DNA of 64,000 bases from Streptococcus oralis Uo5 (GTDB taxonomy: Bacteria > Bacillota > Bacilli > Lactobacillales > Streptococcaceae), in the NCBI RefSeq assembly GCF_000253155.1, contig NC_015291.1, positions 1,831,001 through 1,895,000 of the forward strand, written 5' to 3'. Shown here piece by piece: positions 1-64,000 of the stretch. How positions within the stretch are numbered: position 1 is the first letter of the stretch; each line of letters opens with the position of its first letter. The notes beneath the pieces are model-generated. The model had not been told where the DNA came from, did not search any database, and worked only from the letters and a program-made list of their open reading frames with translations. The translations under genes and the position numbers were made by a program.

Positions 1-1143
1 GTTGGCTACAGCTTAGATACTGGACGCAATGTCTATCTGAAACCTGCTCTTGCCAGTCAAGGGGTTAAGGGTTCAGTAACCAATGCGTTAGCGTCGGCTT
101 TTGTTGGTTCGCTGGGTGGTGGTAAATCCTTTGCGAATAACCTTATCGTCTATTATGCGGTGCTTTATGGGGCACAAGCAGTGATTGTAGACCCAAAAGC
201 AGAACGTGGCAGATGGAAAGAAACCTTGCCAGAGATTTCCCATGAAATCAATATCGTCACTCTGACTTCTGATGAGAAAAACAAAGGCTTACTTGACCCT
301 TATGTGATTATGAAAAATCCCAAAGATTCTGAATCACTGGCTATTGATATTCTGACATTCCTTACGGGGATTTCCTCTCGTGATGGGGAACGCTTCCCAA
401 TCCTTAGAAAAGCCATTCGTGCAGTAACCAATAGTGAAGTACGAGGGTTGATGAAAGTGATTGAGGAATTACGGGTTGAGAATACGCCACTAAGTACCAG
501 TATAGCCGACCATATCGAAAGTTTTACAGACTATGACTTTGCACATTTATTATTCAGTAATGGTTATGTGGAGCAGTCTATCAGCTTAGAAAAACAACTG
601 AACATTATACAGGTTGCGGACTTGGTACTTCCCGACAAGGAAACTTCCTTTGAGGAATATACCACTATGGAGCTTTTATCCGTTGCTATGCTGATTGTCA
701 TTAGTACCTTTGCTTTAGACTTTATCCATACAGACCGAAGCATTTTCAAGATTGTAGATTTAGACGAAGCATGGAGCTTTTTACAGGTAGCACAAGGAAA
801 AACACTATCTATGAAGCTGGTTCGGGCTGGTCGTGCTATGAACGCTGGGGTATATTTCGTGACCCAAAATACAGACGACCTCTTAGATGAAAAACTGAAA
901 AATAACCTCGGCTTAAAATTTGCATTTCGTTCCACTGACCTTAACGAGATTAAAAAGACCTTAGCCTTTTTTGGTGTAGACCCAGAGGACGAAAACAATC
1001 AGAAGCGATTGCGTGATTTGGAAAACGGGCAATGCCTTATCAGTGATTTATATGGTCGTGTCGGTGTGATACAGTTCCACCCTGTATTTGAAGAACTGCT
1101 CCATGCCTTTGATACCAGACCACCTGTGCGAAAAGAGGTGTAA
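1..1143 (+). CDS. Tn916 Orf16, VirB4-like conjugation ATPase (5' truncated by window)
   Basis: The reading frame is open from base 1 and ends at 1143, giving about 380 C-terminal residues of a protein that is roughly 815 residues long in Tn916. A Walker A motif, GSLGGGKS, is encoded at about 106-129 and a Walker B segment, KIVDLDEAW, at about 748-774. These mark a VirB4/TraC-type ATPase that powers assembly of the conjugative secretion channel at the cytoplasmic face of the membrane. The stop is 2 bases before the GTG of orf15, so both are probably in one transfer operon. The only start codons inside the window are internal, so no true start is visible. Confidence 0.93.
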   Translation, partial: VGYSLDTGRNVYLKPALASQGVKGSVTNALASAFVGSLGGGKSFANNLIVYYAVLYGAQAVIVDPKAERGRWKETLPEISHEINIVTLTSDEKNKGLLDPYVIMKNPKDSESLAIDILTFLTGISSRDGERFPILRKAIRAVTNSEVRGLMKVIEELRVENTPLSTSIADHIESFTDYDFAHLLFSNGYVEQSISLEKQLNIIQVADLVLPDKETSFEEYTTMELLSVAMLIVISTFALDFIHTDRSIFKIVDLDEAWSFLQVAQGKTLSMKLVRAGRAMNAGVYFVTQNTDDLLDEKLKNNLGLKFAFRSTDLNEIKKTLAFFGVDPEDENNQKRLRDLENGQCLISDLYGRVGVIQFHPVFEELLHAFDTRPPVRKEV

Positions 1144-1145
1144 AT

Positions 1146-3323
1146 GTGAAACCATCAATAGTAAACAGAATAAAATCAAACTGGACGCTGAAACGTCTAG
1201 GTAAAGTGGCAATGACAGTGGCTTTCACACTTGTGATTGCCATTTTTCTTTTAGCCATGCTGGGAACGGTGGTTCAAGCTGCGGGCTTGGTAGATGATAC
1301 GGTCAATGTGGCAAATGAATACAGCCGATACCCACTTGAAAACTATCAACTGGATTTTTATGTGGATAATAGCTGGGGCTGGCTTCCGTGGAACTGGTCG
1401 GACGGGATTGGAAAACAGGTCATGTATGGACTATATGCCATTACCAATTTTATTTGGACAATCAGTTTGTATGTTTCCAATGCGACAGGTTACTTAGTAC
1501 AGGAAGCCTATTCCTTAGACTTCATTTCCGCTACAGCAGATTCCATTGGTAAGAATATGCAGACCTTAGCTGGTGTGAGTGCAAACGGATTTTCAACAGA
1601 GGGTTTCTATGTTGGATTCCTCTTACTCTTGATTTTGGTTCTTGGGGTTTATGTTGCCTATACGGGACTGATAAAGAGAGAAACCACAAAGGCAATTCAT
1701 GCCATTATGAATTTTGTGCTGGTGTTTATCCTATCGGCTTCCTTTATTGCCTACGCTCCCGACTACATTAAAAAAATCAATGACTTTTCATCAGACATCA
1801 GTAATGCCAGTTTATCACTTGGCACGAAGATTGTCATGCCCCATTCCGATAGTCAAGGCAAGGACAGCGTGGACTTAATCAGAGATAGCCTGTTTTCCAT
1901 ACAGGTTCAGCAACCGTGGCTACTGCTTCAATACAACAGTTCAGACATTGAAAGTATCGGTATTGACCGTGTGGAAAGCCTGCTCTCCACCAGCCCAGAT
2001 TCCAACAATGGCGAAGACAGAGAAAAAATTGTTGCGGAAGAAATTGAAGACAGAAGCAATACCAATCTAACCATTACAAAGACCATTAACCGTTTAGGTA
2101 CAGTCTTCTTCCTATTTGTCTTCAATATTGGGATTTCCATATTTGTATTCCTATTAACAGGAATCATGATTTTCTCGCAGGTACTTTTTATCATCTATGC
2201 TATGTTTCTGCCTGTGAGCTTTATTTTAAGCATGATTCCATCATTTGATGGTATGTCAAAACGAGCCATAACAAAGCTCTTTAATACCATTTTGACACGA
2301 GCTGGAATCACATTGATTATTACGACAGCATTTAGTATTTCAACCATGCTCTATACCTTATCGGCTGGTTATCCGTTCTTTTTGATTGCTTTTCTACAGA
2401 TTGTGACCTTTGCAGGAATCTACTTCAAGCTGGGCGATTTAATGAGTATGTTTTCTCTACAGAGTAACGATTCTCAAAGTGTGGGAAGTCGTGTGATGAG
2501 AAAACCTCGTATGCTTATGCACGCTCACATGCACCGTCTACAGCGGAAACTTGGACGTTCCATGACTACTCTAGGGGCTGGGTCTGCCATTGTTACAGGT
2601 AAAAAAGGACAGTCGGGTTCGGGGAGTTCTGCAAGGACACAAGCAGATCACTCCCGACCAGACGGAAAGGAAAAATCAACACTTGGAAAACGTATCGGTC
2701 AAACCATCGGTACAGTAGCTGATACCAAAGACAGAATGGTAGACACTGCTAGTGGTTTGAAAGAACAGGTTAAAGATTTGCCGACCAATGCAAGATATGC
2801 AGTATATCAAGGAAAATCCAAAGTAAAAGAGAATGTCCGTGATTTAACCAGTAGTATTTCTCAAACCAAAGCGGACAGAGCCAGTGGACGCAAGGAACAG
2901 CAGGAACAAAGGCGAAAAACCATTGCGAAGCGTCGCTCTGAAATGGAACAGGTCAAACAGAAAAAACAGCCTGCTTCTTCTGTTCATGAAAGACCGACTA
3001 CAAGACAAGAACAATATCATGATGAACAGACCTCAAAACAGTCTAATATTCAGACTTCATATAAGGAATCTCAACAAGCCAAACAAGAGCGTCCAGCAGT
3101 TAAGTCCGATTTTTCAAGTCCAAAAGTGGAACGCCAAGGCAATACCGTTCAAGAAAAAACCGTTCAAAAGCCAGTAACTTCAACCACTACAGCAGATAGA
3201 ACTTCACAACGTCCAATCACAAAAGAACGTCCGTCTACTGTTCAAAGAGTACCACTACAAAATACAAGAAGTAGACCACCAATCAAAACCGCCACCATTA
3301 AGAAAGTCGGTAAGAAACCATGA
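1146..3323 (+). CDS. Tn916 Orf15, polytopic membrane conjugation protein (VirB6-like)
   Basis: A 725-residue protein starting at GTG 1146, behind an AAAAGAGGTG ribosome site. An N-terminal hydrophobic segment (about residues 20-45) is followed by several membrane spans (about 95-115, 155-175, 185-205, 315-440). The last 250 residues are a basic, Gln/Lys/Arg-rich cytoplasmic tail likely to be disordered. This layout fits the VirB6/TrbL-like channel subunits of Gram-positive conjugation systems. The stop overlaps the orf14 start by 4 bases (ATGA), indicating translational coupling. Assignment rests on Tn916 synteny and topology; the biochemical role is inferred from the family. Confidence 0.92.
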   Translation: MKPSIVNRIKSNWTLKRLGKVAMTVAFTLVIAIFLLAMLGTVVQAAGLVDDTVNVANEYSRYPLENYQLDFYVDNSWGWLPWNWSDGIGKQVMYGLYAITNFIWTISLYVSNATGYLVQEAYSLDFISATADSIGKNMQTLAGVSANGFSTEGFYVGFLLLLILVLGVYVAYTGLIKRETTKAIHAIMNFVLVFILSASFIAYAPDYIKKINDFSSDISNASLSLGTKIVMPHSDSQGKDSVDLIRDSLFSIQVQQPWLLLQYNSSDIESIGIDRVESLLSTSPDSNNGEDREKIVAEEIEDRSNTNLTITKTINRLGTVFFLFVFNIGISIFVFLLTGIMIFSQVLFIIYAMFLPVSFILSMIPSFDGMSKRAITKLFNTILTRAGITLIITTAFSISTMLYTLSAGYPFFLIAFLQIVTFAGIYFKLGDLMSMFSLQSNDSQSVGSRVMRKPRMLMHAHMHRLQRKLGRSMTTLGAGSAIVTGKKGQSGSGSSARTQADHSRPDGKEKSTLGKRIGQTIGTVADTKDRMVDTASGLKEQVKDLPTNARYAVYQGKSKVKENVRDLTSSISQTKADRASGRKEQQEQRRKTIAKRRSEMEQVKQKKQPASSVHERPTTRQEQYHDEQTSKQSNIQTSYKESQQAKQERPAVKSDFSSPKVERQGNTVQEKTVQKPVTSTTTADRTSQRPITKERPSTVQRVPLQNTRSRPPIKTATIKKVGKKP

Positions 3324-4321
3324 AGTTGAAAACTTTAGTGATTGGTGGTTCTGGATTATTCTTGATGGTCTTCTCACTGCTTCTGTTTGTTGCCATTTTA
3401 TTTTCAGATGAACAGGACAGCGGAATTTCCAATATTCATTATGGAGGTGTGAATGTTTCCGCAGAAGTGCTGGCTCATAAGCCTATGGTAGAAAAATATG
3501 CCAAAGAATATGGCGTTGAAGAATATGTCAACATACTTCTTGCGATTATACAGGTGGAATCGGGCGGTACTGCGGAAGATGTTATGCAGTCCTCGGAATC
3601 CCTCGGTCTTCCACCTAATTCATTGAGTACAGAAGAATCCATTAAGCAAGGTGTGAAGTATTTCAGTGAATTATTAGCCAGTAGCGAAAGGCTCAGTGTA
3701 GATTTAGAATCGGTTATCCAGTCCTACAATTATGGTGGTGGTTTCTTAGGGTATGTGGCTAATCGTGGAAATAAATATACCTTTGAACTGGCTCAAAGTT
3801 TCTCAAAAGAGTATTCAGGTGGCGAAAAAGTGTCTTACCCCAATCCCATAGCCATACCTATCAATGGGGGCTGGCGATACAACTATGGCAATATGTTTTA
3901 TGTGCAACTGGTAACGCAGTATCTTGTCACAACAGAGTTTGATGATGATACGGTACAAGCCATCATGGACGAAGCACTGAAATATGAGGGCTGGCGATAC
4001 GTTTACGGTGGAGCTTCCCCGACTACTTCTTTTGATTGTAGCGGACTGACACAATGGACGTATGGAAAAGCTGGAATTAACTTACCACGAACCGCACAAC
4101 AGCAATATGATGTGACCCAGCATATCCCACTATCGGAAGCACAAGCTGGCGATTTGGTTTTCTTTCATTCTACCTATAACGCTGGCTCTTATATTACTCA
4201 TGTTGGGATATACCTTGGCAATAACCGTATGTTTCATGCAGGCGACCCAATCGGTTATGCCGACTTAACAAGCCCCTACTGGCAACAGCATTTAGTGGGA
4301 GCAGGACGAATCAAACAATGA
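3320..4321 (+). CDS. Tn916 Orf14, bifunctional peptidoglycan hydrolase (CwlT-like)
   Basis: A 333-residue protein with one N-terminal membrane anchor (about residues 5-28), a lysozyme-like goose-type domain (about 50-160, with glutamate in the LAIIQVESGG segment), and a C-terminal NlpC/P60 cysteine peptidase. The peptidase motifs are FDCSGL (nucleophilic Cys), GDLVFF and THVGIYLG (catalytic His). It should cut both the glycan strand and the stem peptide to open a path for the conjugation channel. The start overlaps the orf15 stop and its own stop overlaps orf13 (ATGA), consistent with one coupled operon. Confidence 0.93.
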   Translation: MKLKTLVIGGSGLFLMVFSLLLFVAILFSDEQDSGISNIHYGGVNVSAEVLAHKPMVEKYAKEYGVEEYVNILLAIIQVESGGTAEDVMQSSESLGLPPNSLSTEESIKQGVKYFSELLASSERLSVDLESVIQSYNYGGGFLGYVANRGNKYTFELAQSFSKEYSGGEKVSYPNPIAIPINGGWRYNYGNMFYVQLVTQYLVTTEFDDDTVQAIMDEALKYEGWRYVYGGASPTTSFDCSGLTQWTYGKAGINLPRTAQQQYDVTQHIPLSEAQAGDLVFFHSTYNAGSYITHVGIYLGNNRMFHAGDPIGYADLTSPYWQQHLVGAGRIKQ

Positions 4322-5253
4322 GAAAGGAAGATTTAATGATGAAATTTAGAAAAAATCAGAATAAAGAAAAACAGATACCAAAGGAAAAGAAACCTCGTGT
4401 CTACTATAAGGTCAATCCTCATAAAAAGGTTGTGATTGCCTTGTGGGTACTTTTAGGGCTTAGTTTCAGCTTTGCGATATTCAAGCACTTTACAGCTATA
4501 GATACTCATACTATTCACGAAACAACTATCATAGAAAAGGAATACGTTGATACTCATCATGTAGAAAATTTTGTAGAGAACTTTGCGAAAGTCTACTATT
4601 CATGGGAGCAATCCGATAAGTCCATTGATAATCGAATGGAAAGTCTAAAAGGCTATCTGACAGATGAACTTCAAGCTCTCAATGTTGATACAGTACGCAA
4701 AGATATTCCTGTATCGTCTTCTGTAAGAGGATTTCAGATATGGACGGTAGAGCCAACTGGCGACAATGAGTTTAATGTAACCTACAGTGTAGACCAGCTC
4801 ATTACAGAGGGAGAAAATACAAAGACCGTCCACTCTGCTTATATAGTGAGTGTCTATGTAGATGGTTCTGGAAATATGGTACTGGTTAAGAATCCGACCA
4901 TTACCAACATACCTAAGAAATCAAGTTATAAACCAAAAGCCATTGAAAGTGAGGGGACGGTTGATTCCATTACAACCAATGAAATCAATGAGTTTTTAAC
5001 GACGTTCTTCAAGCTCTATCCTACAGCGACAGCCAGTGAACTTTCCTACTATGTGAATGACGGGATATTAAAACCAATCGGAAAAGAGTACATCTTTCAA
5101 GAACTGGTAAATCCTATTCACAATCGTAAGGATAATCAAGTCACGGTATCGCTGACAGTGGAGTATATCGACCAGCAGACCAAAGCAACGCAGGTATCTC
5201 AATTTGATTTGGTACTTGAAAAGAACGGGAGTAATTGGAAGATTATAGAATAA
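4318..5253 (+). CDS. Tn916 Orf13, TcpC/VirB8-like conjugation protein
   Basis: A 311-residue bitopic protein with a short basic N-terminus, one membrane span at about residues 38-58, and an extracytoplasmic region with two NTF2-like halves, as in TcpC of clostridial conjugative plasmids and VirB8. It probably bridges the channel across the wall. The listed start overlaps the orf14 stop (ATGA). A second ATGATG at 4336 has a much better ribosome site (GAAAGGAAG, spacing about 7) and would give 305 residues; I cannot decide between them. It is the last transfer gene before the tet(M) leader. Confidence 0.9.
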   Translation: MRKEDLMMKFRKNQNKEKQIPKEKKPRVYYKVNPHKKVVIALWVLLGLSFSFAIFKHFTAIDTHTIHETTIIEKEYVDTHHVENFVENFAKVYYSWEQSDKSIDNRMESLKGYLTDELQALNVDTVRKDIPVSSSVRGFQIWTVEPTGDNEFNVTYSVDQLITEGENTKTVHSAYIVSVYVDGSGNMVLVKNPTITNIPKKSSYKPKAIESEGTVDSITTNEINEFLTTFFKLYPTATASELSYYVNDGILKPIGKEYIFQELVNPIHNRKDNQVTVSLTVEYIDQQTKATQVSQFDLVLEKNGSNWKIIE

Positions 5254-5322
5254 CAAATATTGGTACATTATTACAGCTATTTTGTAATCACGTACTCTCT
5301 TTGATAAAAAATTGGAGATTCC

Positions 5323-5351
5323 TTTACAAATATGCTCTTACGTGCTATAAT
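5323..5351 (+). promoter_or_regulatory. tet(M) promoter
   Basis: TTTACA (5323-5328) and TATAAT (5346-5351) are 17 bases apart, immediately upstream of the tet(M) leader. In Tn916, transcripts from this promoter can continue past tet(M) into the regulatory genes and, in the circular form, into the transfer genes. Confidence 0.85.
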
Positions 5352-5382
5352 TTAAGTATCTATTTAAAAGGAGTTAATAAAT

Positions 5383-5406
5383 ATGCGGCAAGGTATTCTT
5401 AAATAA
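5383..5406 (+). CDS. Seven-codon leader ORF in the tet(M) 5' region
   Basis: ATG 5383 to TAA 5404-5406 encodes MRQGILK, with an AAAGGAG site at 5367-5373 and 9-base spacing. It overlaps the left arm of a perfect 14-bp inverted repeat (5390-5403 with 5478-5491). A ribosome held here would keep that arm unpaired. I see a good ribosome site and a structural partner; translation itself is inferred. Confidence 0.5.
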   Translation: MRQGILK

Positions 5407-5491
5407 ACTGTCAATTTGATAGTGGGAACAAATAATTAGATGTCCTTTTTTAGGAGGGCTTAGTTTTTTGTACCCAGTTTAAGAATACCTT
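5390..5491 (+). promoter_or_regulatory. Long-range stem in the tet(M) leader RNA
   Basis: Bases 5390-5403 and 5478-5491 are perfect inverted complements of 14 bases. The left arm lies within the MRQGILK ORF. The stem would fold the leader before the attenuator at 5555 and is likely part of the tetracycline-responsive anti-termination described for tet(M). Confidence 0.6.
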
Positions 5492-5527
5492 TATCATGTG
5501 ATTCTAAAGTATCCAGAGAATATCTGT

Positions 5528-5569
5528 ATGCTTTGTATACCTATGGTTATGCATAAAAAATCCCAGTGA
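5528..5569 (+). CDS. tet(M) leader peptide (orf12-type)
   Basis: ATG 5528 to TGA 5567-5569 encodes a 13-residue peptide, MLCIPMVMHKKSQ, a close match to the known tet(M) attenuation peptide. Its 3' codons form the left arm of the terminator at 5555-5598. Ribosome movement through it is therefore expected to disrupt the terminator, the established attenuation model for tet(M). Confidence 0.75.
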   Translation: MLCIPMVMHKKSQ

Positions 5570-5598
5570 TAAAAGTATTTATCACTGGGATTTTTATG
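5555..5598 (+). terminator. tet(M) attenuator
   Basis: A stem of about 17 bases containing TCCCAGTGATAAA and its complement, with a four-base AGTA loop, is followed by a T run. It lies between the leader peptide and tet(M) and is the classic intrinsic terminator whose read-through controls tet(M). Confidence 0.88.
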
Positions 5599-5630
5599 CC
5601 CTTTTGGGTTTTTGAATGGAGGAAAATCAC

Positions 5631-7550
5631 ATGAAAATTATTAATATTGGAGTTTTAGCTCATGTTGATGCAGGAAAAACTACCTTAACAGAAAGCTTAT
5701 TATATAACAGTGGAGCGATTACAGAATTAGGAAGCGTGGACAAAGGTACAACGAGGACGGATAATACGCTTTTAGAACGTCAGAGAGGAATTACAATTCA
5801 GACAGGAATAACCTCTTTTCAGTGGGAAAATACGAAGGTGAACATCATAGACACGCCAGGACATATGGATTTCTTAGCAGAAGTATATCGTTCATTATCA
5901 GTTTTAGATGGGGCAATTCTACTGATTTCTGCAAAAGATGGCGTACAAGCACAAACTCGTATATTATTTCATGCACTTAGGAAAATGGGGATTCCCACAA
6001 TCTTTTTTATCAATAAGATTGACCAAAATGGAATTGATTTATCAACGGTTTATCAGGATATTAAAGAGAAACTTTCTGCCGAAATTGTAATCAAACAGAA
6101 GGTAGAACTGTATCCTAATATGTGTGTGACGAACTTTACCGAATCTGAACAATGGGATACGGTAATAGAGGGAAACGATGACCTTTTAGAGAAATATATG
6201 TCCGGTAAATCATTAGAAGCATTGGAACTCGAACAAGAGGAAAGCATAAGATTTCATAATTGTTCCCTGTTCCCTGTTTATCATGGAAGTGCAAAAAGTA
6301 ATATAGGGATTGATAACCTTATAGAAGTTATTACTAATAAATTTTATTCATCAACACATCGAGGTCCGTCTGAACTTTGCGGAAATGTTTTCAAAATTGA
6401 ATATACAAAAAAAAGACAACGTCTTGCATATATACGCCTTTATAGTGGAGTACTACATTTACGAGATTCGGTTAGAGTATCAGAAAAAGAAAAAATAAAA
6501 GTTACAGAAATGTATACTTCAATAAATGGTGAATTATGTAAGATTGATAGAGCTTATTCTGGAGAAATTGTTATTTTGCAAAATGAGTTTTTGAAGTTAA
6601 ATAGTGTTCTTGGAGATACAAAACTATTGCCACAGAGAAAAAAGATTGAAAATCCGCACCCTCTACTACAAACAACTGTTGAACCGAGTAAACCTGAACA
6701 GAGAGAAATGTTGCTTGATGCCCTTTTGGAAATCTCAGATAGTGATCCGCTTCTACGATATTACGTGGATTCTACGACACATGAAATTATACTTTCTTTC
6801 TTAGGGAAAGTACAAATGGAAGTGATTAGTGCACTGTTGCAAGAAAAGTATCATGTGGAGATAGAACTAAAAGAGCCTACAGTCATTTATATGGAGAGAC
6901 CGTTAAAAAATGCAGAATATACCATTCACATCGAAGTGCCGCCAAATCCTTTCTGGGCTTCCATTGGTTTATCTGTATCACCGCTTCCGTTGGGAAGTGG
7001 AATGCAGTATGAGAGCTCGGTTTCTCTTGGATACTTAAATCAATCATTTCAAAATGCAGTTATGGAAGGGATACGCTATGGTTGCGAACAAGGATTATAT
7101 GGTTGGAATGTGACGGATTGTAAAATCTGTTTTAAGTACGGTTTATACTATAGCCCTGTTAGTACTCCAGCAGATTTTCGGATGCTTACTCCTATTGTAC
7201 TGGAGCAAGCCTTTAGAAAAGCTGGAACAGAATTGTTAGAGCCATATCTTAGTTTTAAAGTTTATGCACCACAGGAATATCTTTCACGGGCATATAACGA
7301 TGCTCCCAAATATTGTGCAAATATCGTAAATACTCAACTGAAAAATAATGAGGTCATTCTTAGTGGAGAAATCCCTGCTCGGTGTATTCAAGAATATCGT
7401 AGTGATTTAACTTTCTTTACAAATGGACGTAGTGTTTGTTTAACAGAGTTAAAAGGGTACCATGTTACTACCGGTGAACCTGTTTGCCAGCCCCGTCGTC
7501 CAAATAGTCGGATAGATAAAGTACGATATATGTTCAATAAAATAACTTAG
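5631..7550 (+). CDS. tet(M): Tetracycline resistance ribosomal protection protein Tet(M)
   Basis: A 639-residue GTPase of the EF-G-like ribosomal protection family. It binds the ribosome and removes tetracycline in a GTP-dependent step. The G1 motif is AHVDAGKTT (residues 10-18), with DTPGH (switch II) and NKID further on; the C-terminal domain IV contains the YYSP loop segment that contacts the drug site. An upstream in-frame ATG at 5616 overlaps the ribosome site, so I start at ATG 5631 behind TGGAGG at 5618-5623, giving the standard 639 residues. It is controlled by the leader and attenuator at 5323-5598. The frame is full length with no disruption. Confidence 0.98.
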
Positions 7551-7647
7551 TGTATTTTATGTTGTTATATAAATATGGTTTCTTGTTAAATAAGATGAAA
7601 TATTTTTTAATAAAGATTTGAATTAAAGTGTAAAGGAGGAGATAGTT

Positions 7648-7836
7648 ATTATAAACTACAAGTGGATATTGTGTCCTGTATGTGGAAATAAAACACGATT
7701 AAAGATAAGGGAAGATACTGAATTAAAAAAATTCCCCCTCTATTGTCCGAAATGCAGACAAGAAAATTTAATTGAAATAAAGCAGTTCAAAGTAACTGTG
7801 ATTACAGAGCCAGACGCAAAGACGCAGAGCCGATAA
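7648..7836 (+). CDS. Tn916 Orf6, small cysteine-rich KTR protein (non-ATG start)
   Basis: A 62-residue reading frame with two CxxC pairs (CPVCGNKTR and CPKCR), a zinc-ribbon-like layout of the cysteine-rich KTR family. There is no ATG, GTG or TTG in frame near the ribosome site AAAGGAGGAG (7632-7641). The best-spaced codon is ATT at 7648, which I take as a probable rare start. It follows tet(M) by 97 bases in the same orientation and ends inside the terminator at 7826-7872. Function is not known. Confidence 0.65.
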   Translation: MINYKWILCPVCGNKTRLKIREDTELKKFPLYCPKCRQENLIEIKQFKVTVITEPDAKTQSR

Positions 7837-7872
7837 AATGAGATTAATACAATCTCATTTTATCGGCTCTTT
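7826..7872. terminator. Bidirectional terminator between orf6 and orf9
   Basis: A perfect 20-bp stem (7826-7845 with 7851-7870) with the loop AATAC, followed by T residues on the plus strand and, after a short gap, T-rich sequence on the minus strand. It would end tet(M)-orf6 transcripts and transcripts from the opposing orf9. Confidence 0.85.
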
Positions 7873-7895
7873 CCGTTATGTATGGATTCTTTTAA

Positions 7896-8032
7896 TTAGT
7901 CTTCGATGTTTCTTGCTTCGTTGATACCGCTGGCTAAAGATTCCATTAAGGATAGTTCTTTGTCTGTAAAGCTATCCATGTATTTCTCTATCTGTAATCG
8001 TCGGGTGCTTTTTACCAAGTTATTAGCAGGTA
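7896..8032 (-). pseudogene. orf9 3' fragment, cut off by Tn917
   Basis: The minus-strand frame ending at TAA 7896-7898 encodes the last 43 residues of Orf9 plus the codons in the AGGTA target duplication. Joined to 13299-13520 across one AGGTA copy it restores a continuous 117-codon frame, the usual Orf9 length. It has lost its promoter and start and is not expected to be made. Confidence 0.93.
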
Positions 8033-8105
8033 GGGGTCCCGAGCGCCTACGAGGAATTTGTATCGATAAGAAATAGATTTAAAAATTTCGCTGTTATTTT
8101 GTACA
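8033..8105 (+). repeat. Tn917 left end, first copy of 73-bp direct repeat
   Basis: The terminal repeat plus the next 35 bases recur almost unchanged at 9494-9566 (differences at the outer bases and a few internal positions). The two copies bracket the erm(B) segment. Confidence 0.9.
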
Positions 8106-8448
8106 TTTAACTTGACGGTGACATCTCTCTATTGTGAGTTATTAGTGGTACAGTTTTCAACCGTTTTAATTATAAAAAAGTGGTGCATTTTTAAATTGGC
8201 ACAAACAGGTAACGGTTATTGCAGGTGTATTTCTTATCTATGGGTTTAACATGGATTTTATCATTAAAATCATGAGTATTGTCCGAGAGTGATTGGTCTT
8301 GCGTATGGTTAACCCTAAAGTTATGGAAATAAGACTTAGAAGCAAACTTAAGAGTGTGTTGATTGTGCATTATCTTAAAATTTTGTATAATAGGAATTGA
8401 AGTTAAATTAGATGCTAAAAATTTGTAATTAAGAAGGAGGGATTCGTC
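8106..8448. other. Region upstream of the erm(B) leader without a supported gene
   Basis: About 340 AT-rich bases hold the erm(B) promoter at the 3' end and nothing else I can support. A 90-codon minus-strand frame crosses it but lacks a ribosome site and runs over the erm(B) promoter and leader start, so I do not call it. Confidence 0.6.
8363..8391 (+). promoter_or_regulatory. erm(B) promoter
   Basis: TATAAT at 8386-8391 is preceded at 17 bases by TTGTGC (8363-8368). It lies 57 bases before the leader peptide start. Confidence 0.7.
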
Positions 8449-8532
8449 ATGTTGGTATTCCAAATGCGTAATGTAGATAAAACATCTACTGTTTTGAAAC
8501 AGACTAAAAACAGTGATTACGCAGATAAATAA
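8449..8532 (+). CDS. ermBL: erm(B) leader peptide ErmBL
   Basis: ATG 8449 to TAA 8530-8532 encodes a 27-residue peptide starting MLVFQMRNVD, preceded by AAGGAGGG. It matches the known ErmBL peptide on which erythromycin-bound ribosomes stall at codon 10, changing the folding of the downstream RNA and exposing the erm(B) ribosome site. Confidence 0.93.
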   Translation: MLVFQMRNVDKTSTVLKQTKNSDYADK

Positions 8533-8633
8533 ATACGTTAGATTAATTCCTACCAGTGACTAATCTTATGACTTTTTAAACAGATAACTAAAATTACAAA
8601 CAAATCGTTTAACTTCTGTATTTATTTATAGAT

Positions 8634-8656
8634 GTAATCACTTCAGGAGTGATTAC
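8634..8656 (+). promoter_or_regulatory. erm(B) ribosome-site sequestering hairpin
   Basis: GTAATCACT (8634-8642) pairs with AGTGATTAC (8648-8656), enclosing the erm(B) Shine-Dalgarno sequence. Bases 8618-8642 are also complementary to the end of the leader ORF (about 8511-8535), giving the alternative pairing expected for translational attenuation. All elements are intact, so induction by macrolides is expected. Confidence 0.85.
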
Positions 8657-9394
8657 ATGAACAAAAATATAAAATATTCTCAAAACTTTTTAACGAGTGA
8701 AAAAGTACTCAACCAAATAATAAAACAATTGAATTTAAAAGAAACCGATACCGTTTACGAAATTGGAACAGGTAAAGGGCATTTAACGACGAAACTGGCT
8801 AAAATAAGTAAACAGGTAACGTCTATTGAATTAGACAGTCATCTATTCAACTTATCGTCAGAAAAATTAAAACTGAACATTCGTGTCACTTTAATTCACC
8901 AAGATATTCTACAGTTTCAATTCCCTAACAAACAGAGGTATAAAATTGTTGGGAATATTCCTTACCATTTAAGCACACAAATTATTAAAAAAGTGGTTTT
9001 TGAAAGCCATGCGTCTGACATCTATCTGATTGTTGAAGAAGGATTCTACAAGCGTACCTTGGATATTCACCGAACACTAGGGTTGCTCTTGCACACTCAA
9101 GTCTCGATTCAGCAATTGCTTAAGCTGCCAGCGGAATGCTTTCATCCTAAACCAAAAGTAAACAGTGTCTTAATAAAACTTACCCGCCATACCACAGATG
9201 TTCCAGATAAATATTGGAAGCTATATACGTACTTTGTTTCAAAATGGGTCAATCGAGAATATCGTCAACTGTTTACTAAAAATCAGTTTCATCAAGCAAT
9301 GAAACACGCCAAAGTAAACAATTTAAGTACCGTTACTTATGAGCAAGTATTGTCTATTTTTAATAGTTATCTATTATTTAACGGGAGGAAATAA
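8657..9394 (+). CDS. erm(B): 23S rRNA (adenine-N6) dimethyltransferase Erm(B)
   Basis: A 245-residue methyltransferase that dimethylates A2058 of 23S rRNA, giving macrolide, lincosamide and streptogramin B resistance. The SAM-binding motif I is [11 protein letters not shown] (near residue 35) and the catalytic motif IV is NIPYH (near residue 101). Length matches the family. It follows the leader and sequestering hairpin directly, with ATG at 8657 inside the regulated structure. It is the cargo of the Tn917-type transposon and lies between two 73-bp direct repeats. Confidence 0.98.
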
Positions 9395-9398
9395 TTCT

Positions 9399-9530
9399 AT
9401 GAGTCGCTTTTGTAAATTTGGAAAGTTACACGTTACTAAAGGGAATGTAGATAAATTATTAGGTATACTACTGACAGCTTCCAAGGAGCTAAAGAGGTCC
9501 CTAGCGCCTACGGGGAATTTGTATCGATAA
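9399..9530 (+). pseudogene. Truncated small ORF downstream of erm(B)
   Basis: ATG 9399 follows AACGGGAGG and encodes 43 residues beginning MSRFCKFGKL. The first 31 or so codons look like a real gene start, but from about 9494 the frame runs into the internal copy of the Tn917 terminal repeat, which supplies the final residues and the stop. I infer that a longer gene travelling with erm(B) was cut when the cassette was captured. The short product has no known function. Confidence 0.6.
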
Positions 9531-9566
9531 GGAATAGATTTAAAAATTTCGCTGTTATTTTGTACA
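9494..9566 (+). repeat. Internal copy of the Tn917 end (73-bp direct repeat)
   Basis: This 73-base stretch starts GAGGTCCCTAGCGCC and is nearly identical to 8033-8105, in the same orientation. Recombination between the copies would delete erm(B). With the right end it could also bound a 3.8-kb element of tnpR and tnpA alone. Confidence 0.9.
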
Positions 9567-9584
9567 ATAAGGATAAATTTGAAT

Positions 9585-9616
9585 GGTACCATAAACGACC
9601 GTTTATGGTACCTTTT
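9585..9616 (+). terminator. Terminator after erm(B)
   Basis: A perfect 12-bp stem GGTACCATAAAC (9585-9596) with its complement (9601-9612), a four-base loop and TTTT. It should end erm(B) transcripts before tnpR. Confidence 0.88.
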
Positions 9617-9748
9617 CATTTTCCTGCTTTTTCTAAATGTTTTTTAAGTAAATCAAGTACCAAAATCCGTTCCTTTTTCATAGTTCCTATATAGTTATAC
9701 TTAATGAGTTATGGTACATTTAAATTATAAAATTAAGGAGGTTTTTTT
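9617..9748. other. Probable res/promoter region of tnpR
   Basis: The 130-base AT-rich space before tnpR is where Tn3-family elements carry the resolvase site and the tnpR-tnpA promoter. It ends with the strong ribosome site AAGGAGG at 9735-9741. I can see AT-rich imperfect repeats but cannot delimit the three resolvase subsites by eye. Confidence 0.45.
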
Positions 9749-10303
9749 ATGATTTTTGGCTATGCTCGAGTGAGTACGGATGATCAAAATCTTAGTTTAC
9801 AAATTGATGCACTTACTCATTATGGAATTGATAAATTATTTCAAGAAAAAGTAACTGGTGCGAAAAAAGACCGACCGCAATTAGAAGAAATGATCAACCT
9901 ACTACGTGAAGGAGATTCTGTTGTCATTTACAAGTTAGATCGAATTTCACGATCAACTAAACATTTGATTGAACTTTCTGAATTATTTGAAGAACTTAGT
10001 GTCAATTTTATATCTATTCAAGATAACGTAGATACTTCAACGTCTATGGGAAGATTCTTTTTCCGAGTTATGGCTAGTTTAGCAGAACTGGAACGGGATA
10101 TTATTATTGAACGAACTAACTCTGGTCTTAAGGCAGCCAGAGTCCGAGGAAAAAAAGGGGGCCGTCCAAGTAAAGGTAAGCTATCAATTGATTTAGCTTT
10201 AAAAATGTATGACAGCAAAGAGTATTCTATTCGTCAAATTCTTGATGCCTCTAAATTAAGCAAAACAACCTTTTACCGTTACCTCAATAAAAGGAATGCT
10301 TAA
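9749..10303 (+). CDS. tnpR: Tn917 serine resolvase TnpR
   Basis: A 184-residue serine recombinase of the resolvase/invertase family. The catalytic serine is Ser9 in YARVST; the YKLDRISRS segment and the long E helix carry the conserved arginines, and a C-terminal helix-turn-helix (about 145-180) binds res. It resolves the cointegrate made by replicative transposition. ATG 9749 sits 7 bases after AAGGAGG. It is 3 bases upstream of tnpA, forming a two-gene operon. Confidence 0.96.
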   Translation: MIFGYARVSTDDQNLSLQIDALTHYGIDKLFQEKVTGAKKDRPQLEEMINLLREGDSVVIYKLDRISRSTKHLIELSELFEELSVNFISIQDNVDTSTSMGRFFFRVMASLAELERDIIIERTNSGLKAARVRGKKGGRPSKGKLSIDLALKMYDSKEYSIRQILDASKLSKTTFYRYLNKRNA

Positions 10304-10306
10304 GAT

Positions 10307-13225
10307 ATGGCTATGAAAAGAATTTTAACTACTTCACAGCGTGAACAACTTCTTTCTGTAGACCACTTATCAGAAGAGGATTTTAAAGCGTATTTTAGTT
10401 TTTCTGATTATGATCTGGAGGTTATTAATCAACACCGTGGAAAGGTCAATAAACTAGGATTTGCGATACAACTTTGTTTGGCCCGGTATCCTGGGTGTTC
10501 TTTAAGTAATTGGCCGATTAAATCAACCAGACTAACTTCTTATGTGAGTCGACAGCTCCATCTTGATGCAATTGATTTAAATTCATATGATCATAGAAAT
10601 ACACGTGCAAATCACTTCAACGAGATCTTAGAAGTATTCAACTATCATCGATTCGGTAGTGCTAATACACAAAAACAGTTAATAGAATATTTAATTGAAC
10701 TAGCTTTAGAAAATGATGACTCTATCTATCTAATGAAAAAAACAATTGATTTCTTAACTCGAAAAAGAATTATTTTTCCATCTATAGCTACACTTGAAGA
10801 CATTATAAGCCGCTGTCGAGATAAAGCAGAAAACAACTTATTTTCAATATTACTCTGTTCATTAACAGATATACAAATTGAAAAACTAGAGAGTTTGTTT
10901 CAAATTTATGAAGAGACGAAAATAACTAAACTCGCTTGGCTAAAAGACATTCCAGGTAAGGCAAATCCAGAAAGCTTTATGAGTATTTGTAAAAAAGTGG
11001 AAGTGATTGCTTCCATGGGACTCGGGACAATTAATGTCTCCCATATTAATCGGAACAGGTTTCTTCAGCTAGCTAGACTAGGGGAAAATTATGATGCATA
11101 TGACTTCTCCCGTTTTGAGCTTGAAAAAAGATACTCTTTACTTATTGCTTTTTTAGTCAATCATCATCAATATCTGATCGATCAACTGATTGAGATTAAT
11201 GACCGCATTTTAGCAAGTATTAAACGCAAAGGGACACGTGATTCACAAGAACAGTTAAAAGAAAAAGGAAAATTGGCTACTAAAAAATTGGAACATTATG
11301 CTTCTTTAATTGATGCTCTTCACTTTGCAAAAGATAATGATAGTAATCCTTTTGACGAAATTGAACGAATCATGCCTTGGGAAGATTTAGTACAAGATGG
11401 AGAAGAAGCTAAAAAAATTACAGGTAATAAAAATCATGGCTATTTAGAAATGGTTCGAAATAAAGCTAATTACCTCCGAAGATACACGCCAATGTTATTG
11501 AGGACCCTTTCGTTCAAAGCAACTCCGGCAGCAAATCCAGTCCTCATGGCCCTAACTCAACTAACTGATTTACACAATAGTGGTAAAAGAAAAATACCGG
11601 CAGATACTTCTACTGATTTTGTGAGTAAAAAATGGAAAAGCCTTGTTCGGCCAGAAGAGGGGAAAATAGATCGGTCTTACTATGAGTTAGTAGCTTTCAC
11701 CGAGCTAAAGAACAATATTCGATCAGGAGATATTTCAGTTGAAGGAAGTATGATCCATCGAAATATTGATGATTACTTAGTTGATTTATCTGCTTGTATT
11801 GATTCAGAAACTATTCCAGACACGTTTGAGGACTATTTAAAGGATCGGGAAATAATTTTAGATTTACAGCTTCAATTTTATTCGACAGTTGATAAGAGAA
11901 TTTCAAGAGCAAACCTTAAAAAGTTGGAAAAAGTTACACCTAGCGAAGCAGAAATATATAGAAAAAAACTTTATTCAATAATTCCTAAGATAAGGCTTAG
12001 TGATCTTTTAATTGAGGTGGACAGTTGGACCAACTTTTCACAAGAATTTAGTCATGATTCTACAGGGAAACCGCCGAGTGAACAAGAAAGAAAAATTATT
12101 TTTGCTGCTTTGCTGGGTTTAGGGATGAATATTGGTCTTGAAAAAATGGCCCAATCAACTCCTGGAATTTCTTATTCTCAGTTAGCCAATGCCAAACAAT
12201 GGCGCTTTTATAAAGAAGCTCTGACTCGTGCTCAATCTGTTTTGGTTAATTATCAGTTAAAGCTTCCTGTTGCAGACTTTTGGGGTGAAGGAAAAACCAC
12301 TGCTTCAGACGGAATGCGCGTCCCAGTGGGCGTCTCAGCTCTAAAATCCGATGTTAATCCACATTACAAAAGTATGGAAAAAGGAGCTACAATGATTCGA
12401 TCAATAAATGATAGGCATACGACTCATCATATCGAGGTTGCTTCAACTAATACAAGGGAAGCTACTCATACCCTTGATGGCCTACTTTATCATGAAACAG
12501 ATCTAGATATTGAGGAACATTTTACTGATACAAATGGGTATTCTGATCAGGTGTTTGGAATGACCGCATTACTAGGCTTTGATTTTGAACCTCGCATCAG
12601 AAATATAAAAAAATCACAATTATTTTCTATCAAATCACCTTCCTACTACCCTAACTTATCAGAAGATATAAGCGGAAAAATCAATGTAAAAATTATTGAA
12701 GAAAACTATGATGAAATTAAACGAATCGCCTATTCGATTCAAACAGGAAAAGTATCTAGTTCTTTACTATTAGGAAAGCTAGGCTCATACGCACGTAAGA
12801 ATAGAGTAGCTCTTGCACTGAGAGAACTAGGTCGCATTGAAAAGAGCATTTTTATGATAGATTATATTACAGATAGTGAGCTACGGCGAAGGATCACTCA
12901 TGGACTAAATAAGACAGAAGCGATTAATGCTTTAGCTAGAGAACTATTTTTTGGGCGACGCGGAAAATTTATGGAGCGCGATATTCGCCGACAACTTCAA
13001 AGTGCTAGTGCGCTTAATGTGTTAATAAATGCAATAAGTATATGGAACGCCGTCTACTTACAAGCAGCTTATAATTATCTCGTCAAAATAGATCCCGAAG
13101 TAACTAAGTATATGAAGCATGTATCTCCTATTAATTGGGAGCATATCACTTTTCTTGGAGAGTATAAATTTGACTTGTTATCTATTCCTAAACACTTAAG
13201 AGAATTGAATATAAAAAATAAATAG
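10307..13225 (+). CDS. tnpA: Tn917 transposase TnpA (Tn3 family)
   Basis: A 972-residue Tn3-family transposase of the expected full length. The N-terminal half carries DNA-binding regions for the 38-bp ends; the C-terminal DDE catalytic domain shows the first Asp in the TTASDGMRVPVG segment, the second in FTDTNGYSDQVFG and the glutamate in the NKTEAINALAREL helix. It starts ATG GCT ATG at 10307; the ribosome site inside the end of tnpR is weak, so coupling to tnpR is likely. No frameshift or stop is present, so the transposon looks active. Confidence 0.97.
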   Translation: MAMKRILTTSQREQLLSVDHLSEEDFKAYFSFSDYDLEVINQHRGKVNKLGFAIQLCLARYPGCSLSNWPIKSTRLTSYVSRQLHLDAIDLNSYDHRNTRANHFNEILEVFNYHRFGSANTQKQLIEYLIELALENDDSIYLMKKTIDFLTRKRIIFPSIATLEDIISRCRDKAENNLFSILLCSLTDIQIEKLESLFQIYEETKITKLAWLKDIPGKANPESFMSICKKVEVIASMGLGTINVSHINRNRFLQLARLGENYDAYDFSRFELEKRYSLLIAFLVNHHQYLIDQLIEINDRILASIKRKGTRDSQEQLKEKGKLATKKLEHYASLIDALHFAKDNDSNPFDEIERIMPWEDLVQDGEEAKKITGNKNHGYLEMVRNKANYLRRYTPMLLRTLSFKATPAANPVLMALTQLTDLHNSGKRKIPADTSTDFVSKKWKSLVRPEEGKIDRSYYELVAFTELKNNIRSGDISVEGSMIHRNIDDYLVDLSACIDSETIPDTFEDYLKDREIILDLQLQFYSTVDKRISRANLKKLEKVTPSEAEIYRKKLYSIIPKIRLSDLLIEVDSWTNFSQEFSHDSTGKPPSEQERKIIFAALLGLGMNIGLEKMAQSTPGISYSQLANAKQWRFYKEALTRAQSVLVNYQLKLPVADFWGEGKTTASDGMRVPVGVSALKSDVNPHYKSMEKGATMIRSINDRHTTHHIEVASTNTREATHTLDGLLYHETDLDIEEHFTDTNGYSDQVFGMTALLGFDFEPRIRNIKKSQLFSIKSPSYYPNLSEDISGKINVKIIEENYDEIKRIAYSIQTGKVSSSLLLGKLGSYARKNRVALALRELGRIEKSIFMIDYITDSELRRRITHGLNKTEAINALARELFFGRRGKFMERDIRRQLQSASALNVLINAISIWNAVYLQAAYNYLVKIDPEVTKYMKHVSPINWEHITFLGEYKFDLLSIPKHLRELNIKNK

Positions 13226-13241
13226 GCCTTGAAACATTGGT

Positions 13242-13723
<482 letters not shown>

Positions 13724-13795
13724 ATGAAGTACATCATATACAATAAATTTCCTTACATTGGGTTCTTGTCAAAAAAAGTCGTCTATCTGCAATAG
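13724..13795 (+). CDS. Tn916 Orf10-region small peptide
   Basis: ATG 13724 to TAG 13793-13795 encodes 23 residues, beginning MKYIIYNKFPY, with GGAGGT at 13708-13713. It sits where orf10 lies in Tn916, before a terminator-like hairpin. The product has no known function and may act as a leader peptide for orf7. Confidence 0.4.
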   Translation: MKYIIYNKFPYIGFLSKKVVYLQ

Positions 13796-13846
13796 ATAAG
13801 TACGTCCACCAATGTGGTTTTATAAATCATATAGATAGAATAACAG

Positions 13847-13888
13847 AAGCATGTAAACAGAGAAATAAATCTGTTTATATGCTTTTTT
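13847..13888 (+). terminator. Terminator-like hairpin before orf7
   Basis: AAGCATGTAAACAGA pairs with TCTGTTTATATGCTT (one G-U) around an 8-base loop, followed by TTTTT. It lies between orf10 and orf7 and is likely an attenuator for the regulatory genes. Confidence 0.7.
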
Positions 13889-14023
13889 GGCTATTCAGAA
13901 CTTTTTTACAAAGTTTATTTATCAGTAATGCAACAAATCCCCCTTTCACATTGGGACTAAGAGTGAAAGGAGATAAACGAGCAAGGCTCACTTCCTTTCC
14001 TAGACAGAAAGGGGGTGAGAAAC

Positions 14024-14446
14024 ATGAAACCATCTTCTTTTCAGACCACAATAGAAAATCAGTTTGACTATATCTGTAAACGTGCTATGGAAGACGAGCG
14101 AAAGAATTATATGCTTTATCTTTCAAGGATTGCAAAGCGTGAGGTGTCCTTTTCGGATGTTGGCGATTATCTTGTTAGCCAGTTTGCGACAACAGATAAC
14201 TATTCAACTGACTTTCAGATTTTTACACTCAATGGGTTATCAGTAGGCGTTGAAAATGATTTGTTGAGTGAAGCATTACGTGAGTTGCCAGACAAGAAAC
14301 GTGAAATTCTACTGCTGTTTTACTTTATGGACATGAGCGATTCAGAAATTGCAGACCTGTTGAAATTGAACCGTTCTACTGTCTATCGGCATAGAACCAG
14401 TGGACTAGCCTTAATTAAAAAGTTTATGGAGGAATTTGAAGAATGA
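14024..14446 (+). CDS. Tn916 Orf7, sigma-70-like regulator
   Basis: A 140-residue protein whose C-terminal half is a sigma region 4-type helix-turn-helix (DMSDSEIADLLKLNRSTVYRHR, split over about residues 100-122). It is proposed to activate excision and transfer genes in Tn916. I start at ATG 14024, behind AGAAAGGGGG, rather than at the in-frame GTG 14015 that overlaps this site. Its stop overlaps orf8 (ATGA). With orf9 broken by Tn917, its expression may be higher than in standard Tn916; that is inference. Confidence 0.9.
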   Translation: MKPSSFQTTIENQFDYICKRAMEDERKNYMLYLSRIAKREVSFSDVGDYLVSQFATTDNYSTDFQIFTLNGLSVGVENDLLSEALRELPDKKREILLLFYFMDMSDSEIADLLKLNRSTVYRHRTSGLALIKKFMEEFEE

Positions 14447-14673
14447 AAACACAATATCCTATGATTCCCTTTCCTCTCATTGTAAAGGCAACAGATGGCG
14501 ATACCGAAGCGATTAACCAGATTCTACATCATTACAGAGGGTACATAACGAAGCGTTCCCTACGACTTATGAAAGATGAATATGGCAATCAAAGTATGGT
14601 CGTTGATGAAGTCTTACGTGGAAGAATGGAAACCAGACTGATTACAAAGATTTTGTCATTTGAAATTAAGTAA
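14443..14673 (+). CDS. Tn916 Orf8, helix-turn-helix regulator
   Basis: A 76-residue protein beginning MKTQYPMIPFPLIVKATDGD, typical of the small Tn916 Orf8 family with an N-terminal HTH_16-like segment. It overlaps the orf7 stop by 4 bases and is probably translated with it. It is thought to work with Orf7 in switching on conjugation; no direct evidence is visible here. Confidence 0.88.
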   Translation: MKTQYPMIPFPLIVKATDGDTEAINQILHHYRGYITKRSLRLMKDEYGNQSMVVDEVLRGRMETRLITKILSFEIK

Positions 14674-15133
14674 TATCCTCTCTCCTTTCGTGGAAGCGTG
14701 CTAAACCATTCCACGCTTCCCGAACAGGGAGGTTTGTTATTCCACCAAAGCATATTGAGCTTTCAATGTGTTTTGATAGGCTAACGAGCCATTGTTCTTT
14801 GAAAACTGAATAAAAGTAATCGAATACGTTTCGATAAGAAAAGAGCCAACGGAACTAACCGCCATGACCTATCTTATAAAGATAGCGAGCGATTCATGTT
14901 AGTGATCCGAGAAGCAATCTTTAGCAGGATTGCCTGCAACGACATTCTTATCGTGATAATGATACTCCCATACAGTCAATAGTCCGAGCGTGATAAAACC
15001 GTCGCAGGCAATGAGTATGGCTACATGAGAACCATGCAGGGGTGGAACTCCCGTGAGCTTTGCTAAAGCTGTTCGATTGCTGGTAAAACAACTTTTATGA
15101 AATCCAAATAAGTGATTTGGAAAGGAGGATTTT
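14674..15133. other. orf8-xis intergenic region
   Basis: This 460-base region has no supported gene. It holds an inverted repeat GGAAGCGTG (14692-14700) / CACGCTTCC (14712-14720) just after orf8, not followed by a T run, and ends with the xis ribosome site GGAAAGGAGG. A minus-strand frame at 14899-15150 overlaps the xis start and has no ribosome site. The xis promoter is expected here. Confidence 0.5.
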
Positions 15134-15337
15134 ATGAAGCAGACTGACATTCCTATTTGGGAACGTTATACCCTAACCATTGAAGAAGCGTCAAAATATT
15201 TTCGTATTGGCGAAAACAAGCTACGACGCTTGGCAGAGGAAAATAAAAATGCAAATTGGCTGATTATGAATGGCAATCGTATTCAGATTAAACGAAAACA
15301 ATTTGAAAAAATTATAGATACATTGGACGCAATCTAG
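15134..15337 (+). CDS. xis: Tn916 excisionase Xis
   Basis: A 67-residue basic protein with the winged-helix excisionase fold ([20 protein letters not shown], residues about 13-32). It binds both transposon arms and favours integrase-mediated excision. ATG 15134 follows GGAAAGGAGG at 15119-15128. It is 81 bases upstream of int in the same direction, the standard Tn916 arrangement. Length matches the family exactly. Confidence 0.97.
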
Positions 15338-15418
15338 CGTCGCCAAAGGGTCTTGTATATGATAAAATAGTATTAAGTCGTATCAAGGCTCTTTCCATAA
15401 AGGAAAGGAGCAAATGCC

Positions 15419-16636
15419 ATGTCAGAAAAAAGACGTGACAATAAAGGTCGAATCTTAAAGACTGGAGAGAGCCAACGAAAAGACGGAAGATACTTATACA
15501 AATATATAGATTCATTTGGAGAACCGCAATTTGTTTACTCGTGGAAACTTGTGGCTACAGACCGAGTACCAGCAGGAAAGCGTGATTGTATCTCACTTAG
15601 AGAGAAAATCGCAGAGTTACAGAAAGACATTCATGATGGTATTGATGTTGTAGGAAAGAAAATGACACTCTGCCAGCTTTACGCAAAACAGAACGCTCAA
15701 AGACCAAAGGTTAGAAAAAACACTGAAACTGGACGCAAATATCTTATGGATATTTTGAAGAAAGACAAGTTAGGTGTAAGAAGTATTGACAGTATTAAGC
15801 CATCAGACGCTAAAGAATGGGCTATTAGAATGAGTGAAAATGGTTATGCTTATCAAACCATCAATAACTACAAACGTTCTTTAAAGGCTTCATTCTATAT
15901 TGCTATACAAGATGATTGTGTTCGGAAGAATCCATTTGACTTTCAACTGAAAGCAGTTCTTGATGATGATACTGTCCCTAAGACCGTACTAACAGAAGAA
16001 CAGGAAGAAAAACTGTTAGCCTTTGCAAAAGCTGATAAAACCTACAGCAAAAATTATGATGAAATTCTGATACTCTTAAAAACAGGTCTTCGTATTTCAG
16101 AGTTTGGTGGTTTGACACTTCCAGATTTAGATTTTGAGAATCGTCTTGTCAATATAGACCATCAGCTATTGAGAGATACTGAAATTGGGTACTACATTGA
16201 AACACCAAAGACCAAAAGTGGCGAACGTCAAGTTCCTATGGTTGAAGAAGCCTATCAAGCATTTAAGCGAGTGTTAGCGAATCGAAAGAATGATAAGCGT
16301 GTTGAGATTGATGGATATAGTGATTTCCTCTTTCTTAATAGAAAGAACTATCCAAAAGTGGCAAGTGATTACAACGGCATGATGAAAGGTCTTGTTAAGA
16401 AATACAATAAGTATAACGAGGATAAATTGCCACACATCACTCCACATAGTTTGCGACATACATTCTGTACCAACTATGCAAATGCAGGAATGAATCCAAA
16501 GGCATTACAGTACATTATGGGACATGCTAATATAGCCATGACGCTGAACTATTACGCACATGCAACATTCGATTCTGCAATGGCAGAAATGAAACGCTTG
16601 AATAAAGAGAAGCAACAGGAGCGTCTTGTTGCTTAG
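15419..16636 (+). CDS. int: Tn916 tyrosine integrase Int
   Basis: A 405-residue tyrosine recombinase. The N-terminal arm-binding domain (about 1-75) recognises the DR-2 repeats, the SAM-like core-binding domain follows (about 82-180), and the catalytic domain carries Arg225, His343, Arg346, His369 and the nucleophile Tyr379, all present by direct count. It cuts with 6-base stagger and integrates into AT-rich targets. ATG 15419 is preceded by GGAAAGGAGC. The stop is about 170 bases from the transposon end. The gene is intact, so the element should be mobile. Confidence 0.98.
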   Translation: MSEKRRDNKGRILKTGESQRKDGRYLYKYIDSFGEPQFVYSWKLVATDRVPAGKRDCISLREKIAELQKDIHDGIDVVGKKMTLCQLYAKQNAQRPKVRKNTETGRKYLMDILKKDKLGVRSIDSIKPSDAKEWAIRMSENGYAYQTINNYKRSLKASFYIAIQDDCVRKNPFDFQLKAVLDDDTVPKTVLTEEQEEKLLAFAKADKTYSKNYDEILILLKTGLRISEFGGLTLPDLDFENRLVNIDHQLLRDTEIGYYIETPKTKSGERQVPMVEEAYQAFKRVLANRKNDKRVEIDGYSDFLFLNRKNYPKVASDYNGMMKGLVKKYNKYNEDKLPHITPHSLRHTFCTNYANAGMNPKALQYIMGHANIAMTLNYYAHATFDSAMAEMKRLNKEKQQERLVA

Positions 16637-16648
16637 TAGTACAAATGA

Positions 16649-16670
16649 ATTTACTACTTATTTACCACTT
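16649..16670 (+). repeat. Tn916 DR-2 integrase arm sites
   Basis: Two adjacent 11-base direct repeats, ATTTACTACTT (16649-16659) and ATTTACCACTT (16660-16670), lie just after int, where the N-terminal domain of Tn916 Int binds. Confidence 0.8.
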
Positions 16671-16815
16671 CTGACAGCTAAGACATGAGGAAATATGCAA
16701 AGAAACGTGAAGTATCTTCCTACAGTAAAAATACTCGAAAGCACATAGAATAAGGCTTTACGAGCATTTAAGAAAATATAAAAAGATAATTAGAAATTTA
16801 TACTTTGTTTTATAT
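16671..16815 (+). other. Right end of the Tn916-like element and chromosomal junction
   Basis: AT-rich terminal sequence ends in a stretch resembling the Tn916 terminus (tatactttg at about 16799-16807), followed by a likely 6-base coupling sequence and chromosomal DNA. The exact border cannot be fixed without the empty site or the left junction. Confidence 0.6.
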
Positions 16816-16837
16816 ATAAAATTTTTACACATATTTC

Positions 16838-16866
16838 TTGACAGGGCTTTCATATTGAGATACAAT
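16838..16866 (+). promoter_or_regulatory. Promoter of the PadR operon
   Basis: Consensus TTGACA (16838-16843) and TACAAT (16861-16866) are spaced by 17 bases. The promoter lies about 30 bases from the transposon end and 54 bases before the padR-like start. Confidence 0.85.
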
Positions 16867-16882
16867 ATATTTGAAAAGAGTA

Positions 16883-16901
16883 TATATAAAATTTTTATAT
16901 A
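16883..16901. promoter_or_regulatory. Palindromic operator candidate for the PadR regulator
   Basis: TATATAAAATTTTTATATA is a perfect 19-bp palindrome about a central T, placed between the -10 and the ribosome site. A partial second copy lies at 16813-16829, upstream of -35. The position fits autorepression by the PadR-like product. Confidence 0.6.
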
Positions 16902-16919
16902 ATATAAAGGAGGTTTCCC

Positions 16920-17246
16920 ATGTACTTCCCAACATCCTCTGCCTTGATCGAGTTTCTCATCTTGGCTGTACTGGAGCAGGGGGATTCTTATGGTTATGAG
17001 ATTAGTCAAACCATTAAGCTCATCGCCAATATCAAAGAATCTACGCTCTATCCCATTCTCAAAAAATTGGAAGCCAGTGGCTTTCTAACCACCTACTCTA
17101 GAGAGTTTCAGGGGCGTATGCGCAAATACTACTCCTTGACCAATCGGGGCGTAGAGCAGCTCGTTACTCTAAAGGAAGAGTGGACGCTCTATACCGAAAC
17201 CGTCAACGGCATCATAGAAGGGAGTATCCGCCATGACAAGAACTGA
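16920..17246 (+). CDS. PadR-family transcriptional regulator
   Basis: A 108-residue winged-helix protein; the segment KESTLYPILKKLEASGFLTT (about residues 39-58) is the typical PadR recognition helix and wing. Such proteins repress membrane-stress or envelope operons and are released by a ligand. ATG 16920 follows AAAGGAGG at 16906-16913. It overlaps the next gene by 14 bases and leads a four-gene operon with DUF1700 and DUF4097 proteins, a common partnership in Firmicutes. The likely operator is the palindrome at 16883-16901. Confidence 0.93.
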   Translation: MYFPTSSALIEFLILAVLEQGDSYGYEISQTIKLIANIKESTLYPILKKLEASGFLTTYSREFQGRMRKYYSLTNRGVEQLVTLKEEWTLYTETVNGIIEGSIRHDKN

Positions 17247-17826
17247 CTATCTGACTCAGTTAGAAACCTATCTCCATAAACTACCTGAAGCTGACCGCAT
17301 CGAAGCTATGGACTACTTTAAGGAACTATTTGACGATGCAGGTCCAGAGGGCGAAGAAGAACTCATTGCTAGTCTAGGAACTCCAAAAGAAGCAGCTCAT
17401 GATGTCCTCTCTAACCTCCTTGATAAAAAAGTTAATGAAGCCCCTGCTCAAAAGAATGACCGTCAACTACTACACATTGCCCTACTTGCCTTACTAGCAG
17501 CCCCTATCGGAATTCCTGTTGGAATTGCAATTATATTAACCATTATCGGGCTTTTTATCGCAGCCGCCTCCGTCATTCTGGCCTTCTTTACCGTCTCTGT
17601 GACGGGTATCCTACTGGGCGGACTCTTTATCATAGAGAGCTTTAGTGTCCTAGTCGAAGCCAAATCTGCATTTATCTTGATTTTCGGGGCTGGTTTGCTT
17701 GCTATCGGTGCTTCTTCTCTTGTTCTACTAGGTATCTCCTATGTAGCCCGTTTCTTTGGGCTCCTGATCGTCCGCTTGGTGCAATGGATTCTTAAAAAAG
17801 GAAAGAGAGGTGACAGACATGCGTAA
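17233..17826 (+). CDS. DUF1700/HAAS-domain membrane protein
   Basis: A 197-residue protein with an N-terminal helical HAAS domain (about residues 1-70; the segment MDYFKELFDDAG is characteristic) followed by three or four hydrophobic spans. HAAS proteins are found beside PadR regulators and are thought to act as sensors or adaptors for envelope-associated regulation. The start overlaps padR by 14 bases. Function beyond this is not established. Confidence 0.88.
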   Translation: MTRTDYLTQLETYLHKLPEADRIEAMDYFKELFDDAGPEGEEELIASLGTPKEAAHDVLSNLLDKKVNEAPAQKNDRQLLHIALLALLAAPIGIPVGIAIILTIIGLFIAAASVILAFFTVSVTGILLGGLFIIESFSVLVEAKSAFILIFGAGLLAIGASSLVLLGISYVARFFGLLIVRLVQWILKKGKRGDRHA

Positions 17827-18748
17827 ATTGACGAAAGGATTTCTCATCTTTGGTGTGGTTTCTACAATCCTTGGTTTTATCATGATCATTGTAGGCGCCC
17901 AGTCCAATGGTATTCAAAGTTTGCTTGCCATGTCAAAAGACCCCGTCTATGACAATCGTATCGAAGAAGTAACCTTTGGAAATGAAGTGGAAAAACTTGA
18001 TTTGACCCTTGAAGAACATAGCCTAACCATCAAAGAGTCTGTAGATGACAAGATCCATATCACCTATCATCCTTCCGTGTCTGGTCGTCACGATCTGACT
18101 ACTGGCATGAGTGACAAAACACTGACTGTCACTGACAAACAAGCCTCACAACATCGCTTTCTAGGTTCAGGAATCGAAGGCCTACTTCGTATTGCCAGCA
18201 GTTATTCTCACCGTTTTGACGAAGTCATTCTCTCCCTACCTAAAGGAAGAAAGCTGCAAGCAATCACCGTTTCAGCCAATCGTGGACAAACTAATATTCG
18301 TCAAGCCAACCTTGAAAATGCAACCATCAAAACAAAAGGCTATCTCTTAAGACTAACAGAAAGTTCTATCAAGAACAGCACACTAACGGCACCTCATATC
18401 ATCAATATCTTTGATGCCGAATTGACAGATAGTCAGGTCAAGACGGAGGGAGCACACATCTATGCTGAAAATATCCAAGTTCACGGCAAGGTCGAGCTAG
18501 AGGCTCGTTCAACTCTACAACTCATTCTCTCCCAGAAAGAGACCGACCGTATCAATCTAGAAATTTCTTCTCAGCATGGTGGTATCTATCGTCAACCCAA
18601 AGAAGAACATCGTGGACAAAAAGAGAATGTACTTGCCAACCCTTATAAAACGGAAAAAGCAGATATCAAGGACCTGCTCATTGCAAAAGCCAACCAGGAT
18701 ATCTACCTACCTAAAGAAGAGTACTCTTCTCCATCTAGAAACCATTGA
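17819..18748 (+). CDS. DUF4097-type putative adhesin/envelope protein
   Basis: A 309-residue protein with an N-terminal membrane anchor (about residues 10-32) and a long region of short beta-rich repeats between about 45 and 240, typical of DUF4097 beta-helix domains. I start at ATG 17819 behind GAGAGG; an in-frame GTG at 17810 overlaps that site. It overlaps the previous gene by 8 bases. Genes of this type form PadR-DUF1700-DUF4097 sets, and the product is likely an extracytoplasmic partner of the HAAS protein. Confidence 0.82.
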   Translation: MRKLTKGFLIFGVVSTILGFIMIIVGAQSNGIQSLLAMSKDPVYDNRIEEVTFGNEVEKLDLTLEEHSLTIKESVDDKIHITYHPSVSGRHDLTTGMSDKTLTVTDKQASQHRFLGSGIEGLLRIASSYSHRFDEVILSLPKGRKLQAITVSANRGQTNIRQANLENATIKTKGYLLRLTESSIKNSTLTAPHIINIFDAELTDSQVKTEGAHIYAENIQVHGKVELEARSTLQLILSQKETDRINLEISSQHGGIYRQPKEEHRGQKENVLANPYKTEKADIKDLLIAKANQDIYLPKEEYSSPSRNH

Positions 18749-18810
18749 CAAAAACGCTTTCATCTGCTAGTCTAAAGATAGAAAATGACCATAAAAAAGG
18801 AGGTTCCACC

Positions 18811-19773
18811 ATGACACAAGAATGGTTTGAAAGTGCCGATCTTGAGAAAAAATCACCTCAGACGAAATCAGAAATCCAACCCGACGAGCCAGAGACTTCG
18901 GAAACTGTGGAAACTGAACCACAAGCAAGCCAAGAAACTTCTGTCTCACCTAAAGAGTTGGAGACCCATGAGGAGGAAGCTCCCGAAATGATTGAGGAAA
19001 CCCAAACCGAGGAAGAGGGAGAAGGGAAAACTGAAGAGGAGCACAAGCAAGAAAACCCTGCAAAAGAGAAAAGTATCCTCAGCAAGGCTTTAGAAAGCCC
19101 CTATATCCCAGATATTGACCCTCGTAAAACAGCCAGATTAAAAGAAGAAATCGCACTATTTTGGACTTGGCTGCTGGATGCTATCCAAGAACCAACTACC
19201 AGCAAAACTACGGACCAAAGGCATCGTTATAGTGTCTTTGCCCTACTCACCTTGCTGTCTTCGATTAACCTTTTCTTTAGTATCTATCATATCAAGCACC
19301 TCTACTATGGCTATATGATTTCTATTGCTAATGGTTCTCCTAACCAGCTCCCACCTTTAGATCTCTTTGCTGGCCTTTCTATCTTGGTCGCTAGCGCTCT
19401 ATTTTACTTTTCCATCATTTTGGGAGGCTTTACTGTCCGACGTGTGTTGGACCAGGAGAGCGACTTTACATTCCAAGAAGCCTTTGAGCGGTATAGCAGA
19501 CTCTTTGCTATCCCACTTGTCCTAACAGCTCTAGCAAGTTTCTTTGCACTCTTTGGTGGCTTACGATTTGCTGGTATCCTCACTCTTCTAAGCATAGCCA
19601 TCTTTGCCCTTGGCAATCTCTTTGTGATTAGCAAGCCAAGTAAGACCAGTAGCCTCGACCCATTTTATCGTTTCTTACTAGCTGTCTTACTTGATGGTGC
19701 TATTCTCTTACCCTTCTTCATAGCAGAGCTCGCGCTGACAGTTGACTACCTTCGCATCCTGACCTTCTTTTAA
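18811..19773 (+). CDS. Glu-rich multi-span membrane protein, unknown function
   Basis: A 320-residue protein with a highly acidic, low-complexity N-terminal region (about residues 10-90, rich in Glu, Thr and Pro) followed by five or so membrane spans. I start at ATG 18811 behind AAAAAAGGAGG; an upstream in-frame start would run through the ribosome site. It is the fourth gene of the PadR operon, 62 bases after the DUF4097 gene, and ends 3 bases before a strong terminator. I do not recognise a family with confidence. Confidence 0.8.
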   Translation: MTQEWFESADLEKKSPQTKSEIQPDEPETSETVETEPQASQETSVSPKELETHEEEAPEMIEETQTEEEGEGKTEEEHKQENPAKEKSILSKALESPYIPDIDPRKTARLKEEIALFWTWLLDAIQEPTTSKTTDQRHRYSVFALLTLLSSINLFFSIYHIKHLYYGYMISIANGSPNQLPPLDLFAGLSILVASALFYFSIILGGFTVRRVLDQESDFTFQEAFERYSRLFAIPLVLTALASFFALFGGLRFAGILTLLSIAIFALGNLFVISKPSKTSSLDPFYRFLLAVLLDGAILLPFFIAELALTVDYLRILTFF

Positions 19774-19775
19774 CC

Positions 19776-19809
19776 AAAATCCCTGCCATTGACCAATGAC
19801 AGGGATTTT
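19776..19809. terminator. Bidirectional terminator
   Basis: AAAATCCCTGCCATTG pairs with CAATGACAGGGATTTT (one mismatch) with flanking T runs on both strands, between the convergent PadR operon and the DUF4299 gene. Confidence 0.88.
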
Positions 19810-19835
19810 TAGACTTACTCTTTTTTAAACAAGGC

Positions 19836-20696
19836 CTACTCGATGGTTGCCAATTCCTCAAAATCTTTTCCCAAAATGGCTTGTACTTCTAGTTGATTGG
19901 CATCTAGTTGATGGTAAAATGCTGTTGGTAGCGACTCTAGGAATCTTGCATAATCCAAGCGGGCGATGGATTCGTAGTCTTCTGCTTTGGACCCATCACC
20001 AGAAATCGTCACTAGATCAATCTCCCAAACAAGTTCCTTGCCTGCCAGCTGTTCGGTATAAGGAGCTGGTACAAAGGGTTCCTTTGGTAAAATCGTTTTG
20101 ACTCCCTGGGCTAGGTGGTAGATACCGTGTACCTTGCCTTGGGCGTCTGGGTAAAATTTCACACTGGCAAGGTAGGCATCAGAACTTTGAACCTTCTTGA
20201 CCAGCTCTTCAAAACGTGCCAATCCATCCTCAGCAAAAAAGCTCTCGAGGTATTCCTTGTTGAGATAGATAGGTGACAAGAGTCCTTGGCAATAGACTAG
20301 ACGAGTCGCCTTATCCGCTAGATAATGCTTGACCGTTTGTCGGAAATAAGCTTCAAAGTCAAAGTCTTCTAGCCCTTCTACCACTTGCCCCAACTTGCTC
20401 GATAGGACTTGGAGGAGAGCTTCTACAATCTCCCAGTCCGCTCTGGTAAGGAAGTCTGGAATCACCACTTGATAACCTTTTCGACTATCCGCATAGTTCA
20501 CCTTGAAGAGAAATTGCGACTGGCCTACAATCCCACACTCGATATACTCGAGACGATTGAGGGGCTGACGGAGATAGACCGCATCATAACTGTGTGATTC
20601 CAAGCCCTCCACCAAGGCCAAGATAGACTTAGCAGTCAAGACCTCCTGTTGTCCTAGAATGCTTTCTTTATTTGGGATAAAAAATGTTTTCGCCAT
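19836..20696 (-). CDS. DUF4299 family protein
   Basis: A 286-residue soluble protein without signal peptide or membrane span. The sequence (for example FFIPNKESILGQQEVLTAKS near the start) looks like the DUF4299 family found in streptococci and some other Firmicutes; no activity is known. The minus-strand start is preceded by CAAAGGAGG. It is a single gene with its own terminator shared with the convergent operon. I recognise the family from memory, not from a search. Confidence 0.75.
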   Translation of the reverse strand: MAKTFFIPNKESILGQQEVLTAKSILALVEGLESHSYDAVYLRQPLNRLEYIECGIVGQSQFLFKVNYADSRKGYQVVIPDFLTRADWEIVEALLQVLSSKLGQVVEGLEDFDFEAYFRQTVKHYLADKATRLVYCQGLLSPIYLNKEYLESFFAEDGLARFEELVKKVQSSDAYLASVKFYPDAQGKVHGIYHLAQGVKTILPKEPFVPAPYTEQLAGKELVWEIDLVTISGDGSKAEDYESIARLDYARFLESLPTAFYHQLDANQLEVQAILGKDFEELATIE

Positions 20697-20792
20697 AACT
20701 GGCCTCCTTTGAAATCGTTTACATACAGTATACCCTATTTTCCTGAAAGATACAGAAACAAATTTTAGATTTTTAGATAAAAAGCATAGAAA

Positions 20793-20814
20793 AACAGCCC
20801 CTAAGGGCTGTTTG
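20793..20814 (-). terminator. trhO terminator
   Basis: AAACAGCCC and GGGCTGTTT form a perfect 9-bp stem with a four-base loop just after the trhO stop, followed by T residues on the minus strand. Confidence 0.85.
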
Positions 20815-20816
20815 CT

Positions 20817-21803
20817 TTATACTGTAGCGACTTGATCCAAGCTTTCACCGATAGCTGCTAGGCGCTCGATTACTTCTGCTTGTGTCAATTCATTTTCAGC
20901 AACATAGCGGTTTCGTGGGTGAACACGGCACTCGTGTGAGCATCCACGAAGGTACTTGTCTTCATTTTCTTCTGATGTTAGGATACGACGGTTACAGAAG
21001 GGATTTCCACAGTTGACATAGCGTTCACATGGTGTTCCATCAAACCAATCTTTCCCTACGACGGTTGGGTTGACATGGTTGACATCGACTGCGATACGCT
21101 CGTCAAAGACGTACATTTTCCCATCCCAAAGCTCACCTTGAACTTCTGGGTCCTTACCGTAGGTTGCGATTCCTCCGTGCAATTGTCCGACATCTTTGTA
21201 GCCTTCACGGACCATCCAACCTGAGAATTTCTCACAACGAACGCCACCTGTACAGTAAACCACGACACGCTTGTCCATGAATTTTTCCTTGTTATCACGA
21301 ACCCATTGTGGCAACTCACGGAAGTTGCGGATGTCTGGGCGGATAGCCCCACGGAAGTGTCCTAGGTCGTACTCATAATCGTTACGCGTGTCAAGGACAA
21401 CGGTATCTTCGTCAAGAAGGGCTTCTTTGAACTCTTTTGGAGACAAGTAAGCACCTGTAGTTTCAAGTGGGTTGATGTCGTTGTCAAAGTCGTTGTCTTC
21501 CAAACCAAGGTGGACAATTTCTTTCTTGTAGCGAACAAACATTTTCTTGAAGGCCTGTTCACTTTCTTCATCAATCTTGAACCAGAGGTCTTCCATGCCT
21601 GGGAGGCTGTGAACGTAGTCCATGTATTTTTGAGTTGTTTCGTAGTCACCTGAAACAGTCCCGTTAATCCCCTCGTCAGCGACTAGGATACGGCCTTTGA
21701 GACCGATTGATTTACAGAAAGCCAAGTGGTCTGCAGCAAATTGCTCTGCGTTTTCAATTGGAGTATAAAGGTAGTAAAGTAAGACACGAATATCTTTTGC
21801 CAT
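20817..21803 (-). CDS. trhO: tRNA uridine(34) hydroxylase TrhO (rhodanese family)
   Basis: A 328-residue cytosolic enzyme that makes 5-hydroxyuridine at position 34 of tRNAs using oxygen. An N-terminal acylphosphatase-like part is followed by a rhodanese domain with the active-site loop [13 protein letters not shown] and a C-terminal Cys-rich segment ([19 protein letters not shown]). I start at ATG 21803 ([13 protein letters not shown]); the longer frame to 21848 includes an unlikely upstream extension. In S. pneumoniae this gene is, from memory, near the ngt transporter genes, as here. Confidence 0.93.
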
Positions 21804-21934
21804 AAGATTTGTTCTCTTTTCTATTCTTAAATTTTCAGAATTTTTCATTCAACTATACTAGTATACCCACTTGGGAAAACGAATGCAATTTATTTGACCG
21901 GAAATTGTAGAAAGAGTCCTACCCCTGCACTTCA

Positions 21935-22237
21935 TCAGTAACCATACCGAATCGCAGATAATTCTCTCAATTTTTTGATTTGCTTAGCTTGACTTTCTGA
22001 CAAACCCAGCTTATTGTCAATCAACACACGTGAGATGTCAACATTCATTTGGCTCAGAATAAATGGAGTAGAGGTTCCATCATCCTCTAATCGTTTTTGA
22101 TAAATCACTAACTGATTTTTCAAGGGAGTAAGTTGAGGCGCAGCCTTTATATCTTCCAATAGATGATCAATGATGGTCATGGCTTCACAACGCCTTTCTC
22201 TACCTCCAGCGAACCATTTTAATGGTGTCATTCTCAT
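21935..22237 (-). CDS. Enterocin A-type bacteriocin immunity protein
   Basis: A 100-residue soluble helical protein. The N-terminal MTPLKWFAGGRERR segment and length fit the EntA_Immun/pediocin-immunity family, four-helix proteins that protect against class IIa-like bacteriocins by blocking a membrane receptor. The start is at 22237 (AGGAG, 4-base spacing) or 22231. A CPBP-family membrane protein lies 62 bases upstream in the same direction, another common immunity type, but no bacteriocin gene is visible nearby. Confidence 0.78.
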   Translation of the reverse strand: MRMTPLKWFAGGRERRCEAMTIIDHLLEDIKAAPQLTPLKNQLVIYQKRLEDDGTSTPFILSQMNVDISRVLIDNKLGLSESQAKQIKKLRELSAIRYGY

Positions 22238-22299
22238 TTTTCTCCTGAAATTCGCTTATAAATTGAAAAACTATAATCCCTAACTCTCATGCTAATATT

Positions 22300-22989
22300 T
22301 TACCCAAACACCCTATGTAAAAAAGTCAGCAAAAATGGCAAGGTTGCTACAATATTATTGATCACATGCACCGCATAGGATGGATAAATGCTCTTGGTAT
22401 AACGGGTCAAACCAGCAAAGATGATTCCAGATGTTGTAAAAACGAAAATATCTAACAGACTAGGCAGACTTGAAAAATGAGGAAGAGCAAACAAAATGGA
22501 AGGAAGAAGCAAATCAAGGCCAAATCTCGAATGTTTAAAGAAAGCATGTTGCAACAAACCCCTATAGATCAATTCTTCCATCAGTGGAACCAGAAAGAAC
22601 AGGGCTATATAGATACTTAGCTCTGCAAAGTTAGTCCCACTATAACCAATCAGTACAGCCCAACCTTCCGCAGTTGACTGAACATGTTTAGCTGTCTGAA
22701 CGTTAAAAGAGATCTGGAGCACTACCACTAATACTGTCAAAATCGAATACCAAAGCCATTTTTTTCTTGGAATGCGAAAGAGATAACCATGGCCTGTCTT
22801 AACCAGAATCCAAATCATGACTCCGCTAAATAGCAAACTCAAGATATTTTGAATCCAGAAGAAATTGCCAATCTGGGAAGAAAATTGCCAATAGTTTTGG
22901 ACAATAAGCGTCAGCTGAGAAAGACCAAATACGAAAAATAGGTAAGAGAAGACAGCACTCATTTTGAAAAGAAAACGATATTTTTTCAT
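22300..22989 (-). CDS. CPBP-family intramembrane metalloprotease (CAAX/Abi type)
   Basis: A 229-residue protein with about seven hydrophobic spans and the CPBP signatures EELIYRG (glutamate pair and Arg), HFSS and HVINN in the C-terminal half. In lactic acid bacteria these are often bacteriocin immunity or peptide-processing proteins. The next gene downstream is an EntA-type immunity protein, which supports an immunity role by context. No signal for a dedicated bacteriocin operon is present in the window. Confidence 0.85.
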   Translation of the reverse strand: MKKYRFLFKMSAVFSYLFFVFGLSQLTLIVQNYWQFSSQIGNFFWIQNILSLLFSGVMIWILVKTGHGYLFRIPRKKWLWYSILTVLVVVLQISFNVQTAKHVQSTAEGWAVLIGYSGTNFAELSIYIALFFLVPLMEELIYRGLLQHAFFKHSRFGLDLLLPSILFALPHFSSLPSLLDIFVFTTSGIIFAGLTRYTKSIYPSYAVHVINNIVATLPFLLTFLHRVFG

Positions 22990-23063
22990 AATAAATCCCC
23001 TATAGATGTATGTGTATCACATCGCATAAACCCTCAGAACCACTCTTTTCATGTTTGCATCCT

Positions 23064-23106
23064 AAAAATCACTACCTCCCCTAGAGAACTAGGGAAGGCA
23101 GTGATC
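23064..23106 (-). terminator. Terminator of the ngt transporter operon
   Basis: A 17-bp stem (ATCACTGCC... with its complement, two G-U pairs on the minus strand) with loop TTCT, followed by TTTTT on the minus strand, 44 bases after the solute-binding-protein stop. Confidence 0.85.
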
Positions 23107-23149
23107 ACATTTTTAGGAATTAGGAATGAATACACGAAATCAATCAATC

Positions 23150-24634
23150 TTATGATTTTTTGTTTTTCAAGAATTCGTCATATTGTTTTTGCATTTCGTT
23201 CAATACTTTTTCGTAGGCACCTTCAGATTTCAATTTTTCCATCAATTCTGGAATAGCTTTATCTGGGTCTACAGTACCAGTGTTGATAGCTGTATCGAAT
23301 TGTTGCATTGTGTTAGAGATTGCTGAAATTTCAGATTTCACACTGTCAGTGTTAAAGATAAATCCAAGTGCTGGAGATTCTTTAGCTTCTGCCAATTGTT
23401 TCTTAGAATCTGCAATTTGTTGGTCTGTAACGTTTTCGTTGATGTAAAGGATCCAGTTGTTACCAGTGTTCCAACCTGACATGTGAGTGTTTCCTTTATA
23501 TCCATCAAGGACGCGGACACGGTTTTCTTTACCTTCAACTTTTTCCCAGTTCTTACCTTCTGGACCATAAACAAGACCGTTCAAGAGTTCTGGGTTTGTG
23601 TTCAAGAGATTCAACACTTCCATTGATTTTTCTTTGTTCTTAGAGTTGTTTGAAATGACAAAGTTAGCAACTTGTGTTGTTTGGTTTTTCTTGATGAAGT
23701 TAGTGATTGGTTTGATTTGGATATCTTTGTTAGCAACACGTGAGAGCAAGCTGTTACCATAGTCAGCTGGTCCTACTGTTTCTTCACGAACGAACCAAGT
23801 ATCTTGTTGAAGGTCAAATGAAGTGTCGCTTGTTGCTACGTCTTTTGGAATGTATCCAGCTTCATAGAATTTGTGAAGAGTCTTCAAGTGTTCTTTGAAA
23901 CGAGGCACTTCGTAACGGTTTACGATCTTAGTAGTGTCTCCTTCAAGGTCAATAACAAATGGAAGTCCGTTTGGTACTGGGTAGTCAAAGTTATCAGATG
24001 GGATAAAGTTCTTCGTAACCGCAAATGGTACTACGTCTGGAGCTTTTTCTTTGATTTGTTTCAAGACTGGCTCAAGTGTTTCGTATGAAGTTACACCTGA
24101 AATATCGATACCGTATTTAGCAAGAAGAGTTCCGTTGAAGGCAAAGTTTTGAGATGATGCAACGTTAGCTGCAACTGGTACTGCATAGATCTTACCGTTT
24201 ACAGTGTTCCCTTTGATGTAAGCTGGGTCAAGTGCTTTGTAAAGCTCTGCTCCTTCTTTTTTATACAATTCTGTCAAGTCAGCATAAGCACCTTTTTGAG
24301 CATTTACGACATAGTTAGATGCAAATGCGATATCATAGTTTTCACCAGATGATGTGATAACTGACATTTTCTTATCATAGTCACCCCATCCGAGGTATTG
24401 GATATCCAATTTAGCACCGACTTTTTCTTCGATGATTTTGTTTGCATTTTCTAGCAATTCATCCAAGTTGTCTGGTTTGTCACCGATTTGGTACATTTTG
24501 ATTACAGGTTTTTCACCTGAAGTAGTATCTGCAGCTTTTTTGTTGTTACCTGTAAGGTTTCCACAAGCAGCAAGACCAGCAGCCAAAGCGACTACGCTAG
24601 CAGATGCAAAAGCATATTTTTTCCAGTTTTTCAT
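23150..24634 (-). CDS. ngtS: N-glycan ABC transporter solute-binding lipoprotein (NgtS-like)
   Basis: A 494-residue lipoprotein: signal peptide with lipobox LAAC and acylated Cys24, followed by a family 1-type solute-binding fold with a C-terminal DUF3502-like region. It corresponds to the pneumococcal NgtS component (SP_0092 from memory), which binds trimmed complex N-glycans. It is the last gene of the operon, after two permeases on the minus strand, and has no ATPase gene beside it, as expected for carbohydrate importers that use the shared MsmK ATPase. The cre upstream of the operon indicates CcpA control. Confidence 0.88.
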   Translation of the reverse strand: MKNWKKYAFASASVVALAAGLAACGNLTGNNKKAADTTSGEKPVIKMYQIGDKPDNLDELLENANKIIEEKVGAKLDIQYLGWGDYDKKMSVITSSGENYDIAFASNYVVNAQKGAYADLTELYKKEGAELYKALDPAYIKGNTVNGKIYAVPVAANVASSQNFAFNGTLLAKYGIDISGVTSYETLEPVLKQIKEKAPDVVPFAVTKNFIPSDNFDYPVPNGLPFVIDLEGDTTKIVNRYEVPRFKEHLKTLHKFYEAGYIPKDVATSDTSFDLQQDTWFVREETVGPADYGNSLLSRVANKDIQIKPITNFIKKNQTTQVANFVISNNSKNKEKSMEVLNLLNTNPELLNGLVYGPEGKNWEKVEGKENRVRVLDGYKGNTHMSGWNTGNNWILYINENVTDQQIADSKKQLAEAKESPALGFIFNTDSVKSEISAISNTMQQFDTAINTGTVDPDKAIPELMEKLKSEGAYEKVLNEMQKQYDEFLKNKKS

Positions 24635-24742
24635 GATAAAAACTCCTTTTTTTATTTTTAAACTTATAAACGATTTAATGATTTGTAACTTCAGTCACTA
24701 AGATGAAGTTGGGAAGGGAGAAACGGTGTTTCTCAACAAGTG

Positions 24743-25666
24743 CTATTCTTTGACACCACCGATCGTCAACCCTTTAACAAAGTAGCGTTGGAAGAATGGA
24801 TACAGAATCGCAATTGGAAGGGTTGCAACAACAACCATGGCCATACGACCTGTTTCTTTCGGTAGAGCGACTCCCAGTTGACCAGATAGGCCGACTGCTT
24901 TTGCGATGTAGTCCATATTTTGTTGGATTTGCATGAGCAAATATTGCAATGGATACAAGTTGTCACTCTTGATGTAAAGAAGGGCGTTGAACCAGTCGTT
25001 CCAGAAACCAAGAGCTGTCAAAAGCGTGATAGTTGCGATACCTGGAAGTGACAAGGGCAAACAAATCTGGAAGAAGATCCGAGCTTCACTGGCACCATCG
25101 ATACGAGCAGATTCGAGAATGGCTTCTGGAATGGTCTTCTTGAAGAAGGAACGCATCAAGATGATGTTGAATGGTGAGAGGAGCATTGGAACAATCAAGG
25201 CCCAAACGGTATCACCCAGTTGAAGCAGGCGAGTGACCACGATATAGCCTGGTACCAAACCAGCGTTGAACAACATACTAAGAAGAGCGAAGATCGTAAA
25301 GAATCTGCGGTACTTAAAGGTTGTCCGTGAGATGGCGTAGGCATAAGTAGTTGTAATGAAGACGTTGGTCACTGTTCCGACTACAGTTACAAAGACTGAG
25401 ATAAAGAGCGCTTGGAGGATCTTATCTTTAAACTGAGCTAGGAACTGGAATCCATCTACACCAAATTTCGAAGGGAAAAAGCTATATCCATACTGGAGGA
25501 TGCTCTTTTCATCTGTCACCGAAATGATGATAACGAAGATAAAGGGCAAGATACAAGAAAGAGCGATCAAACCAGAGATAATACTAAAGAAGATATCTGC
25601 TTTCTTACTGAAGGAGTGAATGCCGACATTATCGATTTTTTCTTTTTTAATTTTCTTTTCTGCCAT
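24743..25666 (-). CDS. N-glycan ABC transporter permease (second, YtcP-like)
   Basis: A 307-residue permease with about six membrane spans and the EAA loop (ESARIDGASEARIFFQICLP). I start at ATG 25666 (MAEKKIKKEK), behind GAAAGGAGGAG, not at the longer frame that overlaps the previous gene. It follows the first permease by 13 bases and precedes the binding protein. By synteny it is one of the NgtP components that import N-glycan oligosaccharides. Confidence 0.9.
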   Translation of the reverse strand: MAEKKIKKEKIDNVGIHSFSKKADIFFSIISGLIALSCILPFIFVIIISVTDEKSILQYGYSFFPSKFGVDGFQFLAQFKDKILQALFISVFVTVVGTVTNVFITTTYAYAISRTTFKYRRFFTIFALLSMLFNAGLVPGYIVVTRLLQLGDTVWALIVPMLLSPFNIILMRSFFKKTIPEAILESARIDGASEARIFFQICLPLSLPGIATITLLTALGFWNDWFNALLYIKSDNLYPLQYLLMQIQQNMDYIAKAVGLSGQLGVALPKETGRMAMVVVATLPIAILYPFFQRYFVKGLTIGGVKE

Positions 25667-25679
25667 ATTCTCCTCCTTT

Positions 25680-26609
25680 CTAGAACAAAGCTGAGTTTGG
25701 ATCAACTCGTCTTGCAAGCAAGTTTGATAGGATAACCAGAATCAAACCGACAACGGATTGGTAAAGACCGGCTGCTGAAGCCATACCGATATCTGCTGTC
25801 TGAGTCAAACCATTAAAGACATATACGTCTAAAACGTTGGTTACATTGTAAAGCTGACCAGCATTGTGTGGAATTTGATAGAAGAGACCAAAGTCTGCAC
25901 GGAAGATATTTCCGACTGCAAGGATGGTCAAGACTGTTACAAGCGGAGTCAACTGAGGAATGGTTACGTTGCGAATGCGTTGCCACTTGCTAGCCCCGTC
26001 CACTGTTGCTGCTTCGTAGTAGGTTGGGTCAATTCCCATGATTGTCGCATAGTACATGACACTGCTATATCCAAAGCCTTTCCAAATACCTAGGAAAAGG
26101 AGAAGGTATGGCCAAATGCCTAAGTCAGCGTAGAAGTTGACTTCCTTCATGCCAATGGATGTTAGGAAATGGTTGAAGACCCCTTTGTCAATGTTTAGGA
26201 AGGCATCTGTAAAGAAACTGATGATAACCCATGACAGGAAGTAAGGGAACAACATAGACGTTTGGAAAATCTTAACCATTCTCTTAGAGCGAAGCTCGCT
26301 GAGGATGATGGCAATCCCTACTGATACAATCAAACCGATAAAGATAAAGCCAAGATTGTAGAGAACGGTATTTCGAGTGATGATAAAGGCATCTTTTGAA
26401 CTAAACAAGAATCTGAAATTATCTAACCCGACCCATTTACTATTCACAATACTATCTATGAAACCATTACTGGTCATATGGTAGTCTTTAAAGGCAACCA
26501 CATTCCCAAATACTGGAATGTAAAAGAATAGAATCAACCAGAGTGCCCCTGGTAAAACCATCAAGAGAAAGATCCAGTTATCTCTCAAGGTCTTTGAAAA
26601 CTTTTTCAT
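25680..26609 (-). CDS. N-glycan ABC transporter permease (first, LplB/YteP-like)
   Basis: A 309-residue permease with about six spans and the EAA motif EAATVDGASKWQRIRNVTIP. It is the first gene of the three-gene importer operon, with the promoter and cre at 26661-26690 upstream. The LplB/YteP type is used for large oligosaccharides. It pairs with the second permease downstream, and both would need an ATPase supplied in trans. Confidence 0.9.
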   Translation of the reverse strand: MKKFSKTLRDNWIFLLMVLPGALWLILFFYIPVFGNVVAFKDYHMTSNGFIDSIVNSKWVGLDNFRFLFSSKDAFIITRNTVLYNLGFIFIGLIVSVGIAIILSELRSKRMVKIFQTSMLFPYFLSWVIISFFTDAFLNIDKGVFNHFLTSIGMKEVNFYADLGIWPYLLLFLGIWKGFGYSSVMYYATIMGIDPTYYEAATVDGASKWQRIRNVTIPQLTPLVTVLTILAVGNIFRADFGLFYQIPHNAGQLYNVTNVLDVYVFNGLTQTADIGMASAAGLYQSVVGLILVILSNLLARRVDPNSALF

Positions 26610-26660
26610 AATTTCCTCCCTTTTTATTCCTAAAAACTGATTTCATCGAATTTTTAGGTT

Positions 26661-26674
26661 TGATAACGATTACA
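26661..26674. promoter_or_regulatory. cre (CcpA site) of the N-glycan transporter operon
   Basis: On the minus strand TGTAATCGTTATCA matches the cre consensus TGWAANCGNTNWCA at every position. It sits 51 bases before the first permease and just downstream of a TATACT -10 candidate (26681-26686), a position suited to repression by CcpA when preferred sugars are present. Confidence 0.85.
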
Positions 26675-26721
26675 TTATTAGTATACTCCTATTTGAAGGC
26701 TAGGTTAAACTACTAATTATA

Positions 26722-26754
26722 GAAAAAACTCCACAAATTATTTTATGTGGAGAA
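26722..26754 (-). terminator. Terminator of the GH125-GH38-ROK-GH20 operon
   Basis: CTCCACA (26729-26735) pairs with TGTGGAG (26746-26752) with a T run on the minus strand, about 55 bases after the GH20 stop. Confidence 0.75.
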
Positions 26755-26771
26755 GTTTGTTATAAGAAATA

Positions 26772-26787
26772 GGTTTCACGAGAAACA
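26772..26787. promoter_or_regulatory. parS-like sequence
   Basis: GGTTTCACGAGAAACA matches the ParB-binding consensus TGTTTCACGTGAAACA at 14 of 16 positions. It lies in the gap after the GH20 gene. The central CACGTG is altered, so binding may be weak. Confidence 0.4.
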
Positions 26788-26809
26788 CTCTGACTCGGAA
26801 AAGATACCT

Positions 26810-28690
26810 TTAAGTCGTATAAATCGTCGATGCTGTCGCAATGGTATGCCACTGGTTGGCTGTAGTGGCTGCGAAATCCTTGTCTGCATAGAAGTCAGTA
26901 AATGGTAGAATTTCAACTTCTAGCTCGTCGATGTGGTCAATCTGATTAGACAGATAAGCCTCTATACGGCTTTCTGCTCGTTTGATACGTTGCAAAAGTC
27001 CGCCCATACGGATATCGACTGTATCCAAGCCAAAGACCTTATTTTCTTTCAACCATTGACGGCTAAAGAGGGCATGGAATTGTTCAATCTCGCTTCTGAG
27101 TTTTGGTAATTCTTGTCTTGCGATTTCTTGTAGACTTTCTTTATCGTTTGTTTGGTAGGCCTGACGAATGCGTCGTCCCACATCCACTTTAGAACTTAAA
27201 ATAGCATTCAACTGGGCCTGAGTTTCAAAGAGGTAAGCATAATTTCCTGCTTTTTCTTTGATTTCAGCAAGCGTCTCAGCTGCCTGAGCAAAGTGCGGTT
27301 TGTCCTGTTCAGGCGTCATGTGTCTATCAAGAATAGGGCAGAGAACATCCTGATAAAAGACATAGCGGTTGGGATTGATACCACTGAGATTATCTGGCAG
27401 GTCTGGCAAGAGGTTAGCTAGGTCAATCTGCATGAAGTCCTCAACTGATAGACCTGTATTGGTCTTGAAGTGGGCAGACAAACGGTCGAGGTTATTGCGG
27501 TAGCTGAGTTCTGCCCAGATTTGCAGACTTGGTAGAATGGAAAACTGGGCAGTTTCCCCACCATTGTCCCCCCAACCCGTTACAATGACTTCTTTGATGT
27601 CGTTAGCACGACAGGCTTTGTTGGCCTCCGTAGCGATGAGACGGCTGAAATGGTTGTTGGGTGTGAAACCAATCCACTTCCAAGCACCACCTGCAAAGGC
27701 AATATCTTGGCTAATCTTGTGATGGTTGCGGAAATTGCGATTGTATTTTTCCTCGCTATCCTGATAATAGTCCCAGTAAACCAAGGTTACACGGTCTTTG
27801 AGACGATCTAGGTAGACACGAGTTTCCTCAGGAATCTCCACATCGCGGTCATACTGGCCATCTGTTGACATGAGTTTAAAGAACATATCGCTCCACATTT
27901 GGCAGTGGAAACCATACTTATCGGCAATATCCAGCACGCGCTCCAAGTGTTGGCACATGAGGAGACTACGGTCCACAACACCGTTCAAAATGAGGTAGCG
28001 CCCCAAACCAACCAAATGGGCTTCGTCCATCCCGATATTGACCTTGCGAGTCTGTAGTTTAGACAGAGTGGCAAACATCCCGTCAATCAGGTCATACACC
28101 TTTTCTTCGCCGATAAGGAGAATATCTTCTACATCACGGAGCTCCTGCACTTCTTTGACACCCCATTTGACGAAGGCCGACAAGTGGGCCAAGGTCTGGA
28201 TGCAAGGCACAAAGGTCATGTCAAACTGCTGAGCGTAGGTTTCGATTTCCTGCAACTCCTCTGCTGAATAGGCGCCACGGAAATAACCAAAATAAGGCTG
28301 CCCCTCAATCTGATAAGTGTCTTCCATATAAAGCTCAAATGTTGAGTAGCCCATGAGAGCCAAGACTTCAATCATCTGTTTGGCAGATGCGACATTGAGC
28401 ACGGCATTGCGCGAGCAGTCTGCCATATAGGCCAAATCTTCATAAGCTGCCTGCTCCTCAATCTCGACCTTATCCCCTTCTTCCAGAGCTGTTGCCAATA
28501 AGGACAAGGCGCGGTAAAGTTGGTGAGGTTTGTCATAAGTCAGGTGATACTGTCCACCCTCACCCTTGAGAGAGATAGATGCTTGGTCAGACTGAGCGAC
28601 TGCAACTTCCACATCTGCTAGCGAAATATGCTTTTTAAGCAACTCTAATGCTTGCTCTTGTTTGGGACTAAGTCCTGTAAATCTTACCAC
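26810..28690 (-). CDS. GH20 beta-N-acetylhexosaminidase (GH20C/GcnA-like, cytosolic)
   Basis: A 626-residue glycoside hydrolase family 20 enzyme without signal peptide. The catalytic Asp-Glu pair is in the segment [11 protein letters not shown] (near residue 220); substrate-assisted hydrolysis removes terminal GlcNAc or GalNAc. It belongs to the intracellular GH20C type of pneumococcus. The start overlaps the ROK gene stop by 7 bases, so both are translated from one message. It acts on GlcNAc-containing fragments brought in by the neighbouring transporter. Confidence 0.92.
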
Positions 28691-29553
28691 TGATTTTCCT
28701 CCTGTAGCCAGTTGACAAGGGCACCGTAGAGATTGGCGTCTGCGTGATAGGTGCAGGCCTGGATAACTGGTGCGACCGTGTATTCTTCGTAGGTTTCGAC
28801 AAATGCATCGACAGCTTTTTTGACACCTTGGATAAAGTCTGGGTTCTGACTGATGGAGCCTCCCAGACTAATGACATCTGGGTCGATGAGATACTGGATA
28901 TTGAGCAAACCTTGCGCCAGATTACGGTTCATGCGCAAAATAGCTTCTTGACAAAGACCATTGCCAGCTGCAGCCTCTTGGTAAATCTTGCGACCGTCCC
29001 AGTCAGTCTGACCAGATTTTTCAATCACGTAGCGCACCATATTTCCAGTTGACGCTAGTTGCGACCAGTTGTTGAGTTTTTCAGCAGGTGCAATGGTTGT
29101 CATGTAGCCAAACTCTCCTCCCAAGCCGTGGCGACCACGGTGAAGTTTTCCATTGACAATCATGGCCCCACCAATCCCTGTCCCAATAACGACACAGGCT
29201 GCATTTTCAATCTCTGGATGTGCTAGCAGTTCACTCAGTCCAACACAGTTGGCATCATTTTCTAGATGGACAGGTAGCTTGTGATGAGCAAGAGCTTCAT
29301 ACCAAGAAAAGCCATGGATGTAAGGTACGGCACTGATGCCCTCAATCACACCCGTTTCTTGATTGACCGCGCCTGGAACGCTCATGGCAATGCCCTTATA
29401 ATCTTTCTCCGACAGACGTTGGTCTAGCCATGCCAGTAAATCTTCTAGGGTTTCTGGTGTCGGTGTACTTGTCTTATCTAGTATTTTTCCATCAGGAGTC
29501 AGACTGGCAAACTTAATCCCAGTCCCTCCGATATCAATGGTTGCAATGATCAT
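28684..29553 (-). CDS. ROK-family sugar kinase
   Basis: A 289-residue ROK protein with the N-terminal phosphate loop [10 protein letters not shown] (near residue 6) and the [17 protein letters not shown] segment. The Cys-rich zinc motif of many ROK kinases is not evident. No helix-turn-helix extension, so it is a kinase rather than a ROK repressor. By context it would phosphorylate a released sugar such as mannose or GlcNAc, but substrate is not shown by the sequence. It lies between GH38 and GH20 genes. Confidence 0.88.
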
Positions 29554-29566
29554 TGTTCTTTACCGT

Positions 29567-29610
29567 AAAAAGGGGCGAATCAGCAGTTAGCCCTTACTCT
29601 TTCGCCCCTC
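29567..29610 (-). terminator. Internal hairpin between GH38 and ROK genes
   Basis: AGGGGCGAA (29571-29579) and TTCGCCCCT (29601-29609) form a perfect 9-bp GC-rich stem with a T run on the minus strand. It lies within the operon and is likely to reduce transcription of ROK and GH20. Confidence 0.72.
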
Positions 29611-29652
29611 CTTTCTATCTCATAGTATTAGTTATCAAACACTTTAAAACTG

Positions 29653-32298
29653 TTAAATGTCTTCTTTTTTGATCAATTCTGTACGAATTTCTTGTGGTGC
29701 TAAGAGTCCTGAATGAACGGGATATGGTCGCTCAAGTAAGTCAAGAATGGTTTGTTGGTATTCTGATATACGCACATTTTCTTGACTCATATTGTAGTAA
29801 CGAAGTACATACCCTTCTTCATTTTCAGCTACCTTAAAGGCTGTTGGGCAGACTTGTGGCAAGCTGAGTGCTACATGGCTCAAGAGACTGCCAGTCGCAG
29901 CAACACTTCCTTCTTGTTTAGCAACTTGAAGACTAGTGAATGGTGTTTGGAAGGCTTTGGCACGACGGAAGGCTGAGAAGCGTTCTTGTGCTTGGTGGCA
30001 TTCCAGAGCAAACTCGACTTCAAACTCACGCAAGCACTGAGCTTCTGGTGTTGGGAAGTAACCCCAGTCACCTAACTCACCTGAGGCACGAAGAATGGTC
30101 ACGGCAATGGTATCGTCTCCAAGGATTTCATACTCGTGCAGTCCTTTATTGGCTACTGTCACCCCTTTTTCATCATCATAAAGGCTGACAAAGGCTTGTT
30201 GGTGTTGTGGATTTTCAGGATTTTCCCAAGAAGCAGCTGGTTTGTTTGGTCTTGTCACCACCTCATAGATGCTTTCAGAGTCATTGCTTGGACGAGTGTT
30301 ATGAGTCTTAACCAAGAGACGGATACGGTGGTCCTTGGCTGTGTTGGTAAAGCGAGTCTTGAAACGGATTTGTGGATTGTCAACAAAGACGGTCATCTCT
30401 GTTTCAAGAAGAATGCTTGTCAGTTCATCTGAACGTCCAGCTTCACGCGTCATAAACTCGATGATACCTCTTTGTTCCGCATCCAGTTTTTCGTCTGCAC
30501 TTACTGGAATTGTCAATTCATGCTTGAGCAAGATCTTGGTAAAACGAGCTGTATTTTCCAAGACCTCATAGCCTTTCAGCTCGGCGTAGATAGGCTCTGT
30601 TCCTTTTGGTTGGAAATAGATGTACTCATTTCCGATGTCACCACGGTCTTCAAAACGAATAACATCCTCATACGCTTCATGAGTTGTCTTGTCGTAGACT
30701 GTGATATTGTCATCCACACTGACCGTTACAAATGGCGTATCAATTACTCCATTTTGGTAAATACCGTCACGATGTTCTTGTTCTCCTTCAAGCAATTGGA
30801 AAGTTGTCCAAGAAAGTGGTGCTAGATGAACAGGCACTGTCACGCGCACTTGTCGAGCGATACGAGCCTGACGGAACTTGTCTTTTGGCAAATCATACTC
30901 AAAATTAGCTCCCAGATCTTCGATTTTCGCTTCTACAGCATGTCCTTCCAAGTCTTCGACACGGTAGTTTGGCAAGGTCAAGGCTGCCATTTTCTTGTAG
31001 CCTTCTGTTGGGTGCAATTCTTTGAAATCACAAGTCGCTACATCAATCACGGTGCTGACTGTATCAACCTTGTCATGCAAGCCTGTGTTAATGACGGTAA
31101 AGAGATGGTCGCTTTGGGCTTCGTGGGTTGCGATTTTACCCTTCCATTCGTTGAGAAGGTTGGTCTTAACAAAGTTTCCGACTTGACTGACCTTTGCAAA
31201 ACGTGTCTCCATCTCACGGTGAACCTCGTCCACGCTACAGCCACAGATACTATCATGCGGAGCATTTTGTAGAAGGACTTTCCAAGCATAGGTCAACTGG
31301 TCCTTGTGGTTCTGCCCACCAGTGATGACCGTTAATGGTTCCACCACTTGTTCTAGCAAGTTGCTATTTTCTTGGAAGGCTTGTTTGAGGTAAATCCGTG
31401 ATGAGGAAGTGTTGGCAAGTGTGTACCAGCCATCTGTTTCCTGACTTGTCAACTCACCTGTAACCGTTGATAACTGCTCTGGTAGGGCACTTTCTACTGC
31501 ATGGACATAGTCATCAAAGGAACTATGCACAAAGGTCACATCTGGGAAGAGTTCATTGGCCACACGAATGGCTTCGCTCAGATTTCGCTGTACAGGCTGG
31601 TGGTCACATCCGTTCATCATCAACCATTGGTTGGTCGAAGCGTAGTCACGCACGTCTGACAATTTTTGTTTCCAGAAGGACAGGGCCTCGTCCTTATCAA
31701 CTGGGATTTCATTCCCGTTACTGTACCAGTTAGCAAAGAGGATACCGAGAACACGACTTCCGTCCGCACCCTGCCAGTACATTTCTGAAAACTGAGAAGT
31801 AAACTGCTCATCTTCGAGGACTTGGTTGTCAAATCCAATCGGCTTCACACCACGGCCAAAGGCTGCCACGTGAATACCTGATTTTTGAAGGATTTGGGGA
31901 GCTTGCCCCATATTTCCAAAGGTATCTGGGAAGTAACCAATCTGGGTTGATTTGCCCCATTTTGCACATTCTGCTTGACCAATAAAGGTATTGCGAACAT
32001 TGGCTTCGCTGGAAATCAAGTAGTCATCCTGCAAGATGTAAAAGGGACCAATTTTGAGTTTGCCTTGGTCGATGTAACCTTGGACTTTGTCGCGATTTTC
32101 AGGGCGAATTTCCAAATAGTCATCCAGAACAATGGTTTGGCCATCCAAGTGGAAACTCTTAAACTCAGGGTCATTTTCAAAGAGATCAAAAAGATTGTCA
32201 AATAATTCCACCAACTGCATCCGGTGGCTTTCAAAAGGCAAGTACCACTCACGGTCCCAGTGACTATGTGAGATAATATGTACAACAACATTTTCCAT
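29653..32298 (-). CDS. GH38 alpha-mannosidase (cytosolic)
   Basis: An 881-residue GH38 enzyme. The N-terminal metal-binding HSHWDREW segment (residues about 10-17) and the nucleophile-containing GYFPDTFGNMGQAPQI segment are conserved. No signal peptide. In S. pneumoniae the equivalent (SP_2143 from memory) cleaves alpha-1,3-mannose. I start at ATG 32298; the longer frame to 32313 has no ribosome site. It follows GH125 after a BOX element and precedes ROK after an internal hairpin. Confidence 0.95.
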   Translation of the reverse strand: MENVVVHIISHSHWDREWYLPFESHRMQLVELFDNLFDLFENDPEFKSFHLDGQTIVLDDYLEIRPENRDKVQGYIDQGKLKIGPFYILQDDYLISSEANVRNTFIGQAECAKWGKSTQIGYFPDTFGNMGQAPQILQKSGIHVAAFGRGVKPIGFDNQVLEDEQFTSQFSEMYWQGADGSRVLGILFANWYSNGNEIPVDKDEALSFWKQKLSDVRDYASTNQWLMMNGCDHQPVQRNLSEAIRVANELFPDVTFVHSSFDDYVHAVESALPEQLSTVTGELTSQETDGWYTLANTSSSRIYLKQAFQENSNLLEQVVEPLTVITGGQNHKDQLTYAWKVLLQNAPHDSICGCSVDEVHREMETRFAKVSQVGNFVKTNLLNEWKGKIATHEAQSDHLFTVINTGLHDKVDTVSTVIDVATCDFKELHPTEGYKKMAALTLPNYRVEDLEGHAVEAKIEDLGANFEYDLPKDKFRQARIARQVRVTVPVHLAPLSWTTFQLLEGEQEHRDGIYQNGVIDTPFVTVSVDDNITVYDKTTHEAYEDVIRFEDRGDIGNEYIYFQPKGTEPIYAELKGYEVLENTARFTKILLKHELTIPVSADEKLDAEQRGIIEFMTREAGRSDELTSILLETEMTVFVDNPQIRFKTRFTNTAKDHRIRLLVKTHNTRPSNDSESIYEVVTRPNKPAASWENPENPQHQQAFVSLYDDEKGVTVANKGLHEYEILGDDTIAVTILRASGELGDWGYFPTPEAQCLREFEVEFALECHQAQERFSAFRRAKAFQTPFTSLQVAKQEGSVAATGSLLSHVALSLPQVCPTAFKVAENEEGYVLRYYNMSQENVRISEYQQTILDLLERPYPVHSGLLAPQEIRTELIKKEDI

Positions 32299-32390
32299 GA
32301 AGTAAAACCTCATTCTAAATTTAAATTTTAACGTTTTAAATGTAAAGGTGTGATTCTGACACGAATCGGTGAAACTAAAGCGCGCTCCTT

Positions 32391-32543
32391 ATACTCAATA
32401 AAAATCAAAGAGCAAACTAGGAAGCTAGCCGCAGTCTGCTCAAAGCACTGCTTTGAGGTTGTGGATAGAACTGATGAAATCAGTAACCATACCTACGACA
32501 AGGCGAAGTTGACGTGGTTTGAAGAGATTTTCAAAGAGTATTA
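32391..32543. repeat. BOX element (boxA-boxB-boxC)
   Basis: About 150 bases begin TACTCAATAAAAATCAAAGA, contain CTAGGAAGCTAGCCGCAG and a CAAAGCACTGCTTTG stem, and end GATTTTCAAAGAGTATTA. This matches the BOX repeat of S. pneumoniae and close relatives. It lies between the GH125 and GH38 genes and its last three bases supply the GH125 stop codon. Confidence 0.92.
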
Positions 32544-33821
32544 GCGGATATCCAAGTAATCCAAGACCAACTCACAGAACATCATGTTGGCCCAAGAGAA
32601 CCATTCACGTGAGTAAAGCGTTGGGTCGTCCACGTGGAAGCTTTCATGCATGACACCTGTGCCACCATCGCAGGCAACGAGCTGATCCAGCAAGTATTTT
32701 TTCTCTGCCTTATCTCTTGTTGTCAAGCCTTGGATAGAAAGGGCAATGGGCCAGATATAGCGATAGAAGGTATGAGAACTTCCGAGACCGCTAGCGTATT
32801 CTCCTTGGTAGAAGTATGGATTTTCAGGGCTCAGAATGGTCCGACGAGTTGCTTGGTAAACCTCATCGTCAATGTCGCAGTAGCCCAGATAAGGCGCAGC
32901 CAACAAACTTGGTACGTTTGGATCATCCATGATGCTAGCATTTCCTAGACCATCCACTTCAAAGGCGTAAATCTTTTCACCCTTGCTGTTGGAGGTATAA
33001 GCGTAGTTTTCGATTCCCTCTTGGATTTCAGACTGGAGACGCTTAGCATCTGCAATAATACTCTCGCTATCAGCTAGGTCTAGCTCTGCAAAGATTTCTT
33101 GCACGTAACCCAAGACTACTACAGCAAACATATTGGACGGAATCAAGTAGCTATACTGGCAGCAGTCATCACTCGGTCGGAAAGCTGACCAGGTCATACC
33201 TGTCACTGCAAAGTCAGGTCCAAATCCATCATTTACCAAGGTGTCTTCCTTGCGGTCCGTATCACGGACAAAACGATAAGGAGAATTCTTGTGGTCTTGC
33301 TCCACTGTCCATAGATGAAGAATTTCCTTGGTCGCTGCGATAAAAGTCTCATCAAACTGACTGGTCTCGCCAGTCTCTTTCCAAAGGAGATAAGCCAACT
33401 GCAAAGGATAGCAAAGCGAGTCCACCTCATACTTGCGTTCCCAAATCCAGCCATTAAGGTCGGTATGATCAGTCTCGTGGTGGCCCTTCCAATTCTCCTC
33501 AATGTTAAAAGAGTTGGCATAAGAATCCTTGAGAATCAAAGTCATCTGACGTTTGACCAAACCTGCAATAGTCTGACGCAGGAGGGCATCTCTTTTAGCC
33601 ACATGAAGATATGGTCGTAGCTGGGCTGTCGAATCCCGAAGCCACATCGCAGGAATATCCCCAGTCAATACAAAGGTTGAGCCATCTTCTAGAATCTCGA
33701 CCGTATTGTCCAAGGTGTCTGTATAGCAACGCTCAAAGACATCTACCCACTCGGGATGGTCCTTAGCCCGCTCCGCTACTTCATCCAGCCATTCTCTAAC
33801 AATTTCTTTCGAATAAATCAT
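32541..33821 (-). CDS. GH125 exo-alpha-1,6-mannosidase
   Basis: A 426-residue GH125 enzyme of the usual length. The WLRDSTAQLRPYL segment and the GMTWSAFRPSDD segment are typical of the (alpha/alpha)6 fold active site. No signal peptide. It removes alpha-1,6-mannose from N-glycan cores. ATG 33821 is preceded by AGAGGAAA; the longer frame to 33845 is not favoured. It is the first gene of the minus-strand operon GH125-GH38-ROK-GH20, divergent from GH92. Its stop codon lies in the end of a BOX element. Confidence 0.94.
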   Translation of the reverse strand: MIYSKEIVREWLDEVAERAKDHPEWVDVFERCYTDTLDNTVEILEDGSTFVLTGDIPAMWLRDSTAQLRPYLHVAKRDALLRQTIAGLVKRQMTLILKDSYANSFNIEENWKGHHETDHTDLNGWIWERKYEVDSLCYPLQLAYLLWKETGETSQFDETFIAATKEILHLWTVEQDHKNSPYRFVRDTDRKEDTLVNDGFGPDFAVTGMTWSAFRPSDDCCQYSYLIPSNMFAVVVLGYVQEIFAELDLADSESIIADAKRLQSEIQEGIENYAYTSNSKGEKIYAFEVDGLGNASIMDDPNVPSLLAAPYLGYCDIDDEVYQATRRTILSPENPYFYQGEYASGLGSSHTFYRYIWPIALSIQGLTTRDKAEKKYLLDQLVACDGGTGVMHESFHVDDPTLYSREWFSWANMMFCELVLDYLDIR

Positions 33822-33956
33822 CGTGCAGTTTCCTCTTTCAAACAAGTTTCATGTTCAGTATATAGTTTTTGAGACAGAAAATACATACACAAATGATAGT
33901 CATTTTTCTACAAAATTGCTTACTTTCGAACCCCATATCTAAAGGTCTCATTTTTC

Positions 33957-33965
33957 TGATATAAT
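33957..33965 (+). promoter_or_regulatory. Extended -10 promoter of the GH92 gene
   Basis: TGATATAAT (33957-33965) is an extended -10 located 26 bases before the GH92 start, with AAAGGAAA as the ribosome site at 33980-33987. Confidence 0.75.
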
Positions 33966-33991
33966 GTAGAAAAACAGCTAAAGGAAATACC

Positions 33992-36079
33992 ATGAAACCA
34001 CTACTTGAAACCATCGATACCCGCTTTGGGACTGCTAGCAAACATGCCTTTTCTCGAGGAAATACCCTGCCCTACACAGGCGTTCCTTTTGGGATGAATT
34101 ATTTTGTTCTCCAGACCAGTGACCAGGAGGGAGCTTGGTTCTTCGATCCGCATCTGCCCATCTTTCAGGGGATTCGCTTAACCCACCAGCCCAGTCCTTG
34201 GATTGGGGACTACTCTTGGCTCCTTCTGACACCTGTCACAGGTCAGCCTGGGGGAAACAGTCTCTTTCACCGCCAGTCTTCTTATGATATAGATAAAGCT
34301 TGCTTCCAGCCTCACTATTTGAAACTCTTTTCTCTGCGCTATCAGATTGAAACCAAGCTCACACCGACATGCTATGGCGCTTCTATTCGTTTGGAGCAAA
34401 AGCAAGGCAAAGCCCTCTCCCTCTATCTTCACGCAGCAGATGAACTGACAGTGGAGCAAGTAGATAAGCGGACTCTTTCCCTACGACAAGAAGGTAAAAC
34501 TGAGACTAACAAAAATCCACTGATACTGTTTACTGCCCTACAAATGAACACGGATATTCTTGCTGTCAGCCAAGAAGGTGGAGACTGGCGAATTGACCTG
34601 ACAGATAGTCATGCTGAAATCCAGCTAGCAACTTCTTTCATCTCGCCTTCTCAAGCTCTGCTTAATCTACCTCAAACGGACTTTGATAGCTGTAAAGCAA
34701 GTGCGAAAGCAGACTGGGAAAATCTCCTCCATCGTTTTGACATACTAGAGACAGGAGAGGCTGACCGGACCTTCTTTGACCACTGCCTCTACAGACTCTT
34801 CCTCTTCCCGCAGACTTTTTATGAAGTGAACGAGTCAGGGCAAGCCATCCATATGGACCTGACTACTGGTACTGTCAAGCCCGGTGTCCTCTTTAGCAAC
34901 AATGGCTTCTGGGATACCTTTCGGACTACATTTCCCCTCTTTGCCCTTGTCATACCGGAACACTATCGCCTCTTTTTAGAAGGCTTTCTCAATAGCTACC
35001 GCGATACTGGATTCCTTCCAAAGTGGCTAGCTCCAGATGAACGGGGCATGATGCCAGGTACCCTGCTAGATGGCATTATCGCAGACAGCGCCTGCAAGGA
35101 CATGGCCCCCGACCTAGAAGAAGAACTCCTCCAAGCCATGCTTGAAACAGCCACTAAGTCCGACCCTCTCGGCATCAATGGTCGCCATGGACTAACCCAA
35201 TACCTAGAGTTAGGCTACCTCTCTACTGACCACCACGAAAGCGTCAGCCACACCCTAGACTACGCCTATAGTGACTTTTGTATCGCCAGCTGTGCCGAAA
35301 AACTAGGTCAGAATGACATCGCGAAAACTTATAGAACTTCGTCACAAAATTACCACCATCTATTTGACACTGCGACGGGCTACATGCGTGCGCGAGATAG
35401 CCAAGGCAACTTCCGCCCCGACTTCTCTCCTTATAGTTGGGGACGCGACTACGCCGAATGCTCTGCCATTCAAGCGACTTTAGGAGTCCTCCATGACATC
35501 CCAGGCTTAATCCAGCTTATGGGTGGAAAAGAAGCCTTTAGCCACTATCTTTTGAAAGCCTGTCAAGATGCTCCCCTCTTTGAGACGACTGGCTATGGTT
35601 ATGAGATTCACGAGATGAGCGAGATGGCTACCGCTCCTTTTGGGCAAATCGCCATTTCCAACCAGCCTAGCTTCCACATTCCTTATCTCTTCCGCTGCAG
35701 TGACTACCCTGACTACACTGCTCTACTCATCAAGTCGATACGTCAGAAAGCCTTTCACCCAAGCTGGCAAGCCTATCCTGGCGATGAGGACAATGGCAGT
35801 CTCTCTGCTTGGTATATCTGGTCAGCTCTTGGATTCTACCCGACCTGTCCAGGCAAACCAAGTTACGATCTCGGAATTCCTCTCTTTGACCATCTCCGTA
35901 TCTACCTGGCTAAGGAAAATAAATGGCTGGATATCCATGCCAAGCAAAACCACAGCCACTTCAACTTTGTCAAAGAATGTCGATTGGACAAGACCATAGT
36001 ATCTAGCATTCAACACCAAGACCTCTTGAAAGCTGAGCAACTAACCTTTACACTTAGCTGGTTGCCAAATCACTCCTAA
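33992..36079 (+). CDS. GH92 alpha-1,2-mannosidase (cytosolic)
   Basis: A 695-residue GH92 enzyme without signal peptide. Conserved family segments include GFWDTFRTTFPL, the ESVSHTLDYAYSDFC region and PGDEDNGSLSAWYIWSALGFYP with the catalytic acid and calcium ligands. It removes alpha-1,2-mannose residues. It is the only plus-strand gene of the mannosidase cluster, divergent from GH125, and ends 4 bases before a bidirectional terminator shared with the fucosidase gene. Confidence 0.94.
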   Translation: MKPLLETIDTRFGTASKHAFSRGNTLPYTGVPFGMNYFVLQTSDQEGAWFFDPHLPIFQGIRLTHQPSPWIGDYSWLLLTPVTGQPGGNSLFHRQSSYDIDKACFQPHYLKLFSLRYQIETKLTPTCYGASIRLEQKQGKALSLYLHAADELTVEQVDKRTLSLRQEGKTETNKNPLILFTALQMNTDILAVSQEGGDWRIDLTDSHAEIQLATSFISPSQALLNLPQTDFDSCKASAKADWENLLHRFDILETGEADRTFFDHCLYRLFLFPQTFYEVNESGQAIHMDLTTGTVKPGVLFSNNGFWDTFRTTFPLFALVIPEHYRLFLEGFLNSYRDTGFLPKWLAPDERGMMPGTLLDGIIADSACKDMAPDLEEELLQAMLETATKSDPLGINGRHGLTQYLELGYLSTDHHESVSHTLDYAYSDFCIASCAEKLGQNDIAKTYRTSSQNYHHLFDTATGYMRARDSQGNFRPDFSPYSWGRDYAECSAIQATLGVLHDIPGLIQLMGGKEAFSHYLLKACQDAPLFETTGYGYEIHEMSEMATAPFGQIAISNQPSFHIPYLFRCSDYPDYTALLIKSIRQKAFHPSWQAYPGDEDNGSLSAWYIWSALGFYPTCPGKPSYDLGIPLFDHLRIYLAKENKWLDIHAKQNHSHFNFVKECRLDKTIVSSIQHQDLLKAEQLTFTLSWLPNHS

Positions 36080-36083
36080 CCAA

Positions 36084-36112
36084 AAGAACCTTTGCATCGC
36101 GCAAAGGTTCTT
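36084..36112. terminator. Bidirectional terminator between GH92 and GH29
   Basis: AAGAACCTTTGC (36084-36095) and GCAAAGGTTCTT (36101-36112) are a perfect 12-bp stem with a five-base loop and T-rich sequence on the plus-strand side. Confidence 0.87.
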
Positions 36113-36115
36113 CTT

Positions 36116-37798
36116 TTATGAAACTTGGACTTGAAGCTGGTCAACCAGCTGCCCATCTACCGTCAGATTCAGATAAAAGTCCAAAGTTTTATCTCCTGCA
36201 AAATACAAGGTTGGTAGCGTTAGCCTTTTTTCAGTCTCACCAGCTTGAAACGTAAGGACTTGAATCTCGTCCCGATAGGCGACACCATGCACACCTGTCC
36301 CTGGTTGAATCGAAATCTTAGCTTCTAAAGGACTGCTAAATTCTATGCGCTTCACTGTAAAGTAGACATTTTCTCCCTTGGTCACAGCTAGACTTTTTTC
36401 TGAAAACTCTAGTTGCTGAACAGTTTCTTTTTTCGACAAGGTAGGTGTTTTATAGAGTGAAATCTTGGTCAACAAAGGCAAAGCCTGTGCCTCTGTAATG
36501 GTCACGCGTATCTTCTGCGCCTCAACGACTGATCCTCGTAAGAGACGTTTGTAGCCAACAGTATAACCAGAGCCAAACTCCTGCCAGACGCCATCCAACT
36601 CTACCTGAACATGGAAAGCAGCGATGCGTTGCCCCAGCTTCAAATCTTCTCTTAACTCAATCACATCAAAAGTTTTAGGTGATCCTAAATCGAGCTCTAA
36701 TGGGATTGGCAACTCTGCATCACTTGCCCAAGAACTAGCCTCCAGTCCATCTGTCAGATGATGACAAGCAAAGTCTGGTGATAGAGCAGGGCCAGATACC
36801 TTGGCTCCTAAAGCCAAATCTTCTTTATAGAGCTCGTCACGATAGGCAGCAAATTCATACAGTCGCCGGATATCCTTTTCGTCAAAGAGTCCATCTTGGT
36901 TTGGCGGAATATTGAGTAAGAGAGGTGTACCCCGACCCACCGAGTGAAAATAAATCTCGACCAACTCCTCGAGAGACTTAGGATCCTGATCCTCATGGTA
37001 AAACCAGCCTGGCCGAAGGGAAACATCTGCCTCACCGATTGAAAACAGCGTTCCCGAGGGGTCTCCGTGCTGTAGATAATCTAATTCCGCCTCAGTCCCC
37101 AACTGGTCTGGTTTGACTTTTTGCCACAAGGGATTCCCTGCATAGCCTCGTTCATTTCCAATCCAGCGAATACTAGTTCCCTCAGTTGAGAAAATCAAAC
37201 AATCGCCCTGCAAGTCACGAATGGTTTCAAACCAGGTCTCAAACTTATAGTTGACCTTCTGGGCCCCTTCCCCTCGAGCACCATCCATCCACACCTCAGA
37301 GAACTTCCCGGCATTGCCATAGGCAGAATTTGACAAGATCTCCTTCAATTGAGCCAGATAGTAGGCATTGTAGTCCGCTTCTCGGTCCACATGATAAAGG
37401 GGACTATAGGCATCCCAAGGAGATAAATAAACTCCCATATCCATGTCAAACTCAGTTGCGGCTTGAGAAACCTCAAGGAGCAAGTCCCCCTTTTCATCCC
37501 TCCAAGGGCTAGCCTTGACCGAATAATCTGTATAAGCTGTTGGGTAGAGGACAAAACCATCGTGGTGCTTGACCACCAAAATCAGCTTTTTAAAACCTGT
37601 TTCTTTGAGTACCCGAACCCATTCACGCGCATCTAACTTGGTCGGGTTAAAACGCATAGGATCCTCTTTCCCACTTCCCCATTCTTGGTCATAAAAGGTA
37701 TTGGGGCCAAAATGGATAAAGGCAGCTAGTTCATCCTCTAAATAAGCTAGCTGGGCCTGACTTGGTAATGGCCCATGTGGTTTTATGTTCGTCATCAT
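36116..37798 (-). CDS. GH29 alpha-L-fucosidase (cytosolic)
   Basis: A 560-residue GH29 enzyme. The N-terminal FIHFGPNTFYDQEWG segment, VVKHHDGFVLYP and the nucleophile region EVWMDGARG are characteristic. A C-terminal F5/8-type carbohydrate-binding-like part follows (about residue 320 onward). No signal peptide. It would remove fucose from imported N-glycans, completing the GH20/38/125/92 set. I start at ATG 37798 (MMTNIKPHG); the frame to 37855 would run through a DnaA-box palindrome and lacks a ribosome site. Confidence 0.92.
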   Translation of the reverse strand: MMTNIKPHGPLPSQAQLAYLEDELAAFIHFGPNTFYDQEWGSGKEDPMRFNPTKLDAREWVRVLKETGFKKLILVVKHHDGFVLYPTAYTDYSVKASPWRDEKGDLLLEVSQAATEFDMDMGVYLSPWDAYSPLYHVDREADYNAYYLAQLKEILSNSAYGNAGKFSEVWMDGARGEGAQKVNYKFETWFETIRDLQGDCLIFSTEGTSIRWIGNERGYAGNPLWQKVKPDQLGTEAELDYLQHGDPSGTLFSIGEADVSLRPGWFYHEDQDPKSLEELVEIYFHSVGRGTPLLLNIPPNQDGLFDEKDIRRLYEFAAYRDELYKEDLALGAKVSGPALSPDFACHHLTDGLEASSWASDAELPIPLELDLGSPKTFDVIELREDLKLGQRIAAFHVQVELDGVWQEFGSGYTVGYKRLLRGSVVEAQKIRVTITEAQALPLLTKISLYKTPTLSKKETVQQLEFSEKSLAVTKGENVYFTVKRIEFSSPLEAKISIQPGTGVHGVAYRDEIQVLTFQAGETEKRLTLPTLYFAGDKTLDFYLNLTVDGQLVDQLQVQVS

Positions 37799-37826
37799 CT
37801 CATATCTCTTTCTCTTGTTCACAAAG

Positions 37827-37847
37827 TTATCCACAACTTGTGGATAA
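37827..37847. promoter_or_regulatory. Head-to-head DnaA-box pair 1
   Basis: TTATCCACA (37827-37835) and TGTGGATAA (37839-37847) are two perfect consensus DnaA boxes in inverted orientation with a 3-base spacer. They lie 29 bases upstream of the fucosidase start. Confidence 0.7.
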
Positions 37848-37855
37848 GAAAACAT

Positions 37856-38294
37856 TCCTAAAAACTAGTCTTTTCAGACTCCAGCTCTTAGAATTGGAAA
37901 CCTTCCCCCTAAACAGACCTTTGTCAAATAGCTTTATACTAGGGTTTCTACTAGCTTTCTAGAAAGTCACTAGTATACGGAACTATTATCAGAATACTTC
38001 AACACCATGGATTAGATATCATTCTTCCTCAGACTTATCCACAGACTGTGAATAAGCTATTGTTCCAGACCGCTCTTTCCTTGACTATAACAAAAAGCGA
38101 TAGTAGCGTCAATATGACTAAGATTTCTTCCTAAATCCCCTGAAAAGATTCTATAATTTGTACAATCGTAGCTTTTGCATTCGTCAACTAGTTAGAAGCA
38201 GCCAGTAGAAAATGACTTCTTTACCACATTGTGAGCAGTACAACTGTGGTACCATAACGCCCACAGCCTATTCAGAGATAATCATTTCTAGCAA
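37856..38294. other. Gene-free region between GH29 and adcA
   Basis: About 440 bases without a supported gene. It contains a perfect 12-bp palindrome CTTTCTAGAAAG (near 37958) and the second DnaA-box pair (38035-38055). The fucosidase promoter is expected at its left side. I see no RNA gene. Confidence 0.6.
38035..38055. promoter_or_regulatory. Head-to-head DnaA-box pair 2
   Basis: TTATCCACA (38035-38043) and TGTGAATAA (38047-38055; one base from consensus) repeat the layout of pair 1, again with a 3-base spacer, 208 bases away. Confidence 0.65.
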
Positions 38295-38320
38295 AAAATC
38301 CCGCAGATTTGCGGGATTTT
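38295..38320 (-). terminator. adcA terminator
   Basis: AAAATCCCGCA (38295-38305) pairs with TGCGGGATTTT (38310-38320), with flanking T residues on the minus strand; it ends the adc operon. Confidence 0.87.
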
Positions 38321-38328
38321 CTCTTGCA

Positions 38329-39834
38329 TCAATGCGCCAACATTTCTTGGGCGATTTCTTGGCCAGATAGGTTATCTGGGTAGTAGGTTGGCCAGTTGTC
38401 CATCTCTTCAAAGAGGGCTTCTTGGCTAGTACCTCCAAAGAAGATATGGAAATGTTCTGCCTTAACTGGGGCGATATTGTGGTCACTAAACTGAACATAC
38501 TTGAACTGTCCAGCGTCCGCATCTGTCGCTTCAAAAAGGAAGCGCACACCACGATTACCTTTCTTATAAGTCAAGATTTTCTTGCCGACATACTTGTAGG
38601 TGAATTTCTTGGTTTGGCCACCTTGGATGAATTCCATAGTGTTGTCCGTGATGTTGATCTTAGTCACATCTGTCTGATAGCCTTTTTTATAGTAGGCCTT
38701 ATACTCATCCTTAGTCATCTTGCCAGTCAACTTAGCCTTGTAGTCAAAGACTTGATCAAAGGTTCCATCCTCAAGGAAAGGATAGACCGACTGCCAGTTG
38801 CCTACATAGTCACTCAAGGTACGGTCTTTGACATCTGCATCCTCAAAGTAACCATTGTGAACTGTCTTGGTGTTTTCTTCCTTTTCTGGCTCAATTTCTG
38901 GTCCTTCTTGGTCTGTTGTTTGTTTCAAAGCCTTGAGGTTTTTCTCCATCACGGAGATATAGTCCTCACCGGCCTTGGTTGCTTCTTCTGTCAGACTTTC
39001 CAGCGGATTGAGCACATCTAGTTTGACGCCCGTTTCTTTTGAGAGGGTATTGGCGAGAGCTTGTGAGGCATTTTCCTCAAAGTAGATATAAGAAATCTTG
39101 TTTTTCTTGATATACTCTGTCAATTCTGCCAAACGTGCTGCTGATGGCTCTGCATCTGGTGAGAGACCTGAGATGGATACTTGCTTGAGACCGTAGTCCA
39201 AGGCAAGGTAGTTAAAGGCAGCGTGCTGGGTCACAAAGCTCTTTTGTTTGGCTTGAGACAAGCCATCTGTGTAGGCCTTGTCCAAGGCTTGCAATTTTTC
39301 GATATAGGCAGCCGCATTCTTCTCAAAAGTCTCTTTTTTATCAGGATAATCTGCTGACAAGCTGTCACGAATATGCTCTACCAGTTTGATGGCGCGTGCT
39401 GGTGAAAGCCAAACGTGGGGATCGTAGTCGTGATGGTGACCTTCACCGCCATGGTCATGCCCTTCCTCTTCTTCCTCACCACCTGGCAAGAGGAGCATAT
39501 CACCTGTCGCCTTGATGGTTTTCACTTTTTTCTTATCCAAGGATTCTAGTAATTTTGGAACCCAAGTTTCCATATTTTCATTTTCATAGACAAAGATATC
39601 TGCATCTTGGATTTTAGCAACTGCCTTTGCAGACGGTTCGTATTCGTGAGGTTCTGTACCAGCACCGATTAGAAGTTCTACATTAGCGGTATCTCCTGCG
39701 ACTTGTTTGGTAAATTCGTAGACAGGGTAAAAGGTTGTCACGATATTTAGCTTGCCATCTGCTTGCTTTTGATTGGAACAAGCCACTAAAAACAAGGCAC
39801 ATAGGCTAGCCAATAGTAAGCTAATTTTTTTCAT
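38329..39834 (-). CDS. adcA: Zinc-binding lipoprotein AdcA (ZnuA + ZinT domains)
   Basis: A 501-residue lipoprotein, signal peptide with lipobox LVAC and acylated Cys19. The N-terminal cluster A-I domain carries a His/Glu-rich loop (EEEEEGHDHGG and HHHDYDPH) and conserved His in TEPHEYEP and VTQHAAFNYL; the C-terminal ZinT-like domain (about 320-501) ends with EHFHIFFG. It captures zinc and passes it to AdcB. It is the last gene of the adcRCBA operon, 9 bases after adcB. Confidence 0.97.
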   Translation of the reverse strand: MKKISLLLASLCALFLVACSNQKQADGKLNIVTTFYPVYEFTKQVAGDTANVELLIGAGTEPHEYEPSAKAVAKIQDADIFVYENENMETWVPKLLESLDKKKVKTIKATGDMLLLPGGEEEEEGHDHGGEGHHHDYDPHVWLSPARAIKLVEHIRDSLSADYPDKKETFEKNAAAYIEKLQALDKAYTDGLSQAKQKSFVTQHAAFNYLALDYGLKQVSISGLSPDAEPSAARLAELTEYIKKNKISYIYFEENASQALANTLSKETGVKLDVLNPLESLTEEATKAGEDYISVMEKNLKALKQTTDQEGPEIEPEKEENTKTVHNGYFEDADVKDRTLSDYVGNWQSVYPFLEDGTFDQVFDYKAKLTGKMTKDEYKAYYKKGYQTDVTKINITDNTMEFIQGGQTKKFTYKYVGKKILTYKKGNRGVRFLFEATDADAGQFKYVQFSDHNIAPVKAEHFHIFFGGTSQEALFEEMDNWPTYYPDNLSGQEIAQEMLAH

Positions 39835-39843
39835 TTCATTCTC

Positions 39844-40650
39844 CTATTTGATAAAACGTTTCAGTAGACTGACTAACAAAAAGACAGCTACAAAGATAAT
39901 GGTGATACTAGCGCTAGCAGGGGTTTCCGCATAGTAGGATATATAGAGCCCTGCCACCATTCCCAAAAAGCCAATAGCGCTGGCTAGTAACATAACGGAT
40001 TTAAAGTTTTTCCCTAGACGAAGGGCAATACTAGCTGGCAAGACCATAATGGTCGACACCAGAAGAGCTCCCGCAGCTGGAATCATAAGGGCAATAGCCA
40101 CCCCTGTTACCATGTTAAAGAGGATAGACATGGTACGAACTGGCAAGCCATCCACAAAGGCCGTATCCTCATCAAAAGTCAGGATATACATTGGTCGCAA
40201 GAACAAGAAAGTCAAGAGCAAAACGACCGCAGCAATGGCAAAGAGGAATATCACCTGCTCCTGGCTAATGGTCACAATCGAACCAAAGAGGTATTGATCC
40301 AGACTCATGGAACTCGAACTTTTCCCCTTACTCATCACGATAAGGGAGACTGCAAGCCCTGTCGACATGAGGATGGCAGTCCCGATTTCCATAAAGTTCT
40401 TGTAAACCGTACGGAGATACTCCAGAAAAACCGCTGCAATCAAGACAATAGCAATGGTTGAAATCGTTGGAGAAATTCCTAAAACCAGACCAAAGGCTAC
40501 CCCTGATAGAGAAACGTGACTGAGGGTGTCGCTCATGAGACTCTGACGACGTAAGATAAGGAAGGTCCCAAGAACTGGAGAAAAGAGACTCATGGCAATG
40601 ACAGCCAAAAAGGCTCGCTGCATAAAGTCATAGGATAACAAACTAAGCAT
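39844..40650 (-). CDS. adcB: Zinc ABC transporter permease AdcB
   Basis: A 268-residue ABC-3 family permease with about eight hydrophobic spans, ending in a short basic tail. It moves zinc received from AdcA across the membrane using AdcC. The start overlaps adcC by 8 bases. The family, order and overlap match the streptococcal adc operon. Confidence 0.96.
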
Positions 40651-41347
40651 GCTCCACCTCCTGGTCGCTTTCGTGAACGTTGAAACAACGCCATGGCGAA
40701 TCTTGGTTACGAACTAGATGAATATTGCGATCCGCATAGTCCTTGACTTCCTCAGGGTCATGGGTAATCATCAAAACAGCCTTGCCATGGTGATGAGCAC
40801 TGTGGTGCATGAGTTCGTAAAATTCATTTTTGCTCCCTGCATCCATCCCTGTTGTCGGCTCATCCAAGACAAAGATATCTGGGTCAGAAGCAAACATCCG
40901 AGCAATCACTGCTCGTTGCTTTTGCCCACCAGAGAGGGAACCAATCCGTTTATCACGGTGTTCCCACATACCAACTGAGTCTAGACTAGCCTTGATATGC
41001 TCCTCATCGTGGGCATTCAAACGACGGAACCAGCCCTTTCGCGGATAGCGACCCGACTTGACAAATTCATAAACCGTACTTGGAAAGCCAGCATTAAAAC
41101 TGGCTATCTGCTGGGGAAGATAGGCTATCCTAAGCTTTTTCCCATGAGTATTTGTCTTTGAGATGGTTACCTTGCCAAATCTCGGCTGCAAGATGCCTAG
41201 ACTCGCCTTGATAAGAGTCGTCTTGGCAGCCCCATTTTCACCAGTCAGGGTGACAAACTCCCCACTATCAACACTGTAGTTGATATGCTCGAGGACAGGT
41301 TCCTTGTCATAATAGAAAGACAAGTCCTCTACTGTAATATACCGCAT
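40643..41347 (-). CDS. adcC: Zinc ABC transporter ATPase AdcC
   Basis: A 234-residue ABC ATPase. The phosphate loop reads [10 protein letters not shown], with Ala where most ABC proteins have Gly before Lys, a feature I recall from other streptococcal AdcC proteins. The signature is LSGGQKQR and Walker B is IFVLDEPT. A histidine-rich stretch [10 protein letters not shown] occurs near residue 180. Its start overlaps the adcR stop by 1 base (shared position 41347). It energises zinc import. Confidence 0.96.
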
Positions 41348-41787
41348 TATTTGATTTCTCCTACTAAAGCAGTTAAAAACCGCTGGATGACTTCTTGTTC
41401 ATTTGGAGTAAACTGATTCGCTACTTGTTCATAGGCTGAGAGCGTGTGCTCATGATGGTGGTGGTGTTCCTCTGCCACCGGTCGAGCTAGTTCTGTCAGT
41501 TGATAAAAGATCACACGCGCATCCTTTGGATCTCTGGATGTCTCTAACATGCCCTCTTTGACCAAAGACTTGATAGCCTTGGTCACTGCTGCCTGACTGA
41601 CATTGAGACGACGAGCCAGCTCCGAGTTGGTTAGGGATTCTTCCGACAAGAGCATGAGGATGTGTTCCTGAGTATTGGTCAAGGCTACATCACTTGTGCA
41701 ATGCCCAATCAGAATTTCATGCTGGTTCTCAGATCTCAAGATCACCTCGTTTAAAAAGTTATCGATTTCCTGTGCAAGCTGTCTCAT
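41347..41787 (-). CDS. adcR: Zinc-dependent repressor AdcR (MarR family)
   Basis: A 146-residue MarR-type regulator. The winged helix is in residues about 50-90 ([20 protein letters not shown]), and a histidine-rich segment [10 protein letters not shown] near residue 108 provides zinc ligands. With zinc bound it represses zinc uptake genes. It is first in the adcRCBA operon and probably regulates itself through the box at 41845-41856. Confidence 0.96.
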
Positions 41788-41844
41788 GTGTTACTCCTTC
41801 CCTAGCTATCTTTTCCGTAAAAAAACTTAGATAGCTACCGATTC

Positions 41845-41864
41845 TTTACTGGTTAATTATATCA
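41845..41864 (-). promoter_or_regulatory. adc promoter with AdcR box
   Basis: On the minus strand an extended -10, TGATATAAT (41864-41856), is followed directly by TTAACCAGTAAA (41856-41845), which matches the AdcR operator TTAACYRGTTAA at 11 of 12 positions. The overlap of box and -10 fits zinc-dependent autorepression. Confidence 0.8.
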
Positions 41865-41870
41865 TAAACC

Positions 41871-41917
41871 AAAAAAGAGTCAAGGGAAAAAGGCGTAAAA
41901 ACGTTTCCCTAGACTCT
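41871..41917 (-). terminator. Terminator of the 5'-nucleotidase gene
   Basis: AGAGTC.AGGGAAA and TTTCCCT.GACTCT arms (41876-41889 and 41904-41917) form a long stem with a two-base bulge and a T run on the minus strand. Confidence 0.8.
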
Positions 41918-41936
41918 TCTAGATGTGAAATTTAAC

Positions 41937-43973
41937 CTATTTTAGCTTTGGTTTTCGGCTCGATAAGATACCTGCCAGACCAGCTACCATTCCCATCAAG
42001 AGCAAGAAGATGGATTGTTCACTTCCTGTATTTGGAAGAGCTTTTTCTGAGACAACTGCCTTCTTGCTAAATTGACCTGCCACCTCATAAGTAAGTGGTA
42101 CATTTGTAGTCGCATCGCTAGCAGCTGCATTCGTTTGAGGCGTTTCTACTGGTAGACTAAAGTTTTTAGAATCCACAGAAATCGTCCGTGAGTTCGGATT
42201 GATCTTTTCATACTGGGTCAAATCAGCGGTTTTCAGATACTCTTCAAAGGCTGCATCCATAGAAGGACCTTCTTCTCGCGCACCACCTAACATCGTGTAG
42301 CCATCGCCACCCGCAGCTAGGAAATCATTGGTTGCAAGATAGTAGATTTTTGCGAGGTCTAGGAGATCATAACGACCAGTCGTGCGGTTTTTGACCTGGA
42401 TGGCCAAGACACGTTTACCTGATGGCAGGTTGGTATCATAGTAGACCTTCACACCTGAAACTTGCAAGAAACCACCACTTGGCTCTAACAATGGTTGGCC
42501 GTTCTCATCCAAGACCTTCTTGCCATCCTTATCGACCTGCAAGATAGATCCGAGTGACTTTTCAAACATATCCAATACTTGTTGCCCAGTCACTTGGATT
42601 TGTGAGATGGTATTTCCAAATGGAAGAACGGCAATGACATTTCCTTTAGTGATCGGTTTGCCTTTTGCAATGGTTTCACGCAAGCCACCACCATTTGTAA
42701 CAGCGATGTCAGTCGGATGGCTAAATCCTGTCTGACCATACTGATAGAGAGAATCTGCTACAACGTTTCCGAGGTTGGTTTCACGAACCCGAACATTTTC
42801 ACGATCTCCATTGAGTTCTACAGGGCTGTTTGAAACGACTTCAACAGCATTTTCAGCATCGTATTTTTGTTTAATGTCTTTGACTAGTTTTTCAACTGTT
42901 GGATTGGCTGGTAATTTTTTAGCATCAGCAGCCGGAATCTGAGTTGGATTGCCCAAAAGCTGACGTGATTTGTAGGTGATTTTTCCTACATTATGAAGGT
43001 AGCTTCCCGTCTGGTTATAGGTAACATTGTCTCCATAAGTCGTTGATTCTACTGTATGAGAGTGACCGTCGATTACTGTTACGCGTTTCCCTTTCAAACG
43101 AGGATTTTTAGACAAGGCTTCTGCCAAAGTTGAACCACGCCATTCGACTGGAGTTGTAGTATCCACACCCAAGTGAGCCAGCACAACATAGTGTTTGTAG
43201 TCCTTGCCTTCTGCACGAGCCTTGGCTTGGACTTCTTCGATAACCTTATTCACCTCGGAGATTGGATCTGTAAAGGTTACCCCTTTGACATTTTTAGGGT
43301 GAGTTTTGGTAGCTGTTTCAGGTGTTGTCACGCCGATTACAACAAACTCATCACCTTCCACAGTCTTATCTTTATCAACGATTGTAGAAGCTTCAAAGAG
43401 ACGAGCACCATTGACGTAGGTATTTGAACTAAGTAATGGGAATTTCAAGATTTCCTTGTATTTCTTAGCTTCGTCTAAACCAAAGTCAAACTCATGATTT
43501 CCTACTGCCATGGCATCATACTGCATCTTATTAAGAATTTCAGCGCGTGCTTCACCCTTTGTAGAGTTGGAAATCGGTAAACCTTGGAAGGCGTCTCCCG
43601 CATCTACGACGAGAGTCGTTTGATTTGATTTCGCGCGTTCCTGCTCGATGACAGTCGCTAGCTTAGCATCTCCAATAACTCCTTTTTCCTCTACGATACG
43701 ACCGTGAACATCATTGGTGTGCAAGATAACGGTGTCTTTTTCTTCGCTTTTAGGAGATTCAACAGGAGCTTCCTTTGCTTCCGCCGATTCAACACTTGTG
43801 GGAGTTGCCGCCTCAGTTGTTGGAGCTACAGGAGTTTCTGAAGTTACTGGATTAGCTACAACTGCAGGGCTTTCTGCAGGGGCAGTTGCTTCTTCAGCAT
43901 AGACTTGTCCAGCTAAGAAGGCTGGAGCTAACAGGGCTGTCGACAAGACAGGTAACAAAGAACGTTTGTTCAT
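41937..43973 (-). CDS. Cell-wall anchored 5'-nucleotidase (UshA/Nt5e-like, LPxTG)
   Basis: A 678-residue surface enzyme. A signal peptide ends at about residue 26 (GQVYA), followed by a Pro/Ala/Thr/Glu-rich linker (about 27-75). The metallophosphatase domain has HTNDVHG, DAGDAF and GNHEFDFG; the 5'-nucleotidase C domain follows from about 390 and the C-terminus carries LPNTG, a hydrophobic span and RKPKLK for sortase anchoring. It hydrolyses extracellular nucleotides, in related bacteria yielding adenosine that dampens host responses. It is a single gene between adcR and dltD. Confidence 0.95.
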   Translation of the reverse strand: MNKRSLLPVLSTALLAPAFLAGQVYAEEATAPAESPAVVANPVTSETPVAPTTEAATPTSVESAEAKEAPVESPKSEEKDTVILHTNDVHGRIVEEKGVIGDAKLATVIEQERAKSNQTTLVVDAGDAFQGLPISNSTKGEARAEILNKMQYDAMAVGNHEFDFGLDEAKKYKEILKFPLLSSNTYVNGARLFEASTIVDKDKTVEGDEFVVIGVTTPETATKTHPKNVKGVTFTDPISEVNKVIEEVQAKARAEGKDYKHYVVLAHLGVDTTTPVEWRGSTLAEALSKNPRLKGKRVTVIDGHSHTVESTTYGDNVTYNQTGSYLHNVGKITYKSRQLLGNPTQIPAADAKKLPANPTVEKLVKDIKQKYDAENAVEVVSNSPVELNGDRENVRVRETNLGNVVADSLYQYGQTGFSHPTDIAVTNGGGLRETIAKGKPITKGNVIAVLPFGNTISQIQVTGQQVLDMFEKSLGSILQVDKDGKKVLDENGQPLLEPSGGFLQVSGVKVYYDTNLPSGKRVLAIQVKNRTTGRYDLLDLAKIYYLATNDFLAAGGDGYTMLGGAREEGPSMDAAFEEYLKTADLTQYEKINPNSRTISVDSKNFSLPVETPQTNAAASDATTNVPLTYEVAGQFSKKAVVSEKALPNTGSEQSIFLLLMGMVAGLAGILSSRKPKLK

Positions 43974-44007
43974 TTTAAAATCCCTTTCTTTTCTTCTTTT
44001 CTATTAC

Positions 44008-44013
44008 ATTATA
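44008..44013 (-). promoter_or_regulatory. -10 of the 5'-nucleotidase gene
   Basis: TATAAT on the minus strand (44013-44008), 35 bases before the start, with GAAAGGGA as the ribosome site. The -35 is not clear. Confidence 0.55.
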
Positions 44014-44074
44014 CGCTATTTCTGAAAAAATTTAAACTTTTGACCTATTTCTCTCTCAAATATTCGCTATTTAA

Positions 44075-44108
44075 CAAAAAAACCTGAACCAAAAAGTTCA
44101 AGTTTTTT
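44075..44108 (-). terminator. dlt operon terminator
   Basis: AAAAAACTTGAAC and GTTCAGGTTTTTT arms (one G-U pair) on the minus strand, ending in T's, just after the dltD stop. Confidence 0.82.
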
Positions 44109-44114
44109 CTTGAT

Positions 44115-45618
<1,504 letters not shown>

Positions 45619-45628
45619 TTATATCCTT

Positions 45629-46873
45629 TTATTTTTTAAACCATAAATCATTCAAAAATCCAGAAAAGATTAAGAATGAAACCATCACGACATGGAAGGT
45701 GACAACCATGCCAAGCAACTGAATCCAGCGATTCTCAGGTAAGGAACCCTTTCCAGCTTTTTTCCGTTCTTTATTGAGCGCTTTTTTCTTACGAACCCAA
45801 GCGTCATTGATGACTAGCCCAATCCCATGGAAAAGTCCATAGGCGATATAGTACCAGGTCACACCATGCCAAAATCCCATAATCAGCATATTGAGAATAT
45901 AGGCTACACTTGAGGTCACATTGCGATTTTTAAAGACCTTCTTTCTGGTCAACACCATGACCATCCGCATAAAGACAAAGTCACGGAACCAGAAAGACAG
46001 ACTCATGTGCCAGCGATTCCAAAACTCTTTTAAATCCCTTGACAAAAAGGGCTTGTTAAAGTTGATAGGACTATGAATACCCATCAAGTTTGAAATAGCT
46101 AAGGCAAACATAGAGTAGCCCGCAAAGTCAAAGAAGAGTTCCAGACCAAAGGTGTACATGACCGCTAAAGCGTAGAGGTTAAAGAAACCACCTGTCTGCA
46201 AGGCCAAATTTTTCAGCGGAGGCAATAATGTCTCTCCTAAAATGTGAGCCAAGATAAACTTGTAGAGGAAGCCAAGCATGATATATTTGACAGCCTCTTC
46301 TAGCATATCCATCAGCTCATCCCGCTCAGGAATGGTCTCGTAATTTTCATTGAAGCGTTTGAAACGATCAATGGGACCACTTGAGAAAGTCGGCATAAAA
46401 AGAAGAAAACGTAAGAATTGCCAGATCGTTAATTCCTTGATGACACCGTCTCTCAACTCAACGATAACCCCAACTGCACGAAAGGTCAAGTAAGAAATCC
46501 CTAAAAATCCAAACAAAGATTGAGGTCCATGAATAGCAGGAGATACTTTCACAAAGACGATTGGCAATAGGGATAGAAAGCTAACCAGGTAAAATATCCA
46601 TTTACTATCCCGCTTTTTCCTGTACCTTTTGTAGAAAGATACAAGCAGTACTTGCCAGATAACATAAAGGATCAAAGCGCTTATTTGATTCGTCTTTCCA
46701 CCGACCAACATGGTGACGATAAAGAAGAGACTAACAAGCACCTCATACAAGGCAAAGCGTTTCTTGAAAAAAAGACCAATAAAGATAGGTAAAGTCGCAG
46801 CAATTACGTATAAAAAGTACTGAAGATCACCATAAGGTTCCAAATGAGGTAGCTGTTTATAAAGCTCCATCAT
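45629..46873 (-). CDS. dltB: DltB, membrane O-acyltransferase of teichoic acid D-alanylation
   Basis: A 414-residue MBOAT-family protein with about ten or more membrane spans; the conserved His is in the [10 protein letters not shown] segment (near residue 335). It moves D-alanine from DltC to the outer face of the membrane. The start overlaps the dltA stop by 4 bases. Confidence 0.95.
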
Positions 46874-48420
46874 CGGCTGTTTACCTCGTTAATCAAGCCC
46901 TTGATATCAATTTTACCATTAGGCGTTAGTGGTAAACTGTCTCGATAGAGAAACTTAGACGGCATCATATAGGACATCATAATATCTGCTAGGTCTTCCT
47001 TAATAGCCTTGGTAATATCGATATTACGCTCAAACTGCTGACGGACACCGTCTTTTAGGATGACATAGGCCAGTAGATTTTGCACCTTGTGGTCCTTGTT
47101 ATAACGTGGGACAGCAACAGCCGACTCGATAAAGCGAGACTTGTTGAGGTTTTGAGAGACATCTTCAAGCTCAATGCGATAACCATTAAACTTAATCTGG
47201 AAATCCATTCGTCCACCATAGAGAAGCAAGCCCTCATCTGTCAGAGTTCCTACATCCCCTGTGTGATAGGCCGGAAGACCTTCAAACTCAAAGAAAGCTT
47301 CTGCCGTTTTTTCAGGATTATTCATATAGCCTTTTGAAACAGCTGGCCCAGAAACGATGATTTCTCCCTGTTCACCATTTGGAACTTTCTTACCTTCCTC
47401 ATCAATGACAAAGGTCGGAGAATCCGCCTTGGTATAGCCGATTGGCAGGCGTTTAAGAGTCGCCAACATCTCGTCTGTTACAGCAACTGCTGACAAAGCT
47501 ACTGTCGCTTCTGTTGGACCATAGGCATTGATAATACGGGCATTTGGGAATCGCTCGCGTAGTTTTTGAGCTGTTTTGACCGTCAATTCTTCACCATCAA
47601 AGTAGAAATGCGTGATGCCTGGCATTTTCTCACTGTTAAAGTCTTCTGACAACATGGCCATATCTGCAAAGGACGGTGTTGATGTCCAGATAGCGATTGG
47701 AAGTGAAAAGATAGTTGCAAAGAGTTTTTTGAAATCCTGAGTAATGGCCGAAGGAAGAGCGAAAAGCGTGCCACCCAGTGCCAAGGTTGGCGCCCAGTAC
47801 ATGACAGATAGGTCAAAAGAATAAGGTGGCTGAGCCAGCATTTGCGGACGACTTGGCGTCGCAAATTCCTTATCTGTAATCATCCAGTTGGTAAAGCTGA
47901 GGAGATTATCATGGGAAATCTGCACTCCCTTAGGCTTACCAGTCGTACCAGAAGTAAAGATGATGTAGTAGTTGTCATCTCCCTTGACTGGATGGTTCAT
48001 CTCGTAGCTAGAAGCTTGAGCAAAAGCTTCTTGAACCTGAGCTAGATTCATCATTGGTGTGCTAGTTTGCTCTAATGGAAAATCTGAGATGGCAATAATC
48101 AAACTTGGCTCTGCAACTTCTACGATAGCAGAAACTCGTTCCAAGGCCGAATGGCTATCAATTGGAATATAGGCATGTCCCGACTTAGTCAGCGCAACAA
48201 AGGTAGCCAGCATCTCATACTCCTGTCCGCCATAGACAACAACAGGAGATTTCTCAGGCAAATCAAGTCGATCGATGGCTGCAGCTAAACTATCTGAATC
48301 AGTCTTCAGATCACCATAAGTTTGTTCTTGGCCTAAAACATTGTAAACAGGATATGTTGGTTGTGTTTGAGCAAAGTGCTCAATCGTTTCAATCATATCT
48401 TTTATCGGTATATTAGACAC
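46870..48420 (-). CDS. dltA: DltA, D-alanine:carrier protein ligase
   Basis: A 516-residue AMP-forming ligase. The phosphate-binding core motif is [11 protein letters not shown] (near residue 153), with YGPTEAT and YHTGD later. It activates D-alanine and loads DltC. It starts at GTG 48420, preceded by AAAGGAGAAGAGG. It overlaps dltB by 4 bases and follows dltX by 20 bases. Confidence 0.96.
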
Positions 48421-48440
48421 TGATCCTCTTCTCCTTTAAA

Positions 48441-48572
48441 CTAGAACTCATTATAAATAAAGGTGCCTTGGCTCTGACCAAGGTAACTAAAAAAATAAAG
48501 TAAACCAAGCAAGATTACAAAATATAGAGCCGTCCGGCCTAAGAATACATGTAAATTTCGTTGTTTTTTCAT
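48441..48572 (-). CDS. dltX: DltX, small membrane protein of the dlt operon
   Basis: A 43-residue protein starting MKKQRNLHVFLGRTALYF, with one membrane span and the conserved C-terminal end GTFIYNEF typical of DltX. It lies between the dlt promoter and dltA. DltX is needed for D-alanylation and its C-terminal peptide is thought to accept the D-alanyl group from DltB. The gene is too short for usual gene finders. Confidence 0.9.
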   Translation of the reverse strand: MKKQRNLHVFLGRTALYFVILLGLLYFFSYLGQSQGTFIYNEF

Positions 48573-48640
48573 AAGCTATCCATTAATATATTGTTTTTAT
48601 TAGCTATCAGTATGTATTGTTAGCATCTTATCTTCCTAAC

Positions 48641-48670
48641 ATTTTACCACTTTATCAACCTTTTTTTCAA
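48641..48670 (-). promoter_or_regulatory. dlt operon promoter
   Basis: On the minus strand TTGAAA (48670-48665), an 18-base spacer, and TAAAAT (48646-48641) with an extended TGG before the -10. It is 69 bases before dltX. Confidence 0.65.
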
Positions 48671-48751
48671 CTGTTTACCATAACTTAAAAGTTGGCTTTA
48701 GCTTATTTTAAGATAAGTTAAAATATCAATGTTTTTGCCATTAAAAATGAC

Positions 48752-48784
48752 AAAAAAGAGTCTGAGACTTCCATCTCAAACTCT
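48752..48784 (-). terminator. glp operon terminator
   Basis: AGAGTTTGAGA and TCTCAGACTCT arms (one G-U) on the minus strand, six-base loop and TTTTTT, 22 bases after the glpF stop. Confidence 0.87.
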
Positions 48785-48805
48785 GTTGCAAATAGCTCTT
48801 TTGTC

Positions 48806-49510
48806 TTAGAAAAGTGAAAATACGAGGACTGCCAAGGCAGCACCAATGATAGGTCCCACAACTGGAATCCAAGCATAAGACCAGTCCCCATCTCCCTTGT
48901 TTGGAATTGGAAGAAGACTGTGCATGATGCGAGGACCGAGGTCACGAGCTGGGTTCAAGGCATAACCAGTTGTCCCACCTAGTGAAAGACCAATACCGAC
49001 AATCAAGGTCCCCACTGCAAAGGTCCCTAATCCTGCCTGAAGGTTATAGAGCCCCAAGGCAAAGATTGTCAAGAGCAAAACAAATGTTCCAAGGATTTCG
49101 CTAACCAAGTTGGATACTGTATTCTTGATTGCTGGTCCAGTACTAAAGGTCGCTAGGATATTGCCTGCATTTTCTTCTGCATCATAGTGTGGTTTGAATT
49201 GCAACCAAACCAAAATCTGAGCCACCATCGCTCCTGCGAATTGGGCTAGGATATATGGGAATACTGAAGCCCAAGGCAGGTCACCTTTTAAGGCTACACC
49301 AAGCGTCACAGCTGGGTTTAAGTGTGCAGGACTAAGTTTGCCAGATACAAAGGCCGCAACGGCTACAGCAATTCCCCATCCCATAGTGATGACAATCCAT
49401 CCTGAATTGTTGCTCTTGGTTTTAGGAAGAACCACACCTGCTACAACACCATTTCCTAGGAGGATAAGGATTAAAGTCCCCAAAAATTCTCCAAATAATT
49501 CTTTCATCAT
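48806..49510 (-). CDS. glpF: Glycerol uptake facilitator GlpF
   Basis: A 234-residue aquaglyceroporin with six spans and both NPA boxes (HLNPAVTLG and LNPARDLGPR). I start at ATGATG 49510, behind TGGAGA; the longer frame to 49564 starts in the glpO-glpF gap without a ribosome site. It is the last gene of glpKOF and lets glycerol diffuse in for GlpK. Confidence 0.95.
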   Translation of the reverse strand: MMKELFGEFLGTLILILLGNGVVAGVVLPKTKSNNSGWIVITMGWGIAVAVAAFVSGKLSPAHLNPAVTLGVALKGDLPWASVFPYILAQFAGAMVAQILVWLQFKPHYDAEENAGNILATFSTGPAIKNTVSNLVSEILGTFVLLLTIFALGLYNLQAGLGTFAVGTLIVGIGLSLGGTTGYALNPARDLGPRIMHSLLPIPNKGDGDWSYAWIPVVGPIIGAALAVLVFSLF

Positions 49511-49577
49511 TTCTTTGTCTCCATTTAAAAGAAGGGGCGGGCGACAAGGAATGCTGCCCTCCACCTCTTTTCCTTTT

Positions 49578-51404
49578 TTAATTTTTTAGTTCTGCCAAAT
49601 CGTTTTGAGCAAGAGCTGCTTCAACATCCGCATGGTAGGCTGCTTTTTCTTCTTCAGTCCAATCATAGAATCGTCCCATTTCATCCAGAACTGGCTCAAC
49701 GATGCTATCTAAACTATCACGCATGAAGAGCATGTGGTTGGTACGGCGAAGGAGGAAGTCAACTGGGCTAAGAGCCAATTCATTGCGCATTGCATAGTGA
49801 AGGGATAAGGTATCTGCCAAGCTGAGTCCTGGCGCTTGTTCCAAGCTGTGAGCAAGGGCAAAGACTTTCGGAGCATTTGAACCGTATAGATTTGCTAAGT
49901 AATGAGCTTCCTTGCTATCCAAACCACGCGACACTCCAAGTTGAGCAAAGGCTTCAATTTCTGAGTCCACATTTGCTGGGTTCAATTCTCCACCTGAAAC
50001 AGGGTAAGTCTTAGAATTGATGAGTTTAAAGCTACGGTCAAATTCTGCTTTGAGGATGTCGACCACGCGCTCCATAGCCCCTTCAGCCATCTTACGGTAG
50101 TCTGTGATTTTACCACCAGCAAGGGTCAAAAGACCATTATCATCACGATCCAAGCTCGAACCACGTGAAACTGCAGATGGATCCAAATGCTTCTCAGATG
50201 TGCTGCTTTCAAGCTTGCTGACAGCAGACTCAACATCTTCACGCGTTTTTTCTTTCGATAGATAAGCTTCAACAGTCGCAATCAAGTTGTTAAAGCTTTC
50301 ATCACTGATGGTTCCGTTATTTCCTCCATTGTAGTCAGAAGCGCTATTACCTGCGATCAATGGACGAAGACCAGCCCAGCTGCTTTCGATATCATCAATG
50401 GTGATGTTGGCTTCTGAGAAGCGGTTGTTGACAATACCAAGTAGATAATCTACATCTTCCTGCGTCACTTTTGGATGTTCCAAATCACCTGTGTAGTCTG
50501 TATCGGTTGTACCAAAGTAGGTCTTGTTTTCACGTGGGAGAACAAAGACCATACGGCCATCTCCCAAACCTGTGTCAAAGTAAACTGGCTGTGAAACCTT
50601 GATCTTACTTGAATCCACTACCAAGTGAACTCCCTTGGTTGGACGCATTTGTGAGAATTGCGTTCCCTTATTAGACAGATTGCGTACCTTGTCGCTCCAT
50701 GGACCTGTCGTGTTGATAACCAAACGAGCCTTGATTTCAAAGACTTGGTCTGTCAACAAATCACGAGCTACAACACCTGTAATCTTGCCACTTTCGTCAA
50801 AGAGGAAACCTTCTGCCCTAACGTGGTTGGCAATGAGGGCACCATCTTGATTGGCACGTTTAATGTTTTCAATCACGAGACGCGCATCATTGTTACGGAA
50901 GTCAAGGTAAACCCCACCTCCTACCAAGCCTTCTTTCTTCAAGTTTGGCTGGCGTTCCAAGACTTCTTCTTTGCTCAAGACCTTGTTAGCAGCTGGCGTA
51001 TTGCTAACACCTGCCAAAAGGTCGTACAAGTCCATGGCTACTTTAAGACGGAAGAGGCTAAAGGTCGCTCCATCTTCATCGTAAACTGGCAAGAGCATTG
51101 GATCTGGCTTTGGAATATGTGGAGCGATTTGTTGAACCACCGCACGTTCAGAAACTGTATCTGATACCACTTCTACGTCGAATTGTTTGAGGTAACGCAG
51201 ACCTCCGTGGACTAATTTTGTTGATCGGCTGGATGTTCCTTCTGCGAAGTCCTGCATTTCAATCAATCCAGTGTCAAGACCACTAGCTGCTGCCTGCAAA
51301 GCTACACCAGCTCCTGTAATCCCTCCACCAATAATCAAGAGATCCAAGGTGCGTTCCTGCATTTTTTTAATTGACAATTCACGTGTTTTCTTTGAAAATT
51401 CCAT
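49578..51404 (-). CDS. glpO: Alpha-glycerophosphate oxidase GlpO
   Basis: A 608-residue FAD enzyme. The dinucleotide-binding motif is IIGGGITGAG (residues about 23-32). The length and an extra segment around residues 345-400 fit the soluble streptococcal oxidase rather than the membrane dehydrogenase GlpD. It oxidises glycerol-3-phosphate to dihydroxyacetone phosphate and makes hydrogen peroxide. It lies 41 bases after glpK. Confidence 0.95.
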   Translation of the reverse strand: MEFSKKTRELSIKKMQERTLDLLIIGGGITGAGVALQAAASGLDTGLIEMQDFAEGTSSRSTKLVHGGLRYLKQFDVEVVSDTVSERAVVQQIAPHIPKPDPMLLPVYDEDGATFSLFRLKVAMDLYDLLAGVSNTPAANKVLSKEEVLERQPNLKKEGLVGGGVYLDFRNNDARLVIENIKRANQDGALIANHVRAEGFLFDESGKITGVVARDLLTDQVFEIKARLVINTTGPWSDKVRNLSNKGTQFSQMRPTKGVHLVVDSSKIKVSQPVYFDTGLGDGRMVFVLPRENKTYFGTTDTDYTGDLEHPKVTQEDVDYLLGIVNNRFSEANITIDDIESSWAGLRPLIAGNSASDYNGGNNGTISDESFNNLIATVEAYLSKEKTREDVESAVSKLESSTSEKHLDPSAVSRGSSLDRDDNGLLTLAGGKITDYRKMAEGAMERVVDILKAEFDRSFKLINSKTYPVSGGELNPANVDSEIEAFAQLGVSRGLDSKEAHYLANLYGSNAPKVFALAHSLEQAPGLSLADTLSLHYAMRNELALSPVDFLLRRTNHMLFMRDSLDSIVEPVLDEMGRFYDWTEEEKAAYHADVEAALAQNDLAELKN

Positions 51405-51445
51405 ATTTACACACTTTCTAACTGAGTCGCTTTATTCTTTCAGTA

Positions 51446-53050
<1,605 letters not shown>

Positions 53051-53086
53051 TTAAAAAAATGTGAGGAGATTGTGCGAATTTCACAA

Positions 53087-53115
53087 AAAAGACCTGAAAA
53101 CTCAGGCCTTTTAAG
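53087..53115 (-). terminator. Terminator of the Mga-like regulator gene
   Basis: GGCCTGA and TCAGGTC arms (one G-U) on the minus strand with a five-base loop and TTTTTT, overlapping the stop codon. Confidence 0.82.
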
Positions 53116-54538
53116 CAAAGAGCATCTGACGAATCTTCGCCAAATCTTCCATATCCAAATCATTTTTTAAATAATAGACCGGAGTCTGTTCTTTCTTATG
53201 AATCGGATTGTTGGTAATCAACAAATCATAATGTCGACTGGGGTCATAGGCTTCAATGGCAATAAAACGATTGTATTCCAAATACCGTTTCAAAATGGCA
53301 GCCATCCTCGAAAAGACAAGGAAACCAGATGTCAAATCCAGACCAATCCTCATATGTTGGCCACCATTTTCTGCCATATACTCTATCAACTGAAGCCATT
53401 CCCAGAGAATTTTCTTATCTAAATCCGTTCCCTGATGAAAGGCAGGCAAGATATGAAAAATTCTCTCTGCAGTCCCTCTAAAATCATGTTCCATCAGCAA
53501 ATAGGGATGGCGATTCTCCGTCTGGTATCTGTACTGATCTTGTAAAATATAGCCCTTGTATAGATAAACTTGACCACAGAGCTGGCTGAGTTCATAAGTG
53601 ACATGGTCCTCTGTGTAGTCCCCCAGCAACTCCTCCTTCTTCATTTCTTGAATCAATTGCGTTAGCAAATCGGCTAATTGCCCTCCAAAACCAAGAATAT
53701 ACTCCATAGTATGAAGGGGCAAGATACGATGGGAAAGGAGAAACGAAAAGAAAATCATCATCTCACCGTCCTCAGTTCCTAAAGGGATGTGTTGGCCAGC
53801 AAAAAAGGACGGAGCCTTTCTCAGCAAACGAAGGTAGAAAATATTGTCAAAATACCCCCGCATTTTTTCTTCTATAACCTGAAATTGACAGGCATTAACC
53901 CGAAGGCGCTGTTGACTGATATGAGTCCAGAGAACCAAGTCTAATTTCTGACCCGAAGACAAGCTGGCACCGCAGATTTCTTCTAGGGTAGCAATATCCT
54001 GCTTTCTCTCCGCTTTCTGCATGTGACTTTCCCACTCCTGACTGGACCAGACCTTGCGGAAAAGGTAGAAATAGAAATAGCGAATCTGATGCTCCGGACC
54101 TCGCCAACGACCATTTTGGATGGATAAGTCAAACTCTGACAAAATCTGATTTAGACTAGCTAAGTGACGACCAAGCGTGGCCTCGCTAATCATCAATTCT
54201 TGAGCCAGTTGATGGGCTAGGAACTGTTGGTGATAGAGAAGGTACACTAAAATTTGGTATTTAATGGCATTGTCTAGAAACAAGCTCCGAATCTCTCTCC
54301 CCTTGGTAGCTGCACCAATCGACAGACGCAGATTTTCATCTTCCAAGTGGATGGTCAGCTCTAGTCCTCTTTCCAAGGCATTTTCGTTAATCAGAGAGAT
54401 GTACTTGGTTAGAGTCGCCTTTGAAAAGCCTGTTTCTTCCATGGCTTCCTTGACGGTTGTCTGCGAATCTTGTAACAGAAAGGAAAGGACTAAAAATTGA
54501 CCAGATTCGGCTTTTTCCATCAAATCACCTAAATACAT
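53111..54538 (-). CDS. Mga-like transcriptional regulator beside glpKOF
   Basis: A 475-residue protein with two N-terminal helix-turn-helix regions (about 25-60 and 105-140, ELMISEATLGRHLASLNQIL), a central PRD-like region and a C-terminal EIIB-like part (YDLLITNNP, about 433-441). This is the Mga/AtxA architecture of PTS-modulated regulators. Its gene directly precedes glpK in the same direction, and control of glp genes is likely. The start at 54538 follows AAAGGGG; a Met at 54520 is possible. The accessory island begins 83 bases upstream. Confidence 0.85.
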   Translation of the reverse strand: MYLGDLMEKAESGQFLVLSFLLQDSQTTVKEAMEETGFSKATLTKYISLINENALERGLELTIHLEDENLRLSIGAATKGREIRSLFLDNAIKYQILVYLLYHQQFLAHQLAQELMISEATLGRHLASLNQILSEFDLSIQNGRWRGPEHQIRYFYFYLFRKVWSSQEWESHMQKAERKQDIATLEEICGASLSSGQKLDLVLWTHISQQRLRVNACQFQVIEEKMRGYFDNIFYLRLLRKAPSFFAGQHIPLGTEDGEMMIFFSFLLSHRILPLHTMEYILGFGGQLADLLTQLIQEMKKEELLGDYTEDHVTYELSQLCGQVYLYKGYILQDQYRYQTENRHPYLLMEHDFRGTAERIFHILPAFHQGTDLDKKILWEWLQLIEYMAENGGQHMRIGLDLTSGFLVFSRMAAILKRYLEYNRFIAIEAYDPSRHYDLLITNNPIHKKEQTPVYYLKNDLDMEDLAKIRQMLFA

Positions 54539-54620
54539 TTGTTACCCCTTTCATTTTCTCCTTCAAGCATAGCATAAATCTTAGAAATGCGGAAATAATC
54601 TGTTTCTCATTTTATTTTAG

Positions 54621-54658
54621 GGAACTATATACCAGTTCACACCAACAACAATATATAG
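54621..54658 (+). repeat. Left boundary repeat of the island
   Basis: It starts GGAACTATATACCAGT and ends TATATAG; CTATATA and TATATAG at its ends are mutually complementary. The inverted partner lies at 59726-59764. Confidence 0.7.
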
Positions 54659-54690
54659 AAAAAGGCTTATTAAATATTAAGCCTTTTTTG
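54659..54690 (-). terminator. Terminator of the Abi gene
   Basis: AAAAAGGCTTA and TAAGCCTTTTT arms around an AT-rich loop, overlapping the minus-strand stop codon at 54677-54679, with T's on both sides. Confidence 0.85.
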
Positions 54691-55654
54691 GTCTAGTTTC
54701 ATTTTTTATTAATAGTGTTATATTTTTAGCTGACTCTAAAGAGTTAAATCCCAATAAATAGGCCCGTTCATCATTTTCCTTACAAAGGTTTCGTATGCTC
54801 GATTGTATATCTTTCCATTTATATTTAGGATTTATTTGTTTGACAAGTTCGACGATTATTATAATCACAACAGATAGTCGATTTGTTGGTTTTTTAACAA
54901 TCTTTTCGTCTCTACCACTTTCAATAAAATAAAGGTATTTACTCCAATATTTACGTATTTTGGGTTTAGTTGTTAATTTAATATCAACTAGATTTGAATT
55001 ATGGGCGCAGATGTTTCTTATAAAATTAAGACATTTCATCCAAGAAACGAGTTCTTCATTAGTACAATTGTAGTAGGAAGATATTGACTTCAAATTAGAT
55101 TCACTCATAATTTCCAGTATTGTAACAATGTCTCCGAACATTAACAAATCAATCCCTAGCCAAACGGATGGAAACCCATCGGTATCCAAATTTTTTTCAA
55201 TATGCATCTCCGAAGACTGATTACGTTTAACTATTTTTAATAGTCTTTTTTTAATTGAAAACTGTTCTTTCTCAATTTGAAATTTTGTATATTTTCTACG
55301 ATTTGACCACGAGGAGAAATTTAGATAACCAAACGCACCGTAATTTTTACCTAACACATACGAAATCCGTGTTTTTATTGATACTTCAATTTTTTCAATA
55401 GCATGAAGTAAATAAATCCTAAGATTTTTATCCTGATAATAGCGTGTAATCACTTCCTTAAATTCCACTCCGTTATATGAAATCGAAATTTTATCATTGT
55501 TTTTTGAGATGGTAGATAAGGGTCTTGCAAACTCTTTTAACCGATAATAGCTAATATTCTTAATTTTATCAATATCATTATCAGTTACAGTCATTCCCCT
55601 ATTTTTAAATAGAGCTAGTTGTTCCTCCCACGACAGAGCTACAGGTGCTTCCAT
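54677..55654 (-). CDS. Abi_2-family abortive infection protein (HEPN-type)
   Basis: A 325-residue soluble protein of the AbiD/AbiF (Abi_2) family. The N-terminal YYRLKEFARPL segment (residues 36-46) is typical, and RNICAH (Arg213 to His218) is the RX4H motif of HEPN ribonucleases. Such proteins block phage by cleaving RNA and killing or arresting the infected cell. The ATG at 55654 follows AGGAGG. It is AT-rich, with no partner antitoxin gene visible, and has its own terminator. It lies inside the inverted-repeat-bounded island beside a restriction operon. Confidence 0.85.
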   Translation of the reverse strand: MEAPVALSWEEQLALFKNRGMTVTDNDIDKIKNISYYRLKEFARPLSTISKNNDKISISYNGVEFKEVITRYYQDKNLRIYLLHAIEKIEVSIKTRISYVLGKNYGAFGYLNFSSWSNRRKYTKFQIEKEQFSIKKRLLKIVKRNQSSEMHIEKNLDTDGFPSVWLGIDLLMFGDIVTILEIMSESNLKSISSYYNCTNEELVSWMKCLNFIRNICAHNSNLVDIKLTTKPKIRKYWSKYLYFIESGRDEKIVKKPTNRLSVVIIIIVELVKQINPKYKWKDIQSSIRNLCKENDERAYLLGFNSLESAKNITLLIKNETRPKKA

Positions 55655-55675
55655 TTATCCTCCTAAGTTATAAAA

Positions 55676-55725
55676 AAAGCCCCACATCAGAACGTATCTG
55701 TCCATTAATGGAAGTGGGGGGTTTG
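55676..55725 (-). terminator. Terminator-like hairpin after the IS partner ORF
   Basis: On the minus strand ACCCCCCAC pairs with GTGGGGCTT around a long loop that itself contains TCCATTAATGGA, followed by TTTTTT. It would end transcripts from 55773-57129. Confidence 0.65.
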
Positions 55726-55772
55726 TCATCTTAATAAGATTTTACCAGTTTCCAAGAGATTATGCAACACTT

Positions 55773-56225
55773 TTAATTGTTTTTTCTAGGGTTATAGTGC
55801 ATTGCTATCCAAAGTTTCTTGTCAAAATCAGATAGTTCTTTTTTCTTTTGATAAACGCAGTCATTCAAATCAGGGAATTTGAGACGATATTTTTTCTCAA
55901 AAAAGTTCTGAAATTCCTCTTTACTCTCTGCGACATCGACCAAGGCTTCTAGCTCAGCCATTTGTTTGGCAATAGCTTTTCTATCAATTTTCTTTTGATT
56001 ATCCCACAGTACATCATAGACACATCGTTTAGTTAGTTGGGTGTAAAACGATCGATGATTAGTGACAAAATCAAAATTGTACTTTTTATCCCAAAGTTTG
56101 GTGTACTTATCGTAAAATCCGTCAGAAAGGCTAACTTGATAGCCAATCAGCTTGCTATCAACTCTTCGTGCGATAGACCTTTCTAACTCAAAATGTAAAT
56201 CATTTAGTGTATTAGTAGCCATCAA
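55773..56225 (-). CDS. Unknown 150-residue protein overlapping the IS1595-type transposase
   Basis: A soluble, charged, probably helical protein (Lys/Asp-rich; segments LTKRCVYDVLWDNQKK and FFEKKYRLKFPDLND). I do not recognise a family. Its ATG at 56225 overlaps the transposase stop by 14 bases, so it was probably translated with the transposase and may be a passenger or accessory gene of the insertion element. The reading frame is intact although the transposase is broken. Confidence 0.6.
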   Translation of the reverse strand: MMATNTLNDLHFELERSIARRVDSKLIGYQVSLSDGFYDKYTKLWDKKYNFDFVTNHRSFYTQLTKRCVYDVLWDNQKKIDRKAIAKQMAELEALVDVAESKEEFQNFFEKKYRLKFPDLNDCVYQKKKELSDFDKKLWIAMHYNPRKNN

Positions 56226-57129
56226 TCAGTTCCCTATATTTAGTGCGGACACATGCGTTTGAAATCAAAAGATTGAAACACTGACTATCCGAATAATCAC
56301 GAGTTTTGTAACGGAAAACATATTCATCTACATAATCCTGAAGATATTTCTTAGACCATGAGTGATAAACTCCTAGAACTTCACGTTTCAATCCAGCCCC
56401 AAAGCCTTCAATCATGTTAGTATAAACATCGCCTTGCACATACTCACGAGAACTGTGATTTACAAAGTCACGTTGATACATCTTAACTACTTTATTATAA
56501 CCTAACCATTCATCTGTGTAAAGATGAGCAGTCTCTTTCACATATTTAACAATTTACTCTGTCAATGTTTTCGTCTTTGTATCTGGTACATGATGAGCAT
56601 TAACTTTACCTTGACGTTGTACCATGCCTACTACAGCAGATTTGTCTTTCAATGAACGCCCTTGAGCATTTTTGACTTTTTTGGAGTTATGACGGTTCTT
56701 GTTTTTTCCACCTATGTAGGTTTCATCCACTTCCACAACATCATCAAGACTATTGTTGTTTTCAGAACTAAAACACTTACGGATACGTTCCAGCATGAAC
56801 CAAGCTGTTTTTTGCGTAACACCAATATCTTTTGACAATTGTACAGATGAGATTCCTTTTTTGTGAGAAGTCACAAGCCAAATTGCCATAAACCATTTAC
56901 GAAGTTCAATTTTAGTATTGTCAAAAAGAGTACCAGTCTTAACATTGAAGTATTTTCCAGTATTTTTACAACGGTATTTGTTACCTTTACATTTGTAGAC
57001 CTTTGAGGTAGCATCAAAAGGGCTGATAATCATATCGCCCCAAATCATATTTTCTAAATGGTCAATACATGACTGTTCGTCTGGAAAAGCAGATTGTAAA
57101 TCAAATAATGACTTAAACTCAAACTTCAT
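56212..57129 (-). pseudogene. IS1595-family transposase with an internal stop
   Basis: A continuous 306-codon frame runs from ATG 57129 to 56212 but is interrupted once, at codon 192, by TAA (56556-56554). Before the stop are an N-terminal zinc-ribbon-like part (CKGNKYRCKNTGKYF), a helix-turn-helix and the first catalytic Asp (VVEVDETYIGG, Asp135); after it is the second Asp (YTDEWLGY, Asp206) and the YVDEYVFRY glutamate region. This is the ISXO2/IS1595 DDE pattern. One base substitution could explain the stop. No clear terminal repeats were found. Confidence 0.85.
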
Positions 57130-57224
57130 AACTGGTACTCCTTACTTCTTGATTATATTATATCTAAAACAAGAATGATTGTCAATAAAAATGTAAACTT
57201 ATACTATGTAAAAAGCCAAAATTT

Positions 57225-57233
57225 TGATATAAT
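57225..57233 (+). promoter_or_regulatory. Extended -10 promoter of the phase-variable operon
   Basis: TGATATAAT (57225-57233) is an extended -10 placed 32 bases before the leader ORF; there is no good -35. AAAGGA at 57250-57255 is the leader ribosome site. Confidence 0.75.
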
Positions 57234-57264
57234 AGAACTATCAAAAAGTAAAGGAACGATTGGT

Positions 57265-57432
57265 ATGAAAGCAATCACAGCTCACAGCTCACAGCTCACA
57301 GCTCACAGCTCACAGCTCACAGCTCACGCTGATTATGTAATCGGACGTGTTTTTTGTCAAGCTCTAAAACAGGCTTTTTCACATTTTTGTGAGGAAGCCT
57401 TTTATGCTCCCTACGAAAGTGGGGTGGCATAA
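57265..57432 (+). CDS. 55-codon leader ORF with 7-bp repeats, coupled to the methyltransferase
   Basis: ATG 57265 follows AAAGGA and the frame ends at TAA 57430-57432, which overlaps the methyltransferase ATG at 57432 (TAATG). Residues about 4-21 come from the repeat tract and read as SSQLTAH repeated; the rest is ADYVIGRVFCQAL and onward, with no recognised domain. The other two frames stop directly after the repeats, at TGA 57330-57332 and TAA 57338-57340. A change in repeat number not divisible by three would therefore end translation about 100 bases before the methyltransferase. The peptide is probably a regulatory switch rather than a functional protein. Confidence 0.7.
   Translation: MKAITAHSSQLTAHSSQLTAHADYVIGRVFCQALKQAFSHFCEEAFYAPYESGVA
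57275..57327 (+). repeat. Tandem 7-bp repeat (TCACAGC) tract
   Basis: Seven perfect copies of TCACAGC (57275-57323) plus TCAC. The unit is not a multiple of three, so slipped-strand changes shift the reading frame of the ORF containing it. Confidence 0.95.
57372..57403 (+). terminator. Terminator-like hairpin inside the leader ORF
   Basis: GGCTTTTTCACA (57372-57383) pairs with TGTGAGGAAGCC (57388-57399) through 12 bp including two G-U pairs, with a four-T loop, followed by TTTT. Ribosomes translating the full leader ORF would melt it; ribosomes stopping at 57332 or 57340 would not. Confidence 0.65.
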
Positions 57433-58415
57433 TGGCTGGCTCACTCCACAACGCTAAAAAAGCCAAAAACGATGAGTTTTATACTCGTTATAAAGATGTT
57501 GCTGAGGAAATGGGACATTATAGAGAACACTTTAGAGATAAGGTTATCTACTGTAATTGTGATGACCCAACACAATCAAATTTTTGGCGTTATTTTCATA
57601 ACAATTTTGCTAGTTTGGGTATTAAAAAACTGATAGCAACACATTTTCAAGAAGATAGCGAACCTTCGTATGCTCTGATTTATGAAGGTGGCGATGACTT
57701 CAATATGGAAGCTGGAAATATTGAAACTATTTATGGAGATGATGAGTATACCGCTGGAGATTTCCGGAGCGAGGACAGTATAAACTATCTGAAAGAAGCT
57801 GATATTGTTGTGACTAATCCTCCGTTCAGTTTGTTTAGAGAATATATTTCTCAATTAATGGAACATCAAAAAAAATTTATCGTTATCGGAAACAAAAACT
57901 CTGTAACATATAAGGAAATTTTTCCACTTATTCAGAATAACCAAATTTGGATTGGTGCTAGAAGTATGAATTCAGACTTTTGGTTGTACGTTCCAGAGGG
58001 AGCTGATTATGAAAAATTGGATGAAGATGGAAAAAAAGTAAAGCATATAATGGGTTGTTGGTTTACTAACTTAGATTTACAAAAACGACATGATGGTTTA
58101 TGGCATGTAGGTGATGTATTTGACCAAACAAAAGCTCATAAATATTACGAAGGGTTTGAGAGTAAATACCCTAAATACGATAACTACGATGCAATAAATA
58201 TAGATAATGTTAAAGACATTCCAATTGATTATGATGGTGTAATGGGAGTACCAATAACTTTTATCAATTATTTCAATCCAACTGAATTCGAGATTATTAA
58301 ATTCAGAAAAGGAGATGACGATAAAGATTTAACAATAGATGGGAAACCTCCATATTTCAGAATTTTAGTTAGAAATCTAAATCCAATTAGTCGTGATGAA
58401 GATAAGGGATATTGA
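57432..58415 (+). CDS. Adenine-specific DNA methyltransferase, EcoRI family
   Basis: A 327-residue DNA adenine methyltransferase. The N-terminal NAKKAKNDEFYTRY segment (residues 7-20), CNCDDP (41-46) and the catalytic NPPF (129-132) match the EcoRI-methylase family. It protects DNA by N6-methylation; its recognition sequence cannot be inferred. ATG 57432 overlaps the leader ORF stop and has only a weak ribosome site of its own (GTGGGG), so its translation probably depends on the leader. The nuclease gene follows 15 bases after the stop. Confidence 0.9.
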   Translation: MAGSLHNAKKAKNDEFYTRYKDVAEEMGHYREHFRDKVIYCNCDDPTQSNFWRYFHNNFASLGIKKLIATHFQEDSEPSYALIYEGGDDFNMEAGNIETIYGDDEYTAGDFRSEDSINYLKEADIVVTNPPFSLFREYISQLMEHQKKFIVIGNKNSVTYKEIFPLIQNNQIWIGARSMNSDFWLYVPEGADYEKLDEDGKKVKHIMGCWFTNLDLQKRHDGLWHVGDVFDQTKAHKYYEGFESKYPKYDNYDAINIDNVKDIPIDYDGVMGVPITFINYFNPTEFEIIKFRKGDDDKDLTIDGKPPYFRILVRNLNPISRDEDKGY

Positions 58416-58430
58416 TAAAAGGAGAATAAA

Positions 58431-59669
58431 ATGAAAGTAAGAAGATTAAGAGATATACTTGATAGACCATTCACTATCAGAGATTTAGCTAGTGGGTATA
58501 CCAATAATGATGATGGTGCTACTACTGACGCTGTAAAAGGATATAATGGTAACTTGAATATTCGTCCTTCTTATCAGAGAAATAGCGTATATAACGAAGA
58601 TAAGAGACAAGCTGTAATTCAAACCGTTTTAGATGAGTGTCCTTTAGGTATTATGTACTGGGTTGATTTAGGAAACGGACAATATGAAGTTCTCGATGGT
58701 CAACAACGTATTTTAGCTATTTGTAATTATGTTATGGGGAATTACTCTGTAAAATCAAGTAAATTTCCATCCAGTGCTCCACAACAAGATTTCCCAAATC
58801 TTCAGATGAACCTAACTGACTTAGCAGAACAAATTCTTGATTATGAGTTAGACATATATGTTTGTGAAGGAACTGCTTCCGAAAAAATGAAATGGTTTCA
58901 TGTTATCAATACAGCAGGCGAACCATTAAATGAGCAAGAATTAAGAAACTCTGCTTATACAGGAACTTGGCTTTCTGATGCTAAACAAAGATTTTCAACA
59001 AAGACTGGACGTGGCGTTGTACTTGCTGACGAGAATCCGAATAACGATAAATCAGAACCACTATTAAATGGTAATTGGAATAGACAAGAGTATCTACAAA
59101 CTGCTATTAAATGGTCTTCACAAAATGATAATGACAATACTACAAATACAATAGAAGATTATATGTTGAAGCATCAAGGAGATGCAGATGCTTCTGAATT
59201 ATGGCAAAATTTCTCTGCCATACTTGAATGGGTTCGCGGAAAGTTTATAAGCTATCAAAACAGTTTGAAAGGGATGGATTGGGGGACAATCTACAAAGAG
59301 TATCAATCAGGACAGTTAGACAACAACATCATTAAAAATAGTGCTTCTGTCATTAACGAAAAAATTGCAGAGTTGGTAAATGATGATGAAGTCACAACTA
59401 AAATGAAAGGGATTTATCAGTACATCATTTATGGAGATTCCAAATATCTCCAACTTAGAGCTTTTGATGATAAAACCATCAAGCAAAAATATGAAGAACA
59501 GAGCCATCACTGCGTTTATTGTGTTGATGAAGGAAACAACAGGGAGTACGCTCTTAAAGAACTAGCAGGCGACCATATTATACCATGGTCTTTAGGTGGA
59601 AAAACTGTCCCTGAAAATTGCCAACTATTATGCAAAAAACACAACTCTTCAAAAGGGAACAACTATTAA
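58431..59669 (+). CDS. DUF262 (GmrSD-type) protein with C-terminal HNH nuclease domain
   Basis: A 412-residue protein. The N-terminal DUF262 domain has YQR (residues 48-50) and DGQQR (89-93), the ParB-like NTPase motif of GmrS/SspE proteins. The C-terminal HNH domain shows Cys361-x2-Cys364, DHIIPW (His382), Asn396, Cys401 and His404. The ribosome site AAAAGGAG precedes ATG 58431. Placed directly after an EcoRI-type methyltransferase, it is the likely restriction partner; alternatively, by analogy with GmrSD and SspE, it could be a modification-sensing nuclease. Confidence 0.88.
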   Translation: MKVRRLRDILDRPFTIRDLASGYTNNDDGATTDAVKGYNGNLNIRPSYQRNSVYNEDKRQAVIQTVLDECPLGIMYWVDLGNGQYEVLDGQQRILAICNYVMGNYSVKSSKFPSSAPQQDFPNLQMNLTDLAEQILDYELDIYVCEGTASEKMKWFHVINTAGEPLNEQELRNSAYTGTWLSDAKQRFSTKTGRGVVLADENPNNDKSEPLLNGNWNRQEYLQTAIKWSSQNDNDNTTNTIEDYMLKHQGDADASELWQNFSAILEWVRGKFISYQNSLKGMDWGTIYKEYQSGQLDNNIIKNSASVINEKIAELVNDDEVTTKMKGIYQYIIYGDSKYLQLRAFDDKTIKQKYEEQSHHCVYCVDEGNNREYALKELAGDHIIPWSLGGKTVPENCQLLCKKHNSSKGNNY

Positions 59670-59676
59670 AAGTGAA

Positions 59677-59709
59677 AAGGCGACTTCCAAAACGGAAATC
59701 GTCTTTTTT
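59677..59709 (+). terminator. Terminator after the DUF262-HNH gene
   Basis: GGCGACTTCC and GGAAATCGTC pair (one mismatch, one G-U) with a five-base loop, followed by TTTTTT, 10 bases after the stop. Confidence 0.82.
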
Positions 59710-59725
59710 GATATTCTCATAAATA

Positions 59726-59764
59726 CTATATGTTGTTGGTGGTGTATACTGGTATATAGTTTCC
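59726..59764 (-). repeat. Right boundary repeat of the island
   Basis: On the minus strand it begins GGAAACTATATACCAGT and matches 54621-54658 along most of its length, so the two copies are inverted. Confidence 0.7.
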
Positions 59765-59839
59765 TTGTTTTAAAGCCGATTTCCTCGTCATTATTCCATA
59801 GAAACAGCAAACACACGACTCCCCCTTTAGGCATTTTTA

Positions 59840-59848
59840 TGCTAAAAT
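59840..59848 (+). promoter_or_regulatory. hslO extended -10, likely giving a leaderless mRNA
   Basis: TGCTAAAAT (59840-59848) is an extended -10 whose hexamer ends 7 bases before the hslO ATG, so transcription should start at or next to the A of the start codon. No ribosome site precedes the ATG. Confidence 0.65.
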
Positions 59849-59855
59849 AGTAGCT

Positions 59856-60728
59856 ATGGATAAAATTATTAAAACTATATCAGAAAGCGGTTCTTTTCGT
59901 GCTTTCGTCCTTGATAGCACGGAAACCGTCCGCACTGCTCAAGAAAAACATCAAACTCAAGCCAGTTCAACTGTTGCACTTGGTCGTACCCTTATCGCTA
60001 GCCAAATTCTCGCAGCTAATGAAAAAGGAAATACCAAGCTAACGATTAAAGTTCTTGGAACCAGCTCTCTCGGTGCCATCATCACGGTCGCAGATACTAA
60101 GGGAAATGTCAAAGGCTATGTGCAAAATCCCGGTGTAGATATCAAAAAAACTGCAACGGGTGAAGTCCTAGTCGGTCCTTTTGTCGGCAATGGTCAATTT
60201 CTCGTTATCACAGACTATGGTACTGGAAATCCTTACAACTCCATGACTCCTCTCATCTCTGGAGAAATCGGTGAAGACTTGGCCTACTACCTGACAGAAA
60301 GCCAACAAACTCCTTCAGCAGTCGGCCTCAATGTTCTTTTAGACAAAGACGACAAGGTCGAAGTTGCCGGTGGTTTTCTTCTCCAAGTATTGCCAGGAGC
60401 AAAGGAAGAGGAGATTGCTCGCTTTGAGAAACGCATCCAAGAAATGCCAGCTATCTCGACTCTTCTGGAAAGCGATGACCATATCGAAGCCCTTCTCAAG
60501 GCCATCTATGGTGACGAATCCTACAAACGCCTATCTGAAGAAGAAATTCGTTTCCAATGTGACTGCAGCAAAGACCGTTTTATGAACGCTCTTGCCAGCC
60601 TTCCAAATTCAGACCTTGAAGAAATGAAAGAGGAAGACCACGGGGCAGAAATCACTTGTCAATTCTGCCAAACAACTTATAACTTTGATGAAAACGACCT
60701 GGAGGAACTCATTCGTGACAAATCTTAA
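59856..60728 (+). CDS. hslO: Redox-regulated chaperone Hsp33
   Basis: A 290-residue cytosolic holdase activated by oxidation. The C-terminal zinc/redox switch is FQCDCSKDR and [12 protein letters not shown] (four Cys near residues 234-270). ATG 59856 lacks a ribosome site; the promoter is so close that the mRNA is probably leaderless. It overlaps dusB by 14 bases. The defence island lies directly upstream. Confidence 0.96.
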
Positions 60729-61695
60729 TACACCTTTTATGATTGGCAATGTTGAGATTCCCAATCGTACCGTTTTAGCACCCATGGCTGGTGTCACCAA
60801 CTCAGCCTTTCGTACTATCGCAAAAGAGCTTGGTGCAGGACTTGTTGTCATGGAAATGGTCTCTGACAAGGGAATCCAATACAACAATGAAAAAACCCTT
60901 CATATGCTTCATATCGATGAAGGCGAAAACCCCGTTTCTATCCAACTTTTTGGTAGTGATGAAGACAGCCTCGCACGCGCAGCAGAATTCATCCAAGAAA
61001 ACACCAAGACCGATATCGTTGATATCAACATGGGCTGTCCAGTTAACAAAATCGTGAAGAACGAAGCTGGCGCTATGTGGCTCAAGGATCCAGACAAGAT
61101 CTACTCTATCATCAACAAGGTCCAATCTGTCCTTGATATCCCCCTCACCGTCAAAATGCGTACAGGCTGGTCTGATCCATCCCTAGCCGTGGAGAATGCC
61201 CTCGCAGCTGAGGCTGCAGGTGTCTCTGCTCTCGCTATGCATGGCCGTACCCGCGAACAAATGTACACAGGTCACACAGACCTCGAGACCCTACACAAGG
61301 TTGCTCAAGCTTTGACCAAGATTCCATTTATCGCCAATGGTGACATCCGTACGGTACAAGAAGCCAAACAGCGTATCGAAGAAGTCGGGGCTGACGCTGT
61401 CATGATTGGTCGCGCTGCCATGGGAAATCCCTACCTCTTCAACCAGATCAATCACTATTTTGAAACAGGAGAAATTCTCCCTGACTTGACTTTCGAAGAC
61501 AAGATGAAAATTGCCTACGAGCACTTGAAACGCTTGATTAACCTCAAAGGAGAAAACGTAGCCGTTCGTGAATTCCGCGGTCTTGCTCCTCACTACCTCC
61601 GGGGAACATCTGGCGCTGCTAAACTTCGTGGAGCCATTTCCCAAGCCAGCACTCTGGCAGAGATTGAAGCCCTCTTGCAATTAGATAAAGCTTAA
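60715..61695 (+). CDS. dusB: tRNA-dihydrouridine synthase DusB
   Basis: A 326-residue FMN enzyme that reduces uridine in tRNA. The N-terminal [14 protein letters not shown] and the catalytic-Cys segment [16 protein letters not shown] are typical. I start at GTG 60715, preceded by CTGGAGGA at 60699-60706, within the end of hslO (14-base overlap), rather than at the ATG 60685 with no ribosome site. hslO-dusB is the standard streptococcal order. It ends before a strong terminator. Confidence 0.94.
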
Positions 61696-61700
61696 TACAC

Positions 61701-61736
61701 AAAAAACCGTAACTCGCTTGAGTTTACGGTTTTTTT
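61701..61736. terminator. Bidirectional terminator after dusB
   Basis: AAAAAACCGTAAACTC-type arms (61701-61714 and 61719-61734) with a short loop, flanked by A and T runs, between convergent dusB and the lipoprotein gene. Confidence 0.88.
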
Positions 61737-61761
61737 AGATACTAGGAAATCCTAGATACTA

Positions 61762-62445
61762 TTATTGAATCAAGGCAACGCTCGAAACTTTACCATCCGC
61801 ACCTGTTGTAATTTGGATGATTTTTCCTCCACCGATTTTGGCATTATACTTACCATCATCAAGAGTGTAAGAGTAGCCTCTGATAGAATAGTTTTCTTTC
61901 TTTCCATCTGCAGTTTCTACTGTGAATTGCCCTCCTGATGAAACCGTAATAGTTTCGCCATTCGCTCCCTTCCAGTTGCCTGCAGCTGCTGAGAAGTCAC
62001 CATCCACCATGGTTAAAACTCCCTTGTAGCGTTTGTTGTGTTCTGCTTGCTTGTCTTGAAGTTTGCGGTCAGTTGTTGGATCATAAGTTGACTGGTTAGA
62101 CTGTGCTTGAGAACCTTGCTGAGTTGACGGAGCCTGAGATGGAGCTGGTTGACTAGGAGTTGCTTGTTCTTGTCTTGATTCAGGGGCTGGTTTCGCTTGT
62201 GACTGATCTGCTGTTGTAGAAGACTGGTCAGAAGATGCTTGAGCTTTTTCAGATGAAGCTGAGCTTGAAGATTTTTGAGTCTTACTTTCTTTGCTAGAAG
62301 AAGCTGCTTTAGAACTTGATGATTGGCTTGTCTTTGCAGAGCTGCTGCTTTGAGTGGTTTCGTTTTTATTTCCACAAGCTCCCAGTAGCAAGGTAGAAGC
62401 CAATACAGTCGCTGCCATCAATTTGATATAGGTTTTCTTTTTCAT
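61762..62445 (-). CDS. Ser/Gln-rich lipoprotein with C-terminal beta domain
   Basis: A 227-residue lipoprotein: signal peptide with lipobox LLGAC, then about 100 residues of low-complexity Ser/Gln/Lys/Pro sequence, then a folded C-terminal domain (about 130-227) with VDGDFSAAAGNWKGANG, resembling the DUF6287-type domain of streptococcal lipoproteins. I start at ATG 62445 behind AAAGGAG. In pneumococcus this position near hslO-dusB is, from memory, occupied by other surface-protein genes. Function unknown. Confidence 0.82.
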   Translation of the reverse strand: MKKKTYIKLMAATVLASTLLLGACGNKNETTQSSSSAKTSQSSSSKAASSSKESKTQKSSSSASSEKAQASSDQSSTTADQSQAKPAPESRQEQATPSQPAPSQAPSTQQGSQAQSNQSTYDPTTDRKLQDKQAEHNKRYKGVLTMVDGDFSAAAGNWKGANGETITVSSGGQFTVETADGKKENYSIRGYSYTLDDGKYNAKIGGGKIIQITTGADGKVSSVALIQ

Positions 62446-62499
62446 TTTTCTACTCCTTTGTAACATTTTCGAAACGTTAAGAAATCTTTTTGTAATATA

Positions 62500-62528
62500 A
62501 TTGTAACATTGGGCTTTGAATCTGTCAA
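62500..62528 (-). promoter_or_regulatory. Promoter of the lipoprotein gene
   Basis: On the minus strand TTGACA (62528-62523) and TACAAT (62505-62500) with a 17-base spacer, 55 bases before the start. Confidence 0.8.
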
Positions 62529-62707
62529 CTATTTAGAGAAACTATTTTAAAAATTATTCTCTCTACTATTTTTATTCGAAATTGAAACAAAAAAATAGAA
62601 AATTTTTTAGATAAGAGTCCTATTTTTTACATCCTACTTTTATAGTCGCTTGCATTGTTCTAAAATAAAAACAGTCGCAACAGCAAAGTAACCTAATAAG
62701 GGCAAAC

Positions 62708-62739
62708 AAAGAGGTCGGGATTTTAGTCCCGACCTCTTT
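62708..62739 (-). terminator. Terminator after the Nudix-regulator gene
   Basis: AAAGAGGTCGGGA and TCCCGACCTCTTT form a perfect 13-bp stem with a six-base loop, overlapping the stop codon. A and T runs flank it. Confidence 0.88.
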
Positions 62740-63511
62740 ATTTCAATCGATAGGTTTTTCTTGGTTTCTTTTTAGGAACTCGTTTGAGTCCGACTTCTTC
62801 TACATATTCTCCGTATTTTACGAGAAAGTTATTGCTGACGATTGGGCGACCGGGGTTGATGAGATTGACCAGTTCAGTCCCTTCATAGACAGTGAACTCC
62901 TCCTCCAGTAGATAAAGGAAGGTAGGATTCCAGTCAAGTCGCCCTTGGATCCGTTTGATGGATTCTTGGATAATGGCATAATGGTCAAAGGCGAAGGCTT
63001 GCTCCTCCAGCTCGACTCCATCTAGGTAGCATTTGCCTGTCTGAAAATCGACATCTACGAAAACGACATCCTTGGCATCGTCACCTGCCTGAACAAGGTC
63101 TAAGGCACGACTAGGCAGGTACACTAAGTGAGCAATGGTCACCGTCCAACCCCGCGGATCACGCCCGGGAGTCGATACGGTCATCAATTGCTCGATTTTT
63201 TCCAAAGGTAGATCGAGATTGACTTCCTCTCTCACTTCGCGCTGACAGGCATGTGCAGCATCTTCTCCCTTGTCCATAAAACCTCCAACTAAGGCTAAAC
63301 AATTCTGATAAGGGTGAGCCTTGCGACGGATCAGCAGGAGCTTGATCTTTCCTTCGACAAAGCAGTAGGCTACCATATCCACTGTCACACTTGGTTTTTC
63401 ATATTGAGGGAGTTCCTGCTTGTAGTACCAGTCTAAAAACTCCTCCTGACTGGCATGGATTTCATAATATTCTTTTTCCGTCATCCCGGCTGGAATCTTT
63501 GTGTCTGCCAT
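62738..63511 (-). CDS. Nudix/winged-helix protein, NrtR-like regulator of NAD metabolism
   Basis: A 257-residue protein with an N-terminal Nudix domain (about 40-180) and a C-terminal winged-helix part (about 185-257), the NrtR layout. The Nudix box is GGFMDKGEDAAHACQREVRE and on to EVNL: it matches GX5EX7REUXEEXGU except that Asn replaces the final Gly, which suggests it binds rather than hydrolyses its ligand (ADP-ribose in NrtR). It follows pnuC by 1 base, fitting a role in nicotinamide riboside uptake and NAD control. Confidence 0.82.
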   Translation of the reverse strand: MADTKIPAGMTEKEYYEIHASQEEFLDWYYKQELPQYEKPSVTVDMVAYCFVEGKIKLLLIRRKAHPYQNCLALVGGFMDKGEDAAHACQREVREEVNLDLPLEKIEQLMTVSTPGRDPRGWTVTIAHLVYLPSRALDLVQAGDDAKDVVFVDVDFQTGKCYLDGVELEEQAFAFDHYAIIQESIKRIQGRLDWNPTFLYLLEEEFTVYEGTELVNLINPGRPIVSNNFLVKYGEYVEEVGLKRVPKKKPRKTYRLK

Positions 63512-63512
63512 C

Positions 63513-64000
63513 TTATGCCTCCTTTCGAACTGCCTTAGTCCATTGGTACCATCCCACTAGACTATTCAGCGTGTAAACCCAGTACATCCCTTGGATGTGG
63601 ATATTCTCACCCCACCAGAGATAAATACTAAAGAGATTGGTTGCAATCCAGAAAATCCATTGCTCACGGTAGAGACGTGTCATCAAGAGCTGTCCAACAC
63701 CATTGGTCGCATCGGTTACACTATCACGGAAAGGGCGAGCGCTATTGATACTTTGATAAGCCAAGCCCATACCAATCCAGATAATAGCAGTCAAGGCCAA
63801 GTACTTGAGCCAGTCAAGAACAGATAATTTCTTAGCTTCAAAGTGAGATTCTTCTGGCTTTTCCTGTTCATTGATACGATTGGACAGCCAAGCATAGAGA
63901 CCAATCGGCTGCATGACAAAGAAGTAAACAGTCGTCAAGACTTCTCCATAAAAAGTCGCATTCATGGCCAAGATCAAGTAGATAGCCGAGTTAATGGCCC
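63513..64000 (-). CDS. pnuC: Nicotinamide riboside transporter PnuC (5' end outside window)
   Basis: The minus-strand frame is open to the window edge, giving about 161 C-terminal residues with several membrane spans. The segments YFFVMQPIGLYAWL and TDATNGVGQLLMTRLYREQW and the IFWIATNLFSIYLWW span are typical of PnuC. The start of the protein lies beyond base 64000. Its stop is 1 base before the NrtR-like gene, so the two are probably one operon for NAD precursor salvage. Confidence 0.9.
   Translation of the reverse strand, partial: AINSAIYLILAMNATFYGEVLTTVYFFVMQPIGLYAWLSNRINEQEKPEESHFEAKKLSVLDWLKYLALTAIIWIGMGLAYQSINSARPFRDSVTDATNGVGQLLMTRLYREQWIFWIATNLFSIYLWWGENIHIQGMYWVYTLNSLVGWYQWTKAVRKEA

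Follow-up and report, generated by a model that had tools for sequence, protein, structure and literature searches.

Phasevarions are Type III mod, Type IIG or Type I systems that carry simple repeats inside the restriction-modification genes themselves. Mobile elements of the IS1595 family combine an IS1595 transposase domain with terminal inverted repeats, 8-bp target duplications and passenger genes. For the pneumococcal systems SpnIII (ivr) and SpnIV (tvr), passages of PMC6265443 and PMC4263131 describe changes of specificity through recombinase-driven shuffling. A leader-based logic is reported for the pil1 and pil3 pilus operons of Streptococcus gallolyticus (Danne et al. 2014, PMC3894217), in which GCAGA repeats lie within a leader peptide and differ in number between isolates. 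According to the passages of that paper on which we draw, the short frame of pil1 stops 39-49 bp ahead of a terminator (-18.7 kcal/mol) and the long frame prevents termination; attenuation was tested by partial hairpin deletion, removal of the leader start and chloramphenicol, and switching occurs at a rate of about 5e-3 per cell per generation. According to the Discussion of PMC3894217, 28 nt or more separate the short-frame stop from the terminator that follows it.

Here we describe a streptococcal locus that shares this layout and has restriction-modification genes as its cargo. The locus lies in a 64-kb window (the whole stretch of DNA that was analysed) of a 1.96-Mb genome, and its features are summarized in Table 1. 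Like pil1 and pil3, it has a promoter and a short, Shine-Dalgarno (SD)-preceded leader ORF with a non-triplet tandem array whose repeat number varies between isolates; the short frames stop tens of nucleotides before a terminator-like hairpin, and the long frame runs through it. A sequence-only reading of this DNA had already recognized the extended -10, the 55-codon repeat-bearing ORF, the two off-frame stops and the TAATG overlap that sets the leader TAA on the start of an EcoRI-family methyltransferase, and each of these is found again here. The array resembles those of phasevarions in that random ON/OFF switching of a methyltransferase by simple-repeat slippage is proposed. Unlike in phasevarions, it lies outside the methyltransferase and specificity genes, in a separate upstream ORF that ends at the methyltransferase start, as the earlier reading had held; the enzyme is therefore never altered.

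Table 1. Positions of the features of the leader locus and of the surrounding element within the window.
Feature	Position	Strand	Basis or detail
Transposon-like element	54620..59764		inverted repeats GGGAACTATATACCAG.../...TATATAGTTTCC
AbiD/Abi_2-family abortive-infection gene, inside element	54677..55654	-	domain match
150-aa ORF beside transposase, no function assigned	55773..56225	-	ORF list
IS1595-family transposase, two ORF pieces (56554-57129, 56212-56541)	56212..57129	-	domain match
Extended -10 promoter element TGATATAAT	57225..57233	+	sequence inspection
Leader ribosome site (SD) AAAGGA	57250..57255	+	-6.5 kcal/mol pairing to anti-SD
Putative phase-variable leader ORF, 55 codons (55 aa), ON frame in assembly	57265..57432	+	ATG 57265, TAA 57430-57432
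Tandem array, TCACAGC x 7.6, 100% match	57275..57327	+	TRF score 106
Off-frame stop TGA	57330..57332	+	frame reading
Off-frame stop TAA	57338..57340	+	frame reading
Terminator-like hairpin, 13 pairs, with T-run	57371..57400	+	folding, terminator search, shuffles
Second hairpin, covering methyltransferase SD up to start codon	57402..57432	+	predicted folding
EcoRI-family adenine methyltransferase, 327 aa	57432..58415	+	PF13651 (EcoRI_methylase) 1e-107; MTase_II
Putative restriction nuclease, 412 aa	58431..59669	+	GmrSD_N + HNH; PADLOC REase_II

We consider it probable that the leader is a phase-variable attenuator combined with a translational lock, carried with swappable restriction-modification cargo on an IS1595-type transposon. 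The frame in which a ribosome leaves the repeats would depend on slippage within the non-triplet array. In two of the three states the leader ribosome would stop within about 15 nt, 30-38 nt before the terminator-like hairpin, the hairpin would form and transcription would end; in transcripts that escape, the strong ribosome site of the methyltransferase would remain locked in a second fold. On-frame, the ribosome would cross the terminator, open the second fold and finish on the methyltransferase start codon, and methyltransferase and nuclease would be produced. The whole switch would move with interchangeable restriction-modification cargo on the transposon. What the leader loci show directly is their anatomy, its conservation before unrelated cargo, differing copy numbers, both frame states and the ends of the mobile element; from these we infer the slippage rate, termination, lock opening and expression. 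The attenuation step at the window locus is suggested by its likeness to pil1; the leader would work as pil1 does, a likeness in the layout of the mechanism with no claim of descent.

The array is by a wide margin the top tandem repeat of the window, the next scoring 57 in TRF. The leader was examined at 47 loci in 40 of 284 Streptococcus genomes, and the extended -10 (TGNTATAAT) is present in 31 of the 36 loci that have upstream sequence. Arrays occur at 44 loci, with units of 7 bp in 33 (TCACAGC; TCACAGT once), 8 bp in three (TCACCAGC, TCACAAGC) and 5 bp in eight (ACAGC, AAATC). No unit is a multiple of three, which by itself is weak evidence for a switch given the few independent unit types. 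Both off-frames end ahead of the hairpin at all 47 loci (39 plus 8 further), and the conserved on-frame crosses the hairpin in 38 of the 39 loci checked; counted from the first base of the start codon that follows, its stop ends 0-14 nt further on in 44/47 and at -1, -5 and -30 in the remaining three. Copy number ranges from 3.4 to 23.6 where the leader start is resolved. With at least three copies and a resolved start, 10 loci are ON and 19 OFF (related loci counted separately), close to the one-third share of ON that freely drifting frames would give. Both frame states are likewise evident among the 120 leader proteins listed of 218 found, since the gene-caller ORF begins at the leader ATG in 29 of them and in 80 extends further upstream, in a frame other than that of the leader ATG; their co-occurrence is in line with the frame switch envisaged in the sequence-only reading. 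That reading had also proposed a search for homologous loci with differing repeat number, and such loci exist. Among the same 120 proteins, 14 of 99 flank groups hold more than one copy number, and P0054 equals the upstream-extended ORF of the window minus one SSQLTAH, i.e. three repeats fewer on identical flanks.

The hairpin inside the leader folds at -18.7 kcal/mol (z -5.5), as well as which none of 200 shuffles folds, and is the sole terminator-like site in 57000-58000, where shuffles average 0.5. At the corresponding place 46 of the 47 loci fold at -12.3 to -26.1 kcal/mol, the exception being G276 (-6.7), and the 9-nt tail that follows averages 6.6 T (39 loci). Judged from sequence, the long frame of the window crosses an intrinsic-terminator hairpin whose T-run is short (four consecutive T after the last paired C). 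In an alignment of 38 rows (22 distinct), from which G276 is excluded as having lost hairpin and repeats, 97.9% of the pairing cells are paired, compared with 38-69% in slid controls. The covariation score was matched by 7/500 shuffles and the paired-cell fraction by 25/500; the two pairs with double changes were not above shuffles (151/500), and the RNAalifold count of three such pairs treats identical rows as separate. Covariation was accordingly rejected as strong evidence and is taken as modest. Among the 46 loci, G035 has the hairpin at the same place with other letters. An Rfam search of 56900-59900 returned nothing near a gathering score. Neither this hairpin nor the second fold described below had been remarked on in the earlier reading.

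In the window the off-frame stops lie 38 and 30 nt before the start of the hairpin, a spacing above the 28-nt figure of PMC3894217. Because this geometry is like that of pil1, attenuation by phase variation together with translational coupling is favoured. The OFF state may nevertheless be leaky, since one leader that has lost its repeats and is off-frame with the hairpin kept (G015) precedes an intact methyltransferase. The methyltransferase of G276 is also intact.

The sequence-only reading had called the methyltransferase's own ribosome site poor. In sequence this site is strong, pairing with the anti-SD at -15.9 kcal/mol where the leader site reaches -6.5 and the nuclease site -9.3, and coupling on the ground of a poor site was at first rejected; it was partly restored once the SD proved masked, as the site is predicted to be buried (P unpaired 0.14) and hence poor in effect. 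The same tendency extends to other loci. The 26 of 47 loci that were folded have a median P(SD unpaired) of 0.21, and 27 control starts one of 0.57 (p 5e-6); 15 representatives, hand-picked from 12 of 14 cargo groups with some groups giving two and the remnant groups (G116/G120 and G085) giving none, have a median of 0.20, against 0.52 in 59 control starts with strong SDs (cut at -9, a value that three representatives, L050, L057 and L071, do not reach; p 5e-6). The folds that bury the SD of other cargoes use unrelated sequences. In G019, for instance, a long inverted repeat encloses SD and start (z -6.7), and in G050 one joins the leader tail to the 5' end of the methyltransferase (z -5.9). 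In one representative, from G005 (L049), a strong second lock is lacking (P 0.53, z 0.3), and two more have weak fold scores (L077, z -0.6; L182, z -0.2). A lock fitted to each cargo would account for the variation of the leader tail from one cargo to the next.

These observations bear on the main rival, in which translational coupling alone operates: the leader would deliver ribosomes and unmask the methyltransferase start, and the hairpin at 57371-57400 would be no working terminator. Overlap or abutment of stop and start in 44/47 loci, cargo-specific burial of the SD and the short T-run of the window are all as this rival would have them. It gives the hairpin no role, however, as the hairpin is clear of the SD, and yet hairpin and T-rich tail are kept across the loci; moreover, the pil1 leader has the same order of parts, and its hairpin is described as a tested terminator in the passages of PMC3894217. 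We therefore regard coupling alone as unlikely. By the same token, the earlier interpretation that the repeats act through a coupled upstream ORF stands, but coupling by itself is incomplete, because the leader has a conserved terminator-like hairpin and the strong SD downstream of it is masked.

Downstream of the window leader, 15 nt separate the methyltransferase from the nuclease on the same strand, and the nuclease has its own SD; the two may be switched together. By profile, methyltransferase and nuclease genes form one operon, as in a Type II system, in the window and in G196b; four further loci (G074b, G131, G196a, G263b) have a 412-aa second ORF at the same place, recognized by length and position only. 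The closest methyltransferase relatives among the 284 genomes (G074 and G263, 99%; G196, 92%; G131, 84%) all carry the leader, with arrays that differ from that of the window: at least 6 and at least 18 copies (both at contig ends), an 8-bp unit repeated 8.2 times, and an array of 15.6 copies. Among ten more distant relatives in the same genus (35-48% identity, tblastn) only G196b has the leader and nine have none, so the leader is not simply tied to the enzyme family. Single linkage at 40% identity sorts the genes behind the leader into 14 groups, 12 of DNA methyltransferases (Type II, IIG and III) and two of remnants. They include the EcoRI-type Type II group, several Type IIG families with an N6_Mtase domain, some of them accompanied by a specificity gene, a Type III mod with res and an N6_N4 methylase with RAMA. 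A further group, a large family of proteins of about 770 aa that share an NPPY motif, had no Pfam match in the two members tested. The first ORF behind the leader reaches at least 300 aa in 40/47 loci, and the group G045/G082 is interrupted near the start in both members.

A DNA pattern from the conserved part of the leader matches 34 of the 284 Streptococcus genomes (control pattern, 0), and a 27-residue leader profile matches 42. Two matches were not counted as leader loci, namely a decayed remnant in G160 and, in G231, a weak match with many stops and without leader anatomy that we attribute to chance. All named relatives among the 120 listed proteins are from Streptococcus, and the pattern occurs in 26 stretches from named records, among others of S. 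cristatus, S. oralis, S. infantis, S. suis, S. gallolyticus, S. gordonii and S. australis. A sample of the order (395 genomes, 80 genera) gave 10 Streptococcus matches and nothing convincing outside the genus; an eleventh match (G503, E 6e-4) covers the repeat part only, inside a 1007-aa frame, and was taken as chance. The leader was not found in the viral contigs, phages and plasmids searched.

The element that encloses the window locus is IS1595-like in its terminal inverted repeats and in its 8-bp target duplications, represented in the window by TTATTTTA and TTGTTTTA, identical at 7/8 positions; an IS1595 transposase domain is also present, in the window spread over two separate ORF pieces. 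A matching right end occurs in 29 of 39 loci, where it lies downstream of the last cargo gene, by 58-80 nt in 28 of them and by 133 nt in the other. Both ends are present in 16 of the 17 loci searched for the pair. Of these 16, 11 have perfect flanking 8-bp duplications (nine distinct sequences), the window has 7/8 and the other four have 4-5/8. Relatives of the transposase lie upstream of the leader in 11/38 other loci (12/39 including the window); in the fetched stretches of the other 27/39 none was found, 10 of the 39 loci having less than 1 kb of upstream sequence. The 150-aa ORF has relatives in all 11 other transposase-bearing loci and fragments in two more, and the AbiD-family gene has none in the other fetched leader loci, ten elements having been searched with longer upstream stretches.

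The presence of two or more leaders in several genomes (G021, G074, G196, G245, G263), and of the same leader before different cargo, could suggest that the main use of the repeats and near-identical leaders is as sites of recombination by which cargo is exchanged, with any effect on frame secondary. We think this improbable, as it leaves the off-frame stops, hairpin, stop-start overlap, SD locks and non-triplet units unexplained, and the leader tail differs with its cargo. Still less credible is a functional leader peptide (a regulator or toxin-like) with its length tuned by the repeats: FCQALKQAFSHFCE is conserved in amino acids, but the off-frame stops and hairpin fall in this same stretch, the peptides encoded by different unit types (SSQLTAH, SSPAHQLT, AQHST, IKSNQ) are wholly unlike, the C-terminus differs with each cargo, and 19/29 resolved loci with at least three copies are out of frame. 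Leaders that have lost their repeats (G015, G082 and G276) might equally present the array as a passive remnant of a constitutive system, which is made very hard to believe by the long perfect arrays, the differing copy numbers between identical flanks and the long methyltransferase ORFs that follow off-frame leaders.

The attenuator with translational lock, which we favour over these alternatives, consists of ingredients that each have a known relative. In the passages of PMC3894217 consulted, pil1 and pil3 have no described stop-start overlap or SD-masking second fold and are not described as a mobile module common to unrelated cargo; GCAGA loci were retrieved in our searches, none of them identified as pil1. 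Compared with phasevarions, one leader type serves many enzyme families, and compared with SpnIII and SpnIV, which are likewise streptococcal phase-variable restriction-modification systems, the proposed switch is an ON/OFF frame switch. IS1595 elements with passenger genes differ in that the cargo here is restriction-modification behind a phase-variable leader. The sequence-only reading knew of no described system of this layout; the leader-repeat-terminator logic was in fact known from pil1/pil3 (PMC3894217), and for restriction-modification we, too, found none. A literature search of titles and abstract beginnings returned no description of a leader-switched restriction-modification system, nor do the passages of PMC6265443 and PMC4263131, or those of reviews from 2026 and 2025 (PMC13076061, PMC12707154), mention one. 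New here are the restriction-modification cargo, the second lock, the swapping of cargo and the IS1595-type transposon with its terminal repeats and 8-bp duplications.

On balance we lean towards a broader reading, that streptococci possess a transposon-borne, cargo-independent phase-variation device with a double lock (an attenuator and a cargo-fitted mask over the ribosome site), by which any acquired restriction-modification system could become randomly switchable with its enzyme unaltered, and a mobile library of Type II, IIG and III systems would be bet-hedged by one shared switch. Surveys that seek repeats only inside methyltransferase genes would overlook such a leader. If the reading is true, it explains the phase variability of many unrelated streptococcal restriction-modification systems, allows their epigenetic state, ON or OFF, to be read from ordinary genome data by counting repeats, and turns the leader-attenuator known from two pilus operons into a general, mobile module. 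It would also offer a testable answer to how an incoming nuclease is tolerated, namely by entering under the control of a switch that has two OFF states out of three.

Within the leader-bearing element, a transposon-like unit with inverted-repeat ends, further features accompany the leader and its restriction-modification cargo.

Features predicted within the element (window coordinates)
Feature	Position	Strand	Remarks
AbiD/Abi_2-family abortive-infection gene	54677-55654		
150-aa ORF	55773-56225		No Pfam match
Promoter TTGACA-17-TATAAT	57157-57185	minus	Consensus match 12/12

The predicted promoter is directed into the IS1595 transposase, so that it and the leader promoter form a back-to-back pair. 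The 150-aa ORF co-occurs with this transposase in all transposase-bearing loci (12/12; 39 loci searched), its relatives outside the window display 36-92% identity, and it may belong to the machinery of the element itself. Relatives of the AbiD/Abi_2-family gene were absent from the other fetched leader loci, ten of which were extended upstream. At two loci (L069 and L070, genomes G116 and G120), the arrays hold 19.6 and 23.4 copies, the methyltransferase is reduced to approximately its first 27 codons, and a search for an extended -10 at the leaders found none; these loci are fossils of the element.

The commonest cargo among the leader loci is an NPPY-motif, methyltransferase-like family, two members of which (the first ORFs of L050 and L051, 763 and 773 aa, respectively) gave zero matches in Pfam, NCBIfam, and PADLOC. 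A different repeat type was observed in locus L160 (genome G076), where ATGA(GCAGA)8 is followed by a strong hairpin and, at the end, by TAATG on another ORF; this combination looks like an independent phase-variable leader. Strong hairpins also lie 3' of the GCAGA arrays in L158 and L161.

In L056, L057, L063, L064, L066, L072, and L081-L084, the leader array holds the start or end of a draft contig, and in some of the genomes concerned two or more leaders are present. Consequently, both the switch and its state will be under-reported in short-read assemblies.
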